Shown piece after piece: positions 1-64,000 of a DNA stretch of 64,000 bases. The DNA is from Acidihalobacter ferrooxydans (lineage in GTDB: Bacteria; Pseudomonadota; Gammaproteobacteria; DSM-5130; Acidihalobacteraceae). The notes beneath the pieces were generated by a model. That model worked only from the letters and a program-made list of their open reading frames with translations. It did not search any database and had not been told where the DNA came from. The DNA lies in the NCBI RefSeq assembly GCF_001975725.1, contig NZ_CP019434.1:2253486-2317485 (forward strand), read 5' to 3'. Position 1 is the first letter of the stretch. Each line of letters starts with the position of its first letter. Made by a program: the position numbers and the translations under genes.

Positions 1-1001
1 TCGGGGCGTCCTCCGGTCATCGGCATGTATTGCGTCACACCGTTGTTGGCCAAAGGCTTGCCCCAGCCCTTGCCGCGCAACGATTTCAATTCACCACGTA
101 ATCCTTCGGCCGGGAGGCCATAGAGCGTTTGGTAATTGGGAATCGCCTCCAGGGCAGCCAGCCGAGGCACGTCATGCACTACATTGATCGGCGGCCACCC
201 GGCGGAGTGCCACACTGAATGCCAGGTCTGATACTGGTATTGGGTCACTCGGCCGCTGTCATACACAGTCTTGCCATTGACCAGCAGGCGGGCCGAATAC
301 ACGAGCGTGCCCCCCTTCGGCGACATGGCGATGTCATTGCAAAACTGGATGTCCGCCGACAACGCGCCGTTGGCATAGGCGGTCACATCCGCCACCAGCC
401 GGAGCGAGGAAAGAACATGATGCTGGAGACGGATTTCTGTCGCCAAGGGGCCACGTCTCCAGTCATCCGCTTTGGCGCGTGCATGCTGGTACAGGGAAAG
501 CAGATCGATCCGCATGCGTTTCGGTGAAGCCAGCTTTTTCCCGTTAACCGAATAGAAGGTTAAAACGACCCTGGGATCGTAGTTGCGCAAAACCGGACCA
601 ACGGAAACCGCAGACGCCTCACGCACCGGGCTTGCGGGTTTACGGATAAGCTCAAGCGTCTTAATCGCTTGTGGCGCTAACGGTGCAGCTTGCACCGTCA
701 CCACTGAGAAACGGATCGAACCGTCCGGATAATGGGTTTTTGGATCAATCTGAACCGGCACGACACCGGTACCCAGGCGAGCGGTCACATCCATCGGCTT
801 GCGCAGGGCATTCGGCGCGAAAACGGTTCCGAACGTCAGGTAGGCGGTTCGGGTACGGTGTTTGGACGTATTTTGTAAAGCAAAAACCGCGAGATCGTTC
901 GGTTTCGTCAGGGCGGGCAGCGGCGGCGCCTGGACCCAGTTTCCGGCCGCGGCGGCCACGGATGACAAACTCAGCAGCAAGATCGCCCATACCCAGAGCA
1001 T
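1..1001 (-). CDS. Secreted hypothetical protein, RIFT-barrel-like N-terminus (partial, runs off left edge)
   Basis: An uninterrupted minus-strand frame of 333 codons begins at an ATG (999-1001) and continues past position 1. The first ~19 residues (MLWVWAILLLSLSSVAAAAG) form a good Sec signal peptide, so the product should be exported. Residues ~50-110 contain a segment with FGTVF, a VPVQ stretch and HYPDGSIRFSVVTV. This resembles the N-terminal RIFT-barrel domain of secreted polysaccharide-lyase-like proteins; that similarity is recalled, not searched. The frame stays open and has normal codon use, so I take it as a real gene although its 3' end is outside the window. It may belong to the neighbouring exopolysaccharide locus, but a ~450-bp repeat-filled gap separates them. 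Specific function unknown. Confidence 0.7.
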   Translation of the reverse strand, partial: MLWVWAILLLSLSSVAAAAGNWVQAPPLPALTKPNDLAVFALQNTSKHRTRTAYLTFGTVFAPNALRKPMDVTARLGTGVVPVQIDPKTHYPDGSIRFSVVTVQAAPLAPQAIKTLELIRKPASPVREASAVSVGPVLRNYDPRVVLTFYSVNGKKLASPKRMRIDLLSLYQHARAKADDWRRGPLATEIRLQHHVLSSLRLVADVTAYANGALSADIQFCNDIAMSPKGGTLVYSARLLVNGKTVYDSGRVTQYQYQTWHSVWHSAGWPPINVVHDVPRLAALEAIPNYQTLYGLPAEGLRGELKSLRGKGWGKPLANNGVTQYMPMTGGRP

Positions 1002-1049
1002 GGCCCTCCATGCCGAACCCGTATGAAGCGAACGCGCCCGCCCGCAGTC

Positions 1050-1367
1050 AGGAGCTTGTCGAATAGTGAGGGGAGTAGCAGGTGTAGCGAGTCGGAAGGG
1101 GGTTGAAGGCAGATTTTTCGTCAGCTGCGAGGGACTCTCAAGACTGTTGTTGTCGCTCAGACGAGTGCGAGAAGGATTGTCGGTCGAAAAAGCGCAGTTT
1201 ACAGAGCGTGAATGGGCATTTTGAGGCCAATTTTGACGCCCTGGCGTGACGCATGAGCAGAATGTCAACAACCTGCTACTAACGGCGTTATTCGACGAAA
1301 AAGACCGAATACATTGGCCTGGCTCACCATCACCGCAGGGGATTTTCACACAATCCGGCAGACGCCC
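1050..1367. repeat. Family D terminal-inverted-repeat element, copy D1, interrupted by A1
   Basis: The left end (AGGAGCTTGTCG) and right end (reverse complement GGGCGTCTGCCGGATTG) match the ends of copy D2 at 61,578. The inner word ATTCGACGAAAAAGA after 1,298 is shared with D2. Family A copy A1 sits inside it, which accounts for the extra ~130 bp. With A1 it fills most of the 450-bp gap between the two flanking genes. Divergence from D2 is considerable, so exact ends are approximate. Confidence 0.55.
1144..1275 (+). repeat. Family A terminal-inverted-repeat element, copy A1
   Basis: It starts CTGTTGTTGTCGCTCAGACG and ends CAACAACCTG, and shares an interior (GAAGGATTGTCGG, GAAAAAGCGCAGTTT, TTTTGACGC, TGGCGTG) with copies at 41,327, 42,318 and 54,740. 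No open frame of note lies inside, so it is a non-autonomous MITE-like element. It lies within D1. Confidence 0.75.
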
Positions 1368-1449
1368 AGGTGGCCCGCCAACACTATTGGTCATCTCTCC
1401 CTCCCGCCACCATTACCCGGACTGAATTTTGATGGGGTCCAGATCGGGT

Positions 1450-3035
1450 TCATGCGTGGCCACCCTTGCGCGCGATCATGACCCGGCGCAGATAGTCGAG
1501 CAGATCACGCTCCGGCCCATCCGGGCGGCCCGAAATCCACCATAGCACAAGTATACTTGACACATAGGAAATCGCACCGATTGCAACCATTTCCGTGAGT
1601 TGCAAGGCGAGGCCAAGATTGCTGAAACCCGGATGCGAGTCAAACCAGCCGAAACCCAGAAGATTCAGCAGACCTGCCATCACCACCGTGCCGACGAAAC
1701 TCCGCCACAGACCCGCCCCGAGGCGTTTCCAGGAAATATCCAGCCGCCGCATGGCAACGATGAAATAAATCATCCCGCCGAGAATGCCGTTGAGCACCAA
1801 GCCCACGGCGATGCCGGGAAAGCCGAACAGGTGGATGAACACCACGATACTGGCAATGCTGGAAAGGCCGAACACGACGCTCATTTTGAGCATCGCTTTC
1901 ATCCAGCCATGCACCGCGAATGCCTGCCGGCTCATCTCACCGAAAATTGAGACCGCGCCCCCAGCGCCAAGACCTGCAGCAAGGGCACCGCGCCCAGCCA
2001 TTTTTCACCAAAGGCCAGGCGGATCGCCGGTTCGGCCACCAGTGACAGACCCACGCCAAGCGGCATCACCACGAGATTCATGGTGGTCATCATTTTTATC
2101 AGCAATGATGCGCCCCGATCGGCCTGGGTACGCACCTCAGACAAACCAGAGAACATCGCTCGCGTCAACGGACCGACCAGTTCCGAACTGGGTAGCTGCG
2201 CGACTTCGTGGGCCACCTCAAACAAGCCCAGGGCGCCGACATTCGTCATTTTTGTGATGGTCGACTTGGTACCCAATCCACCCAGCAATCCGGCGATATT
2301 GGACAGCCACAGCAGCGTCGAATACGAAGCCATGCGGGGCCAGCCGGCGAGGGTCAAGCCGGGGCGATAAGGATGCAGCACATAACTGAGCAGCGTATCG
2401 ACGACGACGCTGACCAGAATGGCGATGATCAACGCCCAGTAATCGCGTAACACGAAGGCGAGGCTGATGGCCGTGCTCACCGAAATCAGACGCGGCAGCA
2501 GCTTGAGCAGAAACTCCTTGTCGAAGGCCATATAACGGCGATAATCGACCACGCCGATGTTCTGCAGACTGGAGATGGCGCTGACCGCCGCGGCCACGAA
2601 GGTGACCTGGGTAAAATGCGGGCTATTGAAGAAATGGCCCGCCGGGACAGCGATGATGAGCAATATCACGGCCACGCCGAAACCGCGCAACACGTTGATG
2701 GTAAAGCCGGTGTTGTAGAGCTGCCGGTCCGGCATGTCGGCCCGGATGATCGCGTTTTCGGTGCCGAGCTCGGCCAGTTGCTGCAAGCCCTGCACGAAAC
2801 CCATGGCCAGTGCCACCACGCCGAAATCCGCCGGCACCAGCAAGCGCACCAGGATCAGGGTACTGATAATACCCAGAAAACGGTTGACGAAACGCCAGCC
2901 GATGATCCAGGCCGCGCCGAAGGCGGTGCGCGCCGCCACCGTGCCCTGTTTTCTCAGCGCTTGCCAACCACAATCGACGCCGGTTTCGGGGATGGCGTTG
3001 AAATTTTCAGGAAAGCGCACGCCAAACCAGTTCAT
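1450..3035 (-). pseudogene. Polysaccharide flippase (Wzx/MOP superfamily), apparent frameshift
   Basis: Two overlapping minus-strand frames encode consecutive parts of one multi-helix membrane protein of ~525 residues. The first runs from 3,035 to ~1,960, the second from ~1,960 to 1,450. The first has the N-terminal segment typical of oligosaccharide flippases (LGIISTLILVRLLVPADFG). The second resumes with GGAVSIFGEMSRQAF and further hydrophobic helices. The switch lies at a run of five C on the plus strand (1,958-1,962); one additional base there restores a single frame. The start at 3,035 overlaps the upstream stop as ATGA, matching the rest of the operon. The role would be flipping the lipid-linked repeat unit across the inner membrane. 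A sequencing error in the homopolymer is as likely as a true mutation. Confidence 0.75.
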
Positions 3036-4255
3036 GTTTCGCCCAGACACAGTTGCAGAAATTCCCGGCTCTTGTGGGACCAGTCGTTCTCGTGCGCATG
3101 ACGCAGGCCGTTCTGCGTCAATCGCCGGCGCAGCCCGGCGTCGTCCAGCAACCGCAGCATCGCCGCCTCGACAGCATCGACCGAAGCGCCCTCGACCACC
3201 AGGCCGTTGTACGCATCGCGCACCGCGTCCACGCTGCCGCCGTCCCGCCCAGCGATGACCGGCAGACCGGCGGCGTTCGCCTCCAGAAACACCAGACCGA
3301 AGCCTTCCGTATCGCCATTGGGCAATCTGCGGTTGGGCATCACGAAGACATCGCCCGTACGGTAGCAGGCCGGAAGATCCGCTTCTTCTACCCGCCCGGC
3401 GAAAACCACGCGATCAGCGATGCCTTCCTGCTCAGCGATATCTCGCAACCTCGGTTCATCTTCGCCCTGACCGGCGACCAGGTAACGCACCTCGGGGCGG
3501 CGCCTGGCAATACGCGCGAACGCCCGCAGCGCGTGATCAACCCCTTTTTTTTCCACCAGGCGGCAGACGCTCAAGAAAACGAAACAGCCCTCCCAGCCGA
3601 GACGGCCACGCCAATGCCCGCTTTCGGCCCGGGAGAAGCGCGCGAAGTCGACCCCGTTGCTAATCACCTTGACCGGAAGGTCATCTCCGGCGAAACGATG
3701 CAGCGTTTGCTGCGTGAAGCGGCTGACTGCGATGACGGCATCGGCTGCCCGCAGAAAACCCCGACGCCGCGCGCCATCGGCATCGTAGCCATCCTCGGTG
3801 GTCAACTCCTCACCATGGACATAGATCACTGTCCGGATGCCCGGCCAGTACCTGAGCCATTGTGCGATCCAGCCATTGGCCACCAGTTCCCCGATGCAGA
3901 CACTGCGTATCGGCCCCAGGTACACACGCCTGAATAAGGTCGCCATGAGGCGCATCCGCAAAGCCAGCTCACCGAGATGCAGTCGCAATTTTTGCGGCCA
4001 GGCGTACTCCCCGCCACGCGTCAAAGGCGTACGCAACATGTCCAGTCGCTCGATAAGATATGGTTGGGTTTTATCGAAAGCCTGCCAGCTCGACAGTTCG
4101 CGGCCATCGACATAGGAACGGCGCGCGGACAGCACGCGAATGCGCCCGTCGGCCTCCCGCGCGAGCTGGGCATACACGCGCGCCGAACCGCCGATCACCG
4201 GCGGGAAATTACTCGCTATCAGAAGCACTGCGCCCTGCTCTTGCCGGCGCTTCAT
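3032..4255 (-). CDS. GT4-family glycosyltransferase
   Basis: This 407-residue protein has the GT-B architecture. The N-terminal Rossmann domain opens with LLIASNFPPVIGGSARV. The C-terminal nucleotide-sugar domain carries VISNGVDFARF near residue 200 and the EX7E motif (E317-E325, EGFGLVFLE). Such enzymes transfer a sugar from an NDP-sugar to a lipid-linked acceptor at the cytoplasmic face of the inner membrane. It overlaps the flippase gene by 4 bases and belongs to the XrtA-associated exopolysaccharide operon. Donor and acceptor cannot be read from the sequence. A 135-bp gap separates it from the next gene upstream. Confidence 0.85.
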   Translation of the reverse strand: MKRRQEQGAVLLIASNFPPVIGGSARVYAQLAREADGRIRVLSARRSYVDGRELSSWQAFDKTQPYLIERLDMLRTPLTRGGEYAWPQKLRLHLGELALRMRLMATLFRRVYLGPIRSVCIGELVANGWIAQWLRYWPGIRTVIYVHGEELTTEDGYDADGARRRGFLRAADAVIAVSRFTQQTLHRFAGDDLPVKVISNGVDFARFSRAESGHWRGRLGWEGCFVFLSVCRLVEKKGVDHALRAFARIARRRPEVRYLVAGQGEDEPRLRDIAEQEGIADRVVFAGRVEEADLPACYRTGDVFVMPNRRLPNGDTEGFGLVFLEANAAGLPVIAGRDGGSVDAVRDAYNGLVVEGASVDAVEAAMLRLLDDAGLRRRLTQNGLRHAHENDWSHKSREFLQLCLGET

Positions 4256-4390
4256 GCGTGTGGCTCCGGGCCGGCCGATCCCGCGCAGGACATGCCGAAC
4301 CGGCCGGCGTCAATGGATTGCAAGCGTCCATCGCGGTCATGCGCGATCATGCCGGCATACCGATGTTCGCGCATGCAGACTGGCTGTGGT

Positions 4391-5728
4391 TCACTGCGAT
4401 GAACGCTTGTCATACACCAGCGGTCGGGCTGGCGCGGACGGATATGCCGCCCGTGCCGCCGGCGCGGCGGCGCGTTGCGCCGCGCGGTGTTGCAGCGCGA
4501 ATTTGAGCAACAGCGAGATCACGGCGTACAACTGAAACAGAAAATTGAAATACGCCTGCGGCAAGGCGCTGCCAGCCACCGCGAACGCCACCAGACTAAC
4601 CTGGATGAAACCGGCCAAATCGTACATCCACAAGCTGTCCGGATCGCCCCGGGCCAATCGGCGGATACGCCCGAGATACAGCCAGGCGCTGGCCAGCATC
4701 AGCACATACAGCCCGAAGCCGACCACACCCTGCTCGGCCAGGACCTCAAACCAGATACTGTGGATGGCGCGGTGATGCACGCCCGGCGGACCGTATTGAT
4801 CCCAGGCCGCCGGGCTGAGCCACACACCGAAACCGCCGCCAAGCATTGGATGATGCAAGGCGTAATTGGTCGCGAACTCCCAGGACTGTACCCGCCCCTG
4901 GAAAGACCCACCCTTCTCGGCGCCGCCGCTGACCACCGCCTCCATGCGATGGGTCCATTGCGGGGGCATGAAATTCAGCGCGAGCGGCAGCAGCGCCGCA
5001 GTGAGAAACAGCAGGCGAAAGCGGTTGCGGCTCTTCCAGATCAGTGCCGGAATCACGAATGCCAGGGCAATCTGGCCACCGCGCGAATAGGTACCCAGAA
5101 TCGACATCACCACGAGGGCCATGCCGACCCACAAGCCGAGCCGGATCCAGCGCGAACGCGCCTGCAACTGCAGATAGCGCATCAATGGCAGGGTCATGCA
5201 CATGGCCAGGGCGAATTGGTTGCGGTCGCCGTAGAAGGAGTACTCAGGTCCCGTGACAATGTAGTGGCCACCGTGCACCAGGGTGAACAGGCCGCCCTTC
5301 ATGCCCCAGAAGCCGAACGAAATCACGAACACCCAGATCAGCAGGTCGAGCCGCTTGCGCGAATCAACCAGGAGGATAATAAAAAACGACAGCAACACCA
5401 CCTTGAACAATTGTTGCCAATGCGGCCAGGCATACCCGGGCACCACGGAAAAATAACTCGACACAGTGGTGAACAGCACAAATATCACCATCAGCCTCGA
5501 CATGGCGTCCCACTTCAACTTTTGCAGCTTATTGGCATGAATGATGGCCGAAAAAATGGTTACCACCGCGATCAGGTACACCCAGTGAATCCGGGCGGCA
5601 ATGCCGTAGACCTCGCGGTAGGGATTCATGTCGCTGAACAGCGTCCACAGCAACAGGCCGATGTAAGGTTCCACCAGCGCCATCGGCAAGGTGCCCATTA
5701 CGAAGAGAATCAACAGCAAACCACGCAT
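4391..5728 (-). CDS. XrtA-associated O-glycosylation ligase-like protein (Wzy/O-antigen ligase family)
   Basis: This 445-residue polytopic membrane protein has about ten hydrophobic segments. Its N-terminal half (YIGLLLWTLFSDMNPYR...) is typical of the DUF5935/exosortase-A-associated putative O-glycosylation ligase group. The C-terminal half is Wzy_C-like: GTYSRGGQ near residue 213, a large periplasmic loop with HHPMLGGGFG, then HSIWFEVLAEQG. These proteins polymerise or transfer glycan repeat units in the periplasm. The start lies 1 base after the stop of the upstream gene, supporting one transcript. The C-terminal ~35 residues are Ala-rich and probably disordered. Whether it acts as polymerase or as protein O-glycan ligase is not resolved. 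Confidence 0.85.
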   Translation of the reverse strand: MRGLLLILFVMGTLPMALVEPYIGLLLWTLFSDMNPYREVYGIAARIHWVYLIAVVTIFSAIIHANKLQKLKWDAMSRLMVIFVLFTTVSSYFSVVPGYAWPHWQQLFKVVLLSFFIILLVDSRKRLDLLIWVFVISFGFWGMKGGLFTLVHGGHYIVTGPEYSFYGDRNQFALAMCMTLPLMRYLQLQARSRWIRLGLWVGMALVVMSILGTYSRGGQIALAFVIPALIWKSRNRFRLLFLTAALLPLALNFMPPQWTHRMEAVVSGGAEKGGSFQGRVQSWEFATNYALHHPMLGGGFGVWLSPAAWDQYGPPGVHHRAIHSIWFEVLAEQGVVGFGLYVLMLASAWLYLGRIRRLARGDPDSLWMYDLAGFIQVSLVAFAVAGSALPQAYFNFLFQLYAVISLLLKFALQHRAAQRAAAPAARAAYPSAPARPLVYDKRSSQ

Positions 5729-5729
5729 G

Positions 5730-6845
5730 TCAGCTCATCCTGCGCCGCAGCAGCAGCGCGTCCAGCATGAATTTGGCCGCCCAGCTCGGGTAGCGAAAGC
5801 GCATATACGGACCGTCGAAGGGGTGCGAGCCCGGCACCCCGCCCGCCATACCCACCGGCCCGGCCAGCCGCAGGCTGCGCAGATTGAAGTCCAGCGTGCG
5901 CCGGGCGAACGTCGTCCAGTCGGCCTCGCCGGTCAATTCGGCCAGCCGCAACCATACCAGAGCGAGCTGTGCGTTGCCGGTCAGGCAGCTCCAGCGCGCC
6001 GCTGAATTCCAGTCGGCATCCAGCCGACCCGGCAGGGCTCCGTCGCGGCGTTGCGCCCGGGCCAGAGCATGCGCGGCGGTCGCCACCGCCTCCAGCCCCG
6101 GCCCGCGATCGCGCGCGGCGACTTCGAGGATACCGCGCAGGGCATAGGCGATGGTATGGGTCAGAGGCTGGGTTGCGTCTTCCAGATCGTTTTGCGGCAG
6201 CCAGCCGTTGGGGCGCGCCTGACCGAGCGCCCAATCCACGTTGCGGCGCGCCGCCGCCAGGTAACGCGGCTCGCTCAGCGCCTCGGCGGCCCGCGCCAGC
6301 CCGAAAGCGGTGCGGGTGTTGTAGGCGTTGGGCGGCGGGGCCGAAAACGGCGAGCCGAAGCGCCGCCAGGCCCCGTCTTCGTCCTGCGCGCAGAGCAGCC
6401 AGTCGGCGGCGCGGCGCAGGGATTCCCGGTAACGCGGCTCGCCGGTTTCCTCCAGAGCCCGCGCCCAGCCGAACAGGGACTGGCCGGTATTGAATACGGT
6501 GGACACTACCTGCGGGGCGTCCATCAATCCCGCGCGCACGCCACCGTCCGGCAGTTGCACCGCGCAGGACCAGTCGGCCATGCGCAAGGCGCGCTCACGG
6601 AAATCGGACGCGGCGAAATCGCGCGCAAAATCGAACAAGGTGGGAATGATGTAACCGCTGACCTCGGGATAGGCCGCCGCCCAGGTCTGCCGCCGCGCAT
6701 CATGCCAGGCGCTCGCCCCGTCGCCGCCCGCGTCCTGCGCTGCTGCGAGCCACCGCGCCAGAGCGTGGCAGGCCGCCTCCTGATCGGCAACCCGCCGCGG
6801 CAGCGGCAGGCGTTCGCCCAGTGCGCGGGCCCAGAGTGCGCTCAT
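5730..6845 (-). CDS. Alpha/alpha-barrel (toroid) protein, possible glycan-processing enzyme
   Basis: This 371-residue protein consists of repeated helical hairpins with W, DG and G-rich turns: WLLCAQDEDGAWRRFG, WALGQARPNGWLPQND and ALARAQRRDGALPG. That pattern suits an alpha/alpha toroid as in terpene cyclase-like, six-hairpin glycosidase or AGE epimerase folds. No catalytic signature was recognised and there is no signal peptide. The ATG at 6,845 was preferred because it overlaps the upstream stop as ATGA, as elsewhere in this operon; a longer frame reaches 6,917. It lies between an ATP-grasp gene and the O-ligase-like gene, so a role in precursor modification is an inference. Confidence 0.7.
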   Translation of the reverse strand: MSALWARALGERLPLPRRVADQEAACHALARWLAAAQDAGGDGASAWHDARRQTWAAAYPEVSGYIIPTLFDFARDFAASDFRERALRMADWSCAVQLPDGGVRAGLMDAPQVVSTVFNTGQSLFGWARALEETGEPRYRESLRRAADWLLCAQDEDGAWRRFGSPFSAPPPNAYNTRTAFGLARAAEALSEPRYLAAARRNVDWALGQARPNGWLPQNDLEDATQPLTHTIAYALRGILEVAARDRGPGLEAVATAAHALARAQRRDGALPGRLDADWNSAARWSCLTGNAQLALVWLRLAELTGEADWTTFARRTLDFNLRSLRLAGPVGMAGGVPGSHPFDGPYMRFRYPSWAAKFMLDALLLRRRMS

Positions 6846-8002
6846 GACCGCCCCAACCGCGCAGTGAGGCGGCGGGCGCGCTGCGCGAGCCAGGGCATGG
6901 GATCGCGCGCGCGCCACAGCGCGCTGCGCATCGGCCCGTGCGCTTGCGGCCAGCGGCCAGCGGGCCGTCCCTGCGCCTGCGCCGCGCGCTGCTCCGATTC
7001 AGTGTCCATCCAGACCACGCTGCGGTTCGCGCCACTGCGGTATTCGCCGCCCTGCCCCAGCGCGTCCAGATAATAGGCCAGCGGCAGGTTGACGCCGTTC
7101 AGCGTCGCCACTTCCTCCTGATAGTCGCTGCGCCCCACGGTGGGTTCGATGGCGAGATACTCGCCCTGTTCGTTCTGCTTGTATTCCATGCCGGCCAGCC
7201 CCTGCACCTGGTGGCGAGCGAAAAACCGGGCGGTCCGCTCGATCAGCGCTTGCGCCTGCGGCGCCGAGGTACAGGCGGCAGTGCCACCCACCCGCGGTGG
7301 CCAGGACCGGAGTTTTCGGCCCACGAAGCTGGCCACCGATTGCCCCGCTGTATTGAGATGTTGCAGGCAGAAATAGATCGCGTCATCGCCGCCTTCCACC
7401 CATTCCTGGACCACCACGTCCGGCAGCGCGCGGAGCATCGTCTCGATCCGCTCGTGCGCCGCGGCAGGCGTATCCACCCGATAGGCCTTGGCTAGTCCGG
7501 CGCGCACATAAGACGGCGCATGCCAGGCCGGCTTAAGCACGAGGGGGAACCGCAGCGCCAGCGCGGCCTCGATGTCCTCGCCACGGCACACCCGTACCGT
7601 GGCTGGCGCTGGCAAGCCGGCCGCGGCAGCCATTGCAGAAAAATCGGGCTTGCGCATCAAGGCATCCAGCGGGGCAGACGGCGGCAGCAGAAAGCGGTAA
7701 AACGGCTGCAGACGTTCCTGTGCGGAACCGAGGGTGCGCACGGACTGCTCCTGCGTCAACACCAGCACCGGTCTGTTACCGGAAAACCGCTCGGCGCCGA
7801 GCCGCTCCAGTTCGGCAAGCAATGTCTCGCCGTGAAGCGCGGGCAGGTACAAGGGCCGCGCATAACGGCTGGACAGCGCCGGGTCGTCGCGGCGGGATTC
7901 GGCCACATACACCGGCACGCCCGCCGCGCCCAGGCTGCGGACGATGCCCAGACCGTTCAGCCCGCCGCCCAGCACCAGTGCAGGCACGCGTCCGGCCTTC
8001 AT
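6842..8002 (-). CDS. ATP-grasp fold carboxylate-amine ligase-like protein
   Basis: The 386-residue product begins with a nucleotide-binding pre-ATP-grasp domain (LVLGGGLNGLGIVRSL). The ATP-grasp core follows: FPLVLKPAWH near residue 150, VVVQEWVEGGDD near 200, and a metal-binding region with GMEYKQNEQGEYLAIEPTVGRS near 275-297. Enzymes of this type form amide or ester bonds by way of acyl phosphates. The gene overlaps both neighbours by 4 bases. Together with the amidotransferase at 10,358-12,274 it suggests that the exported glycan carries an amino-acid or amide substituent, which is inference. Substrates are unknown. Confidence 0.75.
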   Translation of the reverse strand: MKAGRVPALVLGGGLNGLGIVRSLGAAGVPVYVAESRRDDPALSSRYARPLYLPALHGETLLAELERLGAERFSGNRPVLVLTQEQSVRTLGSAQERLQPFYRFLLPPSAPLDALMRKPDFSAMAAAAGLPAPATVRVCRGEDIEAALALRFPLVLKPAWHAPSYVRAGLAKAYRVDTPAAAHERIETMLRALPDVVVQEWVEGGDDAIYFCLQHLNTAGQSVASFVGRKLRSWPPRVGGTAACTSAPQAQALIERTARFFARHQVQGLAGMEYKQNEQGEYLAIEPTVGRSDYQEEVATLNGVNLPLAYYLDALGQGGEYRSGANRSVVWMDTESEQRAAQAQGRPAGRWPQAHGPMRSALWRARDPMPWLAQRARRLTARLGRS

Positions 8003-9177
8003 CCTGCGCCCTCCTGCCCCGTATGCAGGTCTTCGATGTCCCGCAGCACGGCGCGGGCATTGGCGCGCCAGGTGAGATGGCGCGCCGCGATGGTCGCTTG
8101 CGCCGCTGCGCCCAGCCGCTGGCGCAAGTCCGCGTCGGCGGCGAGACGCAGAATCGCCTCGCGCCGCGTGTCCGGATGATCCGGATCGAACAGCAGGGCG
8201 TTGACGCCGTCGTCCAGCACTTCGCGGATATTGGCGCTGGACGGCGCCACCACTGCGCAGCCGGCGGCGAGGTACTCGAACAGCTTGAGCGGCGAGGCAT
8301 AGGGCACCACCGCAGGCTGCAGAGCAATATCGAATGCGGCGAGGTATTCAGGCACATGCTCGCGCTCGACCAGCCCGGTGAAGGTCACCCGCGCCGCGAT
8401 GCCATGCTCGGCGGCGCGGCGCTCCAGCCCCTCGCGGGCCGGGCCGTCGCCGACCAGCAGCAGATGCAGGTCGAGCTCGGGATGAGCGGCGAGCAGGTCG
8501 ATCACGCTGTCCAGGCCATGCCATTCGCGCACAAAACCGGTAAAGCCGAGCACCAGGCGCGCGTTCAATCCAAGGCGTTGTCTGGCCTGCTCGCGCGCCG
8601 GCAAGGCGGCGAACCGGGCAGGATCGATGCCGTTGGGCGTCACCCGCAGACGCGCCTCGGGCACGCCCTCGGCGGCGATGCGCCCGGCCAGCACCCGGGT
8701 CACGGTGAACACGCGGTCGGCCCCACGCCAGGCCAGACGCTCACTCCAGCGCGCGAGGCGCTTCAGGGCGAGGCCACCATAACGGCTGCGCTCATCCAGC
8801 AACGGCGCGTTGACTTCCAGCAGCAGCGGCAGGCCGTGGCGCCGCCGCGCCCACACGCCGGAGACGAAATACAGGTTGTAGCGCTCGTAAATGGCGTCCG
8901 GCCGATGCGCGGCAATGGCCCGGCTCAGGCGGCGGTAGTCGAACAGGCTGTAGCCCAGCTCCAGCAATTCGTAAAGCGCCCCCGGCAAGCGTTTCTTGAG
9001 CTGCGCCACCCAGCCCGCCTGGCCACCGAAGGAGGCGCGCGCCACCGTGGCCGGGCCGACCACGATCACTTCCGCACCCTCCTGCTCCAGGGCGTGGATC
9101 ATTTCGGCGATGTGCACGTACTGGCCGTCCTTGGAGCCGATGCGGTGGTGATAGAGAATCTTCATCGGCGGCTTCAT
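7999..9177 (-). CDS. GT4-family glycosyltransferase
   Basis: This 392-residue GT-B protein has an N-terminal domain beginning KILYHHRIGSKDGQYVHI. The C-terminal domain contains RVTPNGIDPARF (about 178-189), LVGDGPAREGLE and SPLKLFEYLAAG (E301), the usual donor-binding region of GT4 enzymes. In this sub-type the first Glu of EX7E is replaced. It overlaps both neighbours by 4 bases. It is a probable cytoplasmic sugar transferase building the XrtA-linked polysaccharide; sugar specificity is unknown. Confidence 0.85.
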   Translation of the reverse strand: MKPPMKILYHHRIGSKDGQYVHIAEMIHALEQEGAEVIVVGPATVARASFGGQAGWVAQLKKRLPGALYELLELGYSLFDYRRLSRAIAAHRPDAIYERYNLYFVSGVWARRRHGLPLLLEVNAPLLDERSRYGGLALKRLARWSERLAWRGADRVFTVTRVLAGRIAAEGVPEARLRVTPNGIDPARFAALPAREQARQRLGLNARLVLGFTGFVREWHGLDSVIDLLAAHPELDLHLLLVGDGPAREGLERRAAEHGIAARVTFTGLVEREHVPEYLAAFDIALQPAVVPYASPLKLFEYLAAGCAVVAPSSANIREVLDDGVNALLFDPDHPDTRREAILRLAADADLRQRLGAAAQATIAARHLTWRANARAVLRDIEDLHTGQEGAG

Positions 9178-10361
9178 GCGGCGGATTTCTCCATCACGGT
9201 GCGAAACAGCGCAAGCTGCCCGGCGCTGGTCTCGTCCCAGCCGAAGCGCAGGGCATAAGCGCGCACCGCTTCGTGCGGCGGCAGCTCGGCCAGTAGCGCG
9301 GAGACGGTCTCGCGCAGGCTTTCGGCCTCGCGCCGCGGCACGATTCGGCCAGCCACCGGCTCGGCCAGCAGCTCGCTTACGCCTTCGGCGTTGCAGGCCG
9401 CCACCGGCACGCCGCAGGCTAGCGCTTCGAGCACCACGTTGGGCATGCCCTCGCGGCTGGAGGCGAGCACGAAGACATCGGCGGCGCTGTAATAACGCGG
9501 CAGATCGGCATGCGCCACCGGCCCGAGAAAGCGCACCCGATCGGCGACGCCAGCCACCTCGGCCTGGCGCTCCAACTGCGGGCGCAGCGGCCCCTCGCCG
9601 GCGATCAGCAGCGTCGCTCCGGGCAGGCCGCGCAGGGCTTCGATGCTCAGATGATGCCCCTTGCGCTCGATCAGGCTGCCGACGGACAGCAGCACCGGCG
9701 CGCTGAGGCCGAGTTTATGGCGCAGCGCGGCGCCCGCTTCCGACAGGGGCCGGAAGGTGTCCAGATCGACGCCGTTGCGCAACACCGTAATGCGTTCGCG
9801 GGACACACCCAGGGCACGCAGATGTTCGCCGAGCGCGGCGGATACGCTGATCAGCCCTGCGGCACGCCGCGCCGCCCAGCGCAACTGCGCACGGGGCGCG
9901 CGATAGCGCGGGATCCAGTTCACGTCGGTGCCGCGCGAGGTGACCACCACCGGCTTGCCGAGGCGCTGCCCCAGCCATACGGCCGCCACACCGTCGGGAT
10001 AGAAATAATGCGCGTCGATCAGATCGAACGGACCACGTGCGCGTTCGAGCCGTTGCAGCGACGGCCACAGCGCCGCGGCCAGCAGCCCCGGCGCGGCATT
10101 CATTCCGACTTTCGGCAACACGGGATAGCGCGGATGCAACACGCGCAGACCGTGGCGCGTCTCCTCCCGCGGCACCTCGGCGAAACGGGCGTAACGGCCA
10201 AAGCGGGGATGACGCGACGGGAACCACGGCACCGGCGCGACCACTGTCAGTTCGACTTCGCCGGAAGCGGCCAGGTGACGCAGGCGCTCCTCGACGAACA
10301 CCCCGTGACGCGGCTGCACGGCATTCGGGTAGAGGGTGGTGAAACTCAGCACACGGATCAT
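9174..10361 (-). CDS. GT4-family glycosyltransferase (XrtA locus type)
   Basis: The 395-residue protein starts MIRVLSFTTLYPN and keeps the GT4 layout: DLIDAHYFYPDG near 113-124, TVLRNGVDLDTF near 192-203, GEGPLRPQLE near 255-264 and a complete EX7E motif (E304-E312). It closely resembles glycosyltransferases that recur in XrtA exopolysaccharide clusters. Four-base overlaps on both sides indicate coupled translation with the amidotransferase upstream and another transferase downstream. Confidence 0.87.
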   Translation of the reverse strand: MIRVLSFTTLYPNAVQPRHGVFVEERLRHLAASGEVELTVVAPVPWFPSRHPRFGRYARFAEVPREETRHGLRVLHPRYPVLPKVGMNAAPGLLAAALWPSLQRLERARGPFDLIDAHYFYPDGVAAVWLGQRLGKPVVVTSRGTDVNWIPRYRAPRAQLRWAARRAAGLISVSAALGEHLRALGVSRERITVLRNGVDLDTFRPLSEAGAALRHKLGLSAPVLLSVGSLIERKGHHLSIEALRGLPGATLLIAGEGPLRPQLERQAEVAGVADRVRFLGPVAHADLPRYYSAADVFVLASSREGMPNVVLEALACGVPVAACNAEGVSELLAEPVAGRIVPRREAESLRETVSALLAELPPHEAVRAYALRFGWDETSAGQLALFRTVMEKSAA

Positions 10362-12274
10362 GCGGCGGCATCAAAGGTGGGCAGGGATTGAAGATGCTCA
10401 AGCGAAGCATCGAGCATGAGCAGGCTCCACAGGACACGGCCATGATCGGCAACGCCGCTGCGGTGTTCGCGCAGCAGGCCGGCCAGCGCGTCGCGCTCGA
10501 ACCAGCCGGTGCCGAGCAGTGCCGAATCACCGAGTACCGCCTCGAAGGCGGGCGCCAGCGGACCGCGGAACCATTCGCGCAGCGGGACCGAAAAACCCTG
10601 CTTGCTGCGATAGAGAATGTCTCTGGGCAAATCGGGCTCCATGGCGCGCTTGAGCACGTATTTACCCTCGCCGCGCCGAATCTTGGCGGCCTCCGGCAGA
10701 CTCATGCCCCAGGCGACGAAACGGTGATCCAGCAGGGGGACGCGCACCTCCAGGGAATGCGCCATGCTGGCCCGGTCGACCTTGGTGAGAATGCCGCCGG
10801 GCAGCCAGGTTTTGAAGTCGAGGTACTGAGCCAGACGCAGGGGGTCGTCAGTGCCCGCGCTGCCGGCGTGGGTACGGAAGACTTCCAGCGCGCTGTAGCC
10901 TTGCAATGCGGCCCGCAAGCGCGCGCTGCGCAGGCGGTCGCGGATTCCGGCAGGAATGGCGCTGACCGTGTGGAAATACGCCTCCACGGTATCCCGCGCC
11001 AGTGCCTGCAAGGTGGTCTTGGCGCGTAGCGGGCGCGGCGCCCAATCCGCCTTGGGGTATACCGCGCCCAGAGGGCCGAACAATTTCCGGCGCAGCGACA
11101 GGGGCACGCGTTCGCGCAGCCGGCTTTCGCGCAGGTGCCACAAATAGCGCCGATAGCCAGCCAGGACTTCGTCGCCACCGTCGCCCGAGAGCGCGACAGT
11201 CACCCGACGCCGGGCGAGTTCACACACCGCGAGGGTCGGCATGGCCGAACTGTCGGCAAAAGGCGCGTCGTAGATCCGGGCCAGGCGGCGGAACAGGGTT
11301 TCGCCGTCGGGATGAACTCTTTGTTCCTCATGATCGGTACCGAAACGATGCGCCACTTGCCCGGCATAGCGCGTCTCGTCGAATGCCGGATCATCGAATC
11401 CGATCGCGCAGGTCCGCACCGGCTCGGCATGCGCCCGGCTCATCAGTGCCACCACGGTGCTGGAGTCCACGCCGCCGGACAGAAAAGCCCCCAGCGGCAC
11501 ATCCGCGACCATGCGCAGACGGACCGCATCGTCCAGATGATCGCGCAGCGCGCCGATCCACTGGGATTCATCGCCCGCGCTGCGCGCCGTGGGATCCACG
11601 TCCCACCAGCGATGCAGCGTGGGCCGGTCGTCACCGCCGCGCAGGCGCAGGCGGTGCCCCGGCGGGAGCGACTGCACGGCCAGCAGGATGGACCGCGGGT
11701 CCGGCACGTAGCCAAAAGCCAGGTAGTCCTCTACCGCTGCGGGGTCGATGTCGCGTGGCATCTGCGGGTGGACGAGCAGGGCCTTGAGCTCGGAGCCGAA
11801 TACCCAGTCACCGTGGCGAGTGCGCCCATAGTAGAGCGGCTTGATGCCCAGGCGATCGCGCACCAGATGCAGTTCGCGGCGCGCGCCGTCCCACAGGGCG
11901 AAGGCGAACATGCCGATGAAACGGTCGAGACAGGCCGGCCCCCAGGCGCGCCAGGCCTGCAGCAGCACTTCGGTATCCGAATGGTCCGCGAAGCGGACGC
12001 CGCCGCGTTCCAACTCGGCGCGGATCTCGCCGAAGTTGTAGATCTCGCCGTTGTAGCTCAGCACCCAACGGCCGTCATCCGAGCGCATGGGCTGACGGCC
12101 GCCTTGCAGATCGATGATGGACAGGCGCCGATGCGCCAGGCCAATGCCGGGTGCCGCATACTCGTTCGACTGGTCGGGGCCGCGATGCGCGAGCGCCGCG
12201 CCCATGACGGCCAGCAAGGATCTCTCCGGCGTTTTTTCCGGCTCGTGACACAAGATTCCGGCAATACCACACAT
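10358..12274 (-). CDS. XrtA/PEP-CTERM-associated amidotransferase (asparagine synthase B-like)
   Basis: This 638-residue protein has an N-terminal class II glutamine amidotransferase domain with nucleophile Cys2 (MCGIAGI), RGPD at 31-34 and SYNGEIYN at 73-80. A C-terminal asparagine-synthetase ATP-pyrophosphatase domain follows, with SGGVDSS at 266-272 and LSGDGGDE near 365. Length and arrangement fit the exosortase-A-locus amidotransferase family rather than housekeeping AsnB. It probably transfers glutamine-derived ammonia to a carboxyl group on a sugar or amino-acid substituent of the polysaccharide, in the cytoplasm. The acceptor is unknown. Confidence 0.9.
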   Translation of the reverse strand: MCGIAGILCHEPEKTPERSLLAVMGAALAHRGPDQSNEYAAPGIGLAHRRLSIIDLQGGRQPMRSDDGRWVLSYNGEIYNFGEIRAELERGGVRFADHSDTEVLLQAWRAWGPACLDRFIGMFAFALWDGARRELHLVRDRLGIKPLYYGRTRHGDWVFGSELKALLVHPQMPRDIDPAAVEDYLAFGYVPDPRSILLAVQSLPPGHRLRLRGGDDRPTLHRWWDVDPTARSAGDESQWIGALRDHLDDAVRLRMVADVPLGAFLSGGVDSSTVVALMSRAHAEPVRTCAIGFDDPAFDETRYAGQVAHRFGTDHEEQRVHPDGETLFRRLARIYDAPFADSSAMPTLAVCELARRRVTVALSGDGGDEVLAGYRRYLWHLRESRLRERVPLSLRRKLFGPLGAVYPKADWAPRPLRAKTTLQALARDTVEAYFHTVSAIPAGIRDRLRSARLRAALQGYSALEVFRTHAGSAGTDDPLRLAQYLDFKTWLPGGILTKVDRASMAHSLEVRVPLLDHRFVAWGMSLPEAAKIRRGEGKYVLKRAMEPDLPRDILYRSKQGFSVPLREWFRGPLAPAFEAVLGDSALLGTGWFERDALAGLLREHRSGVADHGRVLWSLLMLDASLEHLQSLPTFDAAA

Positions 12275-12276
12275 CT

Positions 12277-13449
12277 TTAGGCCGCTCCCCGCAGGGCGGC
12301 GGCCTGTCGGCCGAGCACTTCGTCGTAGAGCCCGCGATAGGCCTCGACCATGGATGCAAGCGAAAAGTCCGCCTGCATCCGCGCCCTGCCCGCCGCAGCG
12401 TGTTGCTGGCGCAATGGCGGATCATGGCGGTAACGCTCCAATGCATCGGCTAGGGCGACGGCTTCGCCGGGAGGCACCAGCAGCCCGGTGCGTTCGGCCA
12501 CGACGACTTCCGGGTTGCCGCCCACCGCCGTGGCGACCACCGGCAGCGCGGCGGCCATGGCCTCCAGGGCGGCAATGGACACGCCTTCGTTCCAGGAGGG
12601 CAACGCAAATACGTCGAAGGCCGCCAACCAGTCCGGGATGTCGTCGCGTGCGCCGGGCAGATGCACGTGCGCCCCGAGACCGCGACGCTCGATGAGTGCC
12701 TCCAGCCGCTGACGTTCTGCGCCTTCGCCGACGATGTAGAGTCGCACGGGCGGTTCTTCCGTCGCGGCAATCAGCCGGCCGATCGCCTCGATCAGGACGG
12801 CATGCGCCTTGACCGGGTCGAGCCGCGCCACCGTGCCGACCACGAAAGCATCCTGCGGCACGCCCAGACGGCGGCGCGCTTCGGTCCTCGCCGCCGCTGA
12901 CGCGAGCAAGGGCGTCGGATCGACGCCGTTGTGGATGCAGGCAAGCCTGGCTGGTGCAATGCCGACATCCTCGCGCAGCCAGTTTTCGAGATCCCGGGAA
13001 ACGGCGACGAATCGATCCACGAAGGGGCTCATCGCCCGGCGTAGAAGCCGGTATTTTTTCGGTACCGCCGCCCGATCCGCCGTCCAGCCGTGTTCGGCGT
13101 GTACCACCCGGCAGCCGGCCATCCGCGCCACCGGTGCCGTATCCAGCGCGGCAATATTGTAGGTGTTGACCAGTTGCGGTCGCATCCGGCGCAACACCCG
13201 CCACAGGCGGGCGTAAGCGGCCGGGTCCTTACCCGGACGCTTGCCAATGTCGACAACCGGCACCCGATCCGAATTCAGGCGATTGCGAAAATCGCTGTAA
13301 CCGGACAGGCAGATCACGGCGTGCCGATAAGGCGTATCACCCATGCGGTTGACCAGATTCACCAGAACGGTCTCCATGCCGCCGTAGTCCAGCCGGTTGA
13401 GCACATGCGCGATCAATGGGGCTGCGCCCTCCCCGGCCCCCGCGGTCAT
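12277..13449 (-). CDS. PEP-CTERM/XrtA system sugar transferase (Stp2 type, GT4)
   Basis: The 390-residue GT4 enzyme has the family-typical start PLIAHVLNRLDYGGMETVLVNL, then IHNGVDP at 172-178, GEGAERQRLE at 241-250 and an EX7E motif (E288-E296). It corresponds to the sugar transferase family that accompanies exosortase A (TIGR03088 as I recall it). The start overlaps the exosortase stop by 4 bases, and 2 bases separate its stop from the amidotransferase start. It is likely to act on a lipid-linked intermediate at the inner membrane. Confidence 0.9.
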   Translation of the reverse strand: MTAGAGEGAAPLIAHVLNRLDYGGMETVLVNLVNRMGDTPYRHAVICLSGYSDFRNRLNSDRVPVVDIGKRPGKDPAAYARLWRVLRRMRPQLVNTYNIAALDTAPVARMAGCRVVHAEHGWTADRAAVPKKYRLLRRAMSPFVDRFVAVSRDLENWLREDVGIAPARLACIHNGVDPTPLLASAAARTEARRRLGVPQDAFVVGTVARLDPVKAHAVLIEAIGRLIAATEEPPVRLYIVGEGAERQRLEALIERRGLGAHVHLPGARDDIPDWLAAFDVFALPSWNEGVSIAALEAMAAALPVVATAVGGNPEVVVAERTGLLVPPGEAVALADALERYRHDPPLRQQHAAAGRARMQADFSLASMVEAYRGLYDEVLGRQAAALRGAA

Positions 13450-14969
13450 GACCCGGCTCCCGCCGGCGGCGACAAGGCGCGGGCGAAAGCCGCCAGACGG
13501 GCCGCGGCGGCGCGCGGGTCATGCCGGTACGCGGTGGCGATGACAGTCATGCGGGTACGCAAGGGCTGCAGACGCAACACGCTTTCCAGTTGCCAGAGTT
13601 TGGCCCGCAAGATCGAGGGGGTCGGGCGTCCGTTCACGCTGTACCAGTACCAGACCAGCAGGCGTTTCCCCACACCGGTGAGCGCCACTTCGCGCACGTG
13701 CAGGGTTTTTCCCGAACCGGTTTTTGCGGTTGCTCCACGGGCGCTTTTCTCATGCCACAGCGCCTTGTCGTACCAACGGTTCCCGACCATGAACAGTTTG
13801 CGACCGTGGCGCGGCGGGCCAAGGTAATCGGCGCGGACCAGATCGACAGCACGGCCATTGCGATAACGGGCCACGAACAGCCGTTGCGCGTGATGAAAGT
13901 GCGCGCCAAGCACATCCTGATCGAGCGCAGCCAGGCGCCAGATGCCGAGCCGGGCGGCAGGCGGCGGATCAAGCGCCGGCCGTGGCGCGGTATGGATCAA
14001 GGCAGACCCTATGGCGGGGCCGGCCAGCAGGCTCAGGAGCAGAACCGGCGCCCAGAATGCGAGGACGCGAGCGCTACGGGGCGTGTCGGCGAGCGGCCGC
14101 GGGGCCTGTTCCGGCGGCGGAGCTTCGCGCCAGGGCCAGCCCGCCAGAAAATACAGCAGCAATACCGTACCGAAAAACTGCCAGCCGAAGATCATGTGAT
14201 CGGTGCCGGTAGCATATTGCACACCGAAGGTTTCGCCGATGAGGATGGTGAAATACACCCGTAAACCGTTGGAAATGATCGGCACAATGAAAGCCAGAGC
14301 CACGAACACCAGCCGTCGCCGCCTGCTGTGGAAGAACATGCGCGCATAGAGCAGGCTCAAGGCCACCATGGCGATGAAGAACTTGATACCGCTGCAGGCG
14401 ACCTCGACATGCCAGACGGCAACCGGCGTTTCGATCAGCACGCCATCGAGGTAAACGATAAAACCGGTCATTTGCAGCGCCTTCACCGCAAATACGGCGG
14501 TAATGTGCTGCAGGACCGTGATCAGATGTTCGACCGGCCAGGGCACGGCAAAAAACAGGTAGGCCAGAGGGAACAGCAGGGCGCGAACCACCGCGGTACC
14601 GTACACGCCGAGCACCATCGCCGGCAGTATGGCAATGAGGGCAAATTGCTGCACTTGTTGCACTCCGCCCAGCGTGCCGAGCATCCACAACAGCCCCAGG
14701 GCCAGAATCAGGCCGATGCCGACAACGCTGGGAGCGAACGGCACGCCGCTCGTGGCATGGCGCCGGTCCCAGATCAGAAACAGGGTGATTGGAATGATGA
14801 GAAAGGCGTACTGAAAGGTGCCGTCGCCGGCCCACACCTGCGTCAGGTGCAGCAAGCTGGTGTGGAAAACCGCAAGATAGACGAGTACCAGCGCCATGAA
14901 TACAACGTGGCTGTACCAGCGCCCACGGCGCACAAGCGTATTCGGTAACGGGAGGGTGGCGGCGTTCAT
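13446..14969 (-). CDS. xrtA: Exosortase A (XrtA/EpsH) with fused C-terminal EpsI domain
   Basis: This 507-residue protein has an N-terminal ~280-residue membrane domain with about eight helices. It carries the exosortase catalytic residues: Cys192 in VACSGIKFF, Arg237 in NGLRVYF and His258 in GTDHMIFGW. Residues ~300-500 form a soluble EpsI-like domain (DF-type family next to exosortases). Exosortases are intramembrane transpeptidases that cleave PEP-CTERM sorting signals at the periplasmic side. Four-base overlaps link it to sugar transferases on both sides, as in the canonical XrtA/EPS locus. I recognised no PEP-CTERM substrate gene in the window, so its substrates must lie elsewhere. Confidence 0.93.
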   Translation of the reverse strand: MNAATLPLPNTLVRRGRWYSHVVFMALVLVYLAVFHTSLLHLTQVWAGDGTFQYAFLIIPITLFLIWDRRHATSGVPFAPSVVGIGLILALGLLWMLGTLGGVQQVQQFALIAILPAMVLGVYGTAVVRALLFPLAYLFFAVPWPVEHLITVLQHITAVFAVKALQMTGFIVYLDGVLIETPVAVWHVEVACSGIKFFIAMVALSLLYARMFFHSRRRRLVFVALAFIVPIISNGLRVYFTILIGETFGVQYATGTDHMIFGWQFFGTVLLLYFLAGWPWREAPPPEQAPRPLADTPRSARVLAFWAPVLLLSLLAGPAIGSALIHTAPRPALDPPPAARLGIWRLAALDQDVLGAHFHHAQRLFVARYRNGRAVDLVRADYLGPPRHGRKLFMVGNRWYDKALWHEKSARGATAKTGSGKTLHVREVALTGVGKRLLVWYWYSVNGRPTPSILRAKLWQLESVLRLQPLRTRMTVIATAYRHDPRAAAARLAAFARALSPPAGAGS

Positions 14970-16198
14970 GAGGCTTCTCGCTCCATGGGTTTGTCATCGA
15001 GACCGCTTTCCAGCAATGCGCGGCAGCGATCGACTGTTTGAGTCCAGCTGAAGCGACCTAATATCGCTTCGCGGCGCGCGTGGCCGAGGGCGTCGTCGCG
15101 TTCGAGGCGGGCGCTGATCGCCCGGGCAAAGCCGGCGGGGTCGTCCACCTGGTCGCCGAATAACATGTCGAAGGGGCCAAGACCTTCCCAGGCAGCCGAG
15201 GTACCGACCACGGACTGCCCCATGGCGAGCGCCTCCAGCACCTTGTTCTGCACTCCCCGCGCTACCCGCAAGGGCGCGCATGCCACAGCGGCATGGGCCA
15301 GATAGGGTCGCACGTCCGGCACCCGACCGGTCACCTCGACACCCGCTTCGTTGGCCAATGTTCTGACCGCCGGTGCCGGCCGCCGGCCGACGATAAAAAA
15401 CCGCGCCTCGGGATGTGTTGCACGGATTGTGGGCCAGACTTCGCGGCAGAACCAGACGACGCCGTCGACATTGGCCTGGTAGTCCATCGCGCCCGTGAAC
15501 ACCACGGCGCGGACACCCGGCGCATACGGACACGGGTATCCGCTGGCGGGGTCGAAATAGCGTCCGTCCACGCCGTTGGGAATCGCCTGCACCCGGCCAC
15601 GCAAGGCGGGATGCCGGGAGGCAAACAGGGCGGCTTCTTCTGCGGATACGAACAGGCTGGCGTCGTAAGCTGCAGCAAGGCGCGCTTCCGCAAGCCTGAG
15701 GGTGTGCGCCTCGCGCGCATATATCAGGCGCAAAGGGCCGCGTTCACGTTCGGCATATTGGCTCCATTTTTCCGAGTCGACGTCCACAAAGTCCATGATC
15801 CGCGAGATGTGCCGGGGCGTACGGGCAAGCCCGTAGCGACCCACCGCGGCGGAAAAGGCGAATACCCTACTGATCCCGTGTTGCCGGAGACTGTGCCCGA
15901 CCCAGCGGGCGAAACGGGCATGGTTGTACCGGGCCAACGACAACGGCGCGCCGCGCACCGTGTCGGGCAAGCCCCGCAGGTCTCCGACCAGCGGCCGTAA
16001 ACGGGGCAGATACACACTGGCGCAGAATTCACGCAGGGACTCGGCATGCGCGACATCGTCCGGGTCGTCCACAAAGGCCCCCAGATGCACGCGGTAATGC
16101 CGGGCCAGTCCGGCGAGCAGATGGAAGGATCGAATCTTGTCGCCCTTGTCCGGCGGATAGGGAATGCGGTGCGCGAGGAACAACAAATCCGGCTTCAT
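14966..16198 (-). CDS. PEP-CTERM/XrtA system sugar transferase (Stp1 type)
   Basis: The 410-residue GT-B protein starts MKPDLLFLAHRIPYPPDKGD, a hallmark of the XrtA-associated Stp1 family (TIGR03087 as recalled). Further motifs are AIPNGVDGRYFDP, FFIVGRRPAP and GVQNKVLEALAMG. The ATG at 16,198 was chosen because it matches the family N-terminus and overlaps the upstream femAB-like stop; an open frame extends to 16,456 but encodes low-complexity sequence. It probably adds a sugar early in repeat-unit assembly. Confidence 0.9.
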   Translation of the reverse strand: MKPDLLFLAHRIPYPPDKGDKIRSFHLLAGLARHYRVHLGAFVDDPDDVAHAESLREFCASVYLPRLRPLVGDLRGLPDTVRGAPLSLARYNHARFARWVGHSLRQHGISRVFAFSAAVGRYGLARTPRHISRIMDFVDVDSEKWSQYAERERGPLRLIYAREAHTLRLAEARLAAAYDASLFVSAEEAALFASRHPALRGRVQAIPNGVDGRYFDPASGYPCPYAPGVRAVVFTGAMDYQANVDGVVWFCREVWPTIRATHPEARFFIVGRRPAPAVRTLANEAGVEVTGRVPDVRPYLAHAAVACAPLRVARGVQNKVLEALAMGQSVVGTSAAWEGLGPFDMLFGDQVDDPAGFARAISARLERDDALGHARREAILGRFSWTQTVDRCRALLESGLDDKPMEREAS

Positions 16199-17220
16199 CA
16201 ACCGAGGCTCCGGGCCAGCGGCGGCCCCAGCAGACGGCTCAGCGGCAGCGGCAAGCGCTGCCACAGGCGGATGAAGCGCTCGTATTTCGGATTTTTCGGG
16301 CTCAGATCGGGCATCTCCCGCTGACGCACCAGATCGTAGGCGTAATGCAAGGGCTGCGGCTCGAATCCCCAGTGCACCTTGTAACTGTAGGAGCCGGTAT
16401 CGAGTTTGCTGCGCCCGAAGTCGAACACGCGCACTCCGCGATCCACGGCGCGGCACATCAGATCCCAGTACATCAGATCGTAGGCCTTGAGATCGCGCGC
16501 GGCCAGGGCGCCGCCGCCGTAATACGGCAACACCTCGTCGCGGAAATAGAAGCTGAGCACGGCGCTGACCGGCTGCCTCTGATGGCGCACGGTAAGAATT
16601 TCCGCGGCATCGGGGAAAATTTCCAGCAGCATCCGAACATAGTGGCGAGAGAAAACCGGTGTGCCGAGGTTGCGCAGACTTTCGGAATAGACGCGGTAGA
16701 AGGCATCGAGATCATTATCCGGAGCGGCCTGCATGCCCGCCTTGAGGCTCTTGCGGATCACGGCGCGCTGCTTGCGCGGCACGGCCTTGAGATTGACCTC
16801 GTGATCCTGACTCAACTCGCGGCGAAAGGTGACATATAACGACTTCTCCGGCCAATCGGGTCGGGTCGGACGCAATTGCCGCAGTTCCAGATAGTCCACC
16901 TCCAGCTCGCGCGCCTGGGCACTGGCGGCGTCGATAAGCGCCTCGCAGGTGGCCTCGTCGACCGCTACGGGGCCACCGTAAACGCAAAAAGGCGTAGAGA
17001 TAAGGGCGTCCTGAAACAAGCGACTGCGAATTCTGGCCAACGGCAGCACGCCTGTCACCGCCCCGCCCTGCTCGGCGAGCAAGTAGTAACCACGATGCCC
17101 GAATGCCCGTTCCAACACATCTTTCCAGCCGGCGCGATGAAAAAAAGTGGCTTCCGGGTGCTGCCCGACAAAATCGTCCCAGGCCGGCGCATCCGCCGCC
17201 GTCATCAAGCGCACTGACAT
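16198..17220 (-). CDS. FemAB-family XrtA/PEP-CTERM-associated protein
   Basis: This 340-residue protein carries two GNAT-like halves as in FemAB aminoacyl/acyl transferases: HPEATFFHRAGWKDVLERAF near residues 20-40, and VFDFGRSKLDTGSYSYKVHWGF near 265-287. It corresponds to the FemAB-like family tied to exosortase A (TIGR03019 as recalled). FemX/FemAB proteins move amino acids from aminoacyl-tRNA to a cell-wall precursor. Here the acceptor may be the exopolysaccharide or its lipid precursor, which is inference. It overlaps the deacetylase gene (TGATG) and the Stp1 gene. Confidence 0.9.
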   Translation of the reverse strand: MSVRLMTAADAPAWDDFVGQHPEATFFHRAGWKDVLERAFGHRGYYLLAEQGGAVTGVLPLARIRSRLFQDALISTPFCVYGGPVAVDEATCEALIDAASAQARELEVDYLELRQLRPTRPDWPEKSLYVTFRRELSQDHEVNLKAVPRKQRAVIRKSLKAGMQAAPDNDLDAFYRVYSESLRNLGTPVFSRHYVRMLLEIFPDAAEILTVRHQRQPVSAVLSFYFRDEVLPYYGGGALAARDLKAYDLMYWDLMCRAVDRGVRVFDFGRSKLDTGSYSYKVHWGFEPQPLHYAYDLVRQREMPDLSPKNPKYERFIRLWQRLPLPLSRLLGPPLARSLG

Positions 17221-18107
17221 CAGGTCGCTCCCTGGCGTCGGGGCAATTCAGCCATGGGCGGCGCGGCGCTGACGCGTTCGAGTGCGCTGGCGTATACCCG
17301 ATCCATCCGTTCCCAGTGGAAGTCGCGCAACAAGCGCGCGAGTCGAGCCTCGGTACGGTCGAGATTGAGATAATGCCGGAAGCGGGTCTTGCGACCGATG
17401 CCATCGACCCGCGGCTGGTCGGGGTCGATTTCCCAGGGATGCAGATAGAACACGCTCGGCTGTTGATCGCGCCGGTTGACCCGACGGATCGCCCAACGGC
17501 TGACAGCATAGGGATAGAGACGGAAATACCCGCCGCCGCCACAGGGATAATTGCGCCCGCCCAGCACGAAGGTACTCACGGGTATTTCCAGCAAGCCATT
17601 GTCGCGCGGTGAAAAAGCGAAACGCGGTGCTTCCGGCATGCCGTAGTGATCGTGACGGACGGGGTAAATGCTGGAACTGTAGTGGTAACCGGCCGCGGAC
17701 AGTTCATCCAGAGCCCAGAGGTTATCGCGCCCGATCGAATAACTCGGAGCCCGGTAGCCCTTGACCTGCTGCCCACTGATGTCTTCGAGCAAAGCCTTCG
17801 AACGCTGTATGTCGGCCTTGAAGGCGTCGCGGCTCAGGCTCGTCACGCGTTGATGCAACATGCCATGGCTGGCGATTTCGTGTCCGGCAGCGACGATCCG
17901 GCGGATCATGCCGGGGCGACGTTCGGCCACCCAGCCCAGGGTAAAAAAAGTCGCCCGCGCCCGATGGGTGTCGAACAGATCGAGCAAGCGGTCGATGTTG
18001 CGTTCAACGCGAAGTTCGAGGTCTGGCCACTGTTCTCGCGAGAACGTTCCGTCGAAGGCCGAGACCTGAAAATAGTCTTCCACATCAATGCTGAGCGCAT
18101 TTTTCAT
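17220..18107 (-). CDS. XrtA system polysaccharide deacetylase (NodB domain + DUF3473)
   Basis: The 295-residue protein begins with the NodB-type metal site SIDVEDYF (D8-D11) followed by the HX3H pair (H81, H85 in SHGMLH). A YRAPSYS motif lies near 119 and HPWEIDP near 223. The C-terminal part is DUF3473-like, the combination seen in the exosortase-A-associated deacetylase family (TIGR03006). It would remove N-acetyl groups from the polysaccharide. No clear signal peptide is seen, which is common for this family. Confidence 0.9.
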   Translation of the reverse strand: MKNALSIDVEDYFQVSAFDGTFSREQWPDLELRVERNIDRLLDLFDTHRARATFFTLGWVAERRPGMIRRIVAAGHEIASHGMLHQRVTSLSRDAFKADIQRSKALLEDISGQQVKGYRAPSYSIGRDNLWALDELSAAGYHYSSSIYPVRHDHYGMPEAPRFAFSPRDNGLLEIPVSTFVLGGRNYPCGGGGYFRLYPYAVSRWAIRRVNRRDQQPSVFYLHPWEIDPDQPRVDGIGRKTRFRHYLNLDRTEARLARLLRDFHWERMDRVYASALERVSAAPPMAELPRRQGAT

Positions 18108-18143
18108 TGTTGCGAGCGTCCAAGTCCTGTGGGCCGATGGAAT

Positions 18144-19328
18144 TCAGCGTCCGAATAATCGAGCAAACCAGCCTTTTCGAGGGGCCGCGTCATTTTTCAT
18201 TTCGGTCGGATCAATATTCATCGGCCTTGCGGGAGGCTTTTCGATGAATCCTTCCGCTTGCAGGCGATCATTCTCATCCGGAGAGGAGCGCAATTGCGCA
18301 ATTCCCCGCTCCAATGCCTCGGCGCGATCCCTGACCTGGGCGGACTCGGGCTCCGAAATCTGCTGGCTCCAGACATCATCGTCAAGCGTGTCCTGCGGAT
18401 CAATACGGGCTTCACTGATGGAGACTTCGTCGGCTGAATGATCGTTTTTGGACGCCAATCCGCTGGTTTCCCGCGGGGTTTCCTTGCCGGCATCGGTTGC
18501 CGAGGCGGACGAAGGATGCCGACCGAATTCCTCATCAATTTCGTCTATGACCTTCAATACATCGCTGGCATCGAATTTCTGTTTTTCCTCGAGATACCCG
18601 AAAAGCAACAAACGATCCATCAGGATATTGATCTTTCTTGGAATACCGCCCGACCACTGATGAATCAGGGGAAACATGTCCGGGTTCAATATCGGGCTAT
18701 CTTTGCGTCCTGCCGTCTTCAAGCGCGAATCGATGTAATCCTGAACCTCATTGGCGCTCAAATGCTCCAAATGGTGCCAGGCAATAATGCGCTGGCGGAG
18801 TTGCTCCATGCGCGGATGATCCAGGGTGTCGCGCAGATCGCTTTGGCCCACCAATGAAATCTGCAGGAGCGCACGTCCCTGAATATTCATGTTGGATAAC
18901 AGTCGCAATTCCTCGAGCGCTTCAGGCGTAAAGGTCTGTGCTTCATCCACAATCAGCAACACACCATTGGGATAACGATGCAGCAAGGTGCGTTCGATTT
19001 CTGCCAGTAAGGCCGCTTTGGTTGTGACCGTTTGCGATAACCCCAGTGACGTGGCCACCAGAGGCAGAACATCCTCGGGGCCAACGTTCGCCGCAGCCAG
19101 CCGCACCCCACGAATCGCCTTGCTCTCCAGGTATTCGAACATTGTCTGGATAACAAGCGTCTTGCCGGTCCCGATGTCGCCGGTTATCACGATAAAGCCT
19201 TCACGCTGACCCAGCCCGTAAATCAGATAGGACAAGGCCTTCCGATGTGTCGCGCTCAGATACAGGAAAGCACTGTCGGGCGTCAGCGCGAAGGGGCGTT
19301 TATCGAGGTGATAGTAAGCTTCGTACAT
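18144..19328 (-). CDS. XrtA-associated AAA ATPase (ExeA-like)
   Basis: This 394-residue protein has an ExeA/GspA-type AAA domain with Walker A GDIGTGKT at 50-57 and Walker B LLIVDEAQ at 124-131. The N-terminal MYEAYYHLDKRPFALTPD is typical of the exosortase-linked ATPase (TIGR03015 as recalled). The C-terminal ~120 residues are acidic and charged, and end in WFARLFGR, a possible membrane-contact tail. It probably energises or positions exopolysaccharide machinery. A family B repeat (B1) separates it from the outer-membrane gene upstream. Confidence 0.9.
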   Translation of the reverse strand: MYEAYYHLDKRPFALTPDSAFLYLSATHRKALSYLIYGLGQREGFIVITGDIGTGKTLVIQTMFEYLESKAIRGVRLAAANVGPEDVLPLVATSLGLSQTVTTKAALLAEIERTLLHRYPNGVLLIVDEAQTFTPEALEELRLLSNMNIQGRALLQISLVGQSDLRDTLDHPRMEQLRQRIIAWHHLEHLSANEVQDYIDSRLKTAGRKDSPILNPDMFPLIHQWSGGIPRKINILMDRLLLFGYLEEKQKFDASDVLKVIDEIDEEFGRHPSSASATDAGKETPRETSGLASKNDHSADEVSISEARIDPQDTLDDDVWSQQISEPESAQVRDRAEALERGIAQLRSSPDENDRLQAEGFIEKPPARPMNIDPTEMKNDAAPRKGWFARLFGR

Positions 19329-19394
19329 GACTCATAAGGCCAGTTGAATGATGCCCCATCATCGGGACCTGTCGTTGCCGCAACAACATCGGCA

Positions 19395-19548
19395 TTAAAC
19401 CCGGATAACCCCACCATTAGGCGAGGTGATGATTGCGCAGAGAATTTTCTTCAGCGAGCGGCATCGTTGTGCTATGCCCGAACGAAGAAGCAATCTGTGG
19501 GTTCAAAGCTCAAGCAAGGATGCCTCTCTAAATGGATTTCCGGGTTAA
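19395..19548. repeat. Family B terminal-inverted-repeat element, copy B1
   Basis: The left end (TTAAACCCGGATAACC then CATTAGGCGAGG) and right end (reverse complement TTAACCCGGAAATCC, then CATTTAGAGAGG) form an imperfect terminal inverted repeat. The interior (GATTGCGCAGAG, TCAGCGAGCGGCATCG, CCCGAACGAAGAAGCAATCTG, CAAGCAAGG) recurs in B2, B3, B5 and B6. There is no coding content. The right end lies one base beyond the stop of the outer-membrane gene. Confidence 0.8.
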
Positions 19549-19549
19549 G

Positions 19550-21178
19550 TTAAAACTGCGCGGTCAATTGGATGGCCGCACTGTTGGCCGTATACGTGTT
19601 GGCTTCGATGTGTGAACTGCGGGTCTGGCGCAACACATTGAAACTCAGTTTCAGGTTTGGCATAAGCATCCGCGTGATTCCCACGCTGGTTTGATTGATG
19701 AAATCCGCCGTACCGGGCGTTTGCACCGTAGTCAGCCTTTCGCGGGAAAAACTTGCGTTGACCGCAGTCAAGGCATTGTATTTCCAGTTCCATCCAAGTG
19801 TGGCGCCCGTTGTGCGGTCATGCCCAAGACTACTCGGCCGATAATAGCGACGTTCGTCATAAGCCGTCAGTGCAATCTGGCTACGCGACATCAGATACGT
19901 CACGCTGCCACTTGCCCGCTTACTGATATAGGCGTTGGTGATCTGAGGCTGATTCAGAGGGACGATGGCACCTGGCTGATTGCTCGACTGGGAGGATTGC
20001 ACCAGGGCTGTATCAGTCGTGGTCTCCGCGTAAGAAGCGGCGAAGAGCAAATTCGGCGTCCGGTAGCTGGTGTCGACCGACCAGACATGCCCGAAATACT
20101 GCCAGCCATAGGTGACAGCCAGGGAGGCGAAGCCATTGGAATACTTGAAGCCGGCGCTGCCGTACCGACTGCCATAGCGGTTGACCGTACCATCCGGCTG
20201 ATACTCGGTTTCCACACCACCTTTGGCTATCAGCTGCAAATTCGGGAACAACAAGTACCCCAGGCTCAAATAAGCATCGTCGAAGTGCTGAACCTGATTG
20301 TTCTGGGCATACTTGACTCGGGACGTTTTCCAGTGCAGATGCCATGACCAGGCGACGGTGTCGTTGGGGTTGGTCAAGTCGAACGTTGTGGTATAGGTGC
20401 GAGAACCACTCAGGCTAGAATCAGCATACCCGGTCTGGCCGTAGTCGTAACGCAGGATTGCCGTACCCAAGGGCCCTACTCCCTGTCGCCAATACGGGCT
20501 CAGCTGATAACTCCAGACATTCGTACGATTTCCCGTAAGAAAGACATTATTGCCGGAATAGGCTTGCCCGGGATTGATCACGGTCTGACCGTAGCTTCCA
20601 CTCGCGTCGAAAAACAGATGGTCGGCGTACAAAACCGAATTCAGCGATCCGTTGAAACGGTTGTAGTACTTGTCTTTGGGCGTGCCCTGCGCGTAATGGA
20701 TCGCCTGGCCGGTATATGAAAACTGTGCGCGTAGGCGGGAACCGACGGTGCAACCCTGCAGCGAGGGGGTGATGATGGTGGCTGAATCGGAACGTCTGGA
20801 TGCGTCCGGAGCCAGATTGATATTGTCTGAATAGAATTCCCCGAGGCTGATTGCCGGACTCAGGTAATAACCCAAAGGCGACTGGAGCGAAGATGCATTC
20901 CCCCCCGCAATCCCGAAAACAGGCGGCGTGCATCCCGATACCTGGGGGCCACTTCCCGGGTTTGGCGCACCGGGCAGGGAATATGGCGTGGTGGCGGCAG
21001 CCGCACCCAAGCCAGTCACCTGCGGAGGAGCCAGATAGCCGCCGGTGCTGCTGCCTGAGTCCGCACCATCCGCCGCCTGGGCGCGTTGAGACGCCAATCC
21101 CAGCGCGAGCGTGATGGCCGAAGCGAGCAAAATACTGGCATGCACGCGTTTCCTTGCAGGTCCGTTCGATTTTTTCAT
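19550..21178 (-). CDS. XrtA-associated outer-membrane beta-barrel protein
   Basis: This 542-residue protein has a long signal peptide (hydrophobic ILLASAITLALGLASQ, cleavage near AQA-AD). A Gly/Pro-rich segment follows, then many alternating amphipathic beta-strands ending in a terminal aromatic (QLTAQF). This fits the PEP-CTERM/XrtA-locus outer-membrane family (TIGR03016 as recalled), thought to form the export channel or an adhesin-like barrel for the polysaccharide. It is flanked on both sides by family B repeats (B1 downstream, B2 upstream). Confidence 0.85.
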   Translation of the reverse strand: MKKSNGPARKRVHASILLASAITLALGLASQRAQAADGADSGSSTGGYLAPPQVTGLGAAAATTPYSLPGAPNPGSGPQVSGCTPPVFGIAGGNASSLQSPLGYYLSPAISLGEFYSDNINLAPDASRRSDSATIITPSLQGCTVGSRLRAQFSYTGQAIHYAQGTPKDKYYNRFNGSLNSVLYADHLFFDASGSYGQTVINPGQAYSGNNVFLTGNRTNVWSYQLSPYWRQGVGPLGTAILRYDYGQTGYADSSLSGSRTYTTTFDLTNPNDTVAWSWHLHWKTSRVKYAQNNQVQHFDDAYLSLGYLLFPNLQLIAKGGVETEYQPDGTVNRYGSRYGSAGFKYSNGFASLAVTYGWQYFGHVWSVDTSYRTPNLLFAASYAETTTDTALVQSSQSSNQPGAIVPLNQPQITNAYISKRASGSVTYLMSRSQIALTAYDERRYYRPSSLGHDRTTGATLGWNWKYNALTAVNASFSRERLTTVQTPGTADFINQTSVGITRMLMPNLKLSFNVLRQTRSSHIEANTYTANSAAIQLTAQF

Positions 21179-21369
21179 CTCTCCTCCCCCATGCAGCCTG
21201 CCTTATTGATCCCGATTCGTGCTCTGCCAGCATGCGGATTCGCACAAACCCAAATACACGCGCTATGACGCTCCCGGAGTGGCCCTTGGGGCACATCATA
21301 TGAACCACAGCCCAAGCATCGAGGAACACCGAACCCGGCTTCGAGACTCATCTCACCCGGCCCAGGACG

Positions 21370-21536
21370 TTCAACCAGGAGATTCCATTAGGCGTGGCGA
21401 TGATTGCATAGAAATTTGGATTCACAGTGAATTTCCATCAGCAATCGGCATCGTTACGTTTTGCCCGAGTGAAGAAACAATCTGTGGACGCGAAGATCAA
21501 GCAAGAGCCCTCTCCGAATGGGTGATCTGGATTTAA
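21370..21536. repeat. Family B terminal-inverted-repeat element, copy B2
   Basis: The left end TTCAACCAGGAGATTCCATT and right end (reverse complement CGTTAAATCCAGATCACCC) are related inverted repeats. The interior GATGATTGCATAG, GGATTCACAG, AGAAACAATCTGTGG and GATCAAGCAAG matches the other copies. The TTAA at the right end contains the stop codon of the tyrosine-kinase gene (21,533-21,535). It occupies most of the ~350-bp gap; the remaining ~190 bp holds nothing I recognise. Confidence 0.8.
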
Positions 21537-22483
21537 CGCGACTGAGCCCGCATTTTTTGCGGATCACCGTAGCCATAGACATAGGAAGAATATCCGCCGT
21601 AGGCGTCGCCGTGTTCTTTCACGACCTGATTGAGCAGCAAATTGATGGCCTTTCGCTTATCCAAAGGCTGGACAGCCGCGGCGACGGCGGCGCGGGGCGT
21701 CACACCCGCCTTGATGACCACCAGAATCTGGCCAACCGATTCGGACAGTGCCAGTGCTTCGGCGCTGCCCAACAAGGGCGTGGTATCAATGATGGCAATC
21801 CGCCCAGGCTCGGCTGTCAGGCGTCTCAGAAAATTCGTCATTTCGCGGCTCGCCAACAATTCAGCAGCATCCTCATGCCGGGAACCGGCTGCAATAAATG
21901 TCAGGCGCGGGACGTTTGTGGGCTGCAGGGCTGCGCCCATATCTATGCCTGGATCGCTGAGCAGATCCATCAATCCAGGCCGATCACCACCGGCTACGCC
22001 CAACTTGCGGGACAGTGTGGAGCGTGTGTTGTCCCCATCGATCAGCGTGACCTGCCAGTCACGCTCCTGCGCCAGACTGTAGGCCAGATTGAAAGCCGTA
22101 TAGGTTTTCCCCTCGCCTGCCTGGGCACTGGTGACCATAACAATTCGTGCATCCTCTACAGGCATCACGCCACGACCGGTGACGTTCGCAAGTAACGGCC
22201 GTTTGATGCGACGGTATTCGTTTTCGATCCGATCCTCGATATCTGGCGGCGGATAAAGCCCTGCGGCCGTTAATCGAGGCGCATCCAGGATTAGCTGTGC
22301 TCCGGTTGCAGTCGCCGCCGTCCGTTCTCGCCTGGCAACGACCTCATCGACAAGGGAGTCGGGTATGCTCGTGTGCCGGGCTTGCGCTTGCGATTCGTGC
22401 CCAGCGTTGCCACGCTGTTCCGATTGCGGTTGCGGCCTGGTTTCCTGCTTGAGCTTGTCTGCCGCGCGTTCGATGATGCTCAC
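21533..22483 (-). CDS. XrtA-associated tyrosine autokinase (BY-kinase)
   Basis: The 316-residue protein has the bacterial tyrosine-kinase P-loop AQAGEGKT at 120-127, a Walker A' motif (LIDGDN) about 25 residues later, and Walker B IIDTTPLL. A C-terminal tyrosine cluster (YGGYSSYVYGYG) is the usual autophosphorylation site. The family is the exosortase-A-linked kinase (TIGR03018). It works with the chain-length determinant encoded just upstream (9-bp gap) to control polysaccharide chain length. Its stop codon lies inside the terminal repeat of B2. Confidence 0.92.
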   Translation of the reverse strand: MSIIERAADKLKQETRPQPQSEQRGNAGHESQAQARHTSIPDSLVDEVVARRERTAATATGAQLILDAPRLTAAGLYPPPDIEDRIENEYRRIKRPLLANVTGRGVMPVEDARIVMVTSAQAGEGKTYTAFNLAYSLAQERDWQVTLIDGDNTRSTLSRKLGVAGGDRPGLMDLLSDPGIDMGAALQPTNVPRLTFIAAGSRHEDAAELLASREMTNFLRRLTAEPGRIAIIDTTPLLGSAEALALSESVGQILVVIKAGVTPRAAVAAAVQPLDKRKAINLLLNQVVKEHGDAYGGYSSYVYGYGDPQKMRAQSR

Positions 22484-22492
22484 GGCGCCTCC

Positions 22493-24025
22493 TTAAAGTT
22501 TGGTATGCAGTAACTGCGCGCCGTGATTGGCGAAGGCGGCAACGGCCACGCCGCCGACTAACAAGACAATGGTCGCCAAAGCGAACCCCATGACGCCGAC
22601 TCGCCGCGCTCGGAGATAGCTGTTCGTTGCAGCCAATGACACCGCACCGATGACGGGTAATCCCAATGTTTCGCTCAGATCCGAACGGGTCATGAACACG
22701 GGTTTCAGGAGCGCCAGCAGGTACGCAAAAGCCAGGCCGGCTCCCAAGGCCCCAACGAGCACCACCAACGACATCAAGTGCCGCTTTGGACCCGCCGGCA
22801 ACAGGGGCTTAACCGGAGGCTCGATAACCTGAAACTTGAGGGGATTGCCGCTTTGCTGTGCGCTCTGGGAAAGCTGGGCGGTATAAAGTCGGTTGAGCAA
22901 TTGGTCATATTTCTTGCGCGTGACGTTGTAGTTGCGCGTCAAAGCGCCCAGCTCGGCTTCAACGCTGGTGAGCTTGTCGGCGCCCGACTTAAGACCTGTG
23001 ATGGCACCTTGGGTTTGCTGAATTTTCTGCTGGAGCGTCTGAATCTTGACCGCGGCTTCACTCTGCTGCTGCAGCAGATTCTGATACGCGATGCTGTCCG
23101 GTTGCGCCGCCTGCCCATTGCCTTGCATGAACTGCTTGACCATCTGTGTGCGCTGCTGCTTCTCGAGCTTGATCCGTTCGCGCAGAGCGATAACGCCTGG
23201 GTACGCAGATGTATATTGCGTCAACATGTCATTCAGCGACCGCTCATCGCTGAGTATTTGTTTATTCAGGGCCGCAATCAGCGGATCACTGTCGGGGCGC
23301 AACATAGGGCGTGTCTGACTTTTGAGCGCGGCATACTGGGTTTGCGCGATCGCCAGTTCGTTTTTCAGATCCGCAAGTTTTTGTTGGGCCGATTGCAAGC
23401 TACTGAAATAATTACCGCTTTCATTGGGCAGGTAGCCAATATTTTCCCGTTTGAATTTTGCCAGCGACTGTTCAGCCTTGTTCAGCTTGTTCGCATAATC
23501 AGTCACTTGTGCCTGGAGAAAATTTTGTGCTGCCGTCGAACTCTGATTGGTATTGCCCAGAGCATCCGCCATCATGATATTCAGCACCTGCTGGACGACC
23601 GCCTGGGCGGTCGACGGATCAGTGCTGGCATAATTTATGCGGTACAGGTCCTGACCCAGCCCCTGGATATGGATGCTGTGTGCCAGCCCCCTGAGCAAAG
23701 CATCCTTACCTGTAGGCGACAAGGCCCCCAGATCGAGATTGCTCTTGCGTGCGACCTGCTCCAGATTCGCACGATTGAGCAAGGTCTTGGTCAAGAGTCG
23801 GACTTCCTGATTCAGATCAGGTTGAATCGCCAACCCATTGAGCAGAGGCCGCAGAATGGAAGCCGTATCCACATGCACCTTGGCGTGTGCCTGATAGACA
23901 TTGGGTAAAGAGTACACATAAACCCAGCCGGCCAACGCGACCACCCAGGCAATCCCCAAGGCCGGCCAACGGAACCGCCAGGCGTTACGCAATTCCATCA
24001 GAAGGCGGTCCAACACCTCATGCAT
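22493..24025 (-). CDS. XrtA system polysaccharide chain-length determinant (Wzz/PCP family)
   Basis: The 510-residue protein has an N-terminal transmembrane helix (ALGIAWVVALAGWVYVYSL) with the Wzz-type start MHEVLDRLLMELRNAW. A long coiled-coil periplasmic region spans ~170-390, and two C-terminal membrane segments include LMSLVVLVGALGAGLAFAYLL. The Pro-rich VIEPPVKPLLPAGPKR before the second segment is the PCP signature. It is a polysaccharide co-polymerase partner of the adjacent kinase (TIGR03007 as recalled). Confidence 0.92.
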   Translation of the reverse strand: MHEVLDRLLMELRNAWRFRWPALGIAWVVALAGWVYVYSLPNVYQAHAKVHVDTASILRPLLNGLAIQPDLNQEVRLLTKTLLNRANLEQVARKSNLDLGALSPTGKDALLRGLAHSIHIQGLGQDLYRINYASTDPSTAQAVVQQVLNIMMADALGNTNQSSTAAQNFLQAQVTDYANKLNKAEQSLAKFKRENIGYLPNESGNYFSSLQSAQQKLADLKNELAIAQTQYAALKSQTRPMLRPDSDPLIAALNKQILSDERSLNDMLTQYTSAYPGVIALRERIKLEKQQRTQMVKQFMQGNGQAAQPDSIAYQNLLQQQSEAAVKIQTLQQKIQQTQGAITGLKSGADKLTSVEAELGALTRNYNVTRKKYDQLLNRLYTAQLSQSAQQSGNPLKFQVIEPPVKPLLPAGPKRHLMSLVVLVGALGAGLAFAYLLALLKPVFMTRSDLSETLGLPVIGAVSLAATNSYLRARRVGVMGFALATIVLLVGGVAVAAFANHGAQLLHTKL

Positions 24026-24194
24026 ATCCAGCTCCTGTCAAGCGAAATTGAACACTATCCGTTCTCGCCGCATCGGCGGCTCTTCCCGAGGGGACAAGTT
24101 ATCGAGTAAAGCCTGGGCACGCACACAGCCCCGCTATACAACGACATGCTTATGAAGCGTGAGCCTCAATGCGAGCTGCCATCTCCAAGTCCAA

Positions 24195-24247
24195 TCTCTA
24201 ACTCGCGCCATTCAACCACGACCCTCCAGGTCCGACAGGCTCCTAGA
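24195..24247. repeat. Family D element end, partial copy D3
   Basis: Read on the minus strand, GGAGCCTGTCGGACCTGGAG followed by GGTCGT matches the left end of D2 (61,578) almost base for base, and overlaps the TAG stop of the export-lipoprotein gene. Only one end is convincing. The rest of the 217-bp gap holds nothing else I recognise. Confidence 0.45.
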
Positions 24248-24860
24248 ACAATTTCTGCGGGATCACGATGACATCTCCGGGCCGCAAGGGAGCATTGTCC
24301 TTCATGTCGCCATTAAGCAGACTGCCCAGGTAAACTTGGTAAACCTTCTCCTTACCGTCTATCCGGCGGATCAGTTCGGCCCGGTTGCCGGCTGCATAGG
24401 GCGTCAACCCACCCACTGCCGTCAAAGCATCGAGCAAGGTCATCCCTTTGCTGTAGGGAATAGCCTGGGGTTTGACGGCCTGCCCGATAACGCGCACTTC
24501 ATTGCTGAATGAACTGTTGAAACTACGCACGATAACGGTCACGTCCGGATTGCGCACATAATGCGACAGGCTCTTCTCGATATCCTTGGCCAGCTGACTC
24601 GGCGTCTTGCCTTCGGCATCAATACCTTGAACCAGAGGAATGGAAATCCGGCCATCGGGGCCCACAGGTACTGTTGTGGACAAATCAGAATGCCCCGCCA
24701 CATAGATCTGTAGCTGGTCACCCGCGGCAATACGATAAACCGGCGTTGTCTCAGCGACCGGCGCAGAACTCAATGGCGGCAAACCGGATGAGCAGGCTGC
24801 GAGTGTGCCCACCAACAGAGCGCCTAGTAACAAATGAACGATTTTCGTTATCTTTCGCAT
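24243..24860 (-). CDS. XrtA-associated polysaccharide export lipoprotein (Wza-like)
   Basis: This 205-residue protein has a lipoprotein signal with lipobox LAAC at ~19-22. A polysaccharide-export domain begins YRIAAGDQLQIYVAGHSDLS, followed by a SLBB domain (EVRVIGQAVKPQAIPY...LLDALTAVGG) and LRPGDVIVIPQ at the C-terminus. It matches the exosortase-A export family (TIGR03027 as recalled) and should form part of the outer-membrane export channel. It is the first gene of the eps set as transcribed; a G-run (CGGGGG) about 8 bases before the ATG may serve as ribosome binding site. Confidence 0.92.
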   Translation of the reverse strand: MRKITKIVHLLLGALLVGTLAACSSGLPPLSSAPVAETTPVYRIAAGDQLQIYVAGHSDLSTTVPVGPDGRISIPLVQGIDAEGKTPSQLAKDIEKSLSHYVRNPDVTVIVRSFNSSFSNEVRVIGQAVKPQAIPYSKGMTLLDALTAVGGLTPYAAGNRAELIRRIDGKEKVYQVYLGSLLNGDMKDNAPLRPGDVIVIPQKLF

Positions 24861-25529
24861 TGAATACCCCCGAAAATTCTCGCCCTGAATGTGTGGATAG
24901 CGGCAAATTAACCTAAGTATGCATAAATAACAAATACTTTTACCGTTCTTTCATTCTTCGATCGATCCCCACAGCGCCAACCTAGGGCTCCATCGATTCG
25001 CCCTGTCTTTCAGACTGACCACGCGTGCTGAAAAATCAGCACATTCATTTCCTTCCATCGGTAGCTCATCAGGTGTTTGGCCTCGGGTCTGCCGGGTCGC
25101 GTGCTCTGCTGCGTAATCTGTATTCGCAGAGGGATCACACATCAGTAAGTCGCGTAGTAGGAACCTGCCCGCCGTGGGACGAATGACCCGCGGCGGCAGA
25201 ACAATGGGCATACGGATCGGGATTGGGATCTGATCCATTTTCATGGTCTTCCGATCAGCCACCGGGTACCGCTCACACGCCTGTCGCATCCACAGAAAAC
25301 CCTGACTCGCTTTGCTGCGTAAACAACGGCCTGCCGCGTTTCTGCGTCGCCCTTGCTGCTTTCTGCCAACCACAGAGGTCAGGCCGAGACCATACGCGTT
25401 ACAACTTATTGCCGACCCGGTTGTCGGGCTTCGTACTGGCCGGCCCAAGCTGCGCAAACAATCCCGATATCCTGTTTGTTGCGCGGCAGTCTCTCATCAG
25501 TCGATCCGGTGAGCGGATACGAATCGTTT
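24861..25529. other. Intergenic stretch between the eps and cso regions, mostly unexplained
   Basis: About 670 bp without a recognisable gene. The first ~90 bp upstream of the export lipoprotein is AT-rich and the likely site of the eps promoter. A minus-strand frame of 97 codons starts at an ATG at 25,244 with GGAAG just upstream and ends at 24,951 (MKMDQIPIPIRMPIVLPP...). I do not recognise it and cannot tell a small gene from chance. Nothing resembling the A-D repeats was seen here. Confidence 0.4.
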
Positions 25530-26363
25530 TCACTCACGCCAGCGGCGGCAGTATTCCTCGATCAGCGCCACCACGGCGCTGGACTTGATGACCAGTCCGA
25601 GATCGATCATCTCGGACTGACGCACCAGAGTGCTGTTCTGATTCGCCGGCACCGGACCAGCCACCAGCTGGTTTTCCTCCTCGCGGTAGAACACGGCAGC
25701 GATGACGCCCAGGAAATACAGCGGCGCGCGCGCAGCACCCCTGGCAGAGCCGCCTTCCTGACGATAGAGGAACACCGGGCTCCCGCTGGAGCCGGGATAG
25801 ACCGCTGCATCGATCAGGAACTCCGCCTTGCCCTCGAAGTCCATGCCGGGCGGTGTGGCCGTGGTGCCACGACGCAGAATCGGCAGCAGATTGACGTGAT
25901 CCCAAACGCCGTTCGGATAGCCGACGAACAGCACTTCTTCGAGCGCGTCGAAAGCCTTCAAGGTCGTCGGGTCCGGAACCAGCGCGGTATCGATATCATG
26001 GTGATAGAGCTGCACGCCCTGCTCTTTCGCGGCCCGCTCCAGCGGGGCCATCGGCACGATGGCAAGATCGATGTCCGAATTCGGGTCGAGGAACCAGGCG
26101 TGGGGGAATTCCTCGATTTCCAGCTCGAAGCGGGTACCGATCTGCGGCTGCCCCTCGTGCGCCTGAGTGAACACCAGGCCGCCACTGCGCACGCCCTCGA
26201 CCAGATGCCGGTTGGTCACGATGAAACGGCGCTGGCCGTGCGGGCCATGATGCGCGACAACGAAGCCTGTGCCGGAGCCGTGCGTACCGTCTTCCAGTAC
26301 GGTGTCCACACGCACGGTGTTGAACAACAAACGTTTGGTCAGGGTGTCGACCTGCATCGGCAT
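25530..26363 (-). CDS. Trypsin-like serine peptidase at the end of the carboxysome operon
   Basis: This 277-residue protein shows the chymotrypsin-fold triad: His53 in FIVTNRHLV, Asp97 in SDIDLAIV and Ser193 in YPGSSGSPVF. GTGFVV near residue 31 is the usual first strand motif. No signal peptide or PDZ domain is present, so it should be cytoplasmic. Its ATG lies 6 bases after the csoS1D stop, so it is very likely co-transcribed and translationally coupled with the cso genes. It could process or turn over a carboxysome or RuBisCO-related protein; the target is unknown. I do not know this gene as a standard cso component. Confidence 0.85.
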   Translation of the reverse strand: MPMQVDTLTKRLLFNTVRVDTVLEDGTHGSGTGFVVAHHGPHGQRRFIVTNRHLVEGVRSGGLVFTQAHEGQPQIGTRFELEIEEFPHAWFLDPNSDIDLAIVPMAPLERAAKEQGVQLYHHDIDTALVPDPTTLKAFDALEEVLFVGYPNGVWDHVNLLPILRRGTTATPPGMDFEGKAEFLIDAAVYPGSSGSPVFLYRQEGGSARGAARAPLYFLGVIAAVFYREEENQLVAGPVPANQNSTLVRQSEMIDLGLVIKSSAVVALIEEYCRRWRE

Positions 26364-26369
26364 CGCGGC

Positions 26370-27026
26370 TTACCGCGCCGGCACGACGGGACGTGCCTTC
26401 TGGTTGATGGATTCGATCGCCTTGCGCGCGGCCTCGGCGGCCTGCTCGACCTCGGCGTCGTTGCCCATCATGGTCAGACGGCCGAAGTTGCCGAAGGGCT
26501 TCACGTCCACGAGGGTGACATGCGCGGCTTTTTCGGCCTCGTTGGCGGCGTGGATGACGTAGCCTGCCGGCTGCGTTTCCATGATGAACAGGCACTTGCC
26601 AGGCAGGATCATCGAACCGTAGCGTTGCTGGCGGTTGATCAGCGTGGCGTGATCCGGCGTAATGGCGCGGATGATTTCCAGCCAGGGAATGCTGCATCCC
26701 ATGCGCTGTTCGACCGAGGCGCTGAACTGGCCGAGGATCGCATCGCCGGCGGCCATCACTTCGCTCTGATTGCGGAAGTGGATTTCCATCGACCCGAAGG
26801 CACGCCCGACCACCTGCTGGCCCATGCGTACGTTGGTGGACTTGAGCGCAAGATCGGACAGGCGGTGCACGGCCATGCCAGGCGCAACCTCGACCCACAG
26901 GCAGGCGTCGCCGGGGATCGGCAGAAAGCCCTGTGAGGAGGTCGCCAGATACGAGGCAAGCTGGGGCTGCAGCGCGTCGATGAAGACGAAGGTGCGCAGA
27001 TCGATATGCATGGCGTTCATGCTCAT
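26370..27026 (-). CDS. csoS1D: Carboxysome shell tandem-BMC protein CsoS1D
   Basis: The 218-residue protein has two tandem BMC-like halves (residues ~10-105 and ~110-205), including [19 protein letters not shown] and [17 protein letters not shown]. This is the pattern of the alpha-carboxysome pseudohexameric BMC-T shell protein, whose stacked trimers form a gated pore for larger metabolites such as RuBP. Three ATGs lie near the start (residues 1, 3 and 6). The first overlaps the cbbO stop by 4 bases and was kept. Position after cbbQ-cbbO is usual in proteobacterial cso loci. Confidence 0.9.
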
Positions 27027-29380
27027 CGCGTGAGCCCCATGTACAGCGCGGAGAGTTTTTCCGGCAAGCGGTCGACGCGATCGATCACGGCGTAATGCCC
27101 CACGCCGAAGATTTGCGAAACGTACTGGTCGGCATAGGGGTCCAGGCTCAAACCGAACGTCGTGATGCCCGAGCGGCGCAGTTCGTCGACGGCGATGCGC
27201 GCATCCTGGCGCAGGTACTGCGGGTCGCGCACATCCACGTCGGCCGGTTCGCCGTCGGTGATGACCAGCAGCAGCTTTTTCTGCCGCGCCATGTCGTGCA
27301 GATGCGTACCGGCATGGCGCAGCGCGGTGCCGAGGCGGGTCGAGTAGCCGCCCGTCATGCCGGCCAGCCGGCCCTTGCCGGTGTCGTCGAAGGGCTGGTC
27401 AAAATCCTTGTAGCGCAGGTAATGCACGTCGTGGCGACTGTCGGAGCAGAAACCATGCAGCGCGAACGGGTCGCCGATGGTTTCCAGCGCCTCGGCCAGC
27501 ACCAGGCAGGCCTTGCGCGTCAGCGAGAGGATGGTTTCGTCGCCGTCACCCCCCGGCACCGGGTCGTTAGTGGACTCGGACACGTCGAGCAGCACCAGCA
27601 CACCGATGTCGCGCGTGTGCAGGCGATTGCGCATCATGACCCGCGGGTCCGGCTGGCGGCCCATGCGCAGGTCGATCATCGCGCGCACGGCGGCGTCCAC
27701 GTCCAGCTCGTCGCCGTCTTCGAGGTGGCGGATGCGCTGCATGCCCTGCGGCACCAGCGCCTCGATCTGGTGCTTGAGGCGCGAGATGGTCGGCTTGAGC
27801 GCTTCCAGCGTGCCTTCGATGTCGTCCAGCTTGCCGAGCGGCGGGCGCCGCTCGATCACGGTTGCCCATTCCGGGCGCTGAAGCTGAATCTGGTAGTCCC
27901 ACTCGTGATAGTGAATCGGCTGGCTGATGCGCTGGGTGCCTTCGAGTTCATTCAGGCTGCTGCCGTCATCAAGCAGGAATTCGGTGCCGAGCGTCCAGAT
28001 TTCCTGGGCGTCGTCGCCGGCGTATTCGTTGTCGAGCGTGGTCACCATTTCCATAATGCTGACGTCGCGGCGTTGCTGCTTCGGCTCCCAGGTCGCCTGC
28101 AACGCGGCATCGGTGTCGTATTCGCCGGCGAGCCACACGAAACGGTTGTCGTCGCGATAGATCGCGCGCTGGCGGTCGTTGACCAGATGGAACGGCGGCA
28201 GATCGAAACCGGCCAACTCGGCCGCCAATTGCAGACCCAGATCAATGCTCAGACCCTCGGCTTCCAGATCCGGCAGCGCGCGAAAACGCTGCGCGGCCTC
28301 GCGTACCCAGTCGTGCGGATCGGTGTAATCGGCGTCGAGCAGGGCATAGGCCAGGCGGTGCAGCAGATCGCCATAGCGGGCCGGCGCGTCTGTGACCGGC
28401 GCAGGAAACAGCGCCAGCCAGGCACCGCGCATGTTCGGAAAGCGCGCGATGGCCAGCGCCTCGACGCGGGCGTCCTCGATCAGCTCGCACACGGCACGTT
28501 GCAGATTGTCCAGATCCTGGCCATCCATCGGGGTGTGCGTGAACACCAGATGCGCGGCGCAATGGTTGACCGCAGCACGGTAAATATCGAGGCCGCTGAC
28601 GACACGCTCAGACGGCGTGTCGTCACCCTGCGGGCGGTAGTCGTCATAGGCGTCGGCGATATGGATGACATAGCGCTCGATGTACGGCCGCAAGCCTTCA
28701 CGATCCTCGTAATCGCCGGCGGTCGGACGCATGAAAAAATCGCGGCCCCAGATCGCGCGCAGATACATGTTCAGGCGGCGCTGGACTTCGATGAACACCG
28801 TGCCCTTGCGCTCGCTTTGCAGCACGCTGAGCGAATCGGGGCTTTGCAGCGAGAAATAGCGTTGCTGCCCTTCGATATCGTGGGCATAGACACGCAGGCC
28901 CCACTGCACCCAGCGGCGCAGGCCACCCAGTGTAAGCTGCGCAAACAGCGGATCGAGATGCTCCAGCAGTGCGCGCATGCCGCGCGGCGCCTTGGCCGCG
29001 ACGTTAGACATGAGGTCGAGGAACTGCTCGAACACCTCGGCATCGCCGAGACGCGCAGCAGCGCCCGGCGCCTTATCGACCAGCAGCGCCAGCACTTCGC
29101 CGGAGGTCTTGGACGCCATCGCCAGCACGAATTCCAGCAGACGCGGCACATTGTCCTCGCCAATGGCGCGGGCCAGCGGCGGGGCTTTTTCGATATAGGT
29201 GAGCAGCAGTTCCTCGGTGCGCCCGAGATCGTGCAGCGCTTCGACGCCGCGCAGATAGTTGCGCAGCCCGGCGCCGGAAAACACGCGCGTCGCGTCCGCC
29301 CAGTTGTCGTGCAGCAGGGCCGCGGCATGCGCGGGCAGCACATCAAGCAGGGCTTGATGTTCTTCCAGGCGAATACTCAT
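27023..29380 (-). CDS. cbbO: RuBisCO activase component CbbO (VWA domain)
   Basis: This 785-residue protein has a long helical N-terminal region and a C-terminal von Willebrand A domain with MIDAS motif DVSES at 599-603 and TDGEPADVD near 708. CbbO binds RuBisCO through the VWA/MIDAS site and forms with the CbbQ hexamer an AAA+ activase that removes inhibitory sugar phosphates. It lies 22 bases downstream of cbbQ and overlaps csoS1D by 4 bases. Confidence 0.93.
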
Positions 29381-29402
29381 GACGCCGGGCGACCGTAGCC
29401 GC

Positions 29403-30335
29403 TCAGAAGTACGTGGTCACGGCGGCGTCCAGCGCGTCGCGCATGTCGACGTCGTCGGTGATCGGTCGCACCAGGGCGACACGGCAGGCCTTGAGCGGCT
29501 CAATGCCTTTGGCAATGAGCGAACCGGCGTAGACCAGCATGCGCGTGGACAGCCCCTCGTCGAGGCCGTGACCCTTGAGGTTGCGGGCGCGTTCTGCGAT
29601 CTGCACCAGCTTGGAAGCGGTTTCGGCATCGACCCCGGACTCGTGAGACACGATCTCGACTTCGATGTCATGCGTCGGATAGTCGAAATCCAGCGCGCCG
29701 AAACGCTGCTTGGTGGACTGCTTGAGGTCTTTCATCACCGATTGGTAGCCGGGATTGTAGGAAACCACAAGCTGAAAATCCGGGTGCGCCTTGACCACCT
29801 CGCCCTTGCGCTCCAGTGGCAGAATGCGACGGTTGTCGGTGAGCGGGTGAATGGCCACCGTGGTGTCTTGACGCGCTTCGACCACTTCGTCGAGATAGCA
29901 GATCGCCCCGAAACGCGCGGCCAGGGTCAGCGGGCCGTCCTGCCAGCGGGTCCCGTTGGCGTCGAGCAGGAAGCGACCCAGCAGATCGGAGGCCGTCATG
30001 TCTTCGTTGCAGGCCACGGTAATCAGCGGCTTGCCGAGCTTCCAGGCCATGTGTTCGACAAAGCGCGTCTTGCCGCAGCCGGTCGGCCCCTTGAGCATCA
30101 TCGGCATGCGGATTTCGTAGGCCGCCTCGTACATGGCGATCTCATCGCCGACGCCGCGATAGTAGGGCTCTTCAGGCACCAGGTAGTCGGTCAACGCGCT
30201 ATCGACGGCGCCCGTGGCTGCAGGCCGCGGCACTGTGGACGCCGCACGCGAGCTGCTCGCTGACGGACGATCGACTTGATTGACGCTCGCGCGCCGGTGC
30301 TGGGCCTGAAGTTGTCTGGGGGTAAATCTACGCAT
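29403..30335 (-). CDS. cbbQ: RuBisCO activase AAA+ subunit CbbQ (MoxR family)
   Basis: The 310-residue AAA+ protein has Walker A GPTGCGKT at 83-90, Walker B ICYLDE at 145-150 and the CbbQ-type segment VVSYNPGYQSVMKDLKQSTKQRF. The N-terminal ~45 residues are basic and Ser/Ala-rich, an extension beyond the ~265-residue family core. ATG at 30,335 was preferred over an upstream TTG at 30,368. It works with CbbO, encoded next. Confidence 0.92.
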   Translation of the reverse strand: MRRFTPRQLQAQHRRASVNQVDRPSASSSRAASTVPRPAATGAVDSALTDYLVPEEPYYRGVGDEIAMYEAAYEIRMPMMLKGPTGCGKTRFVEHMAWKLGKPLITVACNEDMTASDLLGRFLLDANGTRWQDGPLTLAARFGAICYLDEVVEARQDTTVAIHPLTDNRRILPLERKGEVVKAHPDFQLVVSYNPGYQSVMKDLKQSTKQRFGALDFDYPTHDIEVEIVSHESGVDAETASKLVQIAERARNLKGHGLDEGLSTRMLVYAGSLIAKGIEPLKACRVALVRPITDDVDMRDALDAAVTTYF

Positions 30336-30392
30336 GATGTATCCGTTCCACCGTGTGGCGTGTGTCAAGCTGGTCGGGAGGCGCAGCAGGAT

Positions 30393-30680
30393 TCAGTCGG
30401 GCCAGATGCGTGCCGGGAACAATTCGTCGTGAGAAGCCGCCGGCGTCTGAGCGGTCGCCGCCGCAGCGGCCGCCTTGGCCGGCGTGGTTTTCGATTTAGC
30501 CCCAGCGCGAGACGCGGTCGGCCTGGACGCCGCACGCGACTTGCGCGCTGCACGCTTGGCCGGTGCCTTGGCGGCAGTCGGCTTGGTGGCGGATGCCGCC
30601 GTGGCCGCCTGGGTTTCGCCTTCGCTCTGCGCCTTGGCCTTGCGCACACTCGCACTCAGCTTGTCAGTCATACTGCTCAT
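30393..30680 (-). CDS. mcdB: Carboxysome positioning protein McdB (alpha type)
   Basis: This 95-residue protein is nearly all Ala, Lys, Arg, Thr and Ser and predicted disordered (APAKRAARKSRAASRP...). It ends DELFPARIWPD; a C-terminal invariant Trp in such a motif marks alpha-McdB proteins. It follows a ParA-type ATPase with a 4-base overlap. McdB binds carboxysomes and stimulates the ATPase of McdA so that carboxysomes spread over the nucleoid. Assignment rests on composition, C-terminal motif and context. Confidence 0.82.
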   Translation of the reverse strand: MSSMTDKLSASVRKAKAQSEGETQAATAASATKPTAAKAPAKRAARKSRAASRPTASRAGAKSKTTPAKAAAAAATAQTPAASHDELFPARIWPD

Positions 30681-31336
30681 GTCAGCACCTCGTCGATGAT
30701 TGCGTTGATTTCGGCGCGCGCGGCCGCGCCGTTGCGCCCGGCCTCGTAGACCGTGATTCCTTCCATCGCCGTACTGCGATATATCGCCCGCCGCCGCACA
30801 GCCGTATGCAGTGTCGGTATCGCAAATTCGCGCAGTGCGCCTTCCAGCGCGCCCGAAAGTGCGCTGCGCGGTTCAAGCTGGTTGATCAGCAAACGGGCCT
30901 CCAGGCGTGGATTTTCCTGCTGCGCCGCCTCGACCCACTCTGCCAGACGCAGACTGGACCATAGATCGAGCGGCGATGGCAGAACCGGAATCAGCACCCG
31001 GTCGACCGCCCGCAGCACCGCAGCGATGGTCTCGCCGTCCAGCGTCGGCGGGCAATCAAGCAGCACGGCCGTATCCGCTCCACGGTCAGTCAGATGGAGC
31101 TGCGCGCGGAACCCCTGCGGCACATGCTCAACCTGCATCGACAAGGGCTGTGCGGCCAGGCCGGACCACGCGTGCGAAGTTCCCTGAGGATCCAGATCGA
31201 TGACCAGGGTTTTCATCCGCCGTGCCAGGCCCGCCGCGAGATTCATCGTCAGCGTCGTCTTGCCGACCCCGCCCTTCTGGTTGATGACGGCAATGTGATG
31301 AACGGGTTTAGTGGGCTGGTTCGCTTCCGGAGGCAC
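30677..31336 (-). CDS. mcdA: ParA-family ATPase McdA (carboxysome positioning)
   Basis: The 219-residue P-loop ATPase carries the deviant Walker A KGGVGKTT at 21-28, LVIDLDPQG about 25 residues later, and LLDCPPTLD. The start is a GTG at 31,336, preceded by a perfect AGGAGG nine bases upstream. A TTG 30 bases further upstream keeps the frame open but lacks such a site. With McdB, encoded next, it spaces carboxysomes on the nucleoid for even inheritance. A ~110-bp gap separates it from acRAF. Confidence 0.9.
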   Translation of the reverse strand: MPPEANQPTKPVHHIAVINQKGGVGKTTLTMNLAAGLARRMKTLVIDLDPQGTSHAWSGLAAQPLSMQVEHVPQGFRAQLHLTDRGADTAVLLDCPPTLDGETIAAVLRAVDRVLIPVLPSPLDLWSSLRLAEWVEAAQQENPRLEARLLINQLEPRSALSGALEGALREFAIPTLHTAVRRRAIYRSTAMEGITVYEAGRNGAAARAEINAIIDEVLT

Positions 31337-31475
31337 TGTCAGAGCCCTCCTAATACATAAAGACAACCCGCCGTGCGTTCCTGAAGTATCCGCGGGACAC
31401 CCTGCGTACTCTGCGCCGCTGATCGGCCAGCGATGCGCTTAAAACATCCTCGGAAATGAAGCGGCCTGCTCGCCA

Positions 31476-31745
31476 TCACACAGTCTTGGCCAGACGGTCC
31501 AGACTTTCGGCGAACTCGGCCAAGGCGGCATTCTCGGCATCCGTCACACGGGTTTCGAGCGAAATATTGGCGTAGTCGCGACCGAATCCGATGTTATCCG
31601 GGTGCATCCCCGTTTCCTTGGCCAGCTCGGCAAGCGCATCGAGGAAAGTGCGCAACTTCGCATAGTCCCCGAACTCGAAGCGTTTGAACCAGGTCACGGT
31701 ATCGGTCCCGCTCCGGGTCCAGCCTTCCGGTGCGCCTAGGCTCAT
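31476..31745 (-). CDS. acRAF, alpha-carboxysome RuBisCO assembly factor (PCD-like)
   Basis: This 89-residue protein has the pterin-4a-carbinolamine-dehydratase-like fold signature (WFKRFEFGDYAKLRTFLDAL, HPDNIGFGRDYANISLET). It lacks the catalytic His-rich motif of true PCD enzymes. In cso operons this small protein is the chaperone acRAF, which helps assemble form IA RuBisCO. It overlaps the ferritin-like gene by 4 bases. Confidence 0.87.
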   Translation of the reverse strand: MSLGAPEGWTRSGTDTVTWFKRFEFGDYAKLRTFLDALAELAKETGMHPDNIGFGRDYANISLETRVTDAENAALAEFAESLDRLAKTV

Positions 31746-32182
31746 TGCCCTGTCCCCGCCGCACTCATTTCGTCCAGCTCGCGCACATGCGCGGCCTCCT
31801 CCGCGAGCAGCTCGGTGAACAACTGCGAGCAGACCGGATCGCGTACCCGGCGTGCATGCGCCGCGGCGGATTCATACAACGCAACCGCATTGAGTTCGAG
31901 TTGGCGATCCGCTGCAAGCATCTGCGCCTTGTCGCGCGAGACCCGCGCCGGCGGCAGAGTGCCTGCCTGCGGCGCGACCCCATCGAGCAACAGGCGCTCC
32001 ATCAGCCGCGCAGCATGATCGAGTTCCTCCCGGCATTCCTCACGCAGTTGCGTGGCCAGCGCCTCGTCACCCTGCAGCCGGGCCAGCACGCTCTGTGCCA
32101 GATACTGTTGTACCGCGCTCATTTCATGATTGAGCGCGCGGTTCAGCCAGCCCAGCGTGCGTGGATCAACCCGTCGGTTCAT
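31742..32182 (-). CDS. Bacterioferritin-like protein of the cso operon
   Basis: The 146-residue protein is a four-helix ferritin-like bundle: GWLNRALNHEMSAVQQY (Glu in helix A), EECREELDHAARLMERLLL (ExxH) and a later AEEAAHVRELDEM. The ATG at 32,182, eight bases after the csoS1B stop, gives the family-like N-terminus; a longer frame extends upstream through csoS1B and is spurious. Such a gene commonly follows csoS1 in sulfur-oxidiser cso operons. Its role in carboxysome biogenesis is not established. Confidence 0.85.
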   Translation of the reverse strand: MNRRVDPRTLGWLNRALNHEMSAVQQYLAQSVLARLQGDEALATQLREECREELDHAARLMERLLLDGVAPQAGTLPPARVSRDKAQMLAADRQLELNAVALYESAAAHARRVRDPVCSQLFTELLAEEAAHVRELDEMSAAGTGQ

Positions 32183-32190
32183 CGCCTGAC

Positions 32191-32529
32191 TCAGCTGCGC
32201 GTCGAGGTGATCTCTGCGTCGCGCCCGCTGCCATCGGCATCCGGCGTCTTCGGCAGGATGCCTTCGACTTCGTTGTGCACGCGCGCGATGATGTGCGCCG
32301 CCACCAGTCCGTCGCCCACGCGCTCGCACGCATCGGCGCCGGCGCGTACCGCCGCGTTCACCGCGCCCGTCTCGCCGCGCACCAGCACGGTCACGTAGCC
32401 GCCGCCCACGAACTGACGTCCGATCAGGCGCACTTCCGCCGCCTTGGTCATCGCATCGGCCGCTTCGATCGCCGGCACCAGGCCGCGCGTCTCGATCATG
32501 CCCAGGGCAATACCGCTGTAATCCGCCAT
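32191..32529 (-). CDS. csoS1B: Carboxysome shell hexamer protein CsoS1B
   Basis: This 112-residue single BMC-domain protein is nearly identical to the next two paralogues over residues 1-95 (ALGMIETRGLVPAIEAADAM; pore region RQFVGGGYVTVLVRG). It differs by a ~14-residue C-terminal extension (DADGSGRDAEITSTRS), the feature that marks CsoS1B in Halothiobacillus. Hexamers tile the shell facets, with pores for bicarbonate and RuBP. Confidence 0.93.
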   Translation of the reverse strand: MADYSGIALGMIETRGLVPAIEAADAMTKAAEVRLIGRQFVGGGYVTVLVRGETGAVNAAVRAGADACERVGDGLVAAHIIARVHNEVEGILPKTPDADGSGRDAEITSTRS

Positions 32530-32579
32530 TGTTTATTCCTCGATCAGTCGTTATACGACTCGGTCCTGGCAAACCGACC

Positions 32580-32876
32580 TTAAGCGGTCGGCGCCTTCGG
32601 CAGGATGCCTTCGACTTCGTTGTGCACGCGCGCGATGATGTGCGCCGCCACCAGTCCGTCGCCCACGCGCTCGCACGCATCGGCGCCGGCGCGTACCGCC
32701 GCGTTCACCGCGCCCGTCTCGCCGCGCACCAGCACGGTGACGTAACCGCCGCCCACGAACTGACGTCCGATCAGGCGCACTTCCGCCGCCTTGGTCATCG
32801 CATCGGCCGCTTCGATCGCCGGCACCAGGCCGCGCGTCTCGATCATGCCCAGGGCAATACCGTTGTACTCCGCCAT
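32580..32876 (-). CDS. csoS1A: Carboxysome shell hexamer protein CsoS1A
   Basis: This 98-residue BMC-domain shell protein differs from its neighbours at only a few residues (MAEYNG at the start, KAPTA at the end). Position as the middle paralogue gives the name, following the csoS1C-csoS1A-csoS1B order. A 50-base spacer separates it from csoS1B and 45 bases from csoS1C. Confidence 0.92.
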   Translation of the reverse strand: MAEYNGIALGMIETRGLVPAIEAADAMTKAAEVRLIGRQFVGGGYVTVLVRGETGAVNAAVRAGADACERVGDGLVAAHIIARVHNEVEGILPKAPTA

Positions 32877-32921
32877 TTCCTTATCCTCTCGTTAAAAGTA
32901 AATCTGGCCGTTACCCACGCC

Positions 32922-33218
32922 TCAGGCGCTCGGGGCTTTCGGCAGGATGCCTTCGACTTCATTGTGCACGCGCGCGATGATGTGCGCCGCCACCAGACCG
33001 TCACCCACGCGCTCGCACGCATCGGCGCCGGCGCGTACCGCCGCGTTCACCGCGCCCGTCTCGCCGCGCACCAGCACGGTCACGTAACCGCCGCCCACGA
33101 ACTGACGTCCGATCAGGCGCACTTCTGCCGCCTTGGTCATCGCATCGGCCGCTTCGATCGCCGGCACCAGGCCGCGCGTTTCGATCATGCCCAGGGCAAT
33201 ACCGCTGTAATCCGCCAT
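32922..33218 (-). CDS. csoS1C: Carboxysome shell hexamer protein CsoS1C
   Basis: This 98-residue BMC-domain protein (MADYSG...KAPSA) forms the hexameric facets of the shell. It is almost identical at DNA level to the two downstream copies, including synonymous positions, while the spacers between genes differ. It is the first of three tandem paralogues after the pentamer genes. Confidence 0.92.
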   Translation of the reverse strand: MADYSGIALGMIETRGLVPAIEAADAMTKAAEVRLIGRQFVGGGYVTVLVRGETGAVNAAVRAGADACERVGDGLVAAHIIARVHNEVEGILPKAPSA

Positions 33219-33301
33219 TTGTCATACTCCTCATCAGTCAACAACGATTCAACTTACTCATTCGCGTACGCCGCATTCGCGCCGGCCACGCACCCCAAAC
33301 T

Positions 33302-33562
33302 TCACGCGACCGGTTGCGGAATTTCCCAATTGTCGATAATTCCGCAAATGGTCAGATCCGTCTGAATACTCGGGTCGCGCAGCGCGTAGCGCGCGGCACT
33401 CCCTGCGGTGGTAAACACCCAACTGCCTTCCGGCGCGCCGACCGGGTCAACCGCCACACTCAGCGCACCGCTTTGTGACTCCAGCACCCGCAAATCCTCG
33501 GTGCCGAGGCCCGGCACGCGGCGGGTACAAACGAGATCATCCTTGACGCGCATGATTTCCAT
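33302..33562 (-). CDS. csoS4B: Carboxysome shell vertex pentamer protein CsoS4B
   Basis: The 86-residue protein belongs to the EutN/CcmL/CsoS4 family of pentamers that cap icosahedral vertices. It shows MRVKDDLVCTRRVPGL at the start, LSVAVDPVGAPEGSWVF in the middle and LTICGIIDNW near the end. It begins 3 bases after the csoS4A stop. Confidence 0.92.
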   Translation of the reverse strand: MEIMRVKDDLVCTRRVPGLGTEDLRVLESQSGALSVAVDPVGAPEGSWVFTTAGSAARYALRDPSIQTDLTICGIIDNWEIPQPVA

Positions 33563-33565
33563 CGT

Positions 33566-33820
33566 TCAGTCCTGCTGCGCCCAATGGTCGATGATGCCGA
33601 CGATGGTCAAATCCGATGGATAGTCCTTGGCGCCGGCCGCTTCGCGCGCCGCCGAAGAACCCACGCAGATCACCCAATCGCCCGGCACACAACCCACCGC
33701 ATCGACCGCCACGCTCGGCGTACCGCCTTCTTTTTCTGCCACCACCAGCAGCGGCCGATGACCCATGGTGTCGATCCGGTTCGTCGACACCAGGGTTTTA
33801 ATGACCTTCATGATCTTCAT
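33566..33820 (-). CDS. csoS4A: Carboxysome shell vertex pentamer protein CsoS4A
   Basis: This 84-residue BMC-P family protein has MKVIKTLVSTNRI at the start, VAVDAVGCVPGDWVICVGSSAARE in the centre and LTIVGIIDHW near the end. Pentamers close the vertices and limit CO2 leakage. The start overlaps the csoSCA stop as ATGA. Confidence 0.93.
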   Translation of the reverse strand: MKIMKVIKTLVSTNRIDTMGHRPLLVVAEKEGGTPSVAVDAVGCVPGDWVICVGSSAAREAAGAKDYPSDLTIVGIIDHWAQQD

Positions 33821-35379
33821 GCGTCGTATCCTTCCTGCCTGACGCTACGCACACAGTATTCACCGATCAGACACAGACTTTCGGCACCGGTCACGTCCGA
33901 CACACACAGCGCAAACTTGAGTGCGCCGTCCGGCACCCGTCCGGCATAGCGCGCCTGGATACCACGCATCACGCGTTTGCAACGCTCGGCAGCCCGTTCG
34001 CGTGCGCCGGGAATCACCGATGCGTAGTGAAAATGCACCATGATCGGTACCGGGAAACCACGCGACAGATTCAGTTTCTCGAAAATATTGAGGCCGACAT
34101 CGACGCAAGCCGCACCTTCTTCCAGCGTGTCCAGGTGCGCGAAGTAATACAGATTGCGCATCTGAAGTTCGTCAATTGAGTCACCCACGCAGATGAATCG
34201 CTCGCCGTGACCGAGATGCGCGTAACGGCCTTCGTGATGCTGAATCACATATTCGATCTGCGACAGATTCGCTTCGATCAATTGGGTGACAAGGCGCTTC
34301 AATCCGGCACTGGCCGAGCTGCCCACACTGGCCGCCGCGCGGTCCACGGATTGCATGATGTGCGCGCGGGCCTGAGCCACCGGCATACCCAGCGTTTCGC
34401 GGTATATCTGCGCCGCCTCGACGGCGACCGCCTCACTTGGCTCGCCCTGCGCATCCGGCAGATGCACGCGGATTGCATCGAGATCGGTATCCAGCCCGAG
34501 TACGAGAATGTCCGGCCCCAGGCCGGCGCCAAAGGCGTGCGCGACACCATAGCGCAACTGTTCCAGTCGTGTGATCGCAGCGCTGCGGGCGGCTCCTTCA
34601 TCACTGCCGTGCGCCGCACATCCTTCCTTCGACGGCGCGGAGCTGCTGTAGTGATAGACCGCCATCTTGAGATAGCGCGCGCCGAGGCGGGCGCTCAGGC
34701 GCTGCGCCAGTTCGCGCTGCGTCCAGTCCGACAGATCGAGATCGATATCGAACAGCGCGCCGGCATACGCCTTGAGCAACACCGACTCACTGGTCGGCGC
34801 GATACGCAATACGAAAGGCAGCAGCCCCTGCAAGCGACCGTCGGCACATGGGGTGATATCCAGTGTGTGATAGCCGCACTCGGCGATGAACTCGTCATCG
34901 ATCACCATGCCGTGCAACCAGTCGTCCTGCTCCTGCGGCGCTTGCTTCGCGCTCACGCGCACCGCTTCGAACAGACAGTGCGCGTACAGGGCCGCCATAT
35001 CCAGCCCCTCGATCCACGAGCGCTTGAGCATTTCGGCCGGCAGTTCGAAGCCGAGGCGCGCCCGTGTCAGCTGTTGGGCCTGGGCAGGAAATGTTTCGTC
35101 CCGCGGCAGTCTGGCGACCGCCTGCAAGGTCTGCTCAACACTGTCGAAGCGCGCCTGGAGCACCGCCTCGTAGTCATACAGCGCCTTGTTCAAGCCACCA
35201 TCGACCAGCGCGTGCTCGCAGGGCTGACGCCCATCGAGATCGCAGGCCGGGTTGGCCATGACCACGCGTGCCGGTGTCACCGCATCAGCACAGCCACGCA
35301 GCAGGGTGCCGCCGGGCAGATGCGACGCGTGACTGCGTACGCGGCGCTGGGCCTGTCGTTGTTGAACGCGCGATAGCAT
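33817..35379 (-). CDS. csoSCA: Carboxysomal carbonic anhydrase CsoSCA
   Basis: The 520-residue beta-like carbonic anhydrase is close in length to the Halothiobacillus enzyme (~514). The active site reads CADGR with Cys178, Asp180 and Arg182. The remaining zinc ligands are His243 and Cys254 in the segment YHYSSSAPSKEGC. It dehydrates bicarbonate to CO2 inside the shell next to RuBisCO. ATG at 35,379 lies 4 bases after the csoS2 stop and gives the basic N-terminus (MLSRVQQRQAQRRV) expected to bind cargo; an open frame extends upstream inside csoS2. Confidence 0.93.
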   Translation of the reverse strand: MLSRVQQRQAQRRVRSHASHLPGGTLLRGCADAVTPARVVMANPACDLDGRQPCEHALVDGGLNKALYDYEAVLQARFDSVEQTLQAVARLPRDETFPAQAQQLTRARLGFELPAEMLKRSWIEGLDMAALYAHCLFEAVRVSAKQAPQEQDDWLHGMVIDDEFIAECGYHTLDITPCADGRLQGLLPFVLRIAPTSESVLLKAYAGALFDIDLDLSDWTQRELAQRLSARLGARYLKMAVYHYSSSAPSKEGCAAHGSDEGAARSAAITRLEQLRYGVAHAFGAGLGPDILVLGLDTDLDAIRVHLPDAQGEPSEAVAVEAAQIYRETLGMPVAQARAHIMQSVDRAAASVGSSASAGLKRLVTQLIEANLSQIEYVIQHHEGRYAHLGHGERFICVGDSIDELQMRNLYYFAHLDTLEEGAACVDVGLNIFEKLNLSRGFPVPIMVHFHYASVIPGARERAAERCKRVMRGIQARYAGRVPDGALKFALCVSDVTGAESLCLIGEYCVRSVRQEGYDA

Positions 35380-35383
35380 GACG

Positions 35384-38104
35384 TTAGCCACGCGCTCCGC
35401 CGGACACGGTGACCACCGCGCCACGCTTGGCCGCGCCCGCCGAGCCGGTGACCGGGCTGTCCGGCACCTCGGGGCGTTCGAGGTCACGATAGCCCTGTGC
35501 GTTGCGGCCCGCGCCGCGCGGCGCACCGCGCATCGTCGGATTGCGACTCACCGAAAAGTGGCCTTCGGTACCGGTTACGTGCTGCTGCGTACCCCAGGCA
35601 TCGCCAGTGATCGTCGCGTTGCGCTGACTGGCTTCGCCGGTCAGGCGCTGACGGACTTCTGCCTGCGCTTGCGCGGTCTGCACCGCCGCGGCACCCGTAT
35701 CGCGATGGCGAAATTCCGGCGTACCGGTAATCAAGCCTTCCGCACGGTTGGCGCTGCCGCTAATCCGCGTATTGCTCATCAACGAACCGGTCACGGCGCT
35801 GCTGGCGCGTTGCTCGAAAGCCTGTCGCGCGGGCGAGGCTACGCTGAAATCCTCCGGTGCGGCAGGTCGCGGTGCCTGCGGATGCTGCTGGCGCCAAGCC
35901 ACGAAACGGCCACTCGCTGCGCTGTCGACAGCGCATTCGGCCGGCATATTGTCGGCACCGACATAGGGCGTGCCGGTCACGGGCTCACAGGCGCCGCGCG
36001 CGTCGCCGGTCATGAGCGAACCGCCCGCCCCAGGGCGGTCGCCGGTGATGTCGGAAGCCGAGACGATGCCGCGGGTCGGCACGCGCGCCAGCTGCTCGTC
36101 CGCCTGCGACGCCTCGCAGAACTGCGCGTACTGGCCCTGACCGATGTACGGCGTGCCACTGATCGGTGCGCAGCTGCCGAACTCATCGCCAGTCATCTTG
36201 ACCGAACGTCCAATGCCAGTACCGGTGATCACATCACCCTGCCAGGTTTGATCGACGGAAACCTTGCTCACGGCATGATCCGCCGGGGTGCTATCGACGC
36301 AGACCGCCTGCAGGTCCTGCGCACCGACATAGTCGGTTCCGGTGACGAGGTTGCACCGACCCTCCTCGTCACCGGTCATTTTTGGGTTGGAGTTGACCTC
36401 CGTACCGGAAACACGGGTGCCCGCCCGGGTGGACGCCACTCCGACTTTGGCCGGCGCTTCCAGGGCACAGGCGTCGCCGAAGTCTTGACTGTTGAAGTAC
36501 GGCGTACCGGTAATTGCGCGACAAGAGCCCGGCTCGTTGCCGGTCATCTTCAGATCACGCGCCACGGAGGTGCCAGTGACCGGCTGCTGGTTCGGCGTCG
36601 ACATGACGCTCACCTTGCGCGGCTGGCGCGGTGCAGCCGTGCCGCAGAACTCGGCGTACTGTTCGGAACCGAGATATTCGGTGCCGCTCACCGTGCGGCA
36701 GGCGCCGGATTCAATGCCGGTGATACGCGCCGACTGGCCAACCGCAGTGCCGGTCACTGCGCTGCCGTTACCGGTCTCGCTGCGTGCGACCTTGCCGGGG
36801 GCCGGACGCGCGGCGTCGGCTCGAGCGTAGCGCGTGCCGGTGATCTCCCGGCCTGCACCCGCCTCGCCGCCGGTCACCCGGCTTTCGGCGGCAACCATGG
36901 TGCCGGTCATCGTCTTGCCCTTCTGCGTCTGCGTAACGCCAACCTTCTCGGCCGGAACCTGCGGGCGAGTCGAGCAGATGCTCTCGAAATGGTCGGCTGA
37001 CAGGTACTGCGATCCGGTTATTTCGCGACAGGCGCCAAATTCGTTGCCGGTCACCGCGGTATCCGGCATGACGCTGGTACCGGACACGGGTCGACCCGCG
37101 AACGTGTGGCTGTTGGTCACCTTGGCCGGACCGGCTTCCGGTCGCGTCTTGCAGAAGGCGTCGAACTGCTCCGCACCGATGTATTCGGTACCTGTGACAG
37201 GTCGGCAGGAACCGGCTTCGTTACCGGTGACCTGCGGCGCGCGCTCGACCATGGTGCCGGTCACGCCGTGTCCCGCCAGGGTATGGCCTTCTTCAACCTT
37301 CGGTGGCGCGGACAGCGCACGCGCAGTCCGGCGACCGCTGGACTTGCGGCTGACATCGCCCGCTTGCTGCCTGCCGGCTTCCGCACGCCCGGTCAGCGAC
37401 TGCACCTTGCGGCGCTGCATCGCGATCTGGCGCCCGGTCACGCCCTTGTCAAGCGCGACACGCCAATCCTGATCCGGCAGGTATTTGGCAATTTTGGTGG
37501 CCTGCGCCGCACGCTTCATGCCGGCCTTGCCCTCGATCGCCAATGCCTTGCGGCGCGCCTGGGCAATGTCACGGCCGCTGCTGCGGCCATGATTCATGGC
37601 CAGTCGCGCACTGATTTCCTTCGGCGACAGCGACTCTTTACCCGCGGCACTGACCGCCGCGCGCCCCTGCTCAACAGCCTGCGCCGGTTCGCGCCGGGCC
37701 TTTTCGCCCTTGCAGCCACAGCCGCAGTCGGCTTCGCGGCGTGCCGCGGCCTGTACTTGCTGGCGTGGCGCACGCGTCGGACGCGTCCCTGCGGACTGCG
37801 CACCGGGTAACGCGGCCTTGCCGCCACGGCTCATAGCCTCTCGGCGCTGGCGCGCCTTGGCGCGGCCAGACGCTTCGGTATTGGGCGCCGCACCAACAGT
37901 CGGTCGCGGCGACTGTGTCGCAGTGGCAACCGCAGGCCGTGCAACGGCGGCAGACGCCTGTTGCACGGCAGCAGCCGAGCGATGGCGCCCTGCGGGTTGC
38001 ACCGCACGCTTGCCCACGGTAGCCATCGCCTGGCGGCGTTGGCGCGCGAGCTCACGACCGGACAACCTCACTTCAGCATGCGTTTCAGATGAAATCTGCG
38101 TCAT
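35384..38104 (-). CDS. csoS2: Carboxysome scaffold protein CsoS2
   Basis: This 906-residue intrinsically disordered scaffold has four N-repeats with the basic G-R-x3-(A/Q)-x-x-R-R core at ~16-32, 80-96, 177-193 and 224-240. These are the RuBisCO-binding elements. A middle region of V/ITGT and TGNE/TGDE repeats, many with a single Cys (e.g. GSCRPVTGTEYIGAEQFDAFC), follows, and a C-terminal shell-anchoring part ends in VTVSGGARG. A Cys cluster (CGCGC, 127-131) lies between N-repeats 2 and 3. A -1 frameshift site at codon 575 would give a truncated CsoS2A of ~578 residues beside full-length CsoS2B. Confidence 0.94.
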   Translation of the reverse strand: MTQISSETHAEVRLSGRELARQRRQAMATVGKRAVQPAGRHRSAAAVQQASAAVARPAVATATQSPRPTVGAAPNTEASGRAKARQRREAMSRGGKAALPGAQSAGTRPTRAPRQQVQAAARREADCGCGCKGEKARREPAQAVEQGRAAVSAAGKESLSPKEISARLAMNHGRSSGRDIAQARRKALAIEGKAGMKRAAQATKIAKYLPDQDWRVALDKGVTGRQIAMQRRKVQSLTGRAEAGRQQAGDVSRKSSGRRTARALSAPPKVEEGHTLAGHGVTGTMVERAPQVTGNEAGSCRPVTGTEYIGAEQFDAFCKTRPEAGPAKVTNSHTFAGRPVSGTSVMPDTAVTGNEFGACREITGSQYLSADHFESICSTRPQVPAEKVGVTQTQKGKTMTGTMVAAESRVTGGEAGAGREITGTRYARADAARPAPGKVARSETGNGSAVTGTAVGQSARITGIESGACRTVSGTEYLGSEQYAEFCGTAAPRQPRKVSVMSTPNQQPVTGTSVARDLKMTGNEPGSCRAITGTPYFNSQDFGDACALEAPAKVGVASTRAGTRVSGTEVNSNPKMTGDEEGRCNLVTGTDYVGAQDLQAVCVDSTPADHAVSKVSVDQTWQGDVITGTGIGRSVKMTGDEFGSCAPISGTPYIGQGQYAQFCEASQADEQLARVPTRGIVSASDITGDRPGAGGSLMTGDARGACEPVTGTPYVGADNMPAECAVDSAASGRFVAWRQQHPQAPRPAAPEDFSVASPARQAFEQRASSAVTGSLMSNTRISGSANRAEGLITGTPEFRHRDTGAAAVQTAQAQAEVRQRLTGEASQRNATITGDAWGTQQHVTGTEGHFSVSRNPTMRGAPRGAGRNAQGYRDLERPEVPDSPVTGSAGAAKRGAVVTVSGGARG
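36339..36386 (-). promoter_or_regulatory. Programmed -1 ribosomal frameshift signal in csoS2
   Basis: On the coding strand the heptamer C CCA AAA (36,386-36,380) is in the zero frame, at codons Pro574-Lys575. A 4-nt spacer (ATGA) and a perfect 12-bp stem, CCGGTGACGAGG with CCTCGTCACCGG around a 13-nt loop, follow at 36,375-36,339. After a -1 slip translation reads Asn-Asp-Arg and stops at TGA (36,371-36,369). Halothiobacillus csoS2 is known to make CsoS2A and CsoS2B by -1 frameshifting. That this site is used here is inferred. Confidence 0.85.
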
Positions 38105-38195
38105 ATCGTCTACCTTTGGTCACCACTCGACTGACTGCTTTTCGACTGGGCCGGCGCGCGCGGCGCCGGCGGCAGGCCATGCGTTACCGCAGCGC

Positions 38196-38525
38196 TTACG
38201 CGCCGCGGTGAACCACGAAGCTCAAGCCCTGACTCTGGGCGTAGTTGTCGTAGGCGACGAAGCGCACGACATAGTTCGGGAACGCGCGGTGGCAGGCCTC
38301 GATTTCGCTCAGAACCGTATCGACGTTTTCCTCACCGAACATCGGCAGGCCCCACATGTGCCAATAGTTGTCGCTGATTTCTTCGGGGTGGACGTATTCC
38401 ACCGCCGGATTCCAGCCCTGGGCAATCGCGTAGGCGATCTGGTTGCGCACCTGTTCCGGGGTGAACGCCGGCAGGTACGAGAAGGTTTCGTAGCGTTTGC
38501 TACCAAGATAAGGATTCACAGCCAT
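38196..38525 (-). CDS. cbbS: RuBisCO small subunit, form IA
   Basis: This 109-residue protein has the small-subunit signatures [33 protein letters not shown] and [13 protein letters not shown]. It caps the L8 core to give L8S8. It lies 81 bases downstream of cbbL with AGGAG shortly before its ATG, and upstream of csoS2, as in all cso operons with form IAc RuBisCO. Confidence 0.96.
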
Positions 38526-38606
38526 TGCAGTACTCCTGATTCAATTCGCGCCATCGAGCGCTTGGAACGAGAATCTCGACTCAAACCGCGTGAGCGGCGC
38601 GACCAC

Positions 38607-40028
38607 TTATTTGTGGCCGCTGTCCAGCTTGTCGACGGTGTCGAATTCGAACTTGATTTCCTTCCAGGTTTCCATGGCAACCTTGAGCTCGGGCGAATGC
38701 GCCGCGGCTGCGGTCAGGATTTCCTTGCCTTCCACCTCAAGTTGACGGCCCTGGTTGCGCGCCTCGACGCAGGCCTCGACCGCCACGCGGTTGGCGTGCG
38801 CACCGGCCGCGTTGCCCCAGGGATGACCGAGGGTTCCACCGCCGAACTGCAGTACGGAGTCGTCGCCGAAGATGTTGACCAGCGCCGGCATGTGCCACAC
38901 ATGGATACCGCCGGAGGCGACAGCAAATGCGCCGGGCATGGAACCCCAGTCCTGATCGAAGAACAGGCCGCGCGAGCGGTCTTCCGGCACGAAGGACTCG
39001 CGCAGCAGGTCGATCCAGCCCAGGGTCGCATCGCGGTCGCCCTCAAGCTTGCCGACCACGGTGCCGGTGTGCAGGTGATCGCCACCGGACAGGCGCAGAA
39101 TCTTGGTCAGCACACGGAAGTGGATGCCGTGGTGCGGATTGCGGTCGAGCACGGCATGCATCGCGCGATGGATGTGCAGCAGCATACCGTTGTCCCGGCA
39201 CCAGTTGGCCAGGCCGGTGTTGGCGCAAAAACCGCCGGTGATGTAGTCATGCATGATGATCGGGCTGCCGATTTCCTTGGCGTACTCGGCGCGCTTGTAC
39301 ATCTCTTCCGGGGTCGGCGCGGTGACGTTCAGATAGTGACCCTTGCGCTCGCCGGTGTCTGCCTCGGCTTTGAGGATGGCTTCCTGGACGAAGTCGAAGC
39401 GGTCACGCCAGCGCATGAACGGCTGCGAGTTGATGTTCTCGTCGTCCTTGGTGAAGTCCAGACCGCCGCGCAGGGCTTCGTACACGGCGCGGCCGTAGTT
39501 TTTTGCGGACAGGCCGAGCTTCGGCTTGATGGTGCAGCCAAGCAGCGGGCGCCCGTATTTGTTCATCTTGTCGCGTTCGACCTGAATGCCGGCCGGCGGG
39601 CCGCCGCAGGTCTTGACGTAGGCAATCGGGAAACGCACGTCTTCGAGGCGCAGGGCGCGGATGGCCTTGAACCCGAACACATTGCCCACCAGCGAGGTGA
39701 ACACGTTGACGACCGAGCCTTCCTCGAACAGATCGATGGGGTAAGCAATGAACGCGTAGAAGCAGGTGTCGTCGCCCGGCACGTCCTCGATGCGGTAGGC
39801 ACGCCCGCGGTAGTAGTCCATGTCGGTCAGCAGATCGGTCCACACCGTGGTCCAGGTGCCGGTCGAGGATTCGGCGGCCACCGCCGCGGCGGCTTCCTCG
39901 CGGTCGACACCGGCCTGCGCGGTGATCTTGAAACACGCCAGCAGGTCGGTATCAAGCGGCACGTATTCGGGCTGCCAGTATGTCTGTCGATAGTCTTTGA
40001 CGCCTGCGTCAAACTTTTTAACGCTCAT
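38607..40028 (-). CDS. cbbL: RuBisCO large subunit, form IA (carboxysomal)
   Basis: The 473-residue protein contains the catalytic segment TIKPKLGLS (Lys168), the carbamylated Lys194 with metal ligands in [18 protein letters not shown] and [18 protein letters not shown]. Form IA features and leadership of the cso operon show it is carboxysomal. It fixes CO2 onto ribulose-1,5-bisphosphate in the Calvin cycle. A strong GAGGAG lies about 7 bases before the ATG, and a divergent cbbR lies 350 bp upstream. Confidence 0.97.
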
Positions 40029-40210
40029 TCGTTAACTCCTCACTGATTCATGATCAATTCAGAAACACTCACCGCGCGAGACTCACAGGGAGCAGCTACG
40101 GCGTATCTCGCAACATCAGGGCACCGCACCTGCTACCCCTTGACTGTAAACCTCGCCTGACAACCTCTGCCAAACGTCCGGGCACCTTGGTCATGTACCG
40201 TAGTGGCCGG

Positions 40211-40252
40211 AGTATAGATGAGCAATCCAAAGTTTGTAATCAATAGATTGCA
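40211..40252 (-). promoter_or_regulatory. Probable cbbL/cso promoter with adjacent CbbR-type site
   Basis: The 350-bp gap between cbbL and the divergent cbbR holds a conspicuously AT-rich block (40,200-40,285). On the minus strand TTACAA (40,239-40,234), a 17-bp spacer and TATACT (40,216-40,211) make a reasonable sigma-70 promoter with a weak -35. Immediately upstream a T-N11-A motif of LysR type (TCAATAGATTGCA, 40,240-40,252) touches the -35, as expected for an activator. The rest of the gap shows nothing distinct. Confidence 0.45.
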
Positions 40253-40378
40253 TATAACACATAGACTAAACTCTATATATTTCTTGCCCTCAAGCGTTTC
40301 GCTACGCACCCGTACCATCGGGCACAGCGGACACTAAACCAAACCCGTCAATTCCGCCAACCCCATCCGAGCCAGACC

Positions 40379-41326
40379 ATGCGCAACGACACCCCCCACG
40401 CCAGCACTCCGACCGCCACCCCCCAGCTACTTCGCAAAGCCAGTCTGCGGCAACTGCAAATTTTCGACGTGGTCGCCCGTCAGGGCGGATTCACGAAAGC
40501 AGCCGAATTACTGTTTCTCACTCAACCGACTGTTTCGATGCAGATCCACAAGCTCGAAGATTCAGTAGGAACAGCGCTGTTCGAACAGATCGGTCGCCAG
40601 ATTCACCTCACCGAAGCCGGCCACATCCTGCACAACTATGTGGGCGAAGTCATTTCATCCCTCAACCGCGCGGAAATGTCCCTGGCTCAATTGCAAGGCA
40701 TGGAAATGGGTATGCTGCGCATCGCCGCAGTCAGCACCAGCGAATACTTCGTCCCGAGGTTGCTGGGCGGCTTCTGTGCACTGCACCCGAATATCGAGGT
40801 CGCCCTTGAGGTCAATAATCGTGAACACCTGTTTGCGCGCATGAAAGAAAATATGGACGATCTGTACATCATCGGCCGACCACCGCAAAACATAGCCGCA
40901 GAATTCCGCGCCTTCATGCCGAACCCGTTGGTCATTTTCGCCCGTAAGGACCACCCGCTGCGTGCGGCAAAAAACATCAGTCTCGAACAGATCGCCCAGA
41001 ACCCGTTCCTGCTCCGCGAACCGGGTTCAGGCACCCGCGACGCCATTGAAAAACGCTTCAGAGCAAACAACCTGGAGCTTAAGGTCCGCATGGAACTCGG
41101 CAGCAATGAAGCCATCAAGCAGGCCGTCATCGGCGGGTTCGGGCTGTCCGCGCTGTCACGCAACACACTGGAAAGCTGCGAGGAAAAACTCCAGATACTC
41201 GATGTAGAAGGTTTCCCCATCATGTCGTCGTGGCATATCGGGTATCCGACGGGCAAGCGGCTCTCGGTCGCAGCCAAGGGCTTTCTGCAATTCCTTGAGC
41301 AGCAGTTACCGGACATCCCCGATTAG
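40379..41326 (+). CDS. cbbR: LysR-type regulator CbbR
   Basis: This 315-residue LysR protein has an N-terminal winged helix-turn-helix (RQLQIFDVVARQGGFTKAAELLFLTQPTVS, residues ~24-53) and a C-terminal effector domain. It is encoded divergently from cbbL, the classical arrangement of cbbR, which activates Calvin-cycle genes in response to metabolites such as RuBP or NADPH. The TAG stop is followed directly by family A copy A2. Confidence 0.92.
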   Translation: MRNDTPHASTPTATPQLLRKASLRQLQIFDVVARQGGFTKAAELLFLTQPTVSMQIHKLEDSVGTALFEQIGRQIHLTEAGHILHNYVGEVISSLNRAEMSLAQLQGMEMGMLRIAAVSTSEYFVPRLLGGFCALHPNIEVALEVNNREHLFARMKENMDDLYIIGRPPQNIAAEFRAFMPNPLVIFARKDHPLRAAKNISLEQIAQNPFLLREPGSGTRDAIEKRFRANNLELKVRMELGSNEAIKQAVIGGFGLSALSRNTLESCEEKLQILDVEGFPIMSSWHIGYPTGKRLSVAAKGFLQFLEQQLPDIPD

Positions 41327-41437
41327 CTGTTGTTGTCGCTCAGGCAAGCGCGAGAGCTAAGGAATAGGCCGATAAAGCGCCGTTCACAGCGCGTTAAAGA
41401 GGCACAAGGATCCGATTTTGACGCCCTGTCGTGCCGG
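41327..41437 (+). repeat. Family A element, copy A2 (right end lost)
   Basis: It starts CTGTTGTTGTCGCTCAGGCA directly after the cbbR TAG (preceding bases TTAG) and keeps the interior words GCGTTAAAGAGGC, CCGATTTTGACGCC and GTCGTGCC. The expected right inverted repeat CAACAACAGCCTG is absent. The remaining ~185 bp up to the hydrolase gene holds nothing recognised beyond its GGAG ribosome binding site. Confidence 0.65.
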
Positions 41438-41624
41438 TGAATCCCGAGCCCTGCACTGTCATCGCCCCGCCTGACAGCCCCTCCGGGAGACTTGAAAACT
41501 CCATTCGCGCAACTTTTCGCCGCACCTGTTCGGATGAGAGGCAGGCCGCTATCCTTGCACGGCGACGCCTGAATGGCGCACTCTGAAAAAACGTTCATTG
41601 ATCTCCTTTACGCGGAGACTCGCC

Positions 41625-42317
41625 ATGACAGAAGACCCGACCTATCACATCCACGCGCTGGAACTTGGCCCGATGGAAAACTTCGTCTACCTGATCCACG
41701 ATCTGGACAGCGACCGCGCTGCAGTCGTCGATCCGGCCTGGGACATACCGGCAGTGCTCGACCGCGCCGCGCAGGAGGGCATGCGCATCACCGACATTCT
41801 GCTTACCCATAGTCATCATGACCACATCAACGGCATCGATGCCGTGCTCGAAGCCAGCGACGCGCAGATTCACCTGCTCAAACCGGAAGCCGAGTTCTGG
41901 GGGCATCCGCTCGCCAGACCCAGCCTGCATCACGGCGGCGACACCTTCCGCCTGGGCGCGACCGAGATCGACATTCTACATACGCCCGGACACACACCGG
42001 GATCGGCCTGTTATCGTCTCGGGGACGACCTCATCACGGGCGACACGCTGTTCGTGTTCGGTTGTGGCCGCTGCGACCTGAAGGGCGGCGATCCGGAGCA
42101 GATGTACGACACGCTGCGCCATCTGCGCGAAGATCTGCCGAGCGCCACCTGCGTCCACCCCGGCCACAACTACGCAACCAAGCCCGTCTCCACCCTGGAG
42201 GAGCAAGCCGCCTGCAACCCCTTCATGCGCTTCAGCGAAGTCGCCCCATTCGTGCATTACCGCATGCACGAGCATGACCGCATCCGGCATACACCTTACG
42301 GGCCCGTGTGCGACTAA
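41625..42317 (+). CDS. MBL-fold hydrolase, hydroxyacylglutathione hydrolase (GloB)-like
   Basis: The 230-residue metallo-beta-lactamase-fold protein has the metal site LLTHSHHDHING (HxHxDH), a later His in HTPGHTPGS, Asp in LITGDTLF and His in CVHPGHNYA. The overall layout is that of glyoxalase II or related thioester/persulfide hydrolases. The C-terminal substrate domain is short (ending PYGPVCD), so true GloB activity is uncertain. ATG at 41,625 is preceded by GGAG. The stop TAA is part of the CTAA flank of repeat A3. Confidence 0.82.
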   Translation: MTEDPTYHIHALELGPMENFVYLIHDLDSDRAAVVDPAWDIPAVLDRAAQEGMRITDILLTHSHHDHINGIDAVLEASDAQIHLLKPEAEFWGHPLARPSLHHGGDTFRLGATEIDILHTPGHTPGSACYRLGDDLITGDTLFVFGCGRCDLKGGDPEQMYDTLRHLREDLPSATCVHPGHNYATKPVSTLEEQAACNPFMRFSEVAPFVHYRMHEHDRIRHTPYGPVCD

Positions 42318-42453
42318 CAGGCTGTTGTTGTCTACTCATGCGGCACGCCAGAGCGTCAAAATCAGGCTCTTGTGCTCATTTGCGCGCTGTAAACTGCGCT
42401 TTTTCGCCTGACAATCCTTCTCTCGCACGCGCCTGAGTGACAACAACAGCCTG
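42318..42453 (-). repeat. Family A element, copy A3 (complete, with CTAA duplication)
   Basis: This 136-bp element is bounded by perfect 15-bp inverted repeats CAGGCTGTTGTTGTC. It is flanked on both sides by CTAA (42,314-42,317 and 42,454-42,457), a 4-bp target duplication. The left CTAA holds the stop codon of the hydrolase gene. Interior words match A1 and A4 in reverse orientation. No coding content. Confidence 0.88.
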
Positions 42454-42735
42454 CTAAGGGTCTGCCGGTCTGACTTGGAAAAACTCGATCTCGGCGCACA
42501 AACGACAGCGCATCCACGATGCGGCATGGGCTTCACCAGACGATTCAACTTTTTATGCAGATGCGCGAACAGTGTATCGAACCGCCCCTCCAACTCCGCG
42601 TCACGCAGATAGCATTCCAGCACCTCGCTGCTGAGCGCCTGCCACTCCTGATTCAGGGCTCCTGACTATCCGAGGCATCCGACGGACGCCTCAGCCCGTT
42701 CGCGCGGCAAGGAGGGCGCTGAATTCAGCAACGAT
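42454..42735. other. Short gap between A3 and mlaA; possible gene remnant
   Basis: A minus-strand frame (possible GTG start at 42,623) encodes VLECYLRDAELEGRFDTL and a basic helix before running into repeat A3. The peptide looks protein-like but I do not recognise it, and its 3' part would be repeat sequence. It may be a gene remnant cut by A3. Nothing else is seen. Confidence 0.25.
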
Positions 42736-43500
42736 CTACTGCGAGGAATTCGACTGCATCTGCAGCAGTTCCTGTTGCAGCGAGTCCAGCTGATGTTTTT
42801 TCGTGGCCGGGCGCGGGTTATTGTGTTCCAGTACGTAGCGCCGGTGTTGCAGATACGCGTTGCGCACGAACAGATACGGGTCGTACGCCGCATCGATACT
42901 GCTGTCCAAGGGCAGCAGGTTCGCTCGCAGGTTGACCAAATCGAGTGCATCCAACCCGTAACCGGTATCGGTACTGACCACGCCGTAGGCGAGCGGATTG
43001 AAGGCTATTCCATCCACCAGAGGCGCCGGTGCATTGCGCAGCGTGCTCGGCCCGAAAAACGGCAGCACGACATACGGCCCCTCCGGCACGCCCCAGGTCG
43101 CCAGCGTCATGCCGATGTCTTCCTGGTGTGGCGGCAAGCCCAGCGGCGTTGCCACGTCGAACAAGCCGCCGAGTCCGAATGTGGTGTTCATGAGAAAGCG
43201 CGTGAAGTCCTCAAGCGCCTGCGGTTTGCCCTGCAACATGGCGTTCGCGGTGACCGACAACTGCCCCACGTTGCTGAAAAAATCGTTCACCCGTCCGCGC
43301 ACGAACGACGGCGTCACCGCGACATAGGCCTTCGCGGTGGGTTTCAGCACCGCACGGTCCACTGCCGTGTTGAAGCCGTACATGGCGCGATTGTAGCCCT
43401 GCAAGGGATCGCCCGTGTTCGGTGTATACGGCGTCGTGGCGCAACCGGCCAAAAAAGGCGCAAACAATGCGCCCACCAACCATCCATGCCACTTGATCAT
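42736..43500 (-). CDS. mlaA: MlaA (VacJ) family outer-membrane lipoprotein
   Basis: The 254-residue protein has a lipoprotein signal ending LAGC at ~20-23. The MlaA domain reads DPLQGYNRAMYGFNTAVDRAVLKP, RGRVNDFFSNVGQ and EDIGMTLATWGVPEGPYVVLPFFGPS. MlaA extracts phospholipids from the outer leaflet of the outer membrane and passes them to the MlaC pathway. ATG at 43,500 gives a proper signal peptide; a longer frame to 43,623 does not. No other mla gene is nearby. Confidence 0.9.
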   Translation of the reverse strand: MIKWHGWLVGALFAPFLAGCATTPYTPNTGDPLQGYNRAMYGFNTAVDRAVLKPTAKAYVAVTPSFVRGRVNDFFSNVGQLSVTANAMLQGKPQALEDFTRFLMNTTFGLGGLFDVATPLGLPPHQEDIGMTLATWGVPEGPYVVLPFFGPSTLRNAPAPLVDGIAFNPLAYGVVSTDTGYGLDALDLVNLRANLLPLDSSIDAAYDPYLFVRNAYLQHRRYVLEHNNPRPATKKHQLDSLQQELLQMQSNSSQ

Positions 43501-43528
43501 AGCCCCAGCCCCCGACCGTTTAAGCGTA

Positions 43529-44740
43529 TCAGGCCGAACGGCCGCGCGCGGCCGCGATGCGCATCCGCAGGGCGTTAAGCTTGATGAAGCCTGCCGCATC
43601 CTTCTGGTCGTAGGCCCCGGCATCGTCCTCGAAGGTCGCGATGCTGGCGTCGAACAGGCTGTCGTCGGACTTGCGCCCGACCACGCTCACATTGCCCTTG
43701 TACAGTTTCAGACGCACCACACCGTTCACCGGCGCCTGCGAGGCATCGATCATCGACTGCAGCATGCGCCGCTCCGGACTCCACCAATACCCGTTGTAAA
43801 TCAGGCTGGCATAGCGCGGCATCAATTCGTCCTTGAGGTGCGCCGCCTCGCGGTCGAGCGTGATGGACTCGATCGCGCGGTGCGCCTTGAGCAGGATAGT
43901 GCCGCCGGGCGTTTCGTAGCAGCCACGAGACTTCATGCCGACGTAGCGATTCTCGACGATGTCCAGTCGGCCGATGCCATGGGCGCCGCCGATTTTATTC
44001 AAGGTCGCCAGCACAGTCGCCGGGCTCATCGCCTCGCCGTCAAGCGCCACCACGTCGCCCTGCGCGAAGCTCAACTCGATATAGACCGGCTGATCGGGCG
44101 CCTGCTCCGGCGCCACGCTCCAGCGCCACATCGACTCTTCCGCCTCCGCCCAAGGATCTTCGAGAATACCGCCCTCGTAGGAAATATGCAGCAGATTGGC
44201 GTCCATCGAATAGGGCGATTTCTTGCCGTGGCGCTCAATGGGGATCGCGTGTTGCTCGGCATAGGCCAACAGACGCTCGCGCGAAGTCAGGTCCCATTCG
44301 CGCCACGGCGCGATGACCTTGATTCCCGGCTTGAGCGCGTAGGCGCCCAGCTCGAAACGCACCTGATCGTTGCCCTTGCCGGTGGCTCCGTGAGACACCG
44401 CGTCAGCGCCCGTCTGGTTGGCGATTTCGACCAGGCGCTTGGCGATCAGCGGCCGCGCGATGGAGGTGCCGAGCAGGTATTCGCCCTCGTAGATCGCGTT
44501 GGCGCGGAACATCGGAAACACGAAGTCGCGCACGAACTCTTCGCGCAGGTCTTCGATGTAGATTTCCTTGACGCCGAGTGTCCGCGCCTTGGCTCGGGCC
44601 GGCTCGACCTCCTCGCCCTGCCCCAGGTCGGCAGTAAACGTCACTACCTCACACGCGTAGGTTTCCTGCAACCATTTGAGAATCACAGAAGTATCCAGCC
44701 CGCCCGAATAGGCCAGCACGACCTTGTTCACGTCCGCCAT
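43529..44740 (-). CDS. argG: Argininosuccinate synthase
   Basis: This 403-residue protein has the N-type ATP-pyrophosphatase P-loop YSGGLDTSV at 11-19 and the family motifs [30 protein letters not shown] and [17 protein letters not shown]. It condenses citrulline and aspartate in arginine synthesis. ATG at 44,740 with GGAG upstream was preferred to one five codons earlier. The mlaA start lies 28 bases downstream, so the two may be co-transcribed. Confidence 0.96.
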
Positions 44741-44768
44741 GCGCTTCGACTCCATTAAACAAACCGAA

Positions 44769-44786
44769 CCCGCGCGAACGCGCGGG
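44769..44786. promoter_or_regulatory. GC-rich hairpin upstream of argG
   Basis: A perfect palindrome CCCGCGCG-AA-CGCGCGGG lies about 30 bases before the argG start and is followed on the minus strand by a T-rich stretch (TTCGGTTTGTTT). It could be a leader attenuator or terminator-like structure. No leader peptide or T-box features are seen, so function is open. Confidence 0.35.
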
Positions 44787-44903
44787 CTTCAAAAAGCGAC
44801 AGTATAACGCGATCACCGCCTTGCTGATCTAACCGCAGCCGCCGCATCCTGAAAAATCCGTACGGACCGCATAACGATCGCATTCATCAAATGCTCTTTC
44901 CAA

Positions 44904-45060
44904 CCCGGATGTTGCATCACTGGTGCGGGTATCGCGCCGTATAGTGTTTTCACTAAGAGCTCAGAAGGCGTGGCGTATCGGTGATGACGGTCGACTGAGA
45001 AACTATCCCTTGTGGCATCAAGAGACCCGCGAGATCGGCGGCAGTTGTAAAATATTCGGG
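44904..45060 (-). repeat. Family C terminal-inverted-repeat element, copy C1
   Basis: This 157-bp element starts CCCGGATGTTGCATCACTGG and ends CAGTTGTAAAATATTCGGG. The interior GGCGTATCGGTGATGACGG, CCCTTGTGGCATCAAGAG and ACCCGCGAGATCGGCG matches C2 and the reverse complement of C3 and C4. It ends six bases from the glpK stop. No coding content. Confidence 0.8.
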
Positions 45061-45066
45061 CGAGAT

Positions 45067-46566
45067 TCAATCCATCCAATCGAACGAGCGCGCCACTGCT
45101 TTTTTCCATTTCGCATAATAGCGCTCGCGTTGCTCCGCCGGCATCGCCGGTTCCCAGGCATGCGCAGCCTGCCAATTGGCGCGCAACTCGTCGGGGCCAC
45201 TCCAGTAACCGACCGCCAGCCCCGCTGCGTAGGCCGCGCCAAGCGCGGTGGTCTCAAGCACCTGCGGACGGACCACCGGCGTGCCGAGCAGATCGGCCTG
45301 GAACTGCATGAGCAGCGCGTTGGCGACCATGCCGCCGTCCGCCTTGAGCGCTCTGAGCGCGATGCCGCTGTCGGCCTGCATCGCCTCGACCACGTCGCGC
45401 ACCTGATACGCTGCCGCTTCCAGCGCCGCGCGGGCGAGATGGGCGCGGGTGGCGAAGCGGGTCAGGCCGGCGATGATGCCGCGTGCGTCGTCGCGCCAGT
45501 ACGGCGCGTAAAGCCCGGAAAAAGCCGGCACGAAGTACACGTCACCGTTGTCCTCAACGCTGGCGGCAAGCGGTTCGATCTGCCCGGCGACGTCGAACAG
45601 CTTGAGGTTATCTCGCAGCCACTGCACCAGTGCGCCAGTGATGGCGATGGCGCCTTCCAGCGCGTAGTGCGGCGGCTGCTCGCCGAACCGGTAGGCCAGC
45701 GTCGTCAACAATCCGGCTGTGGACTGCACAGGCTCGGTGCCGGTGTTGAGCAGCAGGAACGAACCGGTGCCGTAGGTGTTTTTCGCCTCGCCGGGCGCAA
45801 AACAGGTTTGCCCGACCAGCGCGGCCTGCTGGTCGCCGAGGATTCCGGCCAGCCGCGCCCCTTTCAGGGTTTCGTCAGCGATCACGCCATACACCTGCGC
45901 GGAAGACACGATGCGCGGCAGACAGGCTTCGGGGATGTCGAATGCCGCGAGCATGTCCGCATCCCAGGCGCAGCTGGCCAGGTTCATGAGCTGGGTACGG
46001 CTGGCATTGGTGACATCGATGATGTGCGCGCCGCCGCGCGGCCCACCGGTAAGATTCCAGGCGAGCCATGTGTCGATGGTGCCGAACAGTGCCTCGCCGC
46101 GTTCGGCGCGGTCTCTCGCGCCGGGTAGGTTATCCAGCAGCCAGCGCAGCTTGAGCCCGGAGAAATACGTCGTCAGTGGCAAGCCGGTTCTGGCGCGAAA
46201 GCGATCCTGCCCACCGTCGGCGACGTACCCGGCCACCAGCCGGTCGGTGCGTGTGTCCATCCATACCAGCGCATTGCCGAGCGGTGCGCCGGTCGCCTTA
46301 TCCCAGAGCAGTGTGGTTTCGCGCTGATTGGTGATACCGACGGCGGCCAGATCGGATGCGGACAATCCGGCGCGGGCCAACGCGGCGCCGATCACCTCGC
46401 GGGTGTTGTCCAGAATCTCGCGCGGGTTGTGTTCGACCCAGCCCGGCCTGGGGTAAATTTGCGTGTGCTCTTTTTGCGCAAGGGCGACGATCGTCCCGGC
46501 GTGGTCGAACACGATGAAACGGGAACTGGTGGTTCCCTGATCGATGGCGCCGACGTAACGCGACAT
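45067..46566 (-). CDS. glpK: Glycerol kinase
   Basis: The 499-residue FGGY-family kinase has [14 protein letters not shown] at the start, [27 protein letters not shown] and [11 protein letters not shown]. It phosphorylates glycerol to glycerol-3-phosphate in the cytoplasm. It lies 35 bases downstream of rsfS, so it may be read from the housekeeping operon. No glpF or glpD is nearby. Full length for the family (E. coli ~502). Confidence 0.95.
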
Positions 46567-46601
46567 GTTCTATCCTCACGGCAGCGCGGGTAGACGCCGC
46601 T

Positions 46602-46967
46602 TCAGTCCGATGCTTCGTCGCCCACCTCGGTGGACCAGAGTTTCTCCAGATTATAGAAGTCACGCACACGCGCAAGCATGACGTGGACGACGATATCGTC
46701 CAGATCAACCAGAACCCATTCCCCCTCGCGCTCGCCCTCGCTGCCGCGCACCGTGAAACCGGCCTGCTTGGCTTCCCTGGCCACATTGCCGGCCAATGAC
46801 TTCACATGCCGGTCCGAGGTTCCGGTCGCAATCACCATCAGGTCCATCAGCGGCGACTTGCCGCGCAGATCGAGCGTTCTCACATCCTGCGCCTTGAGGT
46901 CGCCCAGCGCTTCGAGTACCACACCGCGCAACCGCTCGACCTCGTGCGCCATTGTCTGTTCGTTCAT
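46602..46967 (-). CDS. rsfS: Ribosomal silencing factor RsfS
   Basis: This 121-residue protein has the RsfS/Iojap signatures ALGDLKAQDVRTLDLR, MVIATGTSDRHVKSLAGNV and WVLVDLDDIVVHVM, then FYNLEKLW. It binds ribosomal protein L14 and blocks subunit joining during starvation. It follows nadD as in most gammaproteobacteria; rlmH, often next, is replaced here by glpK. Confidence 0.95.
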   Translation of the reverse strand: MNEQTMAHEVERLRGVVLEALGDLKAQDVRTLDLRGKSPLMDLMVIATGTSDRHVKSLAGNVAREAKQAGFTVRGSEGEREGEWVLVDLDDIVVHVMLARVRDFYNLEKLWSTEVGDEASD

Positions 46968-46982
46968 GCCTCTCCCGAGATA

Positions 46983-47693
46983 TCAGCCACTGTTTGCCGC
47001 TTCAGTCGCAGCGTTTTTCCATCCATACAAACCCTCGGCACGGATGGTCTCCCATACGCGTTCGGGCACCAGAAATCGTGCGCTCTGCCCACGCGCCAGC
47101 GCCTCGCGGATCATCGTCGCCGAGATGGCGAGCTGAGTCACGTCGACGAAGGCCACACACCCGGCCGGCTGTTGGGTCAGCTCCGTCAGACTCTCGCTGA
47201 CGCGGCCCGCGATCATTTCCGCCAGCGCCGCGCCAGGTTCGCCCTCCTCACCTGGCCGCTGCGCGACCACGATGTGCGCGAGCCGCAGCACATCGTGCGG
47301 CCGATGCCACTTGGGCAAGCCGTTGAACGCGTCGCGCCCCATGATCCAGCACAACCCCACTTGTGCGCCCAACTCGGCGCGAAAGGACTCCAGCGTATCG
47401 ACGGTGTAAGACGGCCCCTCGCGGCCCAGTTCGCGCCGATCGAGCGCGAAGCCCGCCTCGTCGGCCAGGGCCTGGGCGACCAGCGCGGCGCGCGTCTGCG
47501 CGCTTTCGCGTGGCGTACCGCGATGGGGCGGAATGCGGCACGGCAGGAAACGCAGTTCGTCCAGACCCAGCGCGTCGCGGATTTCCAGCGCCGGACGCAA
47601 ATGTCCGAAGTGAATCGGATCGAAGGTGCCGCCGAGCAGGCCGATCATGCGCCGGCCGGCGGAGGGGTTCGGCGAGGACTGTGGCAAGCTCAC
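46983..47693 (-). CDS. nadD: Nicotinate-nucleotide adenylyltransferase
   Basis: The 236-residue nucleotidyltransferase has the signature GLLGGTFDPIHFGHLRPA and the C-terminal ISATMIREALARG. It makes deamido-NAD from nicotinate mononucleotide. The GTG at 47,693 overlaps the proA stop; an ATG at 47,648, directly before the GGTFDP motif, is equally plausible and would give 221 residues. Confidence 0.94.
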   Translation of the reverse strand: MSLPQSSPNPSAGRRMIGLLGGTFDPIHFGHLRPALEIRDALGLDELRFLPCRIPPHRGTPRESAQTRAALVAQALADEAGFALDRRELGREGPSYTVDTLESFRAELGAQVGLCWIMGRDAFNGLPKWHRPHDVLRLAHIVVAQRPGEEGEPGAALAEMIAGRVSESLTELTQQPAGCVAFVDVTQLAISATMIREALARGQSARFLVPERVWETIRAEGLYGWKNAATEAANSG

Positions 47694-48973
47694 TATTGGC
47701 GAATCTGCCCGTCGCCGAACACGACGTACTTGAGGCTGGTCAGCCCTTCCAGCCCGACCGGACCCCGTGCGTGCAGCTTGTCAGTGGAAATGCCGATCTC
47801 TGCGCCGAGGCCGTATTCGAACCCGTCGGCAAAGCGCGTCGAGGCATTCACCATCACCGAGCTGGAGTCGACTTCGCGCAGGAAACGCCGCGCGTGGGTG
47901 TAATTTTCGGTGACGATGGCGTCGGTGTGCTGCGAACCATAGGTGTTGATGTGGTCGATCGCCGCGTCCAGACCGTCTACCACGCGCACGGCCAGGATCG
48001 GCGCCAGGTATTCGGCGCGCCAGTCCTGTTCGGTGGCGGCCACGCAATCGGGCAGGATGTCCCGTGTACGGGCGCAACCGCGCAGCTCGACGCCTTTTTC
48101 CCTGTACCGCTGCGCAAGTTCCGGCAACAGCGCCGGTGCTCGCGTCGCATCGACCAGCAGCGTTTCCAGGGTGTTGCAGGTCCCATAGCGCTGCGTCTTG
48201 GCATTGAGCGCGATACGCACCGCCTTGGCGGCGTCCGCCTCGGCGTCGATGAACACGTGGCATACGCCGTCCAGATGCTTGATCACCGGAATCAGCGCTT
48301 CACGGCTGACGCGCTCGATCAGACTCTTGCCGCCGCGGGGGACGATCACGTCGACGTAGTCCTTCATGCGCAGCAGTTCGCCAACGGCGGCCCGGTCGGC
48401 CGTCTCGACCACCTGCACCGCGGCCTCGGGCAACCCGGCGGCGGCCAAACCTTCGCCAATGCAAACGGCCAGCGCCTGGTTTGAATGCAGCGCCTCGGAG
48501 CCGCCGCGCAGAATCGCCGCGTTGCCCGACTTCAGGCACAGCGCGGCCGCATCGACGGTCACATTCGGGCGCGATTCGTAAATGATGCCGATCACGCCCA
48601 GCGGCACACGCATACGCCCGACCTGGATACCGCTCGGGCGGTAGCTCATGTCGCTGATCGCACCGATCGGATCGGGCAGCGCGACGATCTGGCGCAGCCC
48701 CTCGACCATTGTCGCGATGCGCGCATCGGTCAACTCCAAGCGGTCGAGCAGCGCCGGCTCAAGTCCCCGCATCCGGCCTGCATCGAGATCCTTGCGGTTT
48801 TCGGCCTGCAACCGAGGCGCGGCCGCTGCGATCGCATCGGCGATCGCCAACAGCGCGCGGTTTTTGGCGCCCGTCTCGGCACGCGCCAGCGCACGCGAGG
48901 CCACCCGCGCGCGCCGACCCAGGCCTTCCATGTACTGCGCAATCTCATTCACCCGCTGTTCGCTCGCGCCCAT
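47693..48973 (-). CDS. proA: Gamma-glutamyl phosphate reductase
   Basis: The 426-residue aldehyde-dehydrogenase-fold enzyme has catalytic Cys in [14 protein letters not shown], with [26 protein letters not shown] and RVPLG motifs. It performs the second step of proline synthesis, reducing glutamyl phosphate to the semialdehyde. It lies between holA and nadD, the arrangement found in many gammaproteobacteria. Confidence 0.96.
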
Positions 48974-48990
48974 CTGCTCTCTCCAGGCCG

Positions 48991-50031
48991 TTACCGGACC
49001 AGCCCTTTTGTCTCAACCGCCAGCGCCGTGGCGGGCGGAAACAGCGCCCGCCCGCTCAGCACCAGACTCAATTGTAACAACTCGTCCCACGGATCACCCG
49101 CCGCCTGCCCTTTGATCACGCGATCCGCCCGCGCCGCCAGGCGCACCAGCCACGGCGCCCGCGCCGCCGGCCAGCGTTTGCTCGCACGCTCGACCAAGGA
49201 ACGACGCCGCGGCGGCACCCCGCGCCATACGCCGTCACCTGCCGTCCCGCGCGCAAGCTGAGCCAGCAATCGCGCCTCGCGCACCAGCGACCAGGCCACC
49301 AGTGTCGGCTCGACGCCCTCGCCGCGCAAGCCTTCGAGCACGCGAACCGCGCGGGCGCCATCGCCGGCCAGCGCAGCCTCGGCCAGATCGCTCACCTCGT
49401 AGCGGGCATTGCCGGTCACGGCCTCGACAACCGCGTCGCCGCCCAGCGCGCCGGGTGGTCGCAGCAGGCTCAGTTTTTCGACCTCCTGCGCTGCCGCGAG
49501 CAGATTACCCTCGACACGATCGAGCAGCAGGGTCAGCGCCGCATCGTCTGGCTCCAGGCCGCGCGCGCGCAGCCGTGCGGACAGCCACTGGCGGGTCTCG
49601 GCCGGGCCGAGCGGCCACACCGCAACCCAGGTGCCGACCTTCTCCAGCGCCTTGACCCAGCGGCTGGCAGTGGTCGAGCGTTCCAGACGCGCCGACTGGA
49701 TCAGCAGCACCGCATCCTCGGGCGGGCGTTCCAGGTAGGCCAGCAGCGCGGCGCCGCCCGGCTGACCGGGCTTGCCCGTGCCGAGGCGCAGTTCGATCAG
49801 GCGACGTTCGGCAAACAGCGACATCGACGCGGCCTCATCGGCGAGGCGGTTCCAGTCAAAACCGGGCTCCAGCGTCAGCACCACGCGCTCGGTATAGCCC
49901 TGCTCACGCGCCGCACGGCGCACCGCGTCGGCCGCTTCGCCGAGTTGCAGCGGTTCGTCGCCGCTGAGCAGATAGGCCGGTTTCAGGCCGGTGCGCAATT
50001 GCGCTTCGAGCTGACGCGGTTTGAGCGGCAC
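48991..50031 (-). CDS. holA: DNA polymerase III subunit delta
   Basis: The 346-residue protein matches the HolA layout: [21 protein letters not shown] at the start, [15 protein letters not shown] in the ATPase-like domain and [19 protein letters not shown] in the middle. It opens the beta clamp as part of the clamp loader. It sits directly downstream of lptE (1-base gap). Confidence 0.93.
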
Positions 50032-50032
50032 G

Positions 50033-53229
<3,197 letters not shown>

Positions 53230-53282
53230 CTAGCAATCGGACGGACTGCGTGGCCCATTCTTTAGCGAGAAATCAAAACGCC

Positions 53283-53759
53283 TCAGAACGGCAACACGCG
53301 GGTTCGGCCATCCTGCCCGTACAGCACTTGCACCTTTTCCCCCACCTGCAGGTTCGGGTTGCTCGCTTGCGTGATCGCCACCAGCTTGCCGCTGTCGAGC
53401 CGGACGGTGATCAGCTCGCCGACCCGGCCGGTCACCTGATTGCCAACCGACTGCCCCAGCATGCCACCGATCACCGCCCCTCCCAGCATACCAAGGCCGT
53501 GCAGCGCGAATGAATGGGATGCGCCACCCAACTGCGAACCCAAAATGCCGCCCGCTATCGTGCCAACCGGCCCACCGGCGTTATTCGGCTGCTGGAGCGC
53601 CACTTTACGCATGGCGACAATACTGCCCAGTTCGACACGCTGCGCGCTCAGACCCGTCTGATACGTCTGCGCGCTGTAGTTCTCCGTCGCACAGCCACCC
53701 AACAGCACCAGCGGCGCCAACACGCCGACGACAACCCAACTACGCTTGCCATTAGACAT
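53283..53759 (-). CDS. SlyB-like glycine-zipper outer-membrane lipoprotein
   Basis: The 158-residue protein has a lipoprotein signal ending LLGGC at ~20-24. A glycine-zipper region (GTIAGGILGSQLGG, LGGAVIGGMLGQSVGN) follows, and a small C-terminal beta domain with VRLDSGKLVAITQ and VQVLYG. This is the SlyB/PcpY layout; SlyB in enterics forms rings that stabilise outer-membrane proteins under stress. It is monocistronic on the minus strand between leuS and repeat B3. Confidence 0.85.
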   Translation of the reverse strand: MSNGKRSWVVVGVLAPLVLLGGCATENYSAQTYQTGLSAQRVELGSIVAMRKVALQQPNNAGGPVGTIAGGILGSQLGGASHSFALHGLGMLGGAVIGGMLGQSVGNQVTGRVGELITVRLDSGKLVAITQASNPNLQVGEKVQVLYGQDGRTRVLPF

Positions 53760-53854
53760 TCCGCACCCTCCGGCATTCTTCCGTGGAACTCATTGCCACA
53801 GTCTACTCCCGTGCTGGCACGTGATTAAATGCCCCCATCCGCGCTCGTCAACTG

Positions 53855-54017
53855 TTGAAACCGGCTAAACCATCAGGCAAGGCAATGATTGCGCAGTGAG
53901 TTGGATTCACAGGAATTTTCCGGGCAAACGGCATGGCCGCACCATGCCGGATAGAAAATTTTCCATGAATTCATAGATTAAGCAAGGGCGCCTCGCCTAA
54001 TGGTTTATCCAGGTTAA
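53855..54017. repeat. Family B element, copy B3
   Basis: The left end TTGAAACCGGCTAAACCATC and right end (reverse complement TTAACCTGGATAAACCATTA then GGCGAGGCGCC) form the longest inverted repeat of the family. The interior GCAATGATTGCGCAG, GGATTCACAG and GCAAGGGCGCC is shared with B1 and B2. It lies just upstream of the DUF1451 gene, where it may supply or disturb promoter sequence. Confidence 0.82.
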
Positions 54018-54051
54018 GATAACGCGATTCGCTGACTCCCGAGGATTGATC

Positions 54052-54573
54052 ATGGACAAAAAATCAACGCCATCGCAGATGGACAAAGGCTATGCGCGCA
54101 TGCTCGAACGCACGCACGAAATTATGAGCAAGAGCGGCGAGCGGTTGGAGGCTGCGGTCGAGCAAGCGCGCGACACCGCCCATGAACTGGGCGAGCTGAC
54201 GCGCGATGAAGCGGAATTGCTGGCGCAATACGTCAAGCGCGACCTGCGGGACATGGGCGACCACCTGCGCGACGAAAATGACGACCTGCGCGCCTGGTTC
54301 CATATGGACACCGAGCTGATCGAATCCTCGATCCGTGATCTGCTGTTCTCCGTCGCGGATCAAACCAGCCTGCAGCTCGCCGAATTCGCCCGCGCAGCCA
54401 ATCAACCCGCGACTTGGCATACCGGCGAGATCACCGCGCCGGGCGTACTCGAATGCACGCAATGCGGTCATCTCATGCATTTCACCCAGGTGGGGCGAAT
54501 CCCGCCGTGTGCGCAGTGCCATCACACCGAATTCCGTCGTCGGCGCGACCTCGGGCAAGCACGTTCAAAGTAG
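54052..54573 (+). CDS. Zinc-ribbon protein, DUF1451 family (YbeL-like)
   Basis: This 173-residue protein has a helical N-terminal half (LERTHEIMSKSGERLEAAVEQA...) and a C-terminal zinc ribbon with CTQCGHLMHF and CAQCHHTEFRRR. ATG at 54,052 is preceded by GAGG eight bases upstream. Function is not known for the family. Its TAG stop directly abuts repeat C2 and its upstream region is repeat B3, so it is boxed in by two element families. Confidence 0.85.
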   Translation: MDKKSTPSQMDKGYARMLERTHEIMSKSGERLEAAVEQARDTAHELGELTRDEAELLAQYVKRDLRDMGDHLRDENDDLRAWFHMDTELIESSIRDLLFSVADQTSLQLAEFARAANQPATWHTGEITAPGVLECTQCGHLMHFTQVGRIPPCAQCHHTEFRRRRDLGQARSK

Positions 54574-54735
54574 CCAGTATGTCTCACAACGACCGCAGAT
54601 ATTGCGCCGGACATGGGTCTCACAAGGGACGACAGAATGAGCGGCGTATCGGTGACGACGTCCGCCGACTGAGGAAATATCCCTTGTGGAATCAGGAGAC
54701 CCGCGAGATCGGCGGTCGTTGTGAAACCTTCCGGT
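54574..54735 (-). repeat. Family C element, copy C2
   Basis: It starts CCAGTATGTCTCACAACGAC directly after the TAG of the DUF1451 gene and ends GGCGGTCGTTGTGAAACCTTC-CGG. The interior GAGCGGCGTATCGGTGACGAC and ATCCCTTGTGGAATCAGGAG matches C1. An extra inner copy of the end sequence (GACATGGGTCTCACAAGGG) is present. It is followed after TTAG by A4. Confidence 0.8.
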
Positions 54736-54739
54736 TAGC

Positions 54740-54872
54740 GGGCGGTTGTTGTCGCTCAGACGAGTGCGAGAGAAGGATTGTCGGGCGAAAAAGCGCAGTT
54801 TAGAGCGCAAATGAGCCCAAGAGCCCGATTTTGACGCTCTGGCGTGCTGCATGTGTAGACAACAACAGCCTG
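54740..54872 (+). repeat. Family A element, copy A4
   Basis: This 133-bp element (CGGGCGGTTGTTGTCGCTCA...CAACAACAGCCTG) has TTAG on the left and TTAA on the right, both YTAR. The right flank is the galU stop codon (TAA on the minus strand). The interior GAAGGATTGTCGGGCGAAAA and GATTTTGACGCTCTGGCG matches A1 and A3. Confidence 0.85.
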
Positions 54873-55784
54873 TTAAATGACTCCGCGATCCTTCAAACCA
54901 CTCAGGTACGCCCTGAACGGCGCGCTCAATTCCGGGTGTTTAAACGCGTATTCAACGGTGGCTTTCAAGTAACCCAGCTTATCGCCACAGTCGTGGCGCT
55001 CTCCTTGCAGTTCCCAGCCGAGCACTCGTTCCTGTTTCAACAGCGCCGCAATCGCATCGGTTAGCTGAATCTCTCCTCCCGAGCCAAGACCGGTTTTTCC
55101 AATCATGTCAAAAATAGCGGGCGTCAGGATGTATCGCCCAACGACCGCAACATCCGAAGGCGCATCTGCCTGTTTTGGCTTTTCAACCAAGCCAGCCACA
55201 TTCCAGGTCGCGTTTGCGATTTGCTCACCTGCAACCACACCATAACGATGAATATCCGATAGCGGAACACGCTCAAGCCCGAGGATGCTGCAACGCTCGC
55301 GCTCGTAAAGCTCGACCATTTGCTTCAGGCCGCCATCCGGGTCCGCATCGATCAGATCGTCCGCCAGAATCACGGCAAACGGTTCATCACCGACCACAGG
55401 TTGAGCGCACGATACCGCATGTCCCAGGCCCAGAGCTTCCGTCTGACGTATGTAAACGACGCTCACGTGGGAAGGTAAAATATCCTGAACGGTTTTGAGC
55501 AAGTCGCTCTTTCCACGACTCTCAAGCTCTGTTTCGAGTTCATAAGCCTTATCAAAATGATCCGGGATCGAGCGCTTATTCCGACCCGTGATAAAAACAA
55601 GAACTTCAATTCCGGCTTTGACGGCTTCTTCCGCCGCATACTGCACCAACGGCTTATCGACGATAGGCAGCATCTCCTTGGGATTGGCTTTTGTGGCCGG
55701 CAAAAACCGTGTGCCCATGCCAGCGACCGGGAAGACTGCCTTGCGAATACGCTTACCCTGCTCTGTCACAACTCTAGACTCCAT
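54873..55784 (-). CDS. galU: UTP-glucose-1-phosphate uridylyltransferase
   Basis: The 303-residue nucleotidyltransferase begins with KAVFPVAGMGTRFLPATKA and shows PKEMLPIVDKPLVQYAAEEA, FITGRNKRSIPDHFD and ILADDLIDADPDGG. It makes UDP-glucose, a precursor for exopolysaccharide and lipopolysaccharide, and so can feed the XrtA locus. It stands alone between repeats A4/C2 and a gene-poor stretch. Confidence 0.96.
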   Translation of the reverse strand: MESRVVTEQGKRIRKAVFPVAGMGTRFLPATKANPKEMLPIVDKPLVQYAAEEAVKAGIEVLVFITGRNKRSIPDHFDKAYELETELESRGKSDLLKTVQDILPSHVSVVYIRQTEALGLGHAVSCAQPVVGDEPFAVILADDLIDADPDGGLKQMVELYERERCSILGLERVPLSDIHRYGVVAGEQIANATWNVAGLVEKPKQADAPSDVAVVGRYILTPAIFDMIGKTGLGSGGEIQLTDAIAALLKQERVLGWELQGERHDCGDKLGYLKATVEYAFKHPELSAPFRAYLSGLKDRGVI

Positions 55785-56204
55785 AAAAAATGTATTTCAA
55801 AAATTTTCAGCCGCACAAGACAAATCCGAAAAACCCGCTTGCATGACATTGAACCTGCTGCCGGGCAATGGCCTGTTTTATCCCGGACGCACAATCGCCA
55901 CAGTCAGCGTGGCGGAAGCAACGTATGTCTATGGCCGCAGCATCGATTTTTGCTTGAAATCGCCCTTGCGGGGGACTGCTATTGATGAGCTGTAAAAGTC
56001 GCTTCCTTCAGGGCTGAATACGTTTTTTACAAAAATAAGCTGTCACATCGCTTGCACCAACCACCCCAACAAAACCCGAATCAACTCGGCCCAGCAGTGC
56101 GAGTGGGGCCTTGGGCAGGCGCAATGGGACGAGATCAATAACAATGTGCCTACTTGATTTTCTAATATATCAAAATAGGAATTCTATTTCCGCTTTTCGC
56201 TACG
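55785..56204. other. Gene-poor stretch upstream of galU
   Basis: About 420 bp without a recognised gene. The part next to galU is A-rich (AAAAAATGTATTTCAAAAA) and may hold its promoter. A plus-strand frame of 50 codons at 55,843-55,995 (MTLNLLPGNGLFYPG...) has no clear ribosome binding site and I do not recognise it. No A-D repeat was found here; D4 begins at its right end. Confidence 0.4.
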
Positions 56205-56341
56205 AGAGTCAGGCAAGTCCGTCGGGCCTGGAAAGAATCGACTGCGGGACAGAACCGGACACATATCCCGATCTGTTTCGTCGGATAGAATCACCATTGG
56301 TGTCAACCCAGATATCTCATTGGGAGCGACACGCTTGCTTA
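56205..56341 (-). repeat. Family D element, copy D4 (one end lost)
   Basis: Compared with the reverse complement of D2 it shares CCTGGAAAGAATCGACTGCG, CCCGATCTGTTTCGTCGGAT and AGAATCACCATTGGTGTCAA with only scattered changes. The end that should meet C3 is missing, so C3 may have inserted into or deleted it. Confidence 0.6.
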
Positions 56342-56500
56342 CCCGGATGTTTCATAACTATCACCGATCTCGCGAGCTTCTTGATTCCACAAGGGATATT
56401 TCTTCAGTCGGCCACAATCACCGCTACGCCGCTCCTTCGGAAATCCCCTTGTGAAACCCATATCCGGCGCGATACCAGCACTGGTTATGAAACATCCGGG
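56342..56500 (+). repeat. Family C element, copy C3
   Basis: This 159-bp element is bounded by strong inverted repeats CCCGGATGTTTCATAAC and GTTATGAAACATCCGGG. The interior CACCGATCTCGCGAG, TTCTTGATTCCACAAGGGAT and CAATCACCGCTACGCCGCTC matches C4 in the same orientation. It is wedged between D4 and a B fragment. Confidence 0.85.
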
Positions 56501-56546
56501 CTTGATCTTTGACTCCAGAGATTGTTTCTTCGCTTGAGCATAGTGC
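56501..56546 (-). repeat. Family B fragment, copy B6
   Basis: On the minus strand the words GCGAAGAAACAATCTCTGG and GTCAAAGATCAAGC match the right-inner part of the B consensus (CGAAGAAACAATCTGTGG, TCAAAGATCAAGCAAGG). Only ~45 bp remain, ending at C3. Confidence 0.6.
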
Positions 56547-56627
56547 TGCAAGAACACATAGCCGAGCGGTTACAGCAGGGCGATGTTGGGATGAGCGGAA
56601 GGCAGAGTGTAAAATTTTCCGACGGTT
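56547..56627 (-). pseudogene. Remnant of a second UDP-GlcNAc 2-epimerase gene
   Basis: Read on the minus strand it encodes VGKFYTLPSAHPNIALL, a stop, then PLGYVFLQH. This parallels VEKLYTRLVAHHGITLLEPLGYVAFMN of the intact wecB a few hundred bases away. At DNA level ACATAGCCGAGCGGTT and GAGTGTAAA are shared. An in-frame TAA replaces the conserved Glu codon. It is a short decayed duplicate or leftover of a replaced epimerase gene, cut by B6 on one side and ending near wecB on the other. Confidence 0.6.
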
Positions 56628-56656
56628 TCGCTACGCGATTGCGGCGCCACGGCCAT

Positions 56657-57763
56657 TCATTCAGCGATCTGCACCAGATGCCGGCGCAGGCTGGCGGCGA
56701 CGCGCGGCGCCGTTCGCCCATCCCATAAGGGTGGCGCGCCCTGTCCATCCCGCCTCGCCAACTCGCGCATCGCGGACTCCAGCCCGGCCGGATCGATCAG
56801 ACGATTTGTCCCTTTAATCAAGGTAATAGGCCGTTCTGTGCTATCCCGCAAGGTCAGGCAGGGGATGCCAAGATAGGTGGTCTCTTCCTGCACTCCACCC
56901 GAATCGGTGATCACCGCGCGGGCACCGAGCACCAGATTCATGAACGCGACATAGCCGAGCGGTTCGAGCAAAGTGATGCCGTGATGGGCCACCAGTCGAG
57001 TGTAAAGTTTTTCGACAGTCAGCTGCTGACGGGTGCGTGGATGCACGGGAAACACCAGCGGCAGATCGTCGGCCACGGCGCACAGGGTTTCGACCAGCCG
57101 CCGCAGAGTGGCCGGGTCGTCCACGTTGGACGGCCGGTGCAGGGTGACCACGGCGTAAGCGCCTTCGCGCAGACCCCGCGCGGCGCGGGTGCCGTCCGCC
57201 TCGATGCGGCCACGCATCAGCTCGAAAGCGTCGATCATGATATTGCCCACACATTCGATGCGCTGTGGTGCGATGCCCTCGCGGCGCAGATTCTCGTCGG
57301 CATCCTCGGAGGGCGTCCACAGCAGGCTGGCCAACTGGTCGGTGAGCACGCGGTTGATTTCCTCCGGCATGCGCCGGTCACCGCTGCGCAATCCGGCTTC
57401 GAGATGGGCCACCGAAATCCCTAGCCTGGCGCCGACCAGAGCACAGGAAAGCGTGGCGTTGACGTCGCCGGCGACGACGATCCAGTCCGGCGGATCGCAC
57501 CGGCAGCGCGCCTCGTAGGCGAGGAGCACGCCGGCGGTCTGTTCGGCGTGGCTGCCGCTGCCCACGCCCAGCGCGGCGTGCGGTTCGGGCAGGCCGAAGG
57601 CTTCGCGGAACACGCTGGATAATTCGGGATCGTAATGCTGACCGGCGTCCACGAGTCGGGGCCGGCACCAATCGGCATCGCGCAAGACGCGGTACAGCGG
57701 ACCGATCTTCATGTAGTTGGGGCGTGCTGCGACGATCAGATCGATCTTGAACCTGCGGTTCAT
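56657..57763 (-). CDS. wecB: UDP-N-acetylglucosamine 2-epimerase
   Basis: The 368-residue GT-B-like epimerase shows KIDLIVAARPNYMKIGPLYR, VAGDVNATLSCALVG, VAHLEAGLRSGDRRMPEEINR (catalytic acidic residues) and ITDSGGVQEETTYLGIPCLTLR. It makes UDP-ManNAc from UDP-GlcNAc for surface polysaccharide. It overlaps the glycosyltransferase gene upstream by 4 bases, so the two form a unit probably serving the same glycan. No wecC is seen in the window. Confidence 0.93.
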   Translation of the reverse strand: MNRRFKIDLIVAARPNYMKIGPLYRVLRDADWCRPRLVDAGQHYDPELSSVFREAFGLPEPHAALGVGSGSHAEQTAGVLLAYEARCRCDPPDWIVVAGDVNATLSCALVGARLGISVAHLEAGLRSGDRRMPEEINRVLTDQLASLLWTPSEDADENLRREGIAPQRIECVGNIMIDAFELMRGRIEADGTRAARGLREGAYAVVTLHRPSNVDDPATLRRLVETLCAVADDLPLVFPVHPRTRQQLTVEKLYTRLVAHHGITLLEPLGYVAFMNLVLGARAVITDSGGVQEETTYLGIPCLTLRDSTERPITLIKGTNRLIDPAGLESAMRELARRDGQGAPPLWDGRTAPRVAASLRRHLVQIAE

Positions 57764-59070
57764 GGTTCACTCCTGGCGATGCGTTCGAGCAGCGCGGCGA
57801 GACGCCGCGCGCCTTCGCTTCGCGCATGGTGTGGCGGCGGCGCGGGGAGCGGTTGCCCGCGTGCCGTTGCAACCCGGCGAAGAAATTCGCCCAGGCGCGC
57901 AGCGGCTTCGGTTGTGTTGGCCGCATCGGTGACCGTAGCGGCGGGCCCGGACGACAGCACACGCGCCGTCTCTCCGCGCGGGTCGGTAAGGGCAAAAATC
58001 GGTTTGCCCAGCCCCAGGTATTCGTAGACCTTGGCGGGAATCTGCGCGTTGAAACGCGATCCCTGAAGCAGCAGCAGACCGTCCACTTCGAGCTGCTCGT
58101 GCAGGGCTTCGGCGCGTGGCAGCGCCGGAGCGAACCTGACGACGTCGGCCAGATCATGACTCCGCAGCAAGGCGGCATAGTCACGCTGTTCACCCGCGTC
58201 GAGGCTTCCGCGCAAGATCACCTGCACGCTGTGGGGCGCCAGCCCGCCCGCGGCGCGCAAAGCGGCCAGCACTCGAAACAAGGATTTCGGGCTGCGCCCT
58301 TCAGGATACAAGGCGCCGCTGTGCAGCAGCCGCAGGCAACCGGTGCGCGTGCCGCCATGTTCGCCTGCAACAGCGCGACGCGCCAGCAGCACGCTTTCGT
58401 CGTACCCATTGGGTATATGTTCAAAAGACGTACGCGACAGGCCGGCGTAACGCTTCTGGTAACATTCGCGAGCGCATTCGGTGACGAACACGCAAGCGCT
58501 GGCCTGACGCACGATCCGGCGCTCGAGTTCGATCAGGCCAGACCGCCCATCGTCGCCGGATTTCGCGTCATACAACATAGGATCGCGGAAGTCGGCAACC
58601 CATGGCAGCCCGCTGCGGCTCTGCAGTCGGACTGCGATCCCGTGGGCACTGGCGATAGGATAGGTCGACCAGATCGCTTCAGGCTGGAAGCGGCGTATCA
58701 ACTCAAGGCCGAGCCGCACGCCCGCAAAACGCCAACTGGCCCAGCGGTCGGGCCGCGCCAGTCGTGCGGGATAATGACCGAACAGGCCCAGATGTCGCTT
58801 CGCGTCCAGCGCGAAGGCGCGGAACACACGCCCTGCGAACTCGGTTTCAGGCATCAGGGAAGCATCCCGCCGCGGATAGGCGGCGAGAGTGGGTACGAGG
58901 ATGATGGGGTCCCAACCGGCTCCGCGCAACCCACGCGCCATCGAGAGGGTGCGCAGCGTGCCGCTCACTTCCCCGCACGGAGGGAAATGGTAGGCCACCA
59001 TGAGAACCCGCCTAGACACGGCGCCGCGCACTTTCGGAAATTCGCCGCAAAACCGGAACCGGCCGAGCAT
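57760..59070 (-). CDS. GT4-like glycosyltransferase
   Basis: The ~436-residue GT-B protein has RRVLMVAYHFPPCGEVSGTLR at the start, a WVADFRDPM motif, HIPNGYDESV and FNAQIPAKVYEYLGLGKPIFAL near the C-terminus. ATG at 59,070 has GGAAGGGG upstream; a GTG at 59,088 is an alternative. The partner gene wecB suggests transfer of a ManNAc-derived or similar sugar, which is inference. Confidence 0.82.
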   Translation of the reverse strand: MLGRFRFCGEFPKVRGAVSRRVLMVAYHFPPCGEVSGTLRTLSMARGLRGAGWDPIILVPTLAAYPRRDASLMPETEFAGRVFRAFALDAKRHLGLFGHYPARLARPDRWASWRFAGVRLGLELIRRFQPEAIWSTYPIASAHGIAVRLQSRSGLPWVADFRDPMLYDAKSGDDGRSGLIELERRIVRQASACVFVTECARECYQKRYAGLSRTSFEHIPNGYDESVLLARRAVAGEHGGTRTGCLRLLHSGALYPEGRSPKSLFRVLAALRAAGGLAPHSVQVILRGSLDAGEQRDYAALLRSHDLADVVRFAPALPRAEALHEQLEVDGLLLLQGSRFNAQIPAKVYEYLGLGKPIFALTDPRGETARVLSSGPAATVTDAANTTEAAARLGEFLRRVATARGQPLPAPPPHHARSEGARRLAALLERIARSEP

Positions 59071-59216
59071 TGGACCGACCCCTTCCACCGGCAGGGCCGA
59101 TCCGGCTTGTACGTGTTTCAGTGATGTCCACGTCGGGCATTATTCGTACGCCTCGCGCAAAGTTTCGCGATTGACAGCAGAGCTCGGCGCTTGCCGGTCG
59201 CCTGGCAGGAGCCAAC

Positions 59217-59384
59217 TCAGTGCGCCCAAAACGCCAGGGTCAGCGCAATCATACCCAGGCATGACAACAGCCCGGCCAGCCCCACCCGCCGCGCTGACCA
59301 GGGGGTGACCCGCCACAGCCAGTCCGCAACCAACAAACACAGCGTCATTTCGACTGCCACCAGGGCTGCCAGGGCAAGACTCAC
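59217..59384 (-). CDS. Small two-helix membrane protein
   Basis: A 55-codon frame starts at a GTG that overlaps the stop of the decarboxylase-like gene (GTGA). It encodes two hydrophobic helices (LALAALVAVEMTLCLLVADWLW and VGLAGLLSCLGMIALTLAFW). The overlap and membrane pattern favour a real small gene, but no family is recognised. Confidence 0.4.
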   Translation of the reverse strand: MSLALAALVAVEMTLCLLVADWLWRVTPWSARRVGLAGLLSCLGMIALTLAFWAH

Positions 59385-60073
59385 GCCACGCCCGCCTGAG
59401 CGGGTTCCACCAGGGTCTCGCCAGCGCACACGCGCTGCCCGACCGTAATCGTGCACGGCCATTGAGCCGGCATTTCCAGCACCACCGTACTGCCCAGCAG
59501 AATGCGCCCGAGCCGCTGGCCCCGCACCACGGTGGTGCCCGGTTCGTACCAGACTTCGATGCGCCGTGCCGCAAGACTGGTGATCAGGCGCAGCGCGATC
59601 AACCCGCGCGTCGAACGGATGCGCACACGTTTTTGCACCGGGCAGGTTTTCGCACGCAAAAAAGCGAACTCGCGCCCTTCACCATCCATAAATGTATCGC
59701 CCTGCTCTTCTACCGCCTCGATCACGCCATCACACGGACTGCGCTGCACATGCACGTCCCAGAAGCTCAGCGCGATCACGACGTAGCGGATGTCATCACG
59801 GACGTCCAGCGAGGTAATAAGCCCGTCTGCCGGCGCGAGCAGACCTGGCTCGGAGGGTACCCGTCGCTCCGGATCGCGTTCGAAAAAGTGGCGAAATCCG
59901 CGGGCTACACGGTCCGTCGCCAGCCATTGGCGGATCTGCGCCTCGGGCCAGCGGCGTTTGGCTGGCAACAAGGGTCGAATCAAGGGAGAAGGATGGGGGA
60001 AATGCCAGGCCCACAACAGCAGGACAACGGCACAAGCGGCCAGAATCAGAAGCGCCGGCATGATCCCGATCAC
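59381..60073 (-). CDS. Phosphatidylserine decarboxylase-like protein (short form)
   Basis: The 230-residue protein has an N-terminal membrane helix (ALLILAACAVVLLLWAW), PADGLITSL at 81-89, SFWDVHVQRSPCDGVIE at 103-119 and LGST at 193-196, the self-cleavage motif in which Ser195 would become the pyruvoyl group. This is the decarboxylase fold and processing site. It may act on phosphatidylserine or on a related head group. It overlaps the small membrane gene and stands near wecB, away from any pssA. Confidence 0.8.
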   Translation of the reverse strand: MIGIMPALLILAACAVVLLLWAWHFPHPSPLIRPLLPAKRRWPEAQIRQWLATDRVARGFRHFFERDPERRVPSEPGLLAPADGLITSLDVRDDIRYVVIALSFWDVHVQRSPCDGVIEAVEEQGDTFMDGEGREFAFLRAKTCPVQKRVRIRSTRGLIALRLITSLAARRIEVWYEPGTTVVRGQRLGRILLGSTVVLEMPAQWPCTITVGQRVCAGETLVEPAQAGVA

Positions 60074-60152
60074 AGTGGCCGAATCGGCGTAGCGTACATC
60101 CTCTGTCCCGCATCAATGCTGCTTGGCATGCTGGAACACCTCCCGAATCGTG

Positions 60153-60965
60153 TTATCCGTTTTTTCTGATTGGAGCCGGAAACAATACAGGTATCCAGCC
60201 CCTAATTCGATAGTAAACCAATCCCAGCCACTCGTGGGCAGCCCAATCACCCAGAGTGAGGGACCGGGCCAAGCCAGTCAACCAGGCGGCGCCATGGGCA
60301 CGGGTATGATAATCGACCGGATAGGGCACGATCATCCATCCGACCTGACGGAAACATCCCACCGCTCGCGGCATGTCTGCGGCCGAAGTCACCAATAGCC
60401 AGATCTGCCCCGGCTTCGGTTTGACCAGACGATAGGTATACAGCGCATTCTCGCGTGTGTTCCGGCTACGGTTCTCGAACAGCATCCGGCGGGGATTGAT
60501 GCCGAGCGAGACAAACAAGCGCCGGGCGACTGCCGCCTCCGTCGCGCGCCCCCCGAATGGGCTGGCGTTGCCGCCGGTGAACACCAGACGCGCCTTGGGG
60601 TATCGATGCGCGAGCTGCAAGAACCCCAGCATGCGTTCAGCACGGATATTCAAAGCAGTCACATGCCGCGTGGTGCTGACCGGCAAATCAATCGCACCGC
60701 CCAACAAAACAATGCCGGTCACATGGGTCGGCATCGGATCGGGGCGCGTAAAGCGATCCTCCAGCGGACGCAGCAACCATACACTCGCCGGTGTTACGGC
60801 GAAAACCGTGAGCCCTCCCAAACCCACTATCAGGAGCAAACCGGCCCAGAATCGCGTCCGGCGCCACCTTAACAGCAACACGCCCAGCAAAGCGCACCAC
60901 AGCAAAAAGAGGCCCGGCCGGATGACCAGTTCGATTAATTTGACGAGGGCGAAGGAAGAGAACAA
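60153..60965 (-). CDS. DUF218 / ElyC-SanA-YdcF family membrane protein
   Basis: This 270-residue protein has two N-terminal membrane helices (residues ~12-65) and a DUF218 domain: VTGIVLLGGAIDL, ARLVFTGGNASPFGG, MLFENRSRNTRENAL and IWLLVTSAADMPRA. ElyC-like proteins affect peptidoglycan and envelope glycan precursor use; the exact reaction is not settled. It is separated by ~80 bases from the decarboxylase-like gene on the same strand. Confidence 0.85.
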   Translation of the reverse strand: MFSSFALVKLIELVIRPGLFLLWCALLGVLLLRWRRTRFWAGLLLIVGLGGLTVFAVTPASVWLLRPLEDRFTRPDPMPTHVTGIVLLGGAIDLPVSTTRHVTALNIRAERMLGFLQLAHRYPKARLVFTGGNASPFGGRATEAAVARRLFVSLGINPRRMLFENRSRNTRENALYTYRLVKPKPGQIWLLVTSAADMPRAVGCFRQVGWMIVPYPVDYHTRAHGAAWLTGLARSLTLGDWAAHEWLGLVYYRIRGWIPVLFPAPIRKNG

Positions 60966-61097
60966 ATGAAACCCGGCTCCGTATCAGAGTCCACTTACGC
61001 TGCTGTGCGGCACAGTTAATCCCCGTCGAATCGTGCCTGCTCGACCATCCGCGCGCTGACTCGCCGATCAGTAGCATCCAGTGCCCGCCAGGCTCCC

Positions 61098-61186
61098 ATG
61101 GTAATGATTGCGCAGAGATTTGGGATTCACAGCGAATTTCAGAGTCACGCAAAGGTGCTTTACTGAATGGATTATCCGGGTAAAAC
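61098..61186. repeat. Family B element, internally deleted copy B4
   Basis: GTAATGATTGCGCAGAGATT, TGGGATTCACAGCGAATTTC and the right end TACTGAATGGATTATCCGGG match the B consensus, but the middle ~60 bp and the left inverted repeat are missing. The surrounding 60,966-61,362 otherwise holds nothing recognised. Confidence 0.65.
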
Positions 61187-61416
61187 TCACCAGATCTTTT
61201 CCTCGTGCTCGATGACGATTCAGCGCATTGACATGCACAATAGGATGAACAAGCCCTCGGATCAACAAAAGCCAGGGTGTCTTGATCAGTGTCTCCAGCC
61301 GGCCTTTCCAGAAACAAGGGGTCGAATTCAACCAATAACCGCACTCAGGATCGAGCCTTGGTTTGACCCGGATATTCCATTCCATTAGACGATGCGATAA
61401 TAGCGCAGAGATACAG

Positions 61417-61575
61417 CCCGAATGTTTCACAACGACCGCCGATCTCGCGGGTCTCTTGATTCCACAGGAGGTATTTAACCAATCGACCGTCATCACCGCT
61501 ACGCCGTTCCTACTGAAATCCCCTTGTGAAAACACTATCCGGCGCGCTACCAGCGCTCGTTATGAAACATTCGGA
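61417..61575 (+). repeat. Family C element, copy C4
   Basis: It is bounded by CCCGAATGTTTCACAACGA and TCGTTATGAAACATTCGG and carries the same interior as C3 (CGATCTCGCGGGTCTCTTGA, CATCACCGCTACGCCGTTCC, ATCCCCTTGTGAAA). Inserted within B5, with D2 two bases to its right. Confidence 0.85.
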
Positions 61576-61577
61576 CT

Positions 61578-61741
61578 AGGAGCCTGTGGGACTTGGAGGA
61601 TCGTAGCGAGGCGAGTGGGGAATGGAGGCCAGTTTCACGGTCTTTTGAGGACAATAGTGGTTCTATTCGACGAAAAAGAGCGGGGTGTGGGCCCATTATC
61701 CCATCGCCGCAGCCGATTCTTTCCAAGTCCGACAGGCTCCC
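61578..61741 (+). repeat. Family D element, copy D2 (most complete)
   Basis: A 164-bp element with inverted ends AGGAGCCTGTGGGACTTGGA and TCCAAGTCCGACAGGCTCC. It serves as reference for D1, D3 and D4. Inside are TTCTATTCGACGAAAAAGAG and CATCGCCGCAGCCGATTC. No coding content. Confidence 0.8.
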
Positions 61742-61884
61742 TGGATTCACAGATAATTATCTTCAGCGAGCAGCATCGCTGCGCCATACCCGAACGATGA
61801 AAAATTTCAAGTGAATTCAAAATCAAGCAAGGGAGCCTCTTCTAACGGCATCTGGATTCAACCCATCCTTTTTGAGGTGTTCCG

Positions 61885-62838
61885 ATGAGAAACACAATAC
61901 CGAAACCCCGTTGTTTTCTGACGATCACTGCGGTGGCTCTGATCTTTTTTGGACTCGGCGCCACCCTTCAGGCGGCGACTTTGCGAGTGGGTCCTGATCG
62001 CACCTACGCCACGCCGGGCGCTGCGGCCCGTGTCGCCAAGCCCGGCGATACCATCAAGATCGCCCCCGGCATTTATCAAGACTGCGCTGTCTGGCGAAGT
62101 AATGACATCACCATCGAGGGCACCGGGCCAGGCGTCGTACTGAGCGGCAAGACCTGCCAGGGTAAGGCGATTTTCGTCATCAACGCCAACCATGTCACCG
62201 TCCGCGGGATCACCTTCCGCAATGCGCATGTGCCCGATGGCAACGGCGCGGGCATCCGCGCCGGGGGCCGCAACCTGTATGTCGTCGACGACCAGTTCCT
62301 GGACAACCAGGAAGGCATACTGGCGGGCGCTATTCCCGGAGGCAGCCTGGTCATCGAACACAGTCGATTCATCCACAACGGTACATGCAGTTCGAAGCTG
62401 GGCTGCGCCCACGGCGTTTATGTCGGTCATATCGCTGTGCTGAAAATCACCGATTCCGTCTTTTTTGATACCCAGGTTGGCCACGACATCAAATCGCGAG
62501 CGCTCAAGACCGTGCTGATCGGCAATCGCATCGAGGACGGCCCTCACGGTACAGCCAGTTATGAGGTCGACATCCCGAATGGCGGAACACTGATCATGCG
62601 CGACAACATCATCGAAAAAGGGCCGAACAGCGATAACCACGGCACCGCAATCATGCTCGGCGAGGCAGGTCGGTGGCAGCCGACGCAGAAAATACTCATC
62701 GAAGGTAACACGTTCACCAACAACGGCCCGCCCACCGTATTCGTGCGCAACCTCACTCCGACACCGGCCCGCCTCATCGGCAACACGCTCAAAGGAAACA
62801 CAACCACACCACTCACGGGCAAAGGCTCGGTGCAGTAA
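61885..62838 (+). CDS. Secreted right-handed parallel beta-helix protein
   Basis: The 317-residue protein has a signal peptide (FLTITAVALIFFGLGATLQAA) and then repeated beta-helix coils: VTVRGITFRNAHV, LYVVDDQFLDNQEGI, LVIEHSRFIHNG, ILIEGNTFTNNG. N and G at turns are typical of PbH1/NosD-like repeats. Such proteins are often polysaccharide lyases, epimerases or surface proteins; no catalytic set is recognised. A link to the exopolysaccharide is possible but unproven. Repeat B5 lies directly upstream. Confidence 0.82.
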   Translation: MRNTIPKPRCFLTITAVALIFFGLGATLQAATLRVGPDRTYATPGAAARVAKPGDTIKIAPGIYQDCAVWRSNDITIEGTGPGVVLSGKTCQGKAIFVINANHVTVRGITFRNAHVPDGNGAGIRAGGRNLYVVDDQFLDNQEGILAGAIPGGSLVIEHSRFIHNGTCSSKLGCAHGVYVGHIAVLKITDSVFFDTQVGHDIKSRALKTVLIGNRIEDGPHGTASYEVDIPNGGTLIMRDNIIEKGPNSDNHGTAIMLGEAGRWQPTQKILIEGNTFTNNGPPTVFVRNLTPTPARLIGNTLKGNTTTPLTGKGSVQ

Positions 62839-63082
62839 CGCTCTGGAGGACGGTTCGGACACCCTCTGAGCGGCCCGGATCGATGTCCACGAACCGGCGC
62901 ATCGCCTGTCTGTAGCGCGCAGCTTCGACAACCCGGCCATCTCTTCGGGTTCCGGGAAAAGACATTCGATGGCGCCGCATCAGAACAGAATCGAAAAACT
63001 CTGATGCGCCGCATGAGTCGAAAACAAAGCCTGTTACCATGCCGGGCAACGCCACGGAGCTTTCATAACGAATCGACAGACA

Positions 63083-64000
63083 ATGGGTACCGCAGACACT
63101 CTCTCAACACCAAAATCACACACTCCAATGATGCAGCAGTATCTGCGCATCAAGGCCGAACAGCCGGATCGCCTGCTCTTTTATCGCATGGGCGATTTCT
63201 ATGAATTGTTCTATGACGATGCACGTCGCGCCGCGCGACTGCTGGATTTGACATTGACCGCGCGCGGCCAGTCCGCCGGCGAACCGATCCCCATGGCCGG
63301 TGTTCCGGCCCATGCGGCCGACCAGTACCTGGCGCGCCTCGTCCGGTTGGGCGAATCGGTGGCGATCTGCGAGCAGATCGGCGACCCCGCAGCCAGCAAA
63401 GGCCCGGTGGAACGACAGGTCGTGCGCGTCGTGACGCCCGGTACAGTCACCGATGATGCCCTGCTCAACGAACGCCGGGACAATCTCATTGCCAGCGTCT
63501 ACCGAAGCAAAGACCCCGCCGGATACGGACTGTCCGTTCTTGATGTAAGCAGCGGGCGCCTCACCGTCAGCCAGTTACGCGACGACGAAAGCCTGCTGGG
63601 CGAACTCGAACGCCTGCACCCGACCGAACTGCTGTATCCCGATGACGCGCGGTTGCCCGGCGAAACGCAACCCGGTCAGGTTAGCTACCCGCCCTGGCAT
63701 TTCGATCTCGACGTGGCCACGCGCCTGCTCACCCGCCAGTTCGGCACGCGCGATCTGGCCGGCTTCGGTTGCGACGCATTACCGGCAGCGGTCACCGCGG
63801 CCGGAGCGCTTCTGCATTACGTCCAGGAGACGCAGCGCAGCGCGCTACCGCATATCACCGGACTGCGCGTGGAACGCCATGAGGAAACCGTCATTCTCGA
63901 CGCCGCCACGCGGCGTAATCTCGAACTCGAACGCAACCTGTCCGGCAGCGAAGAGCATACGCTGGCAAGCATTCTGGACCGGACCGCCACCTCGATGGGC
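63083..64000 (+). CDS. mutS: DNA mismatch repair protein MutS (partial, runs off right edge)
   Basis: The first 306 codons are present. After ~16 residues, [20 protein letters not shown], then [15 protein letters not shown], the mismatch-binding domain I with the Phe-x-Glu motif (FYELF). Domain II follows with the connector [14 protein letters not shown]. MutS recognises mispairs and recruits MutL. The 244 bp upstream hold nothing recognised apart from the start region. Confidence 0.96.

Follow-up and report, generated by a model that had tools for sequence, protein, structure and literature searches.

The window, that is the whole stretch of 64,000 nt of Acidihalobacter ferrooxydans DNA analysed here, carries a standard alpha-carboxysome operon in the order cbbL, cbbS, csoS2, csoSCA, csoS4A, csoS4B and three csoS1 genes (Table 1). 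The NCBIfam search returned no match for cbbS. The ORF listed for csoSCA begins upstream and the true start of the gene is probably further inside, while the three tandem csoS1 paralogs gave near-equal matches to NF053791. The csoS2 product can be aligned with CsoS2B of Halothiobacillus neapolitanus in the PDB. Its scores against the NCBIfam models NF050159 and NF050161 were far under the curated cut-offs, and automatic naming may therefore miss this CsoS2.

Table 1. Genes of the carboxysome operon and elements of the csoS2 frameshift module (window positions)
Feature	Position	Strand	Basis
cbbL (Rubisco large subunit)	38607..40028	minus	NCBIfam NF003252
cbbS (Rubisco small subunit)	38196..38525	minus	position and sequence
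csoS2 (alpha-carboxysome scaffold CsoS2; CsoS2B, 906 aa)	35384..38104	minus	ORF; Pfam CsoS2_M, E = 2e-154
Shine-Dalgarno-like GGAGGT (codons ACG GAG GTC)	36396..36401	minus	sequence; 9 nt ahead of the heptamer
Slippery heptamer C CCA AAA (Pro574-Lys575)	36380..36386	minus	in frame (AAC CCA AAA ATG)
4-nt spacer ATGA	36376..36379	minus	sequence
Stem 5′ arm CCGGTGACGAGG	36364..36375	minus	sequence, RNA fold
13-nt loop AGGGTCGGTGCAA	36351..36363	minus	sequence, RNA fold
Stem 3′ arm CCTCGTCACCGG	36339..36350	minus	sequence, fold; core pairs kept in 59 aligned genes
-1 frame tail AAT GAC CGG (N-D-R), then stop TGA (36371-36369)	36369..36380	minus	
csoSCA (carboxysomal carbonic anhydrase)	33817..35526	minus	TIGR02701, match from residue 105
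csoS4A and csoS4B (shell vertex proteins)	33302..33820	minus	TIGR02703, TIGR02704
Three tandem csoS1 shell-protein paralogs	32191..33218	minus	NF053791 for all three

The putative frameshift module is located in the sixth of the seven M-repeats of the window CsoS2. Its heptamer follows the X XXY YYZ pattern in frame with csoS2, and the arms CCGGTGACGAGG and CCTCGTCACCGG form 12 perfect and continuous pairs. The earlier note had placed a heptamer, a 4-nt spacer, a 12-bp stem and an Asn-Asp-Arg-stop tail at these bases, and all four elements were recovered there. It had further proposed a product of the CsoS2A size class. In support of this, reading into the -1 frame gives a predicted CsoS2A of 575 + 3 = 578 aa, near the class of ~570 aa, compared to 906 aa for CsoS2B.

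In H. neapolitanus, -1 frameshifting in csoS2 was proven by Chaijarasphong et al. in 2016 (described in PMC5009743, PMC11365436 and PMC11481516) and the site was published in M-repeat 6 (PMC11481516). P574-K575 of the window protein aligned with P566-K567 of H. neapolitanus CsoS2B (PDB sequence). The short H. neapolitanus form is 570 aa long, 3 of which come from the -1 frame (PMC5009743); since 567 + 3 equals this published CsoS2A length, the proven site is at the same codons. A genome coding for the identical H. neapolitanus protein segment carries C CCA AAG, the spacer ATGT, a CCGGTGAC stem and the tail D-V-R-stop. The two sites therefore have in common the gene, M-repeat 6, the homologous Pro-Lys codons within C CCA AAR, a 4-nt spacer, a 3′ stem beginning with CCGGTGAC and a 3-residue -1 tail ahead of TGA. 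They differ in the second codon (AAG in H. neapolitanus, AAA in the window), in the stem (broken by an A.C mismatch in the former, 12 continuous bp in the latter), in the tail (DVR and NDR, respectively) and in the upstream GGAGGT, carried by the window and not by H. neapolitanus. As judged from sequence, the window site is very probably a csoS2 -1 programmed frameshift site, orthologous to the proven one. The earlier note had presented it as an independent instance. This claim falls: position-exact homology with the H. neapolitanus site, together with the csoS2 tree described below, rules out an independent origin.

We took csoS2 genes from related genomes and retained 65 non-redundant slip-positive ones, window included. 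At the site, these genes carry C CCA AAA (48 genes) or C CCA AAG (17 genes) with a 3-residue -1 tail, and they span alpha-, beta- and gammaproteobacteria. On a csoS2 tree built without the M6 region, presence and absence of the site required 4 changes among 107 genes. Among the collected genes, the site was absent from the Thioalkalivibrio clade whose CsoS2 forms are the longest, as well as from the shorter CsoS2 forms. A 2016 review predicted frameshifting for 79 of 162 csoS2 genes (PMC5009743).

Codon choice at the site was strongly constrained. Proline was encoded by CCA at 65/65 sites versus 294/3799 elsewhere in the same genes, a difference which is partly built in as the sites were chosen by their heptamer. 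When synonymous conservation was scored codon by codon, relative to the codon usage of the respective gene, it peaked at window codons 569-588 with a mean z of 11.4, compared to 5.4 for the best stretch elsewhere. This peak takes in codons well beyond the heptamer and reaches background level by codon 589. When stem stability was compared with synonymous shuffles, the mean z was -2.26 for the 65 sites and -0.38 for 411 other repeats of these genes. Conservation of heptamer, stem and codon choice, with a synonymous constraint peaking exactly at the site, thus supports the selection at the RNA level which the earlier note had suggested.

Two CsoS2 forms have been reported, at ~1:1, for Thiomonas intermedia and H. 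neapolitanus (PMC4499774). The heptamer is present in both (L072 and L123, respectively), and in L072, a genome bin named Thiomonas intermedia, it is accompanied by an upstream GAGG. Occurrence of the heptamer and GAGG in a species with two reported forms supports a link between anatomy and product.

An in-frame C CCA AAA was also observed at the end of the N-domain in two same-genus csoS2 genes without the M6 site (L013, codon 239 and L030, codon 236). Both are followed by a 3-residue -1 tail, no strong close stem was seen, and these heptamers may be due to chance.

The upstream GGAGGT is an addition to the earlier note. With -10.2 kcal/mol, it ranks among the 4 strongest of 2728 anti-Shine-Dalgarno positions in csoS2, and the remaining 3 fall inside the stem-loop; the 3′ end of the organism's own 16S rRNA is GGATCACCTCCTTT. 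A GAGG core was found at the equivalent place in 59 of the 65 slip-positive genes, in 42 of them as GGAGG. Within codons for [TS]E[VI], GGAGG occurred in 41/60 cases at the site, compared to 10/87 at other places in these genes (P = 8e-13, a value overstating independence since the orthologs are related and not independent observations), as well as in 6/78 cases in slip-negative genes. Codon usage alone would give 9.3/60 at the site instead of the 41/60 seen. The Glu codon at the site is GAG in 59/60 genes, and Glu569 GAG reached z = 18.

Internal Shine-Dalgarno sequences stimulating -1 frameshifting are described with a spacing of 9-14 nt (PMC5009743), a range which includes the 9 nt of the window. 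In four inspected folds of the region -45 to +60, no common pairing partner was found for the upstream GAGG, for which the models nevertheless gave partial pairing (mean 0.64). Neither GGAGGT nor GAGG was found at the equivalent place in H. neapolitanus and near relatives, in line with the report that no 5′ Shine-Dalgarno is apparent in this species (PMC5009743). Its absence from the proven example implies that the element is not essential in general. The csoS2 of Nevskia sp. HOG36 (L119) keeps the protein motif SEVAPSPKLTGDE and has T CCC AAG in place of the heptamer, GGAAGT upstream (GAG to GAA) and a weaker stem; judging from this sequence, the module has been lost naturally in this gene. 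L115 and L118, where the heptamer is absent, have AAA and GAA at the equivalent codons. Joint loss of heptamer and GAG in these three genes, although from few lineages, favours a shared function. The upstream GGAGGT is probably to be considered a candidate stimulator acting through anti-Shine-Dalgarno pairing.

GGAGGT and ATG576, the codon following the window heptamer, could alternatively constitute an internal ribosome-binding site leading to a C-terminal CsoS2 fragment, as for the short form of CcmM. In beta-carboxysomes, CcmM likewise provides a shell-linked form and a shorter form from a single scaffold gene; its short form results from internal initiation, and the gene is unrelated to csoS2. 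ATG, GTG or TTG indeed follows the heptamer in 44/65 genes. However, a non-start codon is present there in the remaining 21/65, and GGAGGT lies more than 15 nt from the ATG, outside the 5-9 nt at which a start codon would follow a Shine-Dalgarno and too far for good initiation. Internal initiation moreover leaves the heptamer, the stem and the -1 stop unexplained, and we consider it very improbable.

Another possibility is that heptamer and stem are a functionless by-product of the repeat codons, since M-repeats share TGDE...VTG and the VTG and TGD codons are self-complementary, GGTGAC and GTCACC being able to pair. We used codon shuffles of the window csoS2 as chance background. An in-frame CCCAAAR appeared anywhere in 561 of 3000 whole-gene shuffles (19%), as the by-product explanation would have it, but CCCAAAR followed 2-9 nt downstream by a perfect stem of at least 9 bp appeared in only 4/3000; the actual stem is 12 bp long. 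For the 42 nt that follow the heptamer, a folding energy of -25.4 kcal/mol was obtained, and 0/200 dinucleotide shuffles were as stable (z = -4.1). Under synonymous-codon shuffling, the 45 nt at the site gave z = -3.8 (0/100). For the five further M-repeats which the repeat pattern picked up in csoS2, z ranged from -0.9 to +1.3, with no comparable excess of stability. A by-product would also not account for a synonymous constraint that is local and the strongest of the gene, nor for maintenance of the site across three proteobacterial classes, so that this explanation is scarcely credible. Transcriptional slippage at the A-run CCCAAAAATG, yielding mixed mRNAs instead of ribosomal frameshifting, is just as hard to credit: the window does contain five A in a row, but this is short for polymerase slippage, CCCAAAG with just three A before G occurs in 17/65 genes and in H. 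neapolitanus, and slippage of the polymerase has no need for an in-phase heptamer or a stem.

We also examined the stem across relatives. The core GGTGAC/GTCACC pairs hold in 59/59 aligned genes, with CG, UA or UG at columns 19-41. Past the core, most of the 59 genes have an A.C mismatch or a 5′ bulge and then a short inner helix. In the window and three family members, codon 586 (36348-36350) is changed from CCC to CTC (Pro586 to Leu), by which A.C becomes A-U. This results in 12 continuous pairs in the window and in L003; in L002 and L004, a mismatch is found close to the stem base. L025 shows a continuous extension made of other bases (GTCC/GGAC). RNA structure may have been the driving force behind the Pro586-to-Leu change.

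Pairs with double changes numbered 1 in the common structure and 4 in the 12-bp form, and the 27 double-change cells of the latter exceeded all 500 shuffles. Such limited covariation can be attributed to the coding of the conserved TGDE...VTG motif by the stem region, which fixes many stem bases. Since the core pairs hardly vary, structural support comes mainly from the synonymous constraint.

Stem continuity could bear on efficiency. In dnaX, a single base change giving uninterrupted pairing brought frameshifting up to 160% of the wild-type level, and this also when the Shine-Dalgarno was missing (PMC5009743). By analogy with this case, the window site, whose stem is continuous, may shift more than that of H. 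neapolitanus.

In the mechanism we consider most likely, the 12-bp hairpin would stall an approaching ribosome whose Pro-tRNA and Lys-tRNA are paired with CCA and AAA, respectively. The two tRNAs would re-pair one base back, on CCC AAA, in a tandem -1 slip, after which Asn-Asp-Arg would be added before the stop. The resulting CsoS2A would contain the Rubisco-binding N-domain and most of the M-region and would lack the shell-anchoring C-domain, with full-length CsoS2B produced alongside. In the window and most orthologs, pairing of GGAGGT with the 16S anti-Shine-Dalgarno probably contributes a backward pull, as at the E. coli dnaX site. Sequence anatomy, orthology, conservation and synonymous constraint are established by the analysis; that slippage takes place in this organism, how efficient it is and how the upstream element acts are inferred.

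The E. coli dnaX site (tau/gamma) also combines an internal Shine-Dalgarno at 9-14 nt, a heptamer and a strong stem-loop, and gives a truncated product from the -1 frame. In contrast to the window, its heptamer is A AAA AAG instead of C CCA AAA, there is no homology, and the role of its Shine-Dalgarno is proven, where that of the window is deduced. The likeness is one of working only, and the window site is not a member of the dnaX type. We lean slightly towards the view that most proteobacterial csoS2 sites, that of the window among them, consist of a three-part cassette in which an internal Shine-Dalgarno acts as stimulator, unlike the H. neapolitanus site. Upstream element and continuous stem are provisionally considered as new points for csoS2 frameshift sites.

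The presence of CsoS2A beside CsoS2B was reported to have an effect on shell size (PMC11481516). If most csoS2 genes have a conserved upstream Shine-Dalgarno stimulator, which H. neapolitanus as the only model examined in detail lacks, an additional tunable part would take part in setting the CsoS2A:CsoS2B ratio. If our reading is true, lineages would tune this ratio by trading the upstream element, the third base of the heptamer and stem continuity, and such tuning would act on carboxysome size and Rubisco loading. The unbroken stem and GGAGGT would then predict a CsoS2A share in the window organism above the ~1:1 of H. neapolitanus. The natural variants, namely the window, the H. neapolitanus type and the Nevskia loss, would in that case provide carboxysome engineering with a series of test variants already at hand.
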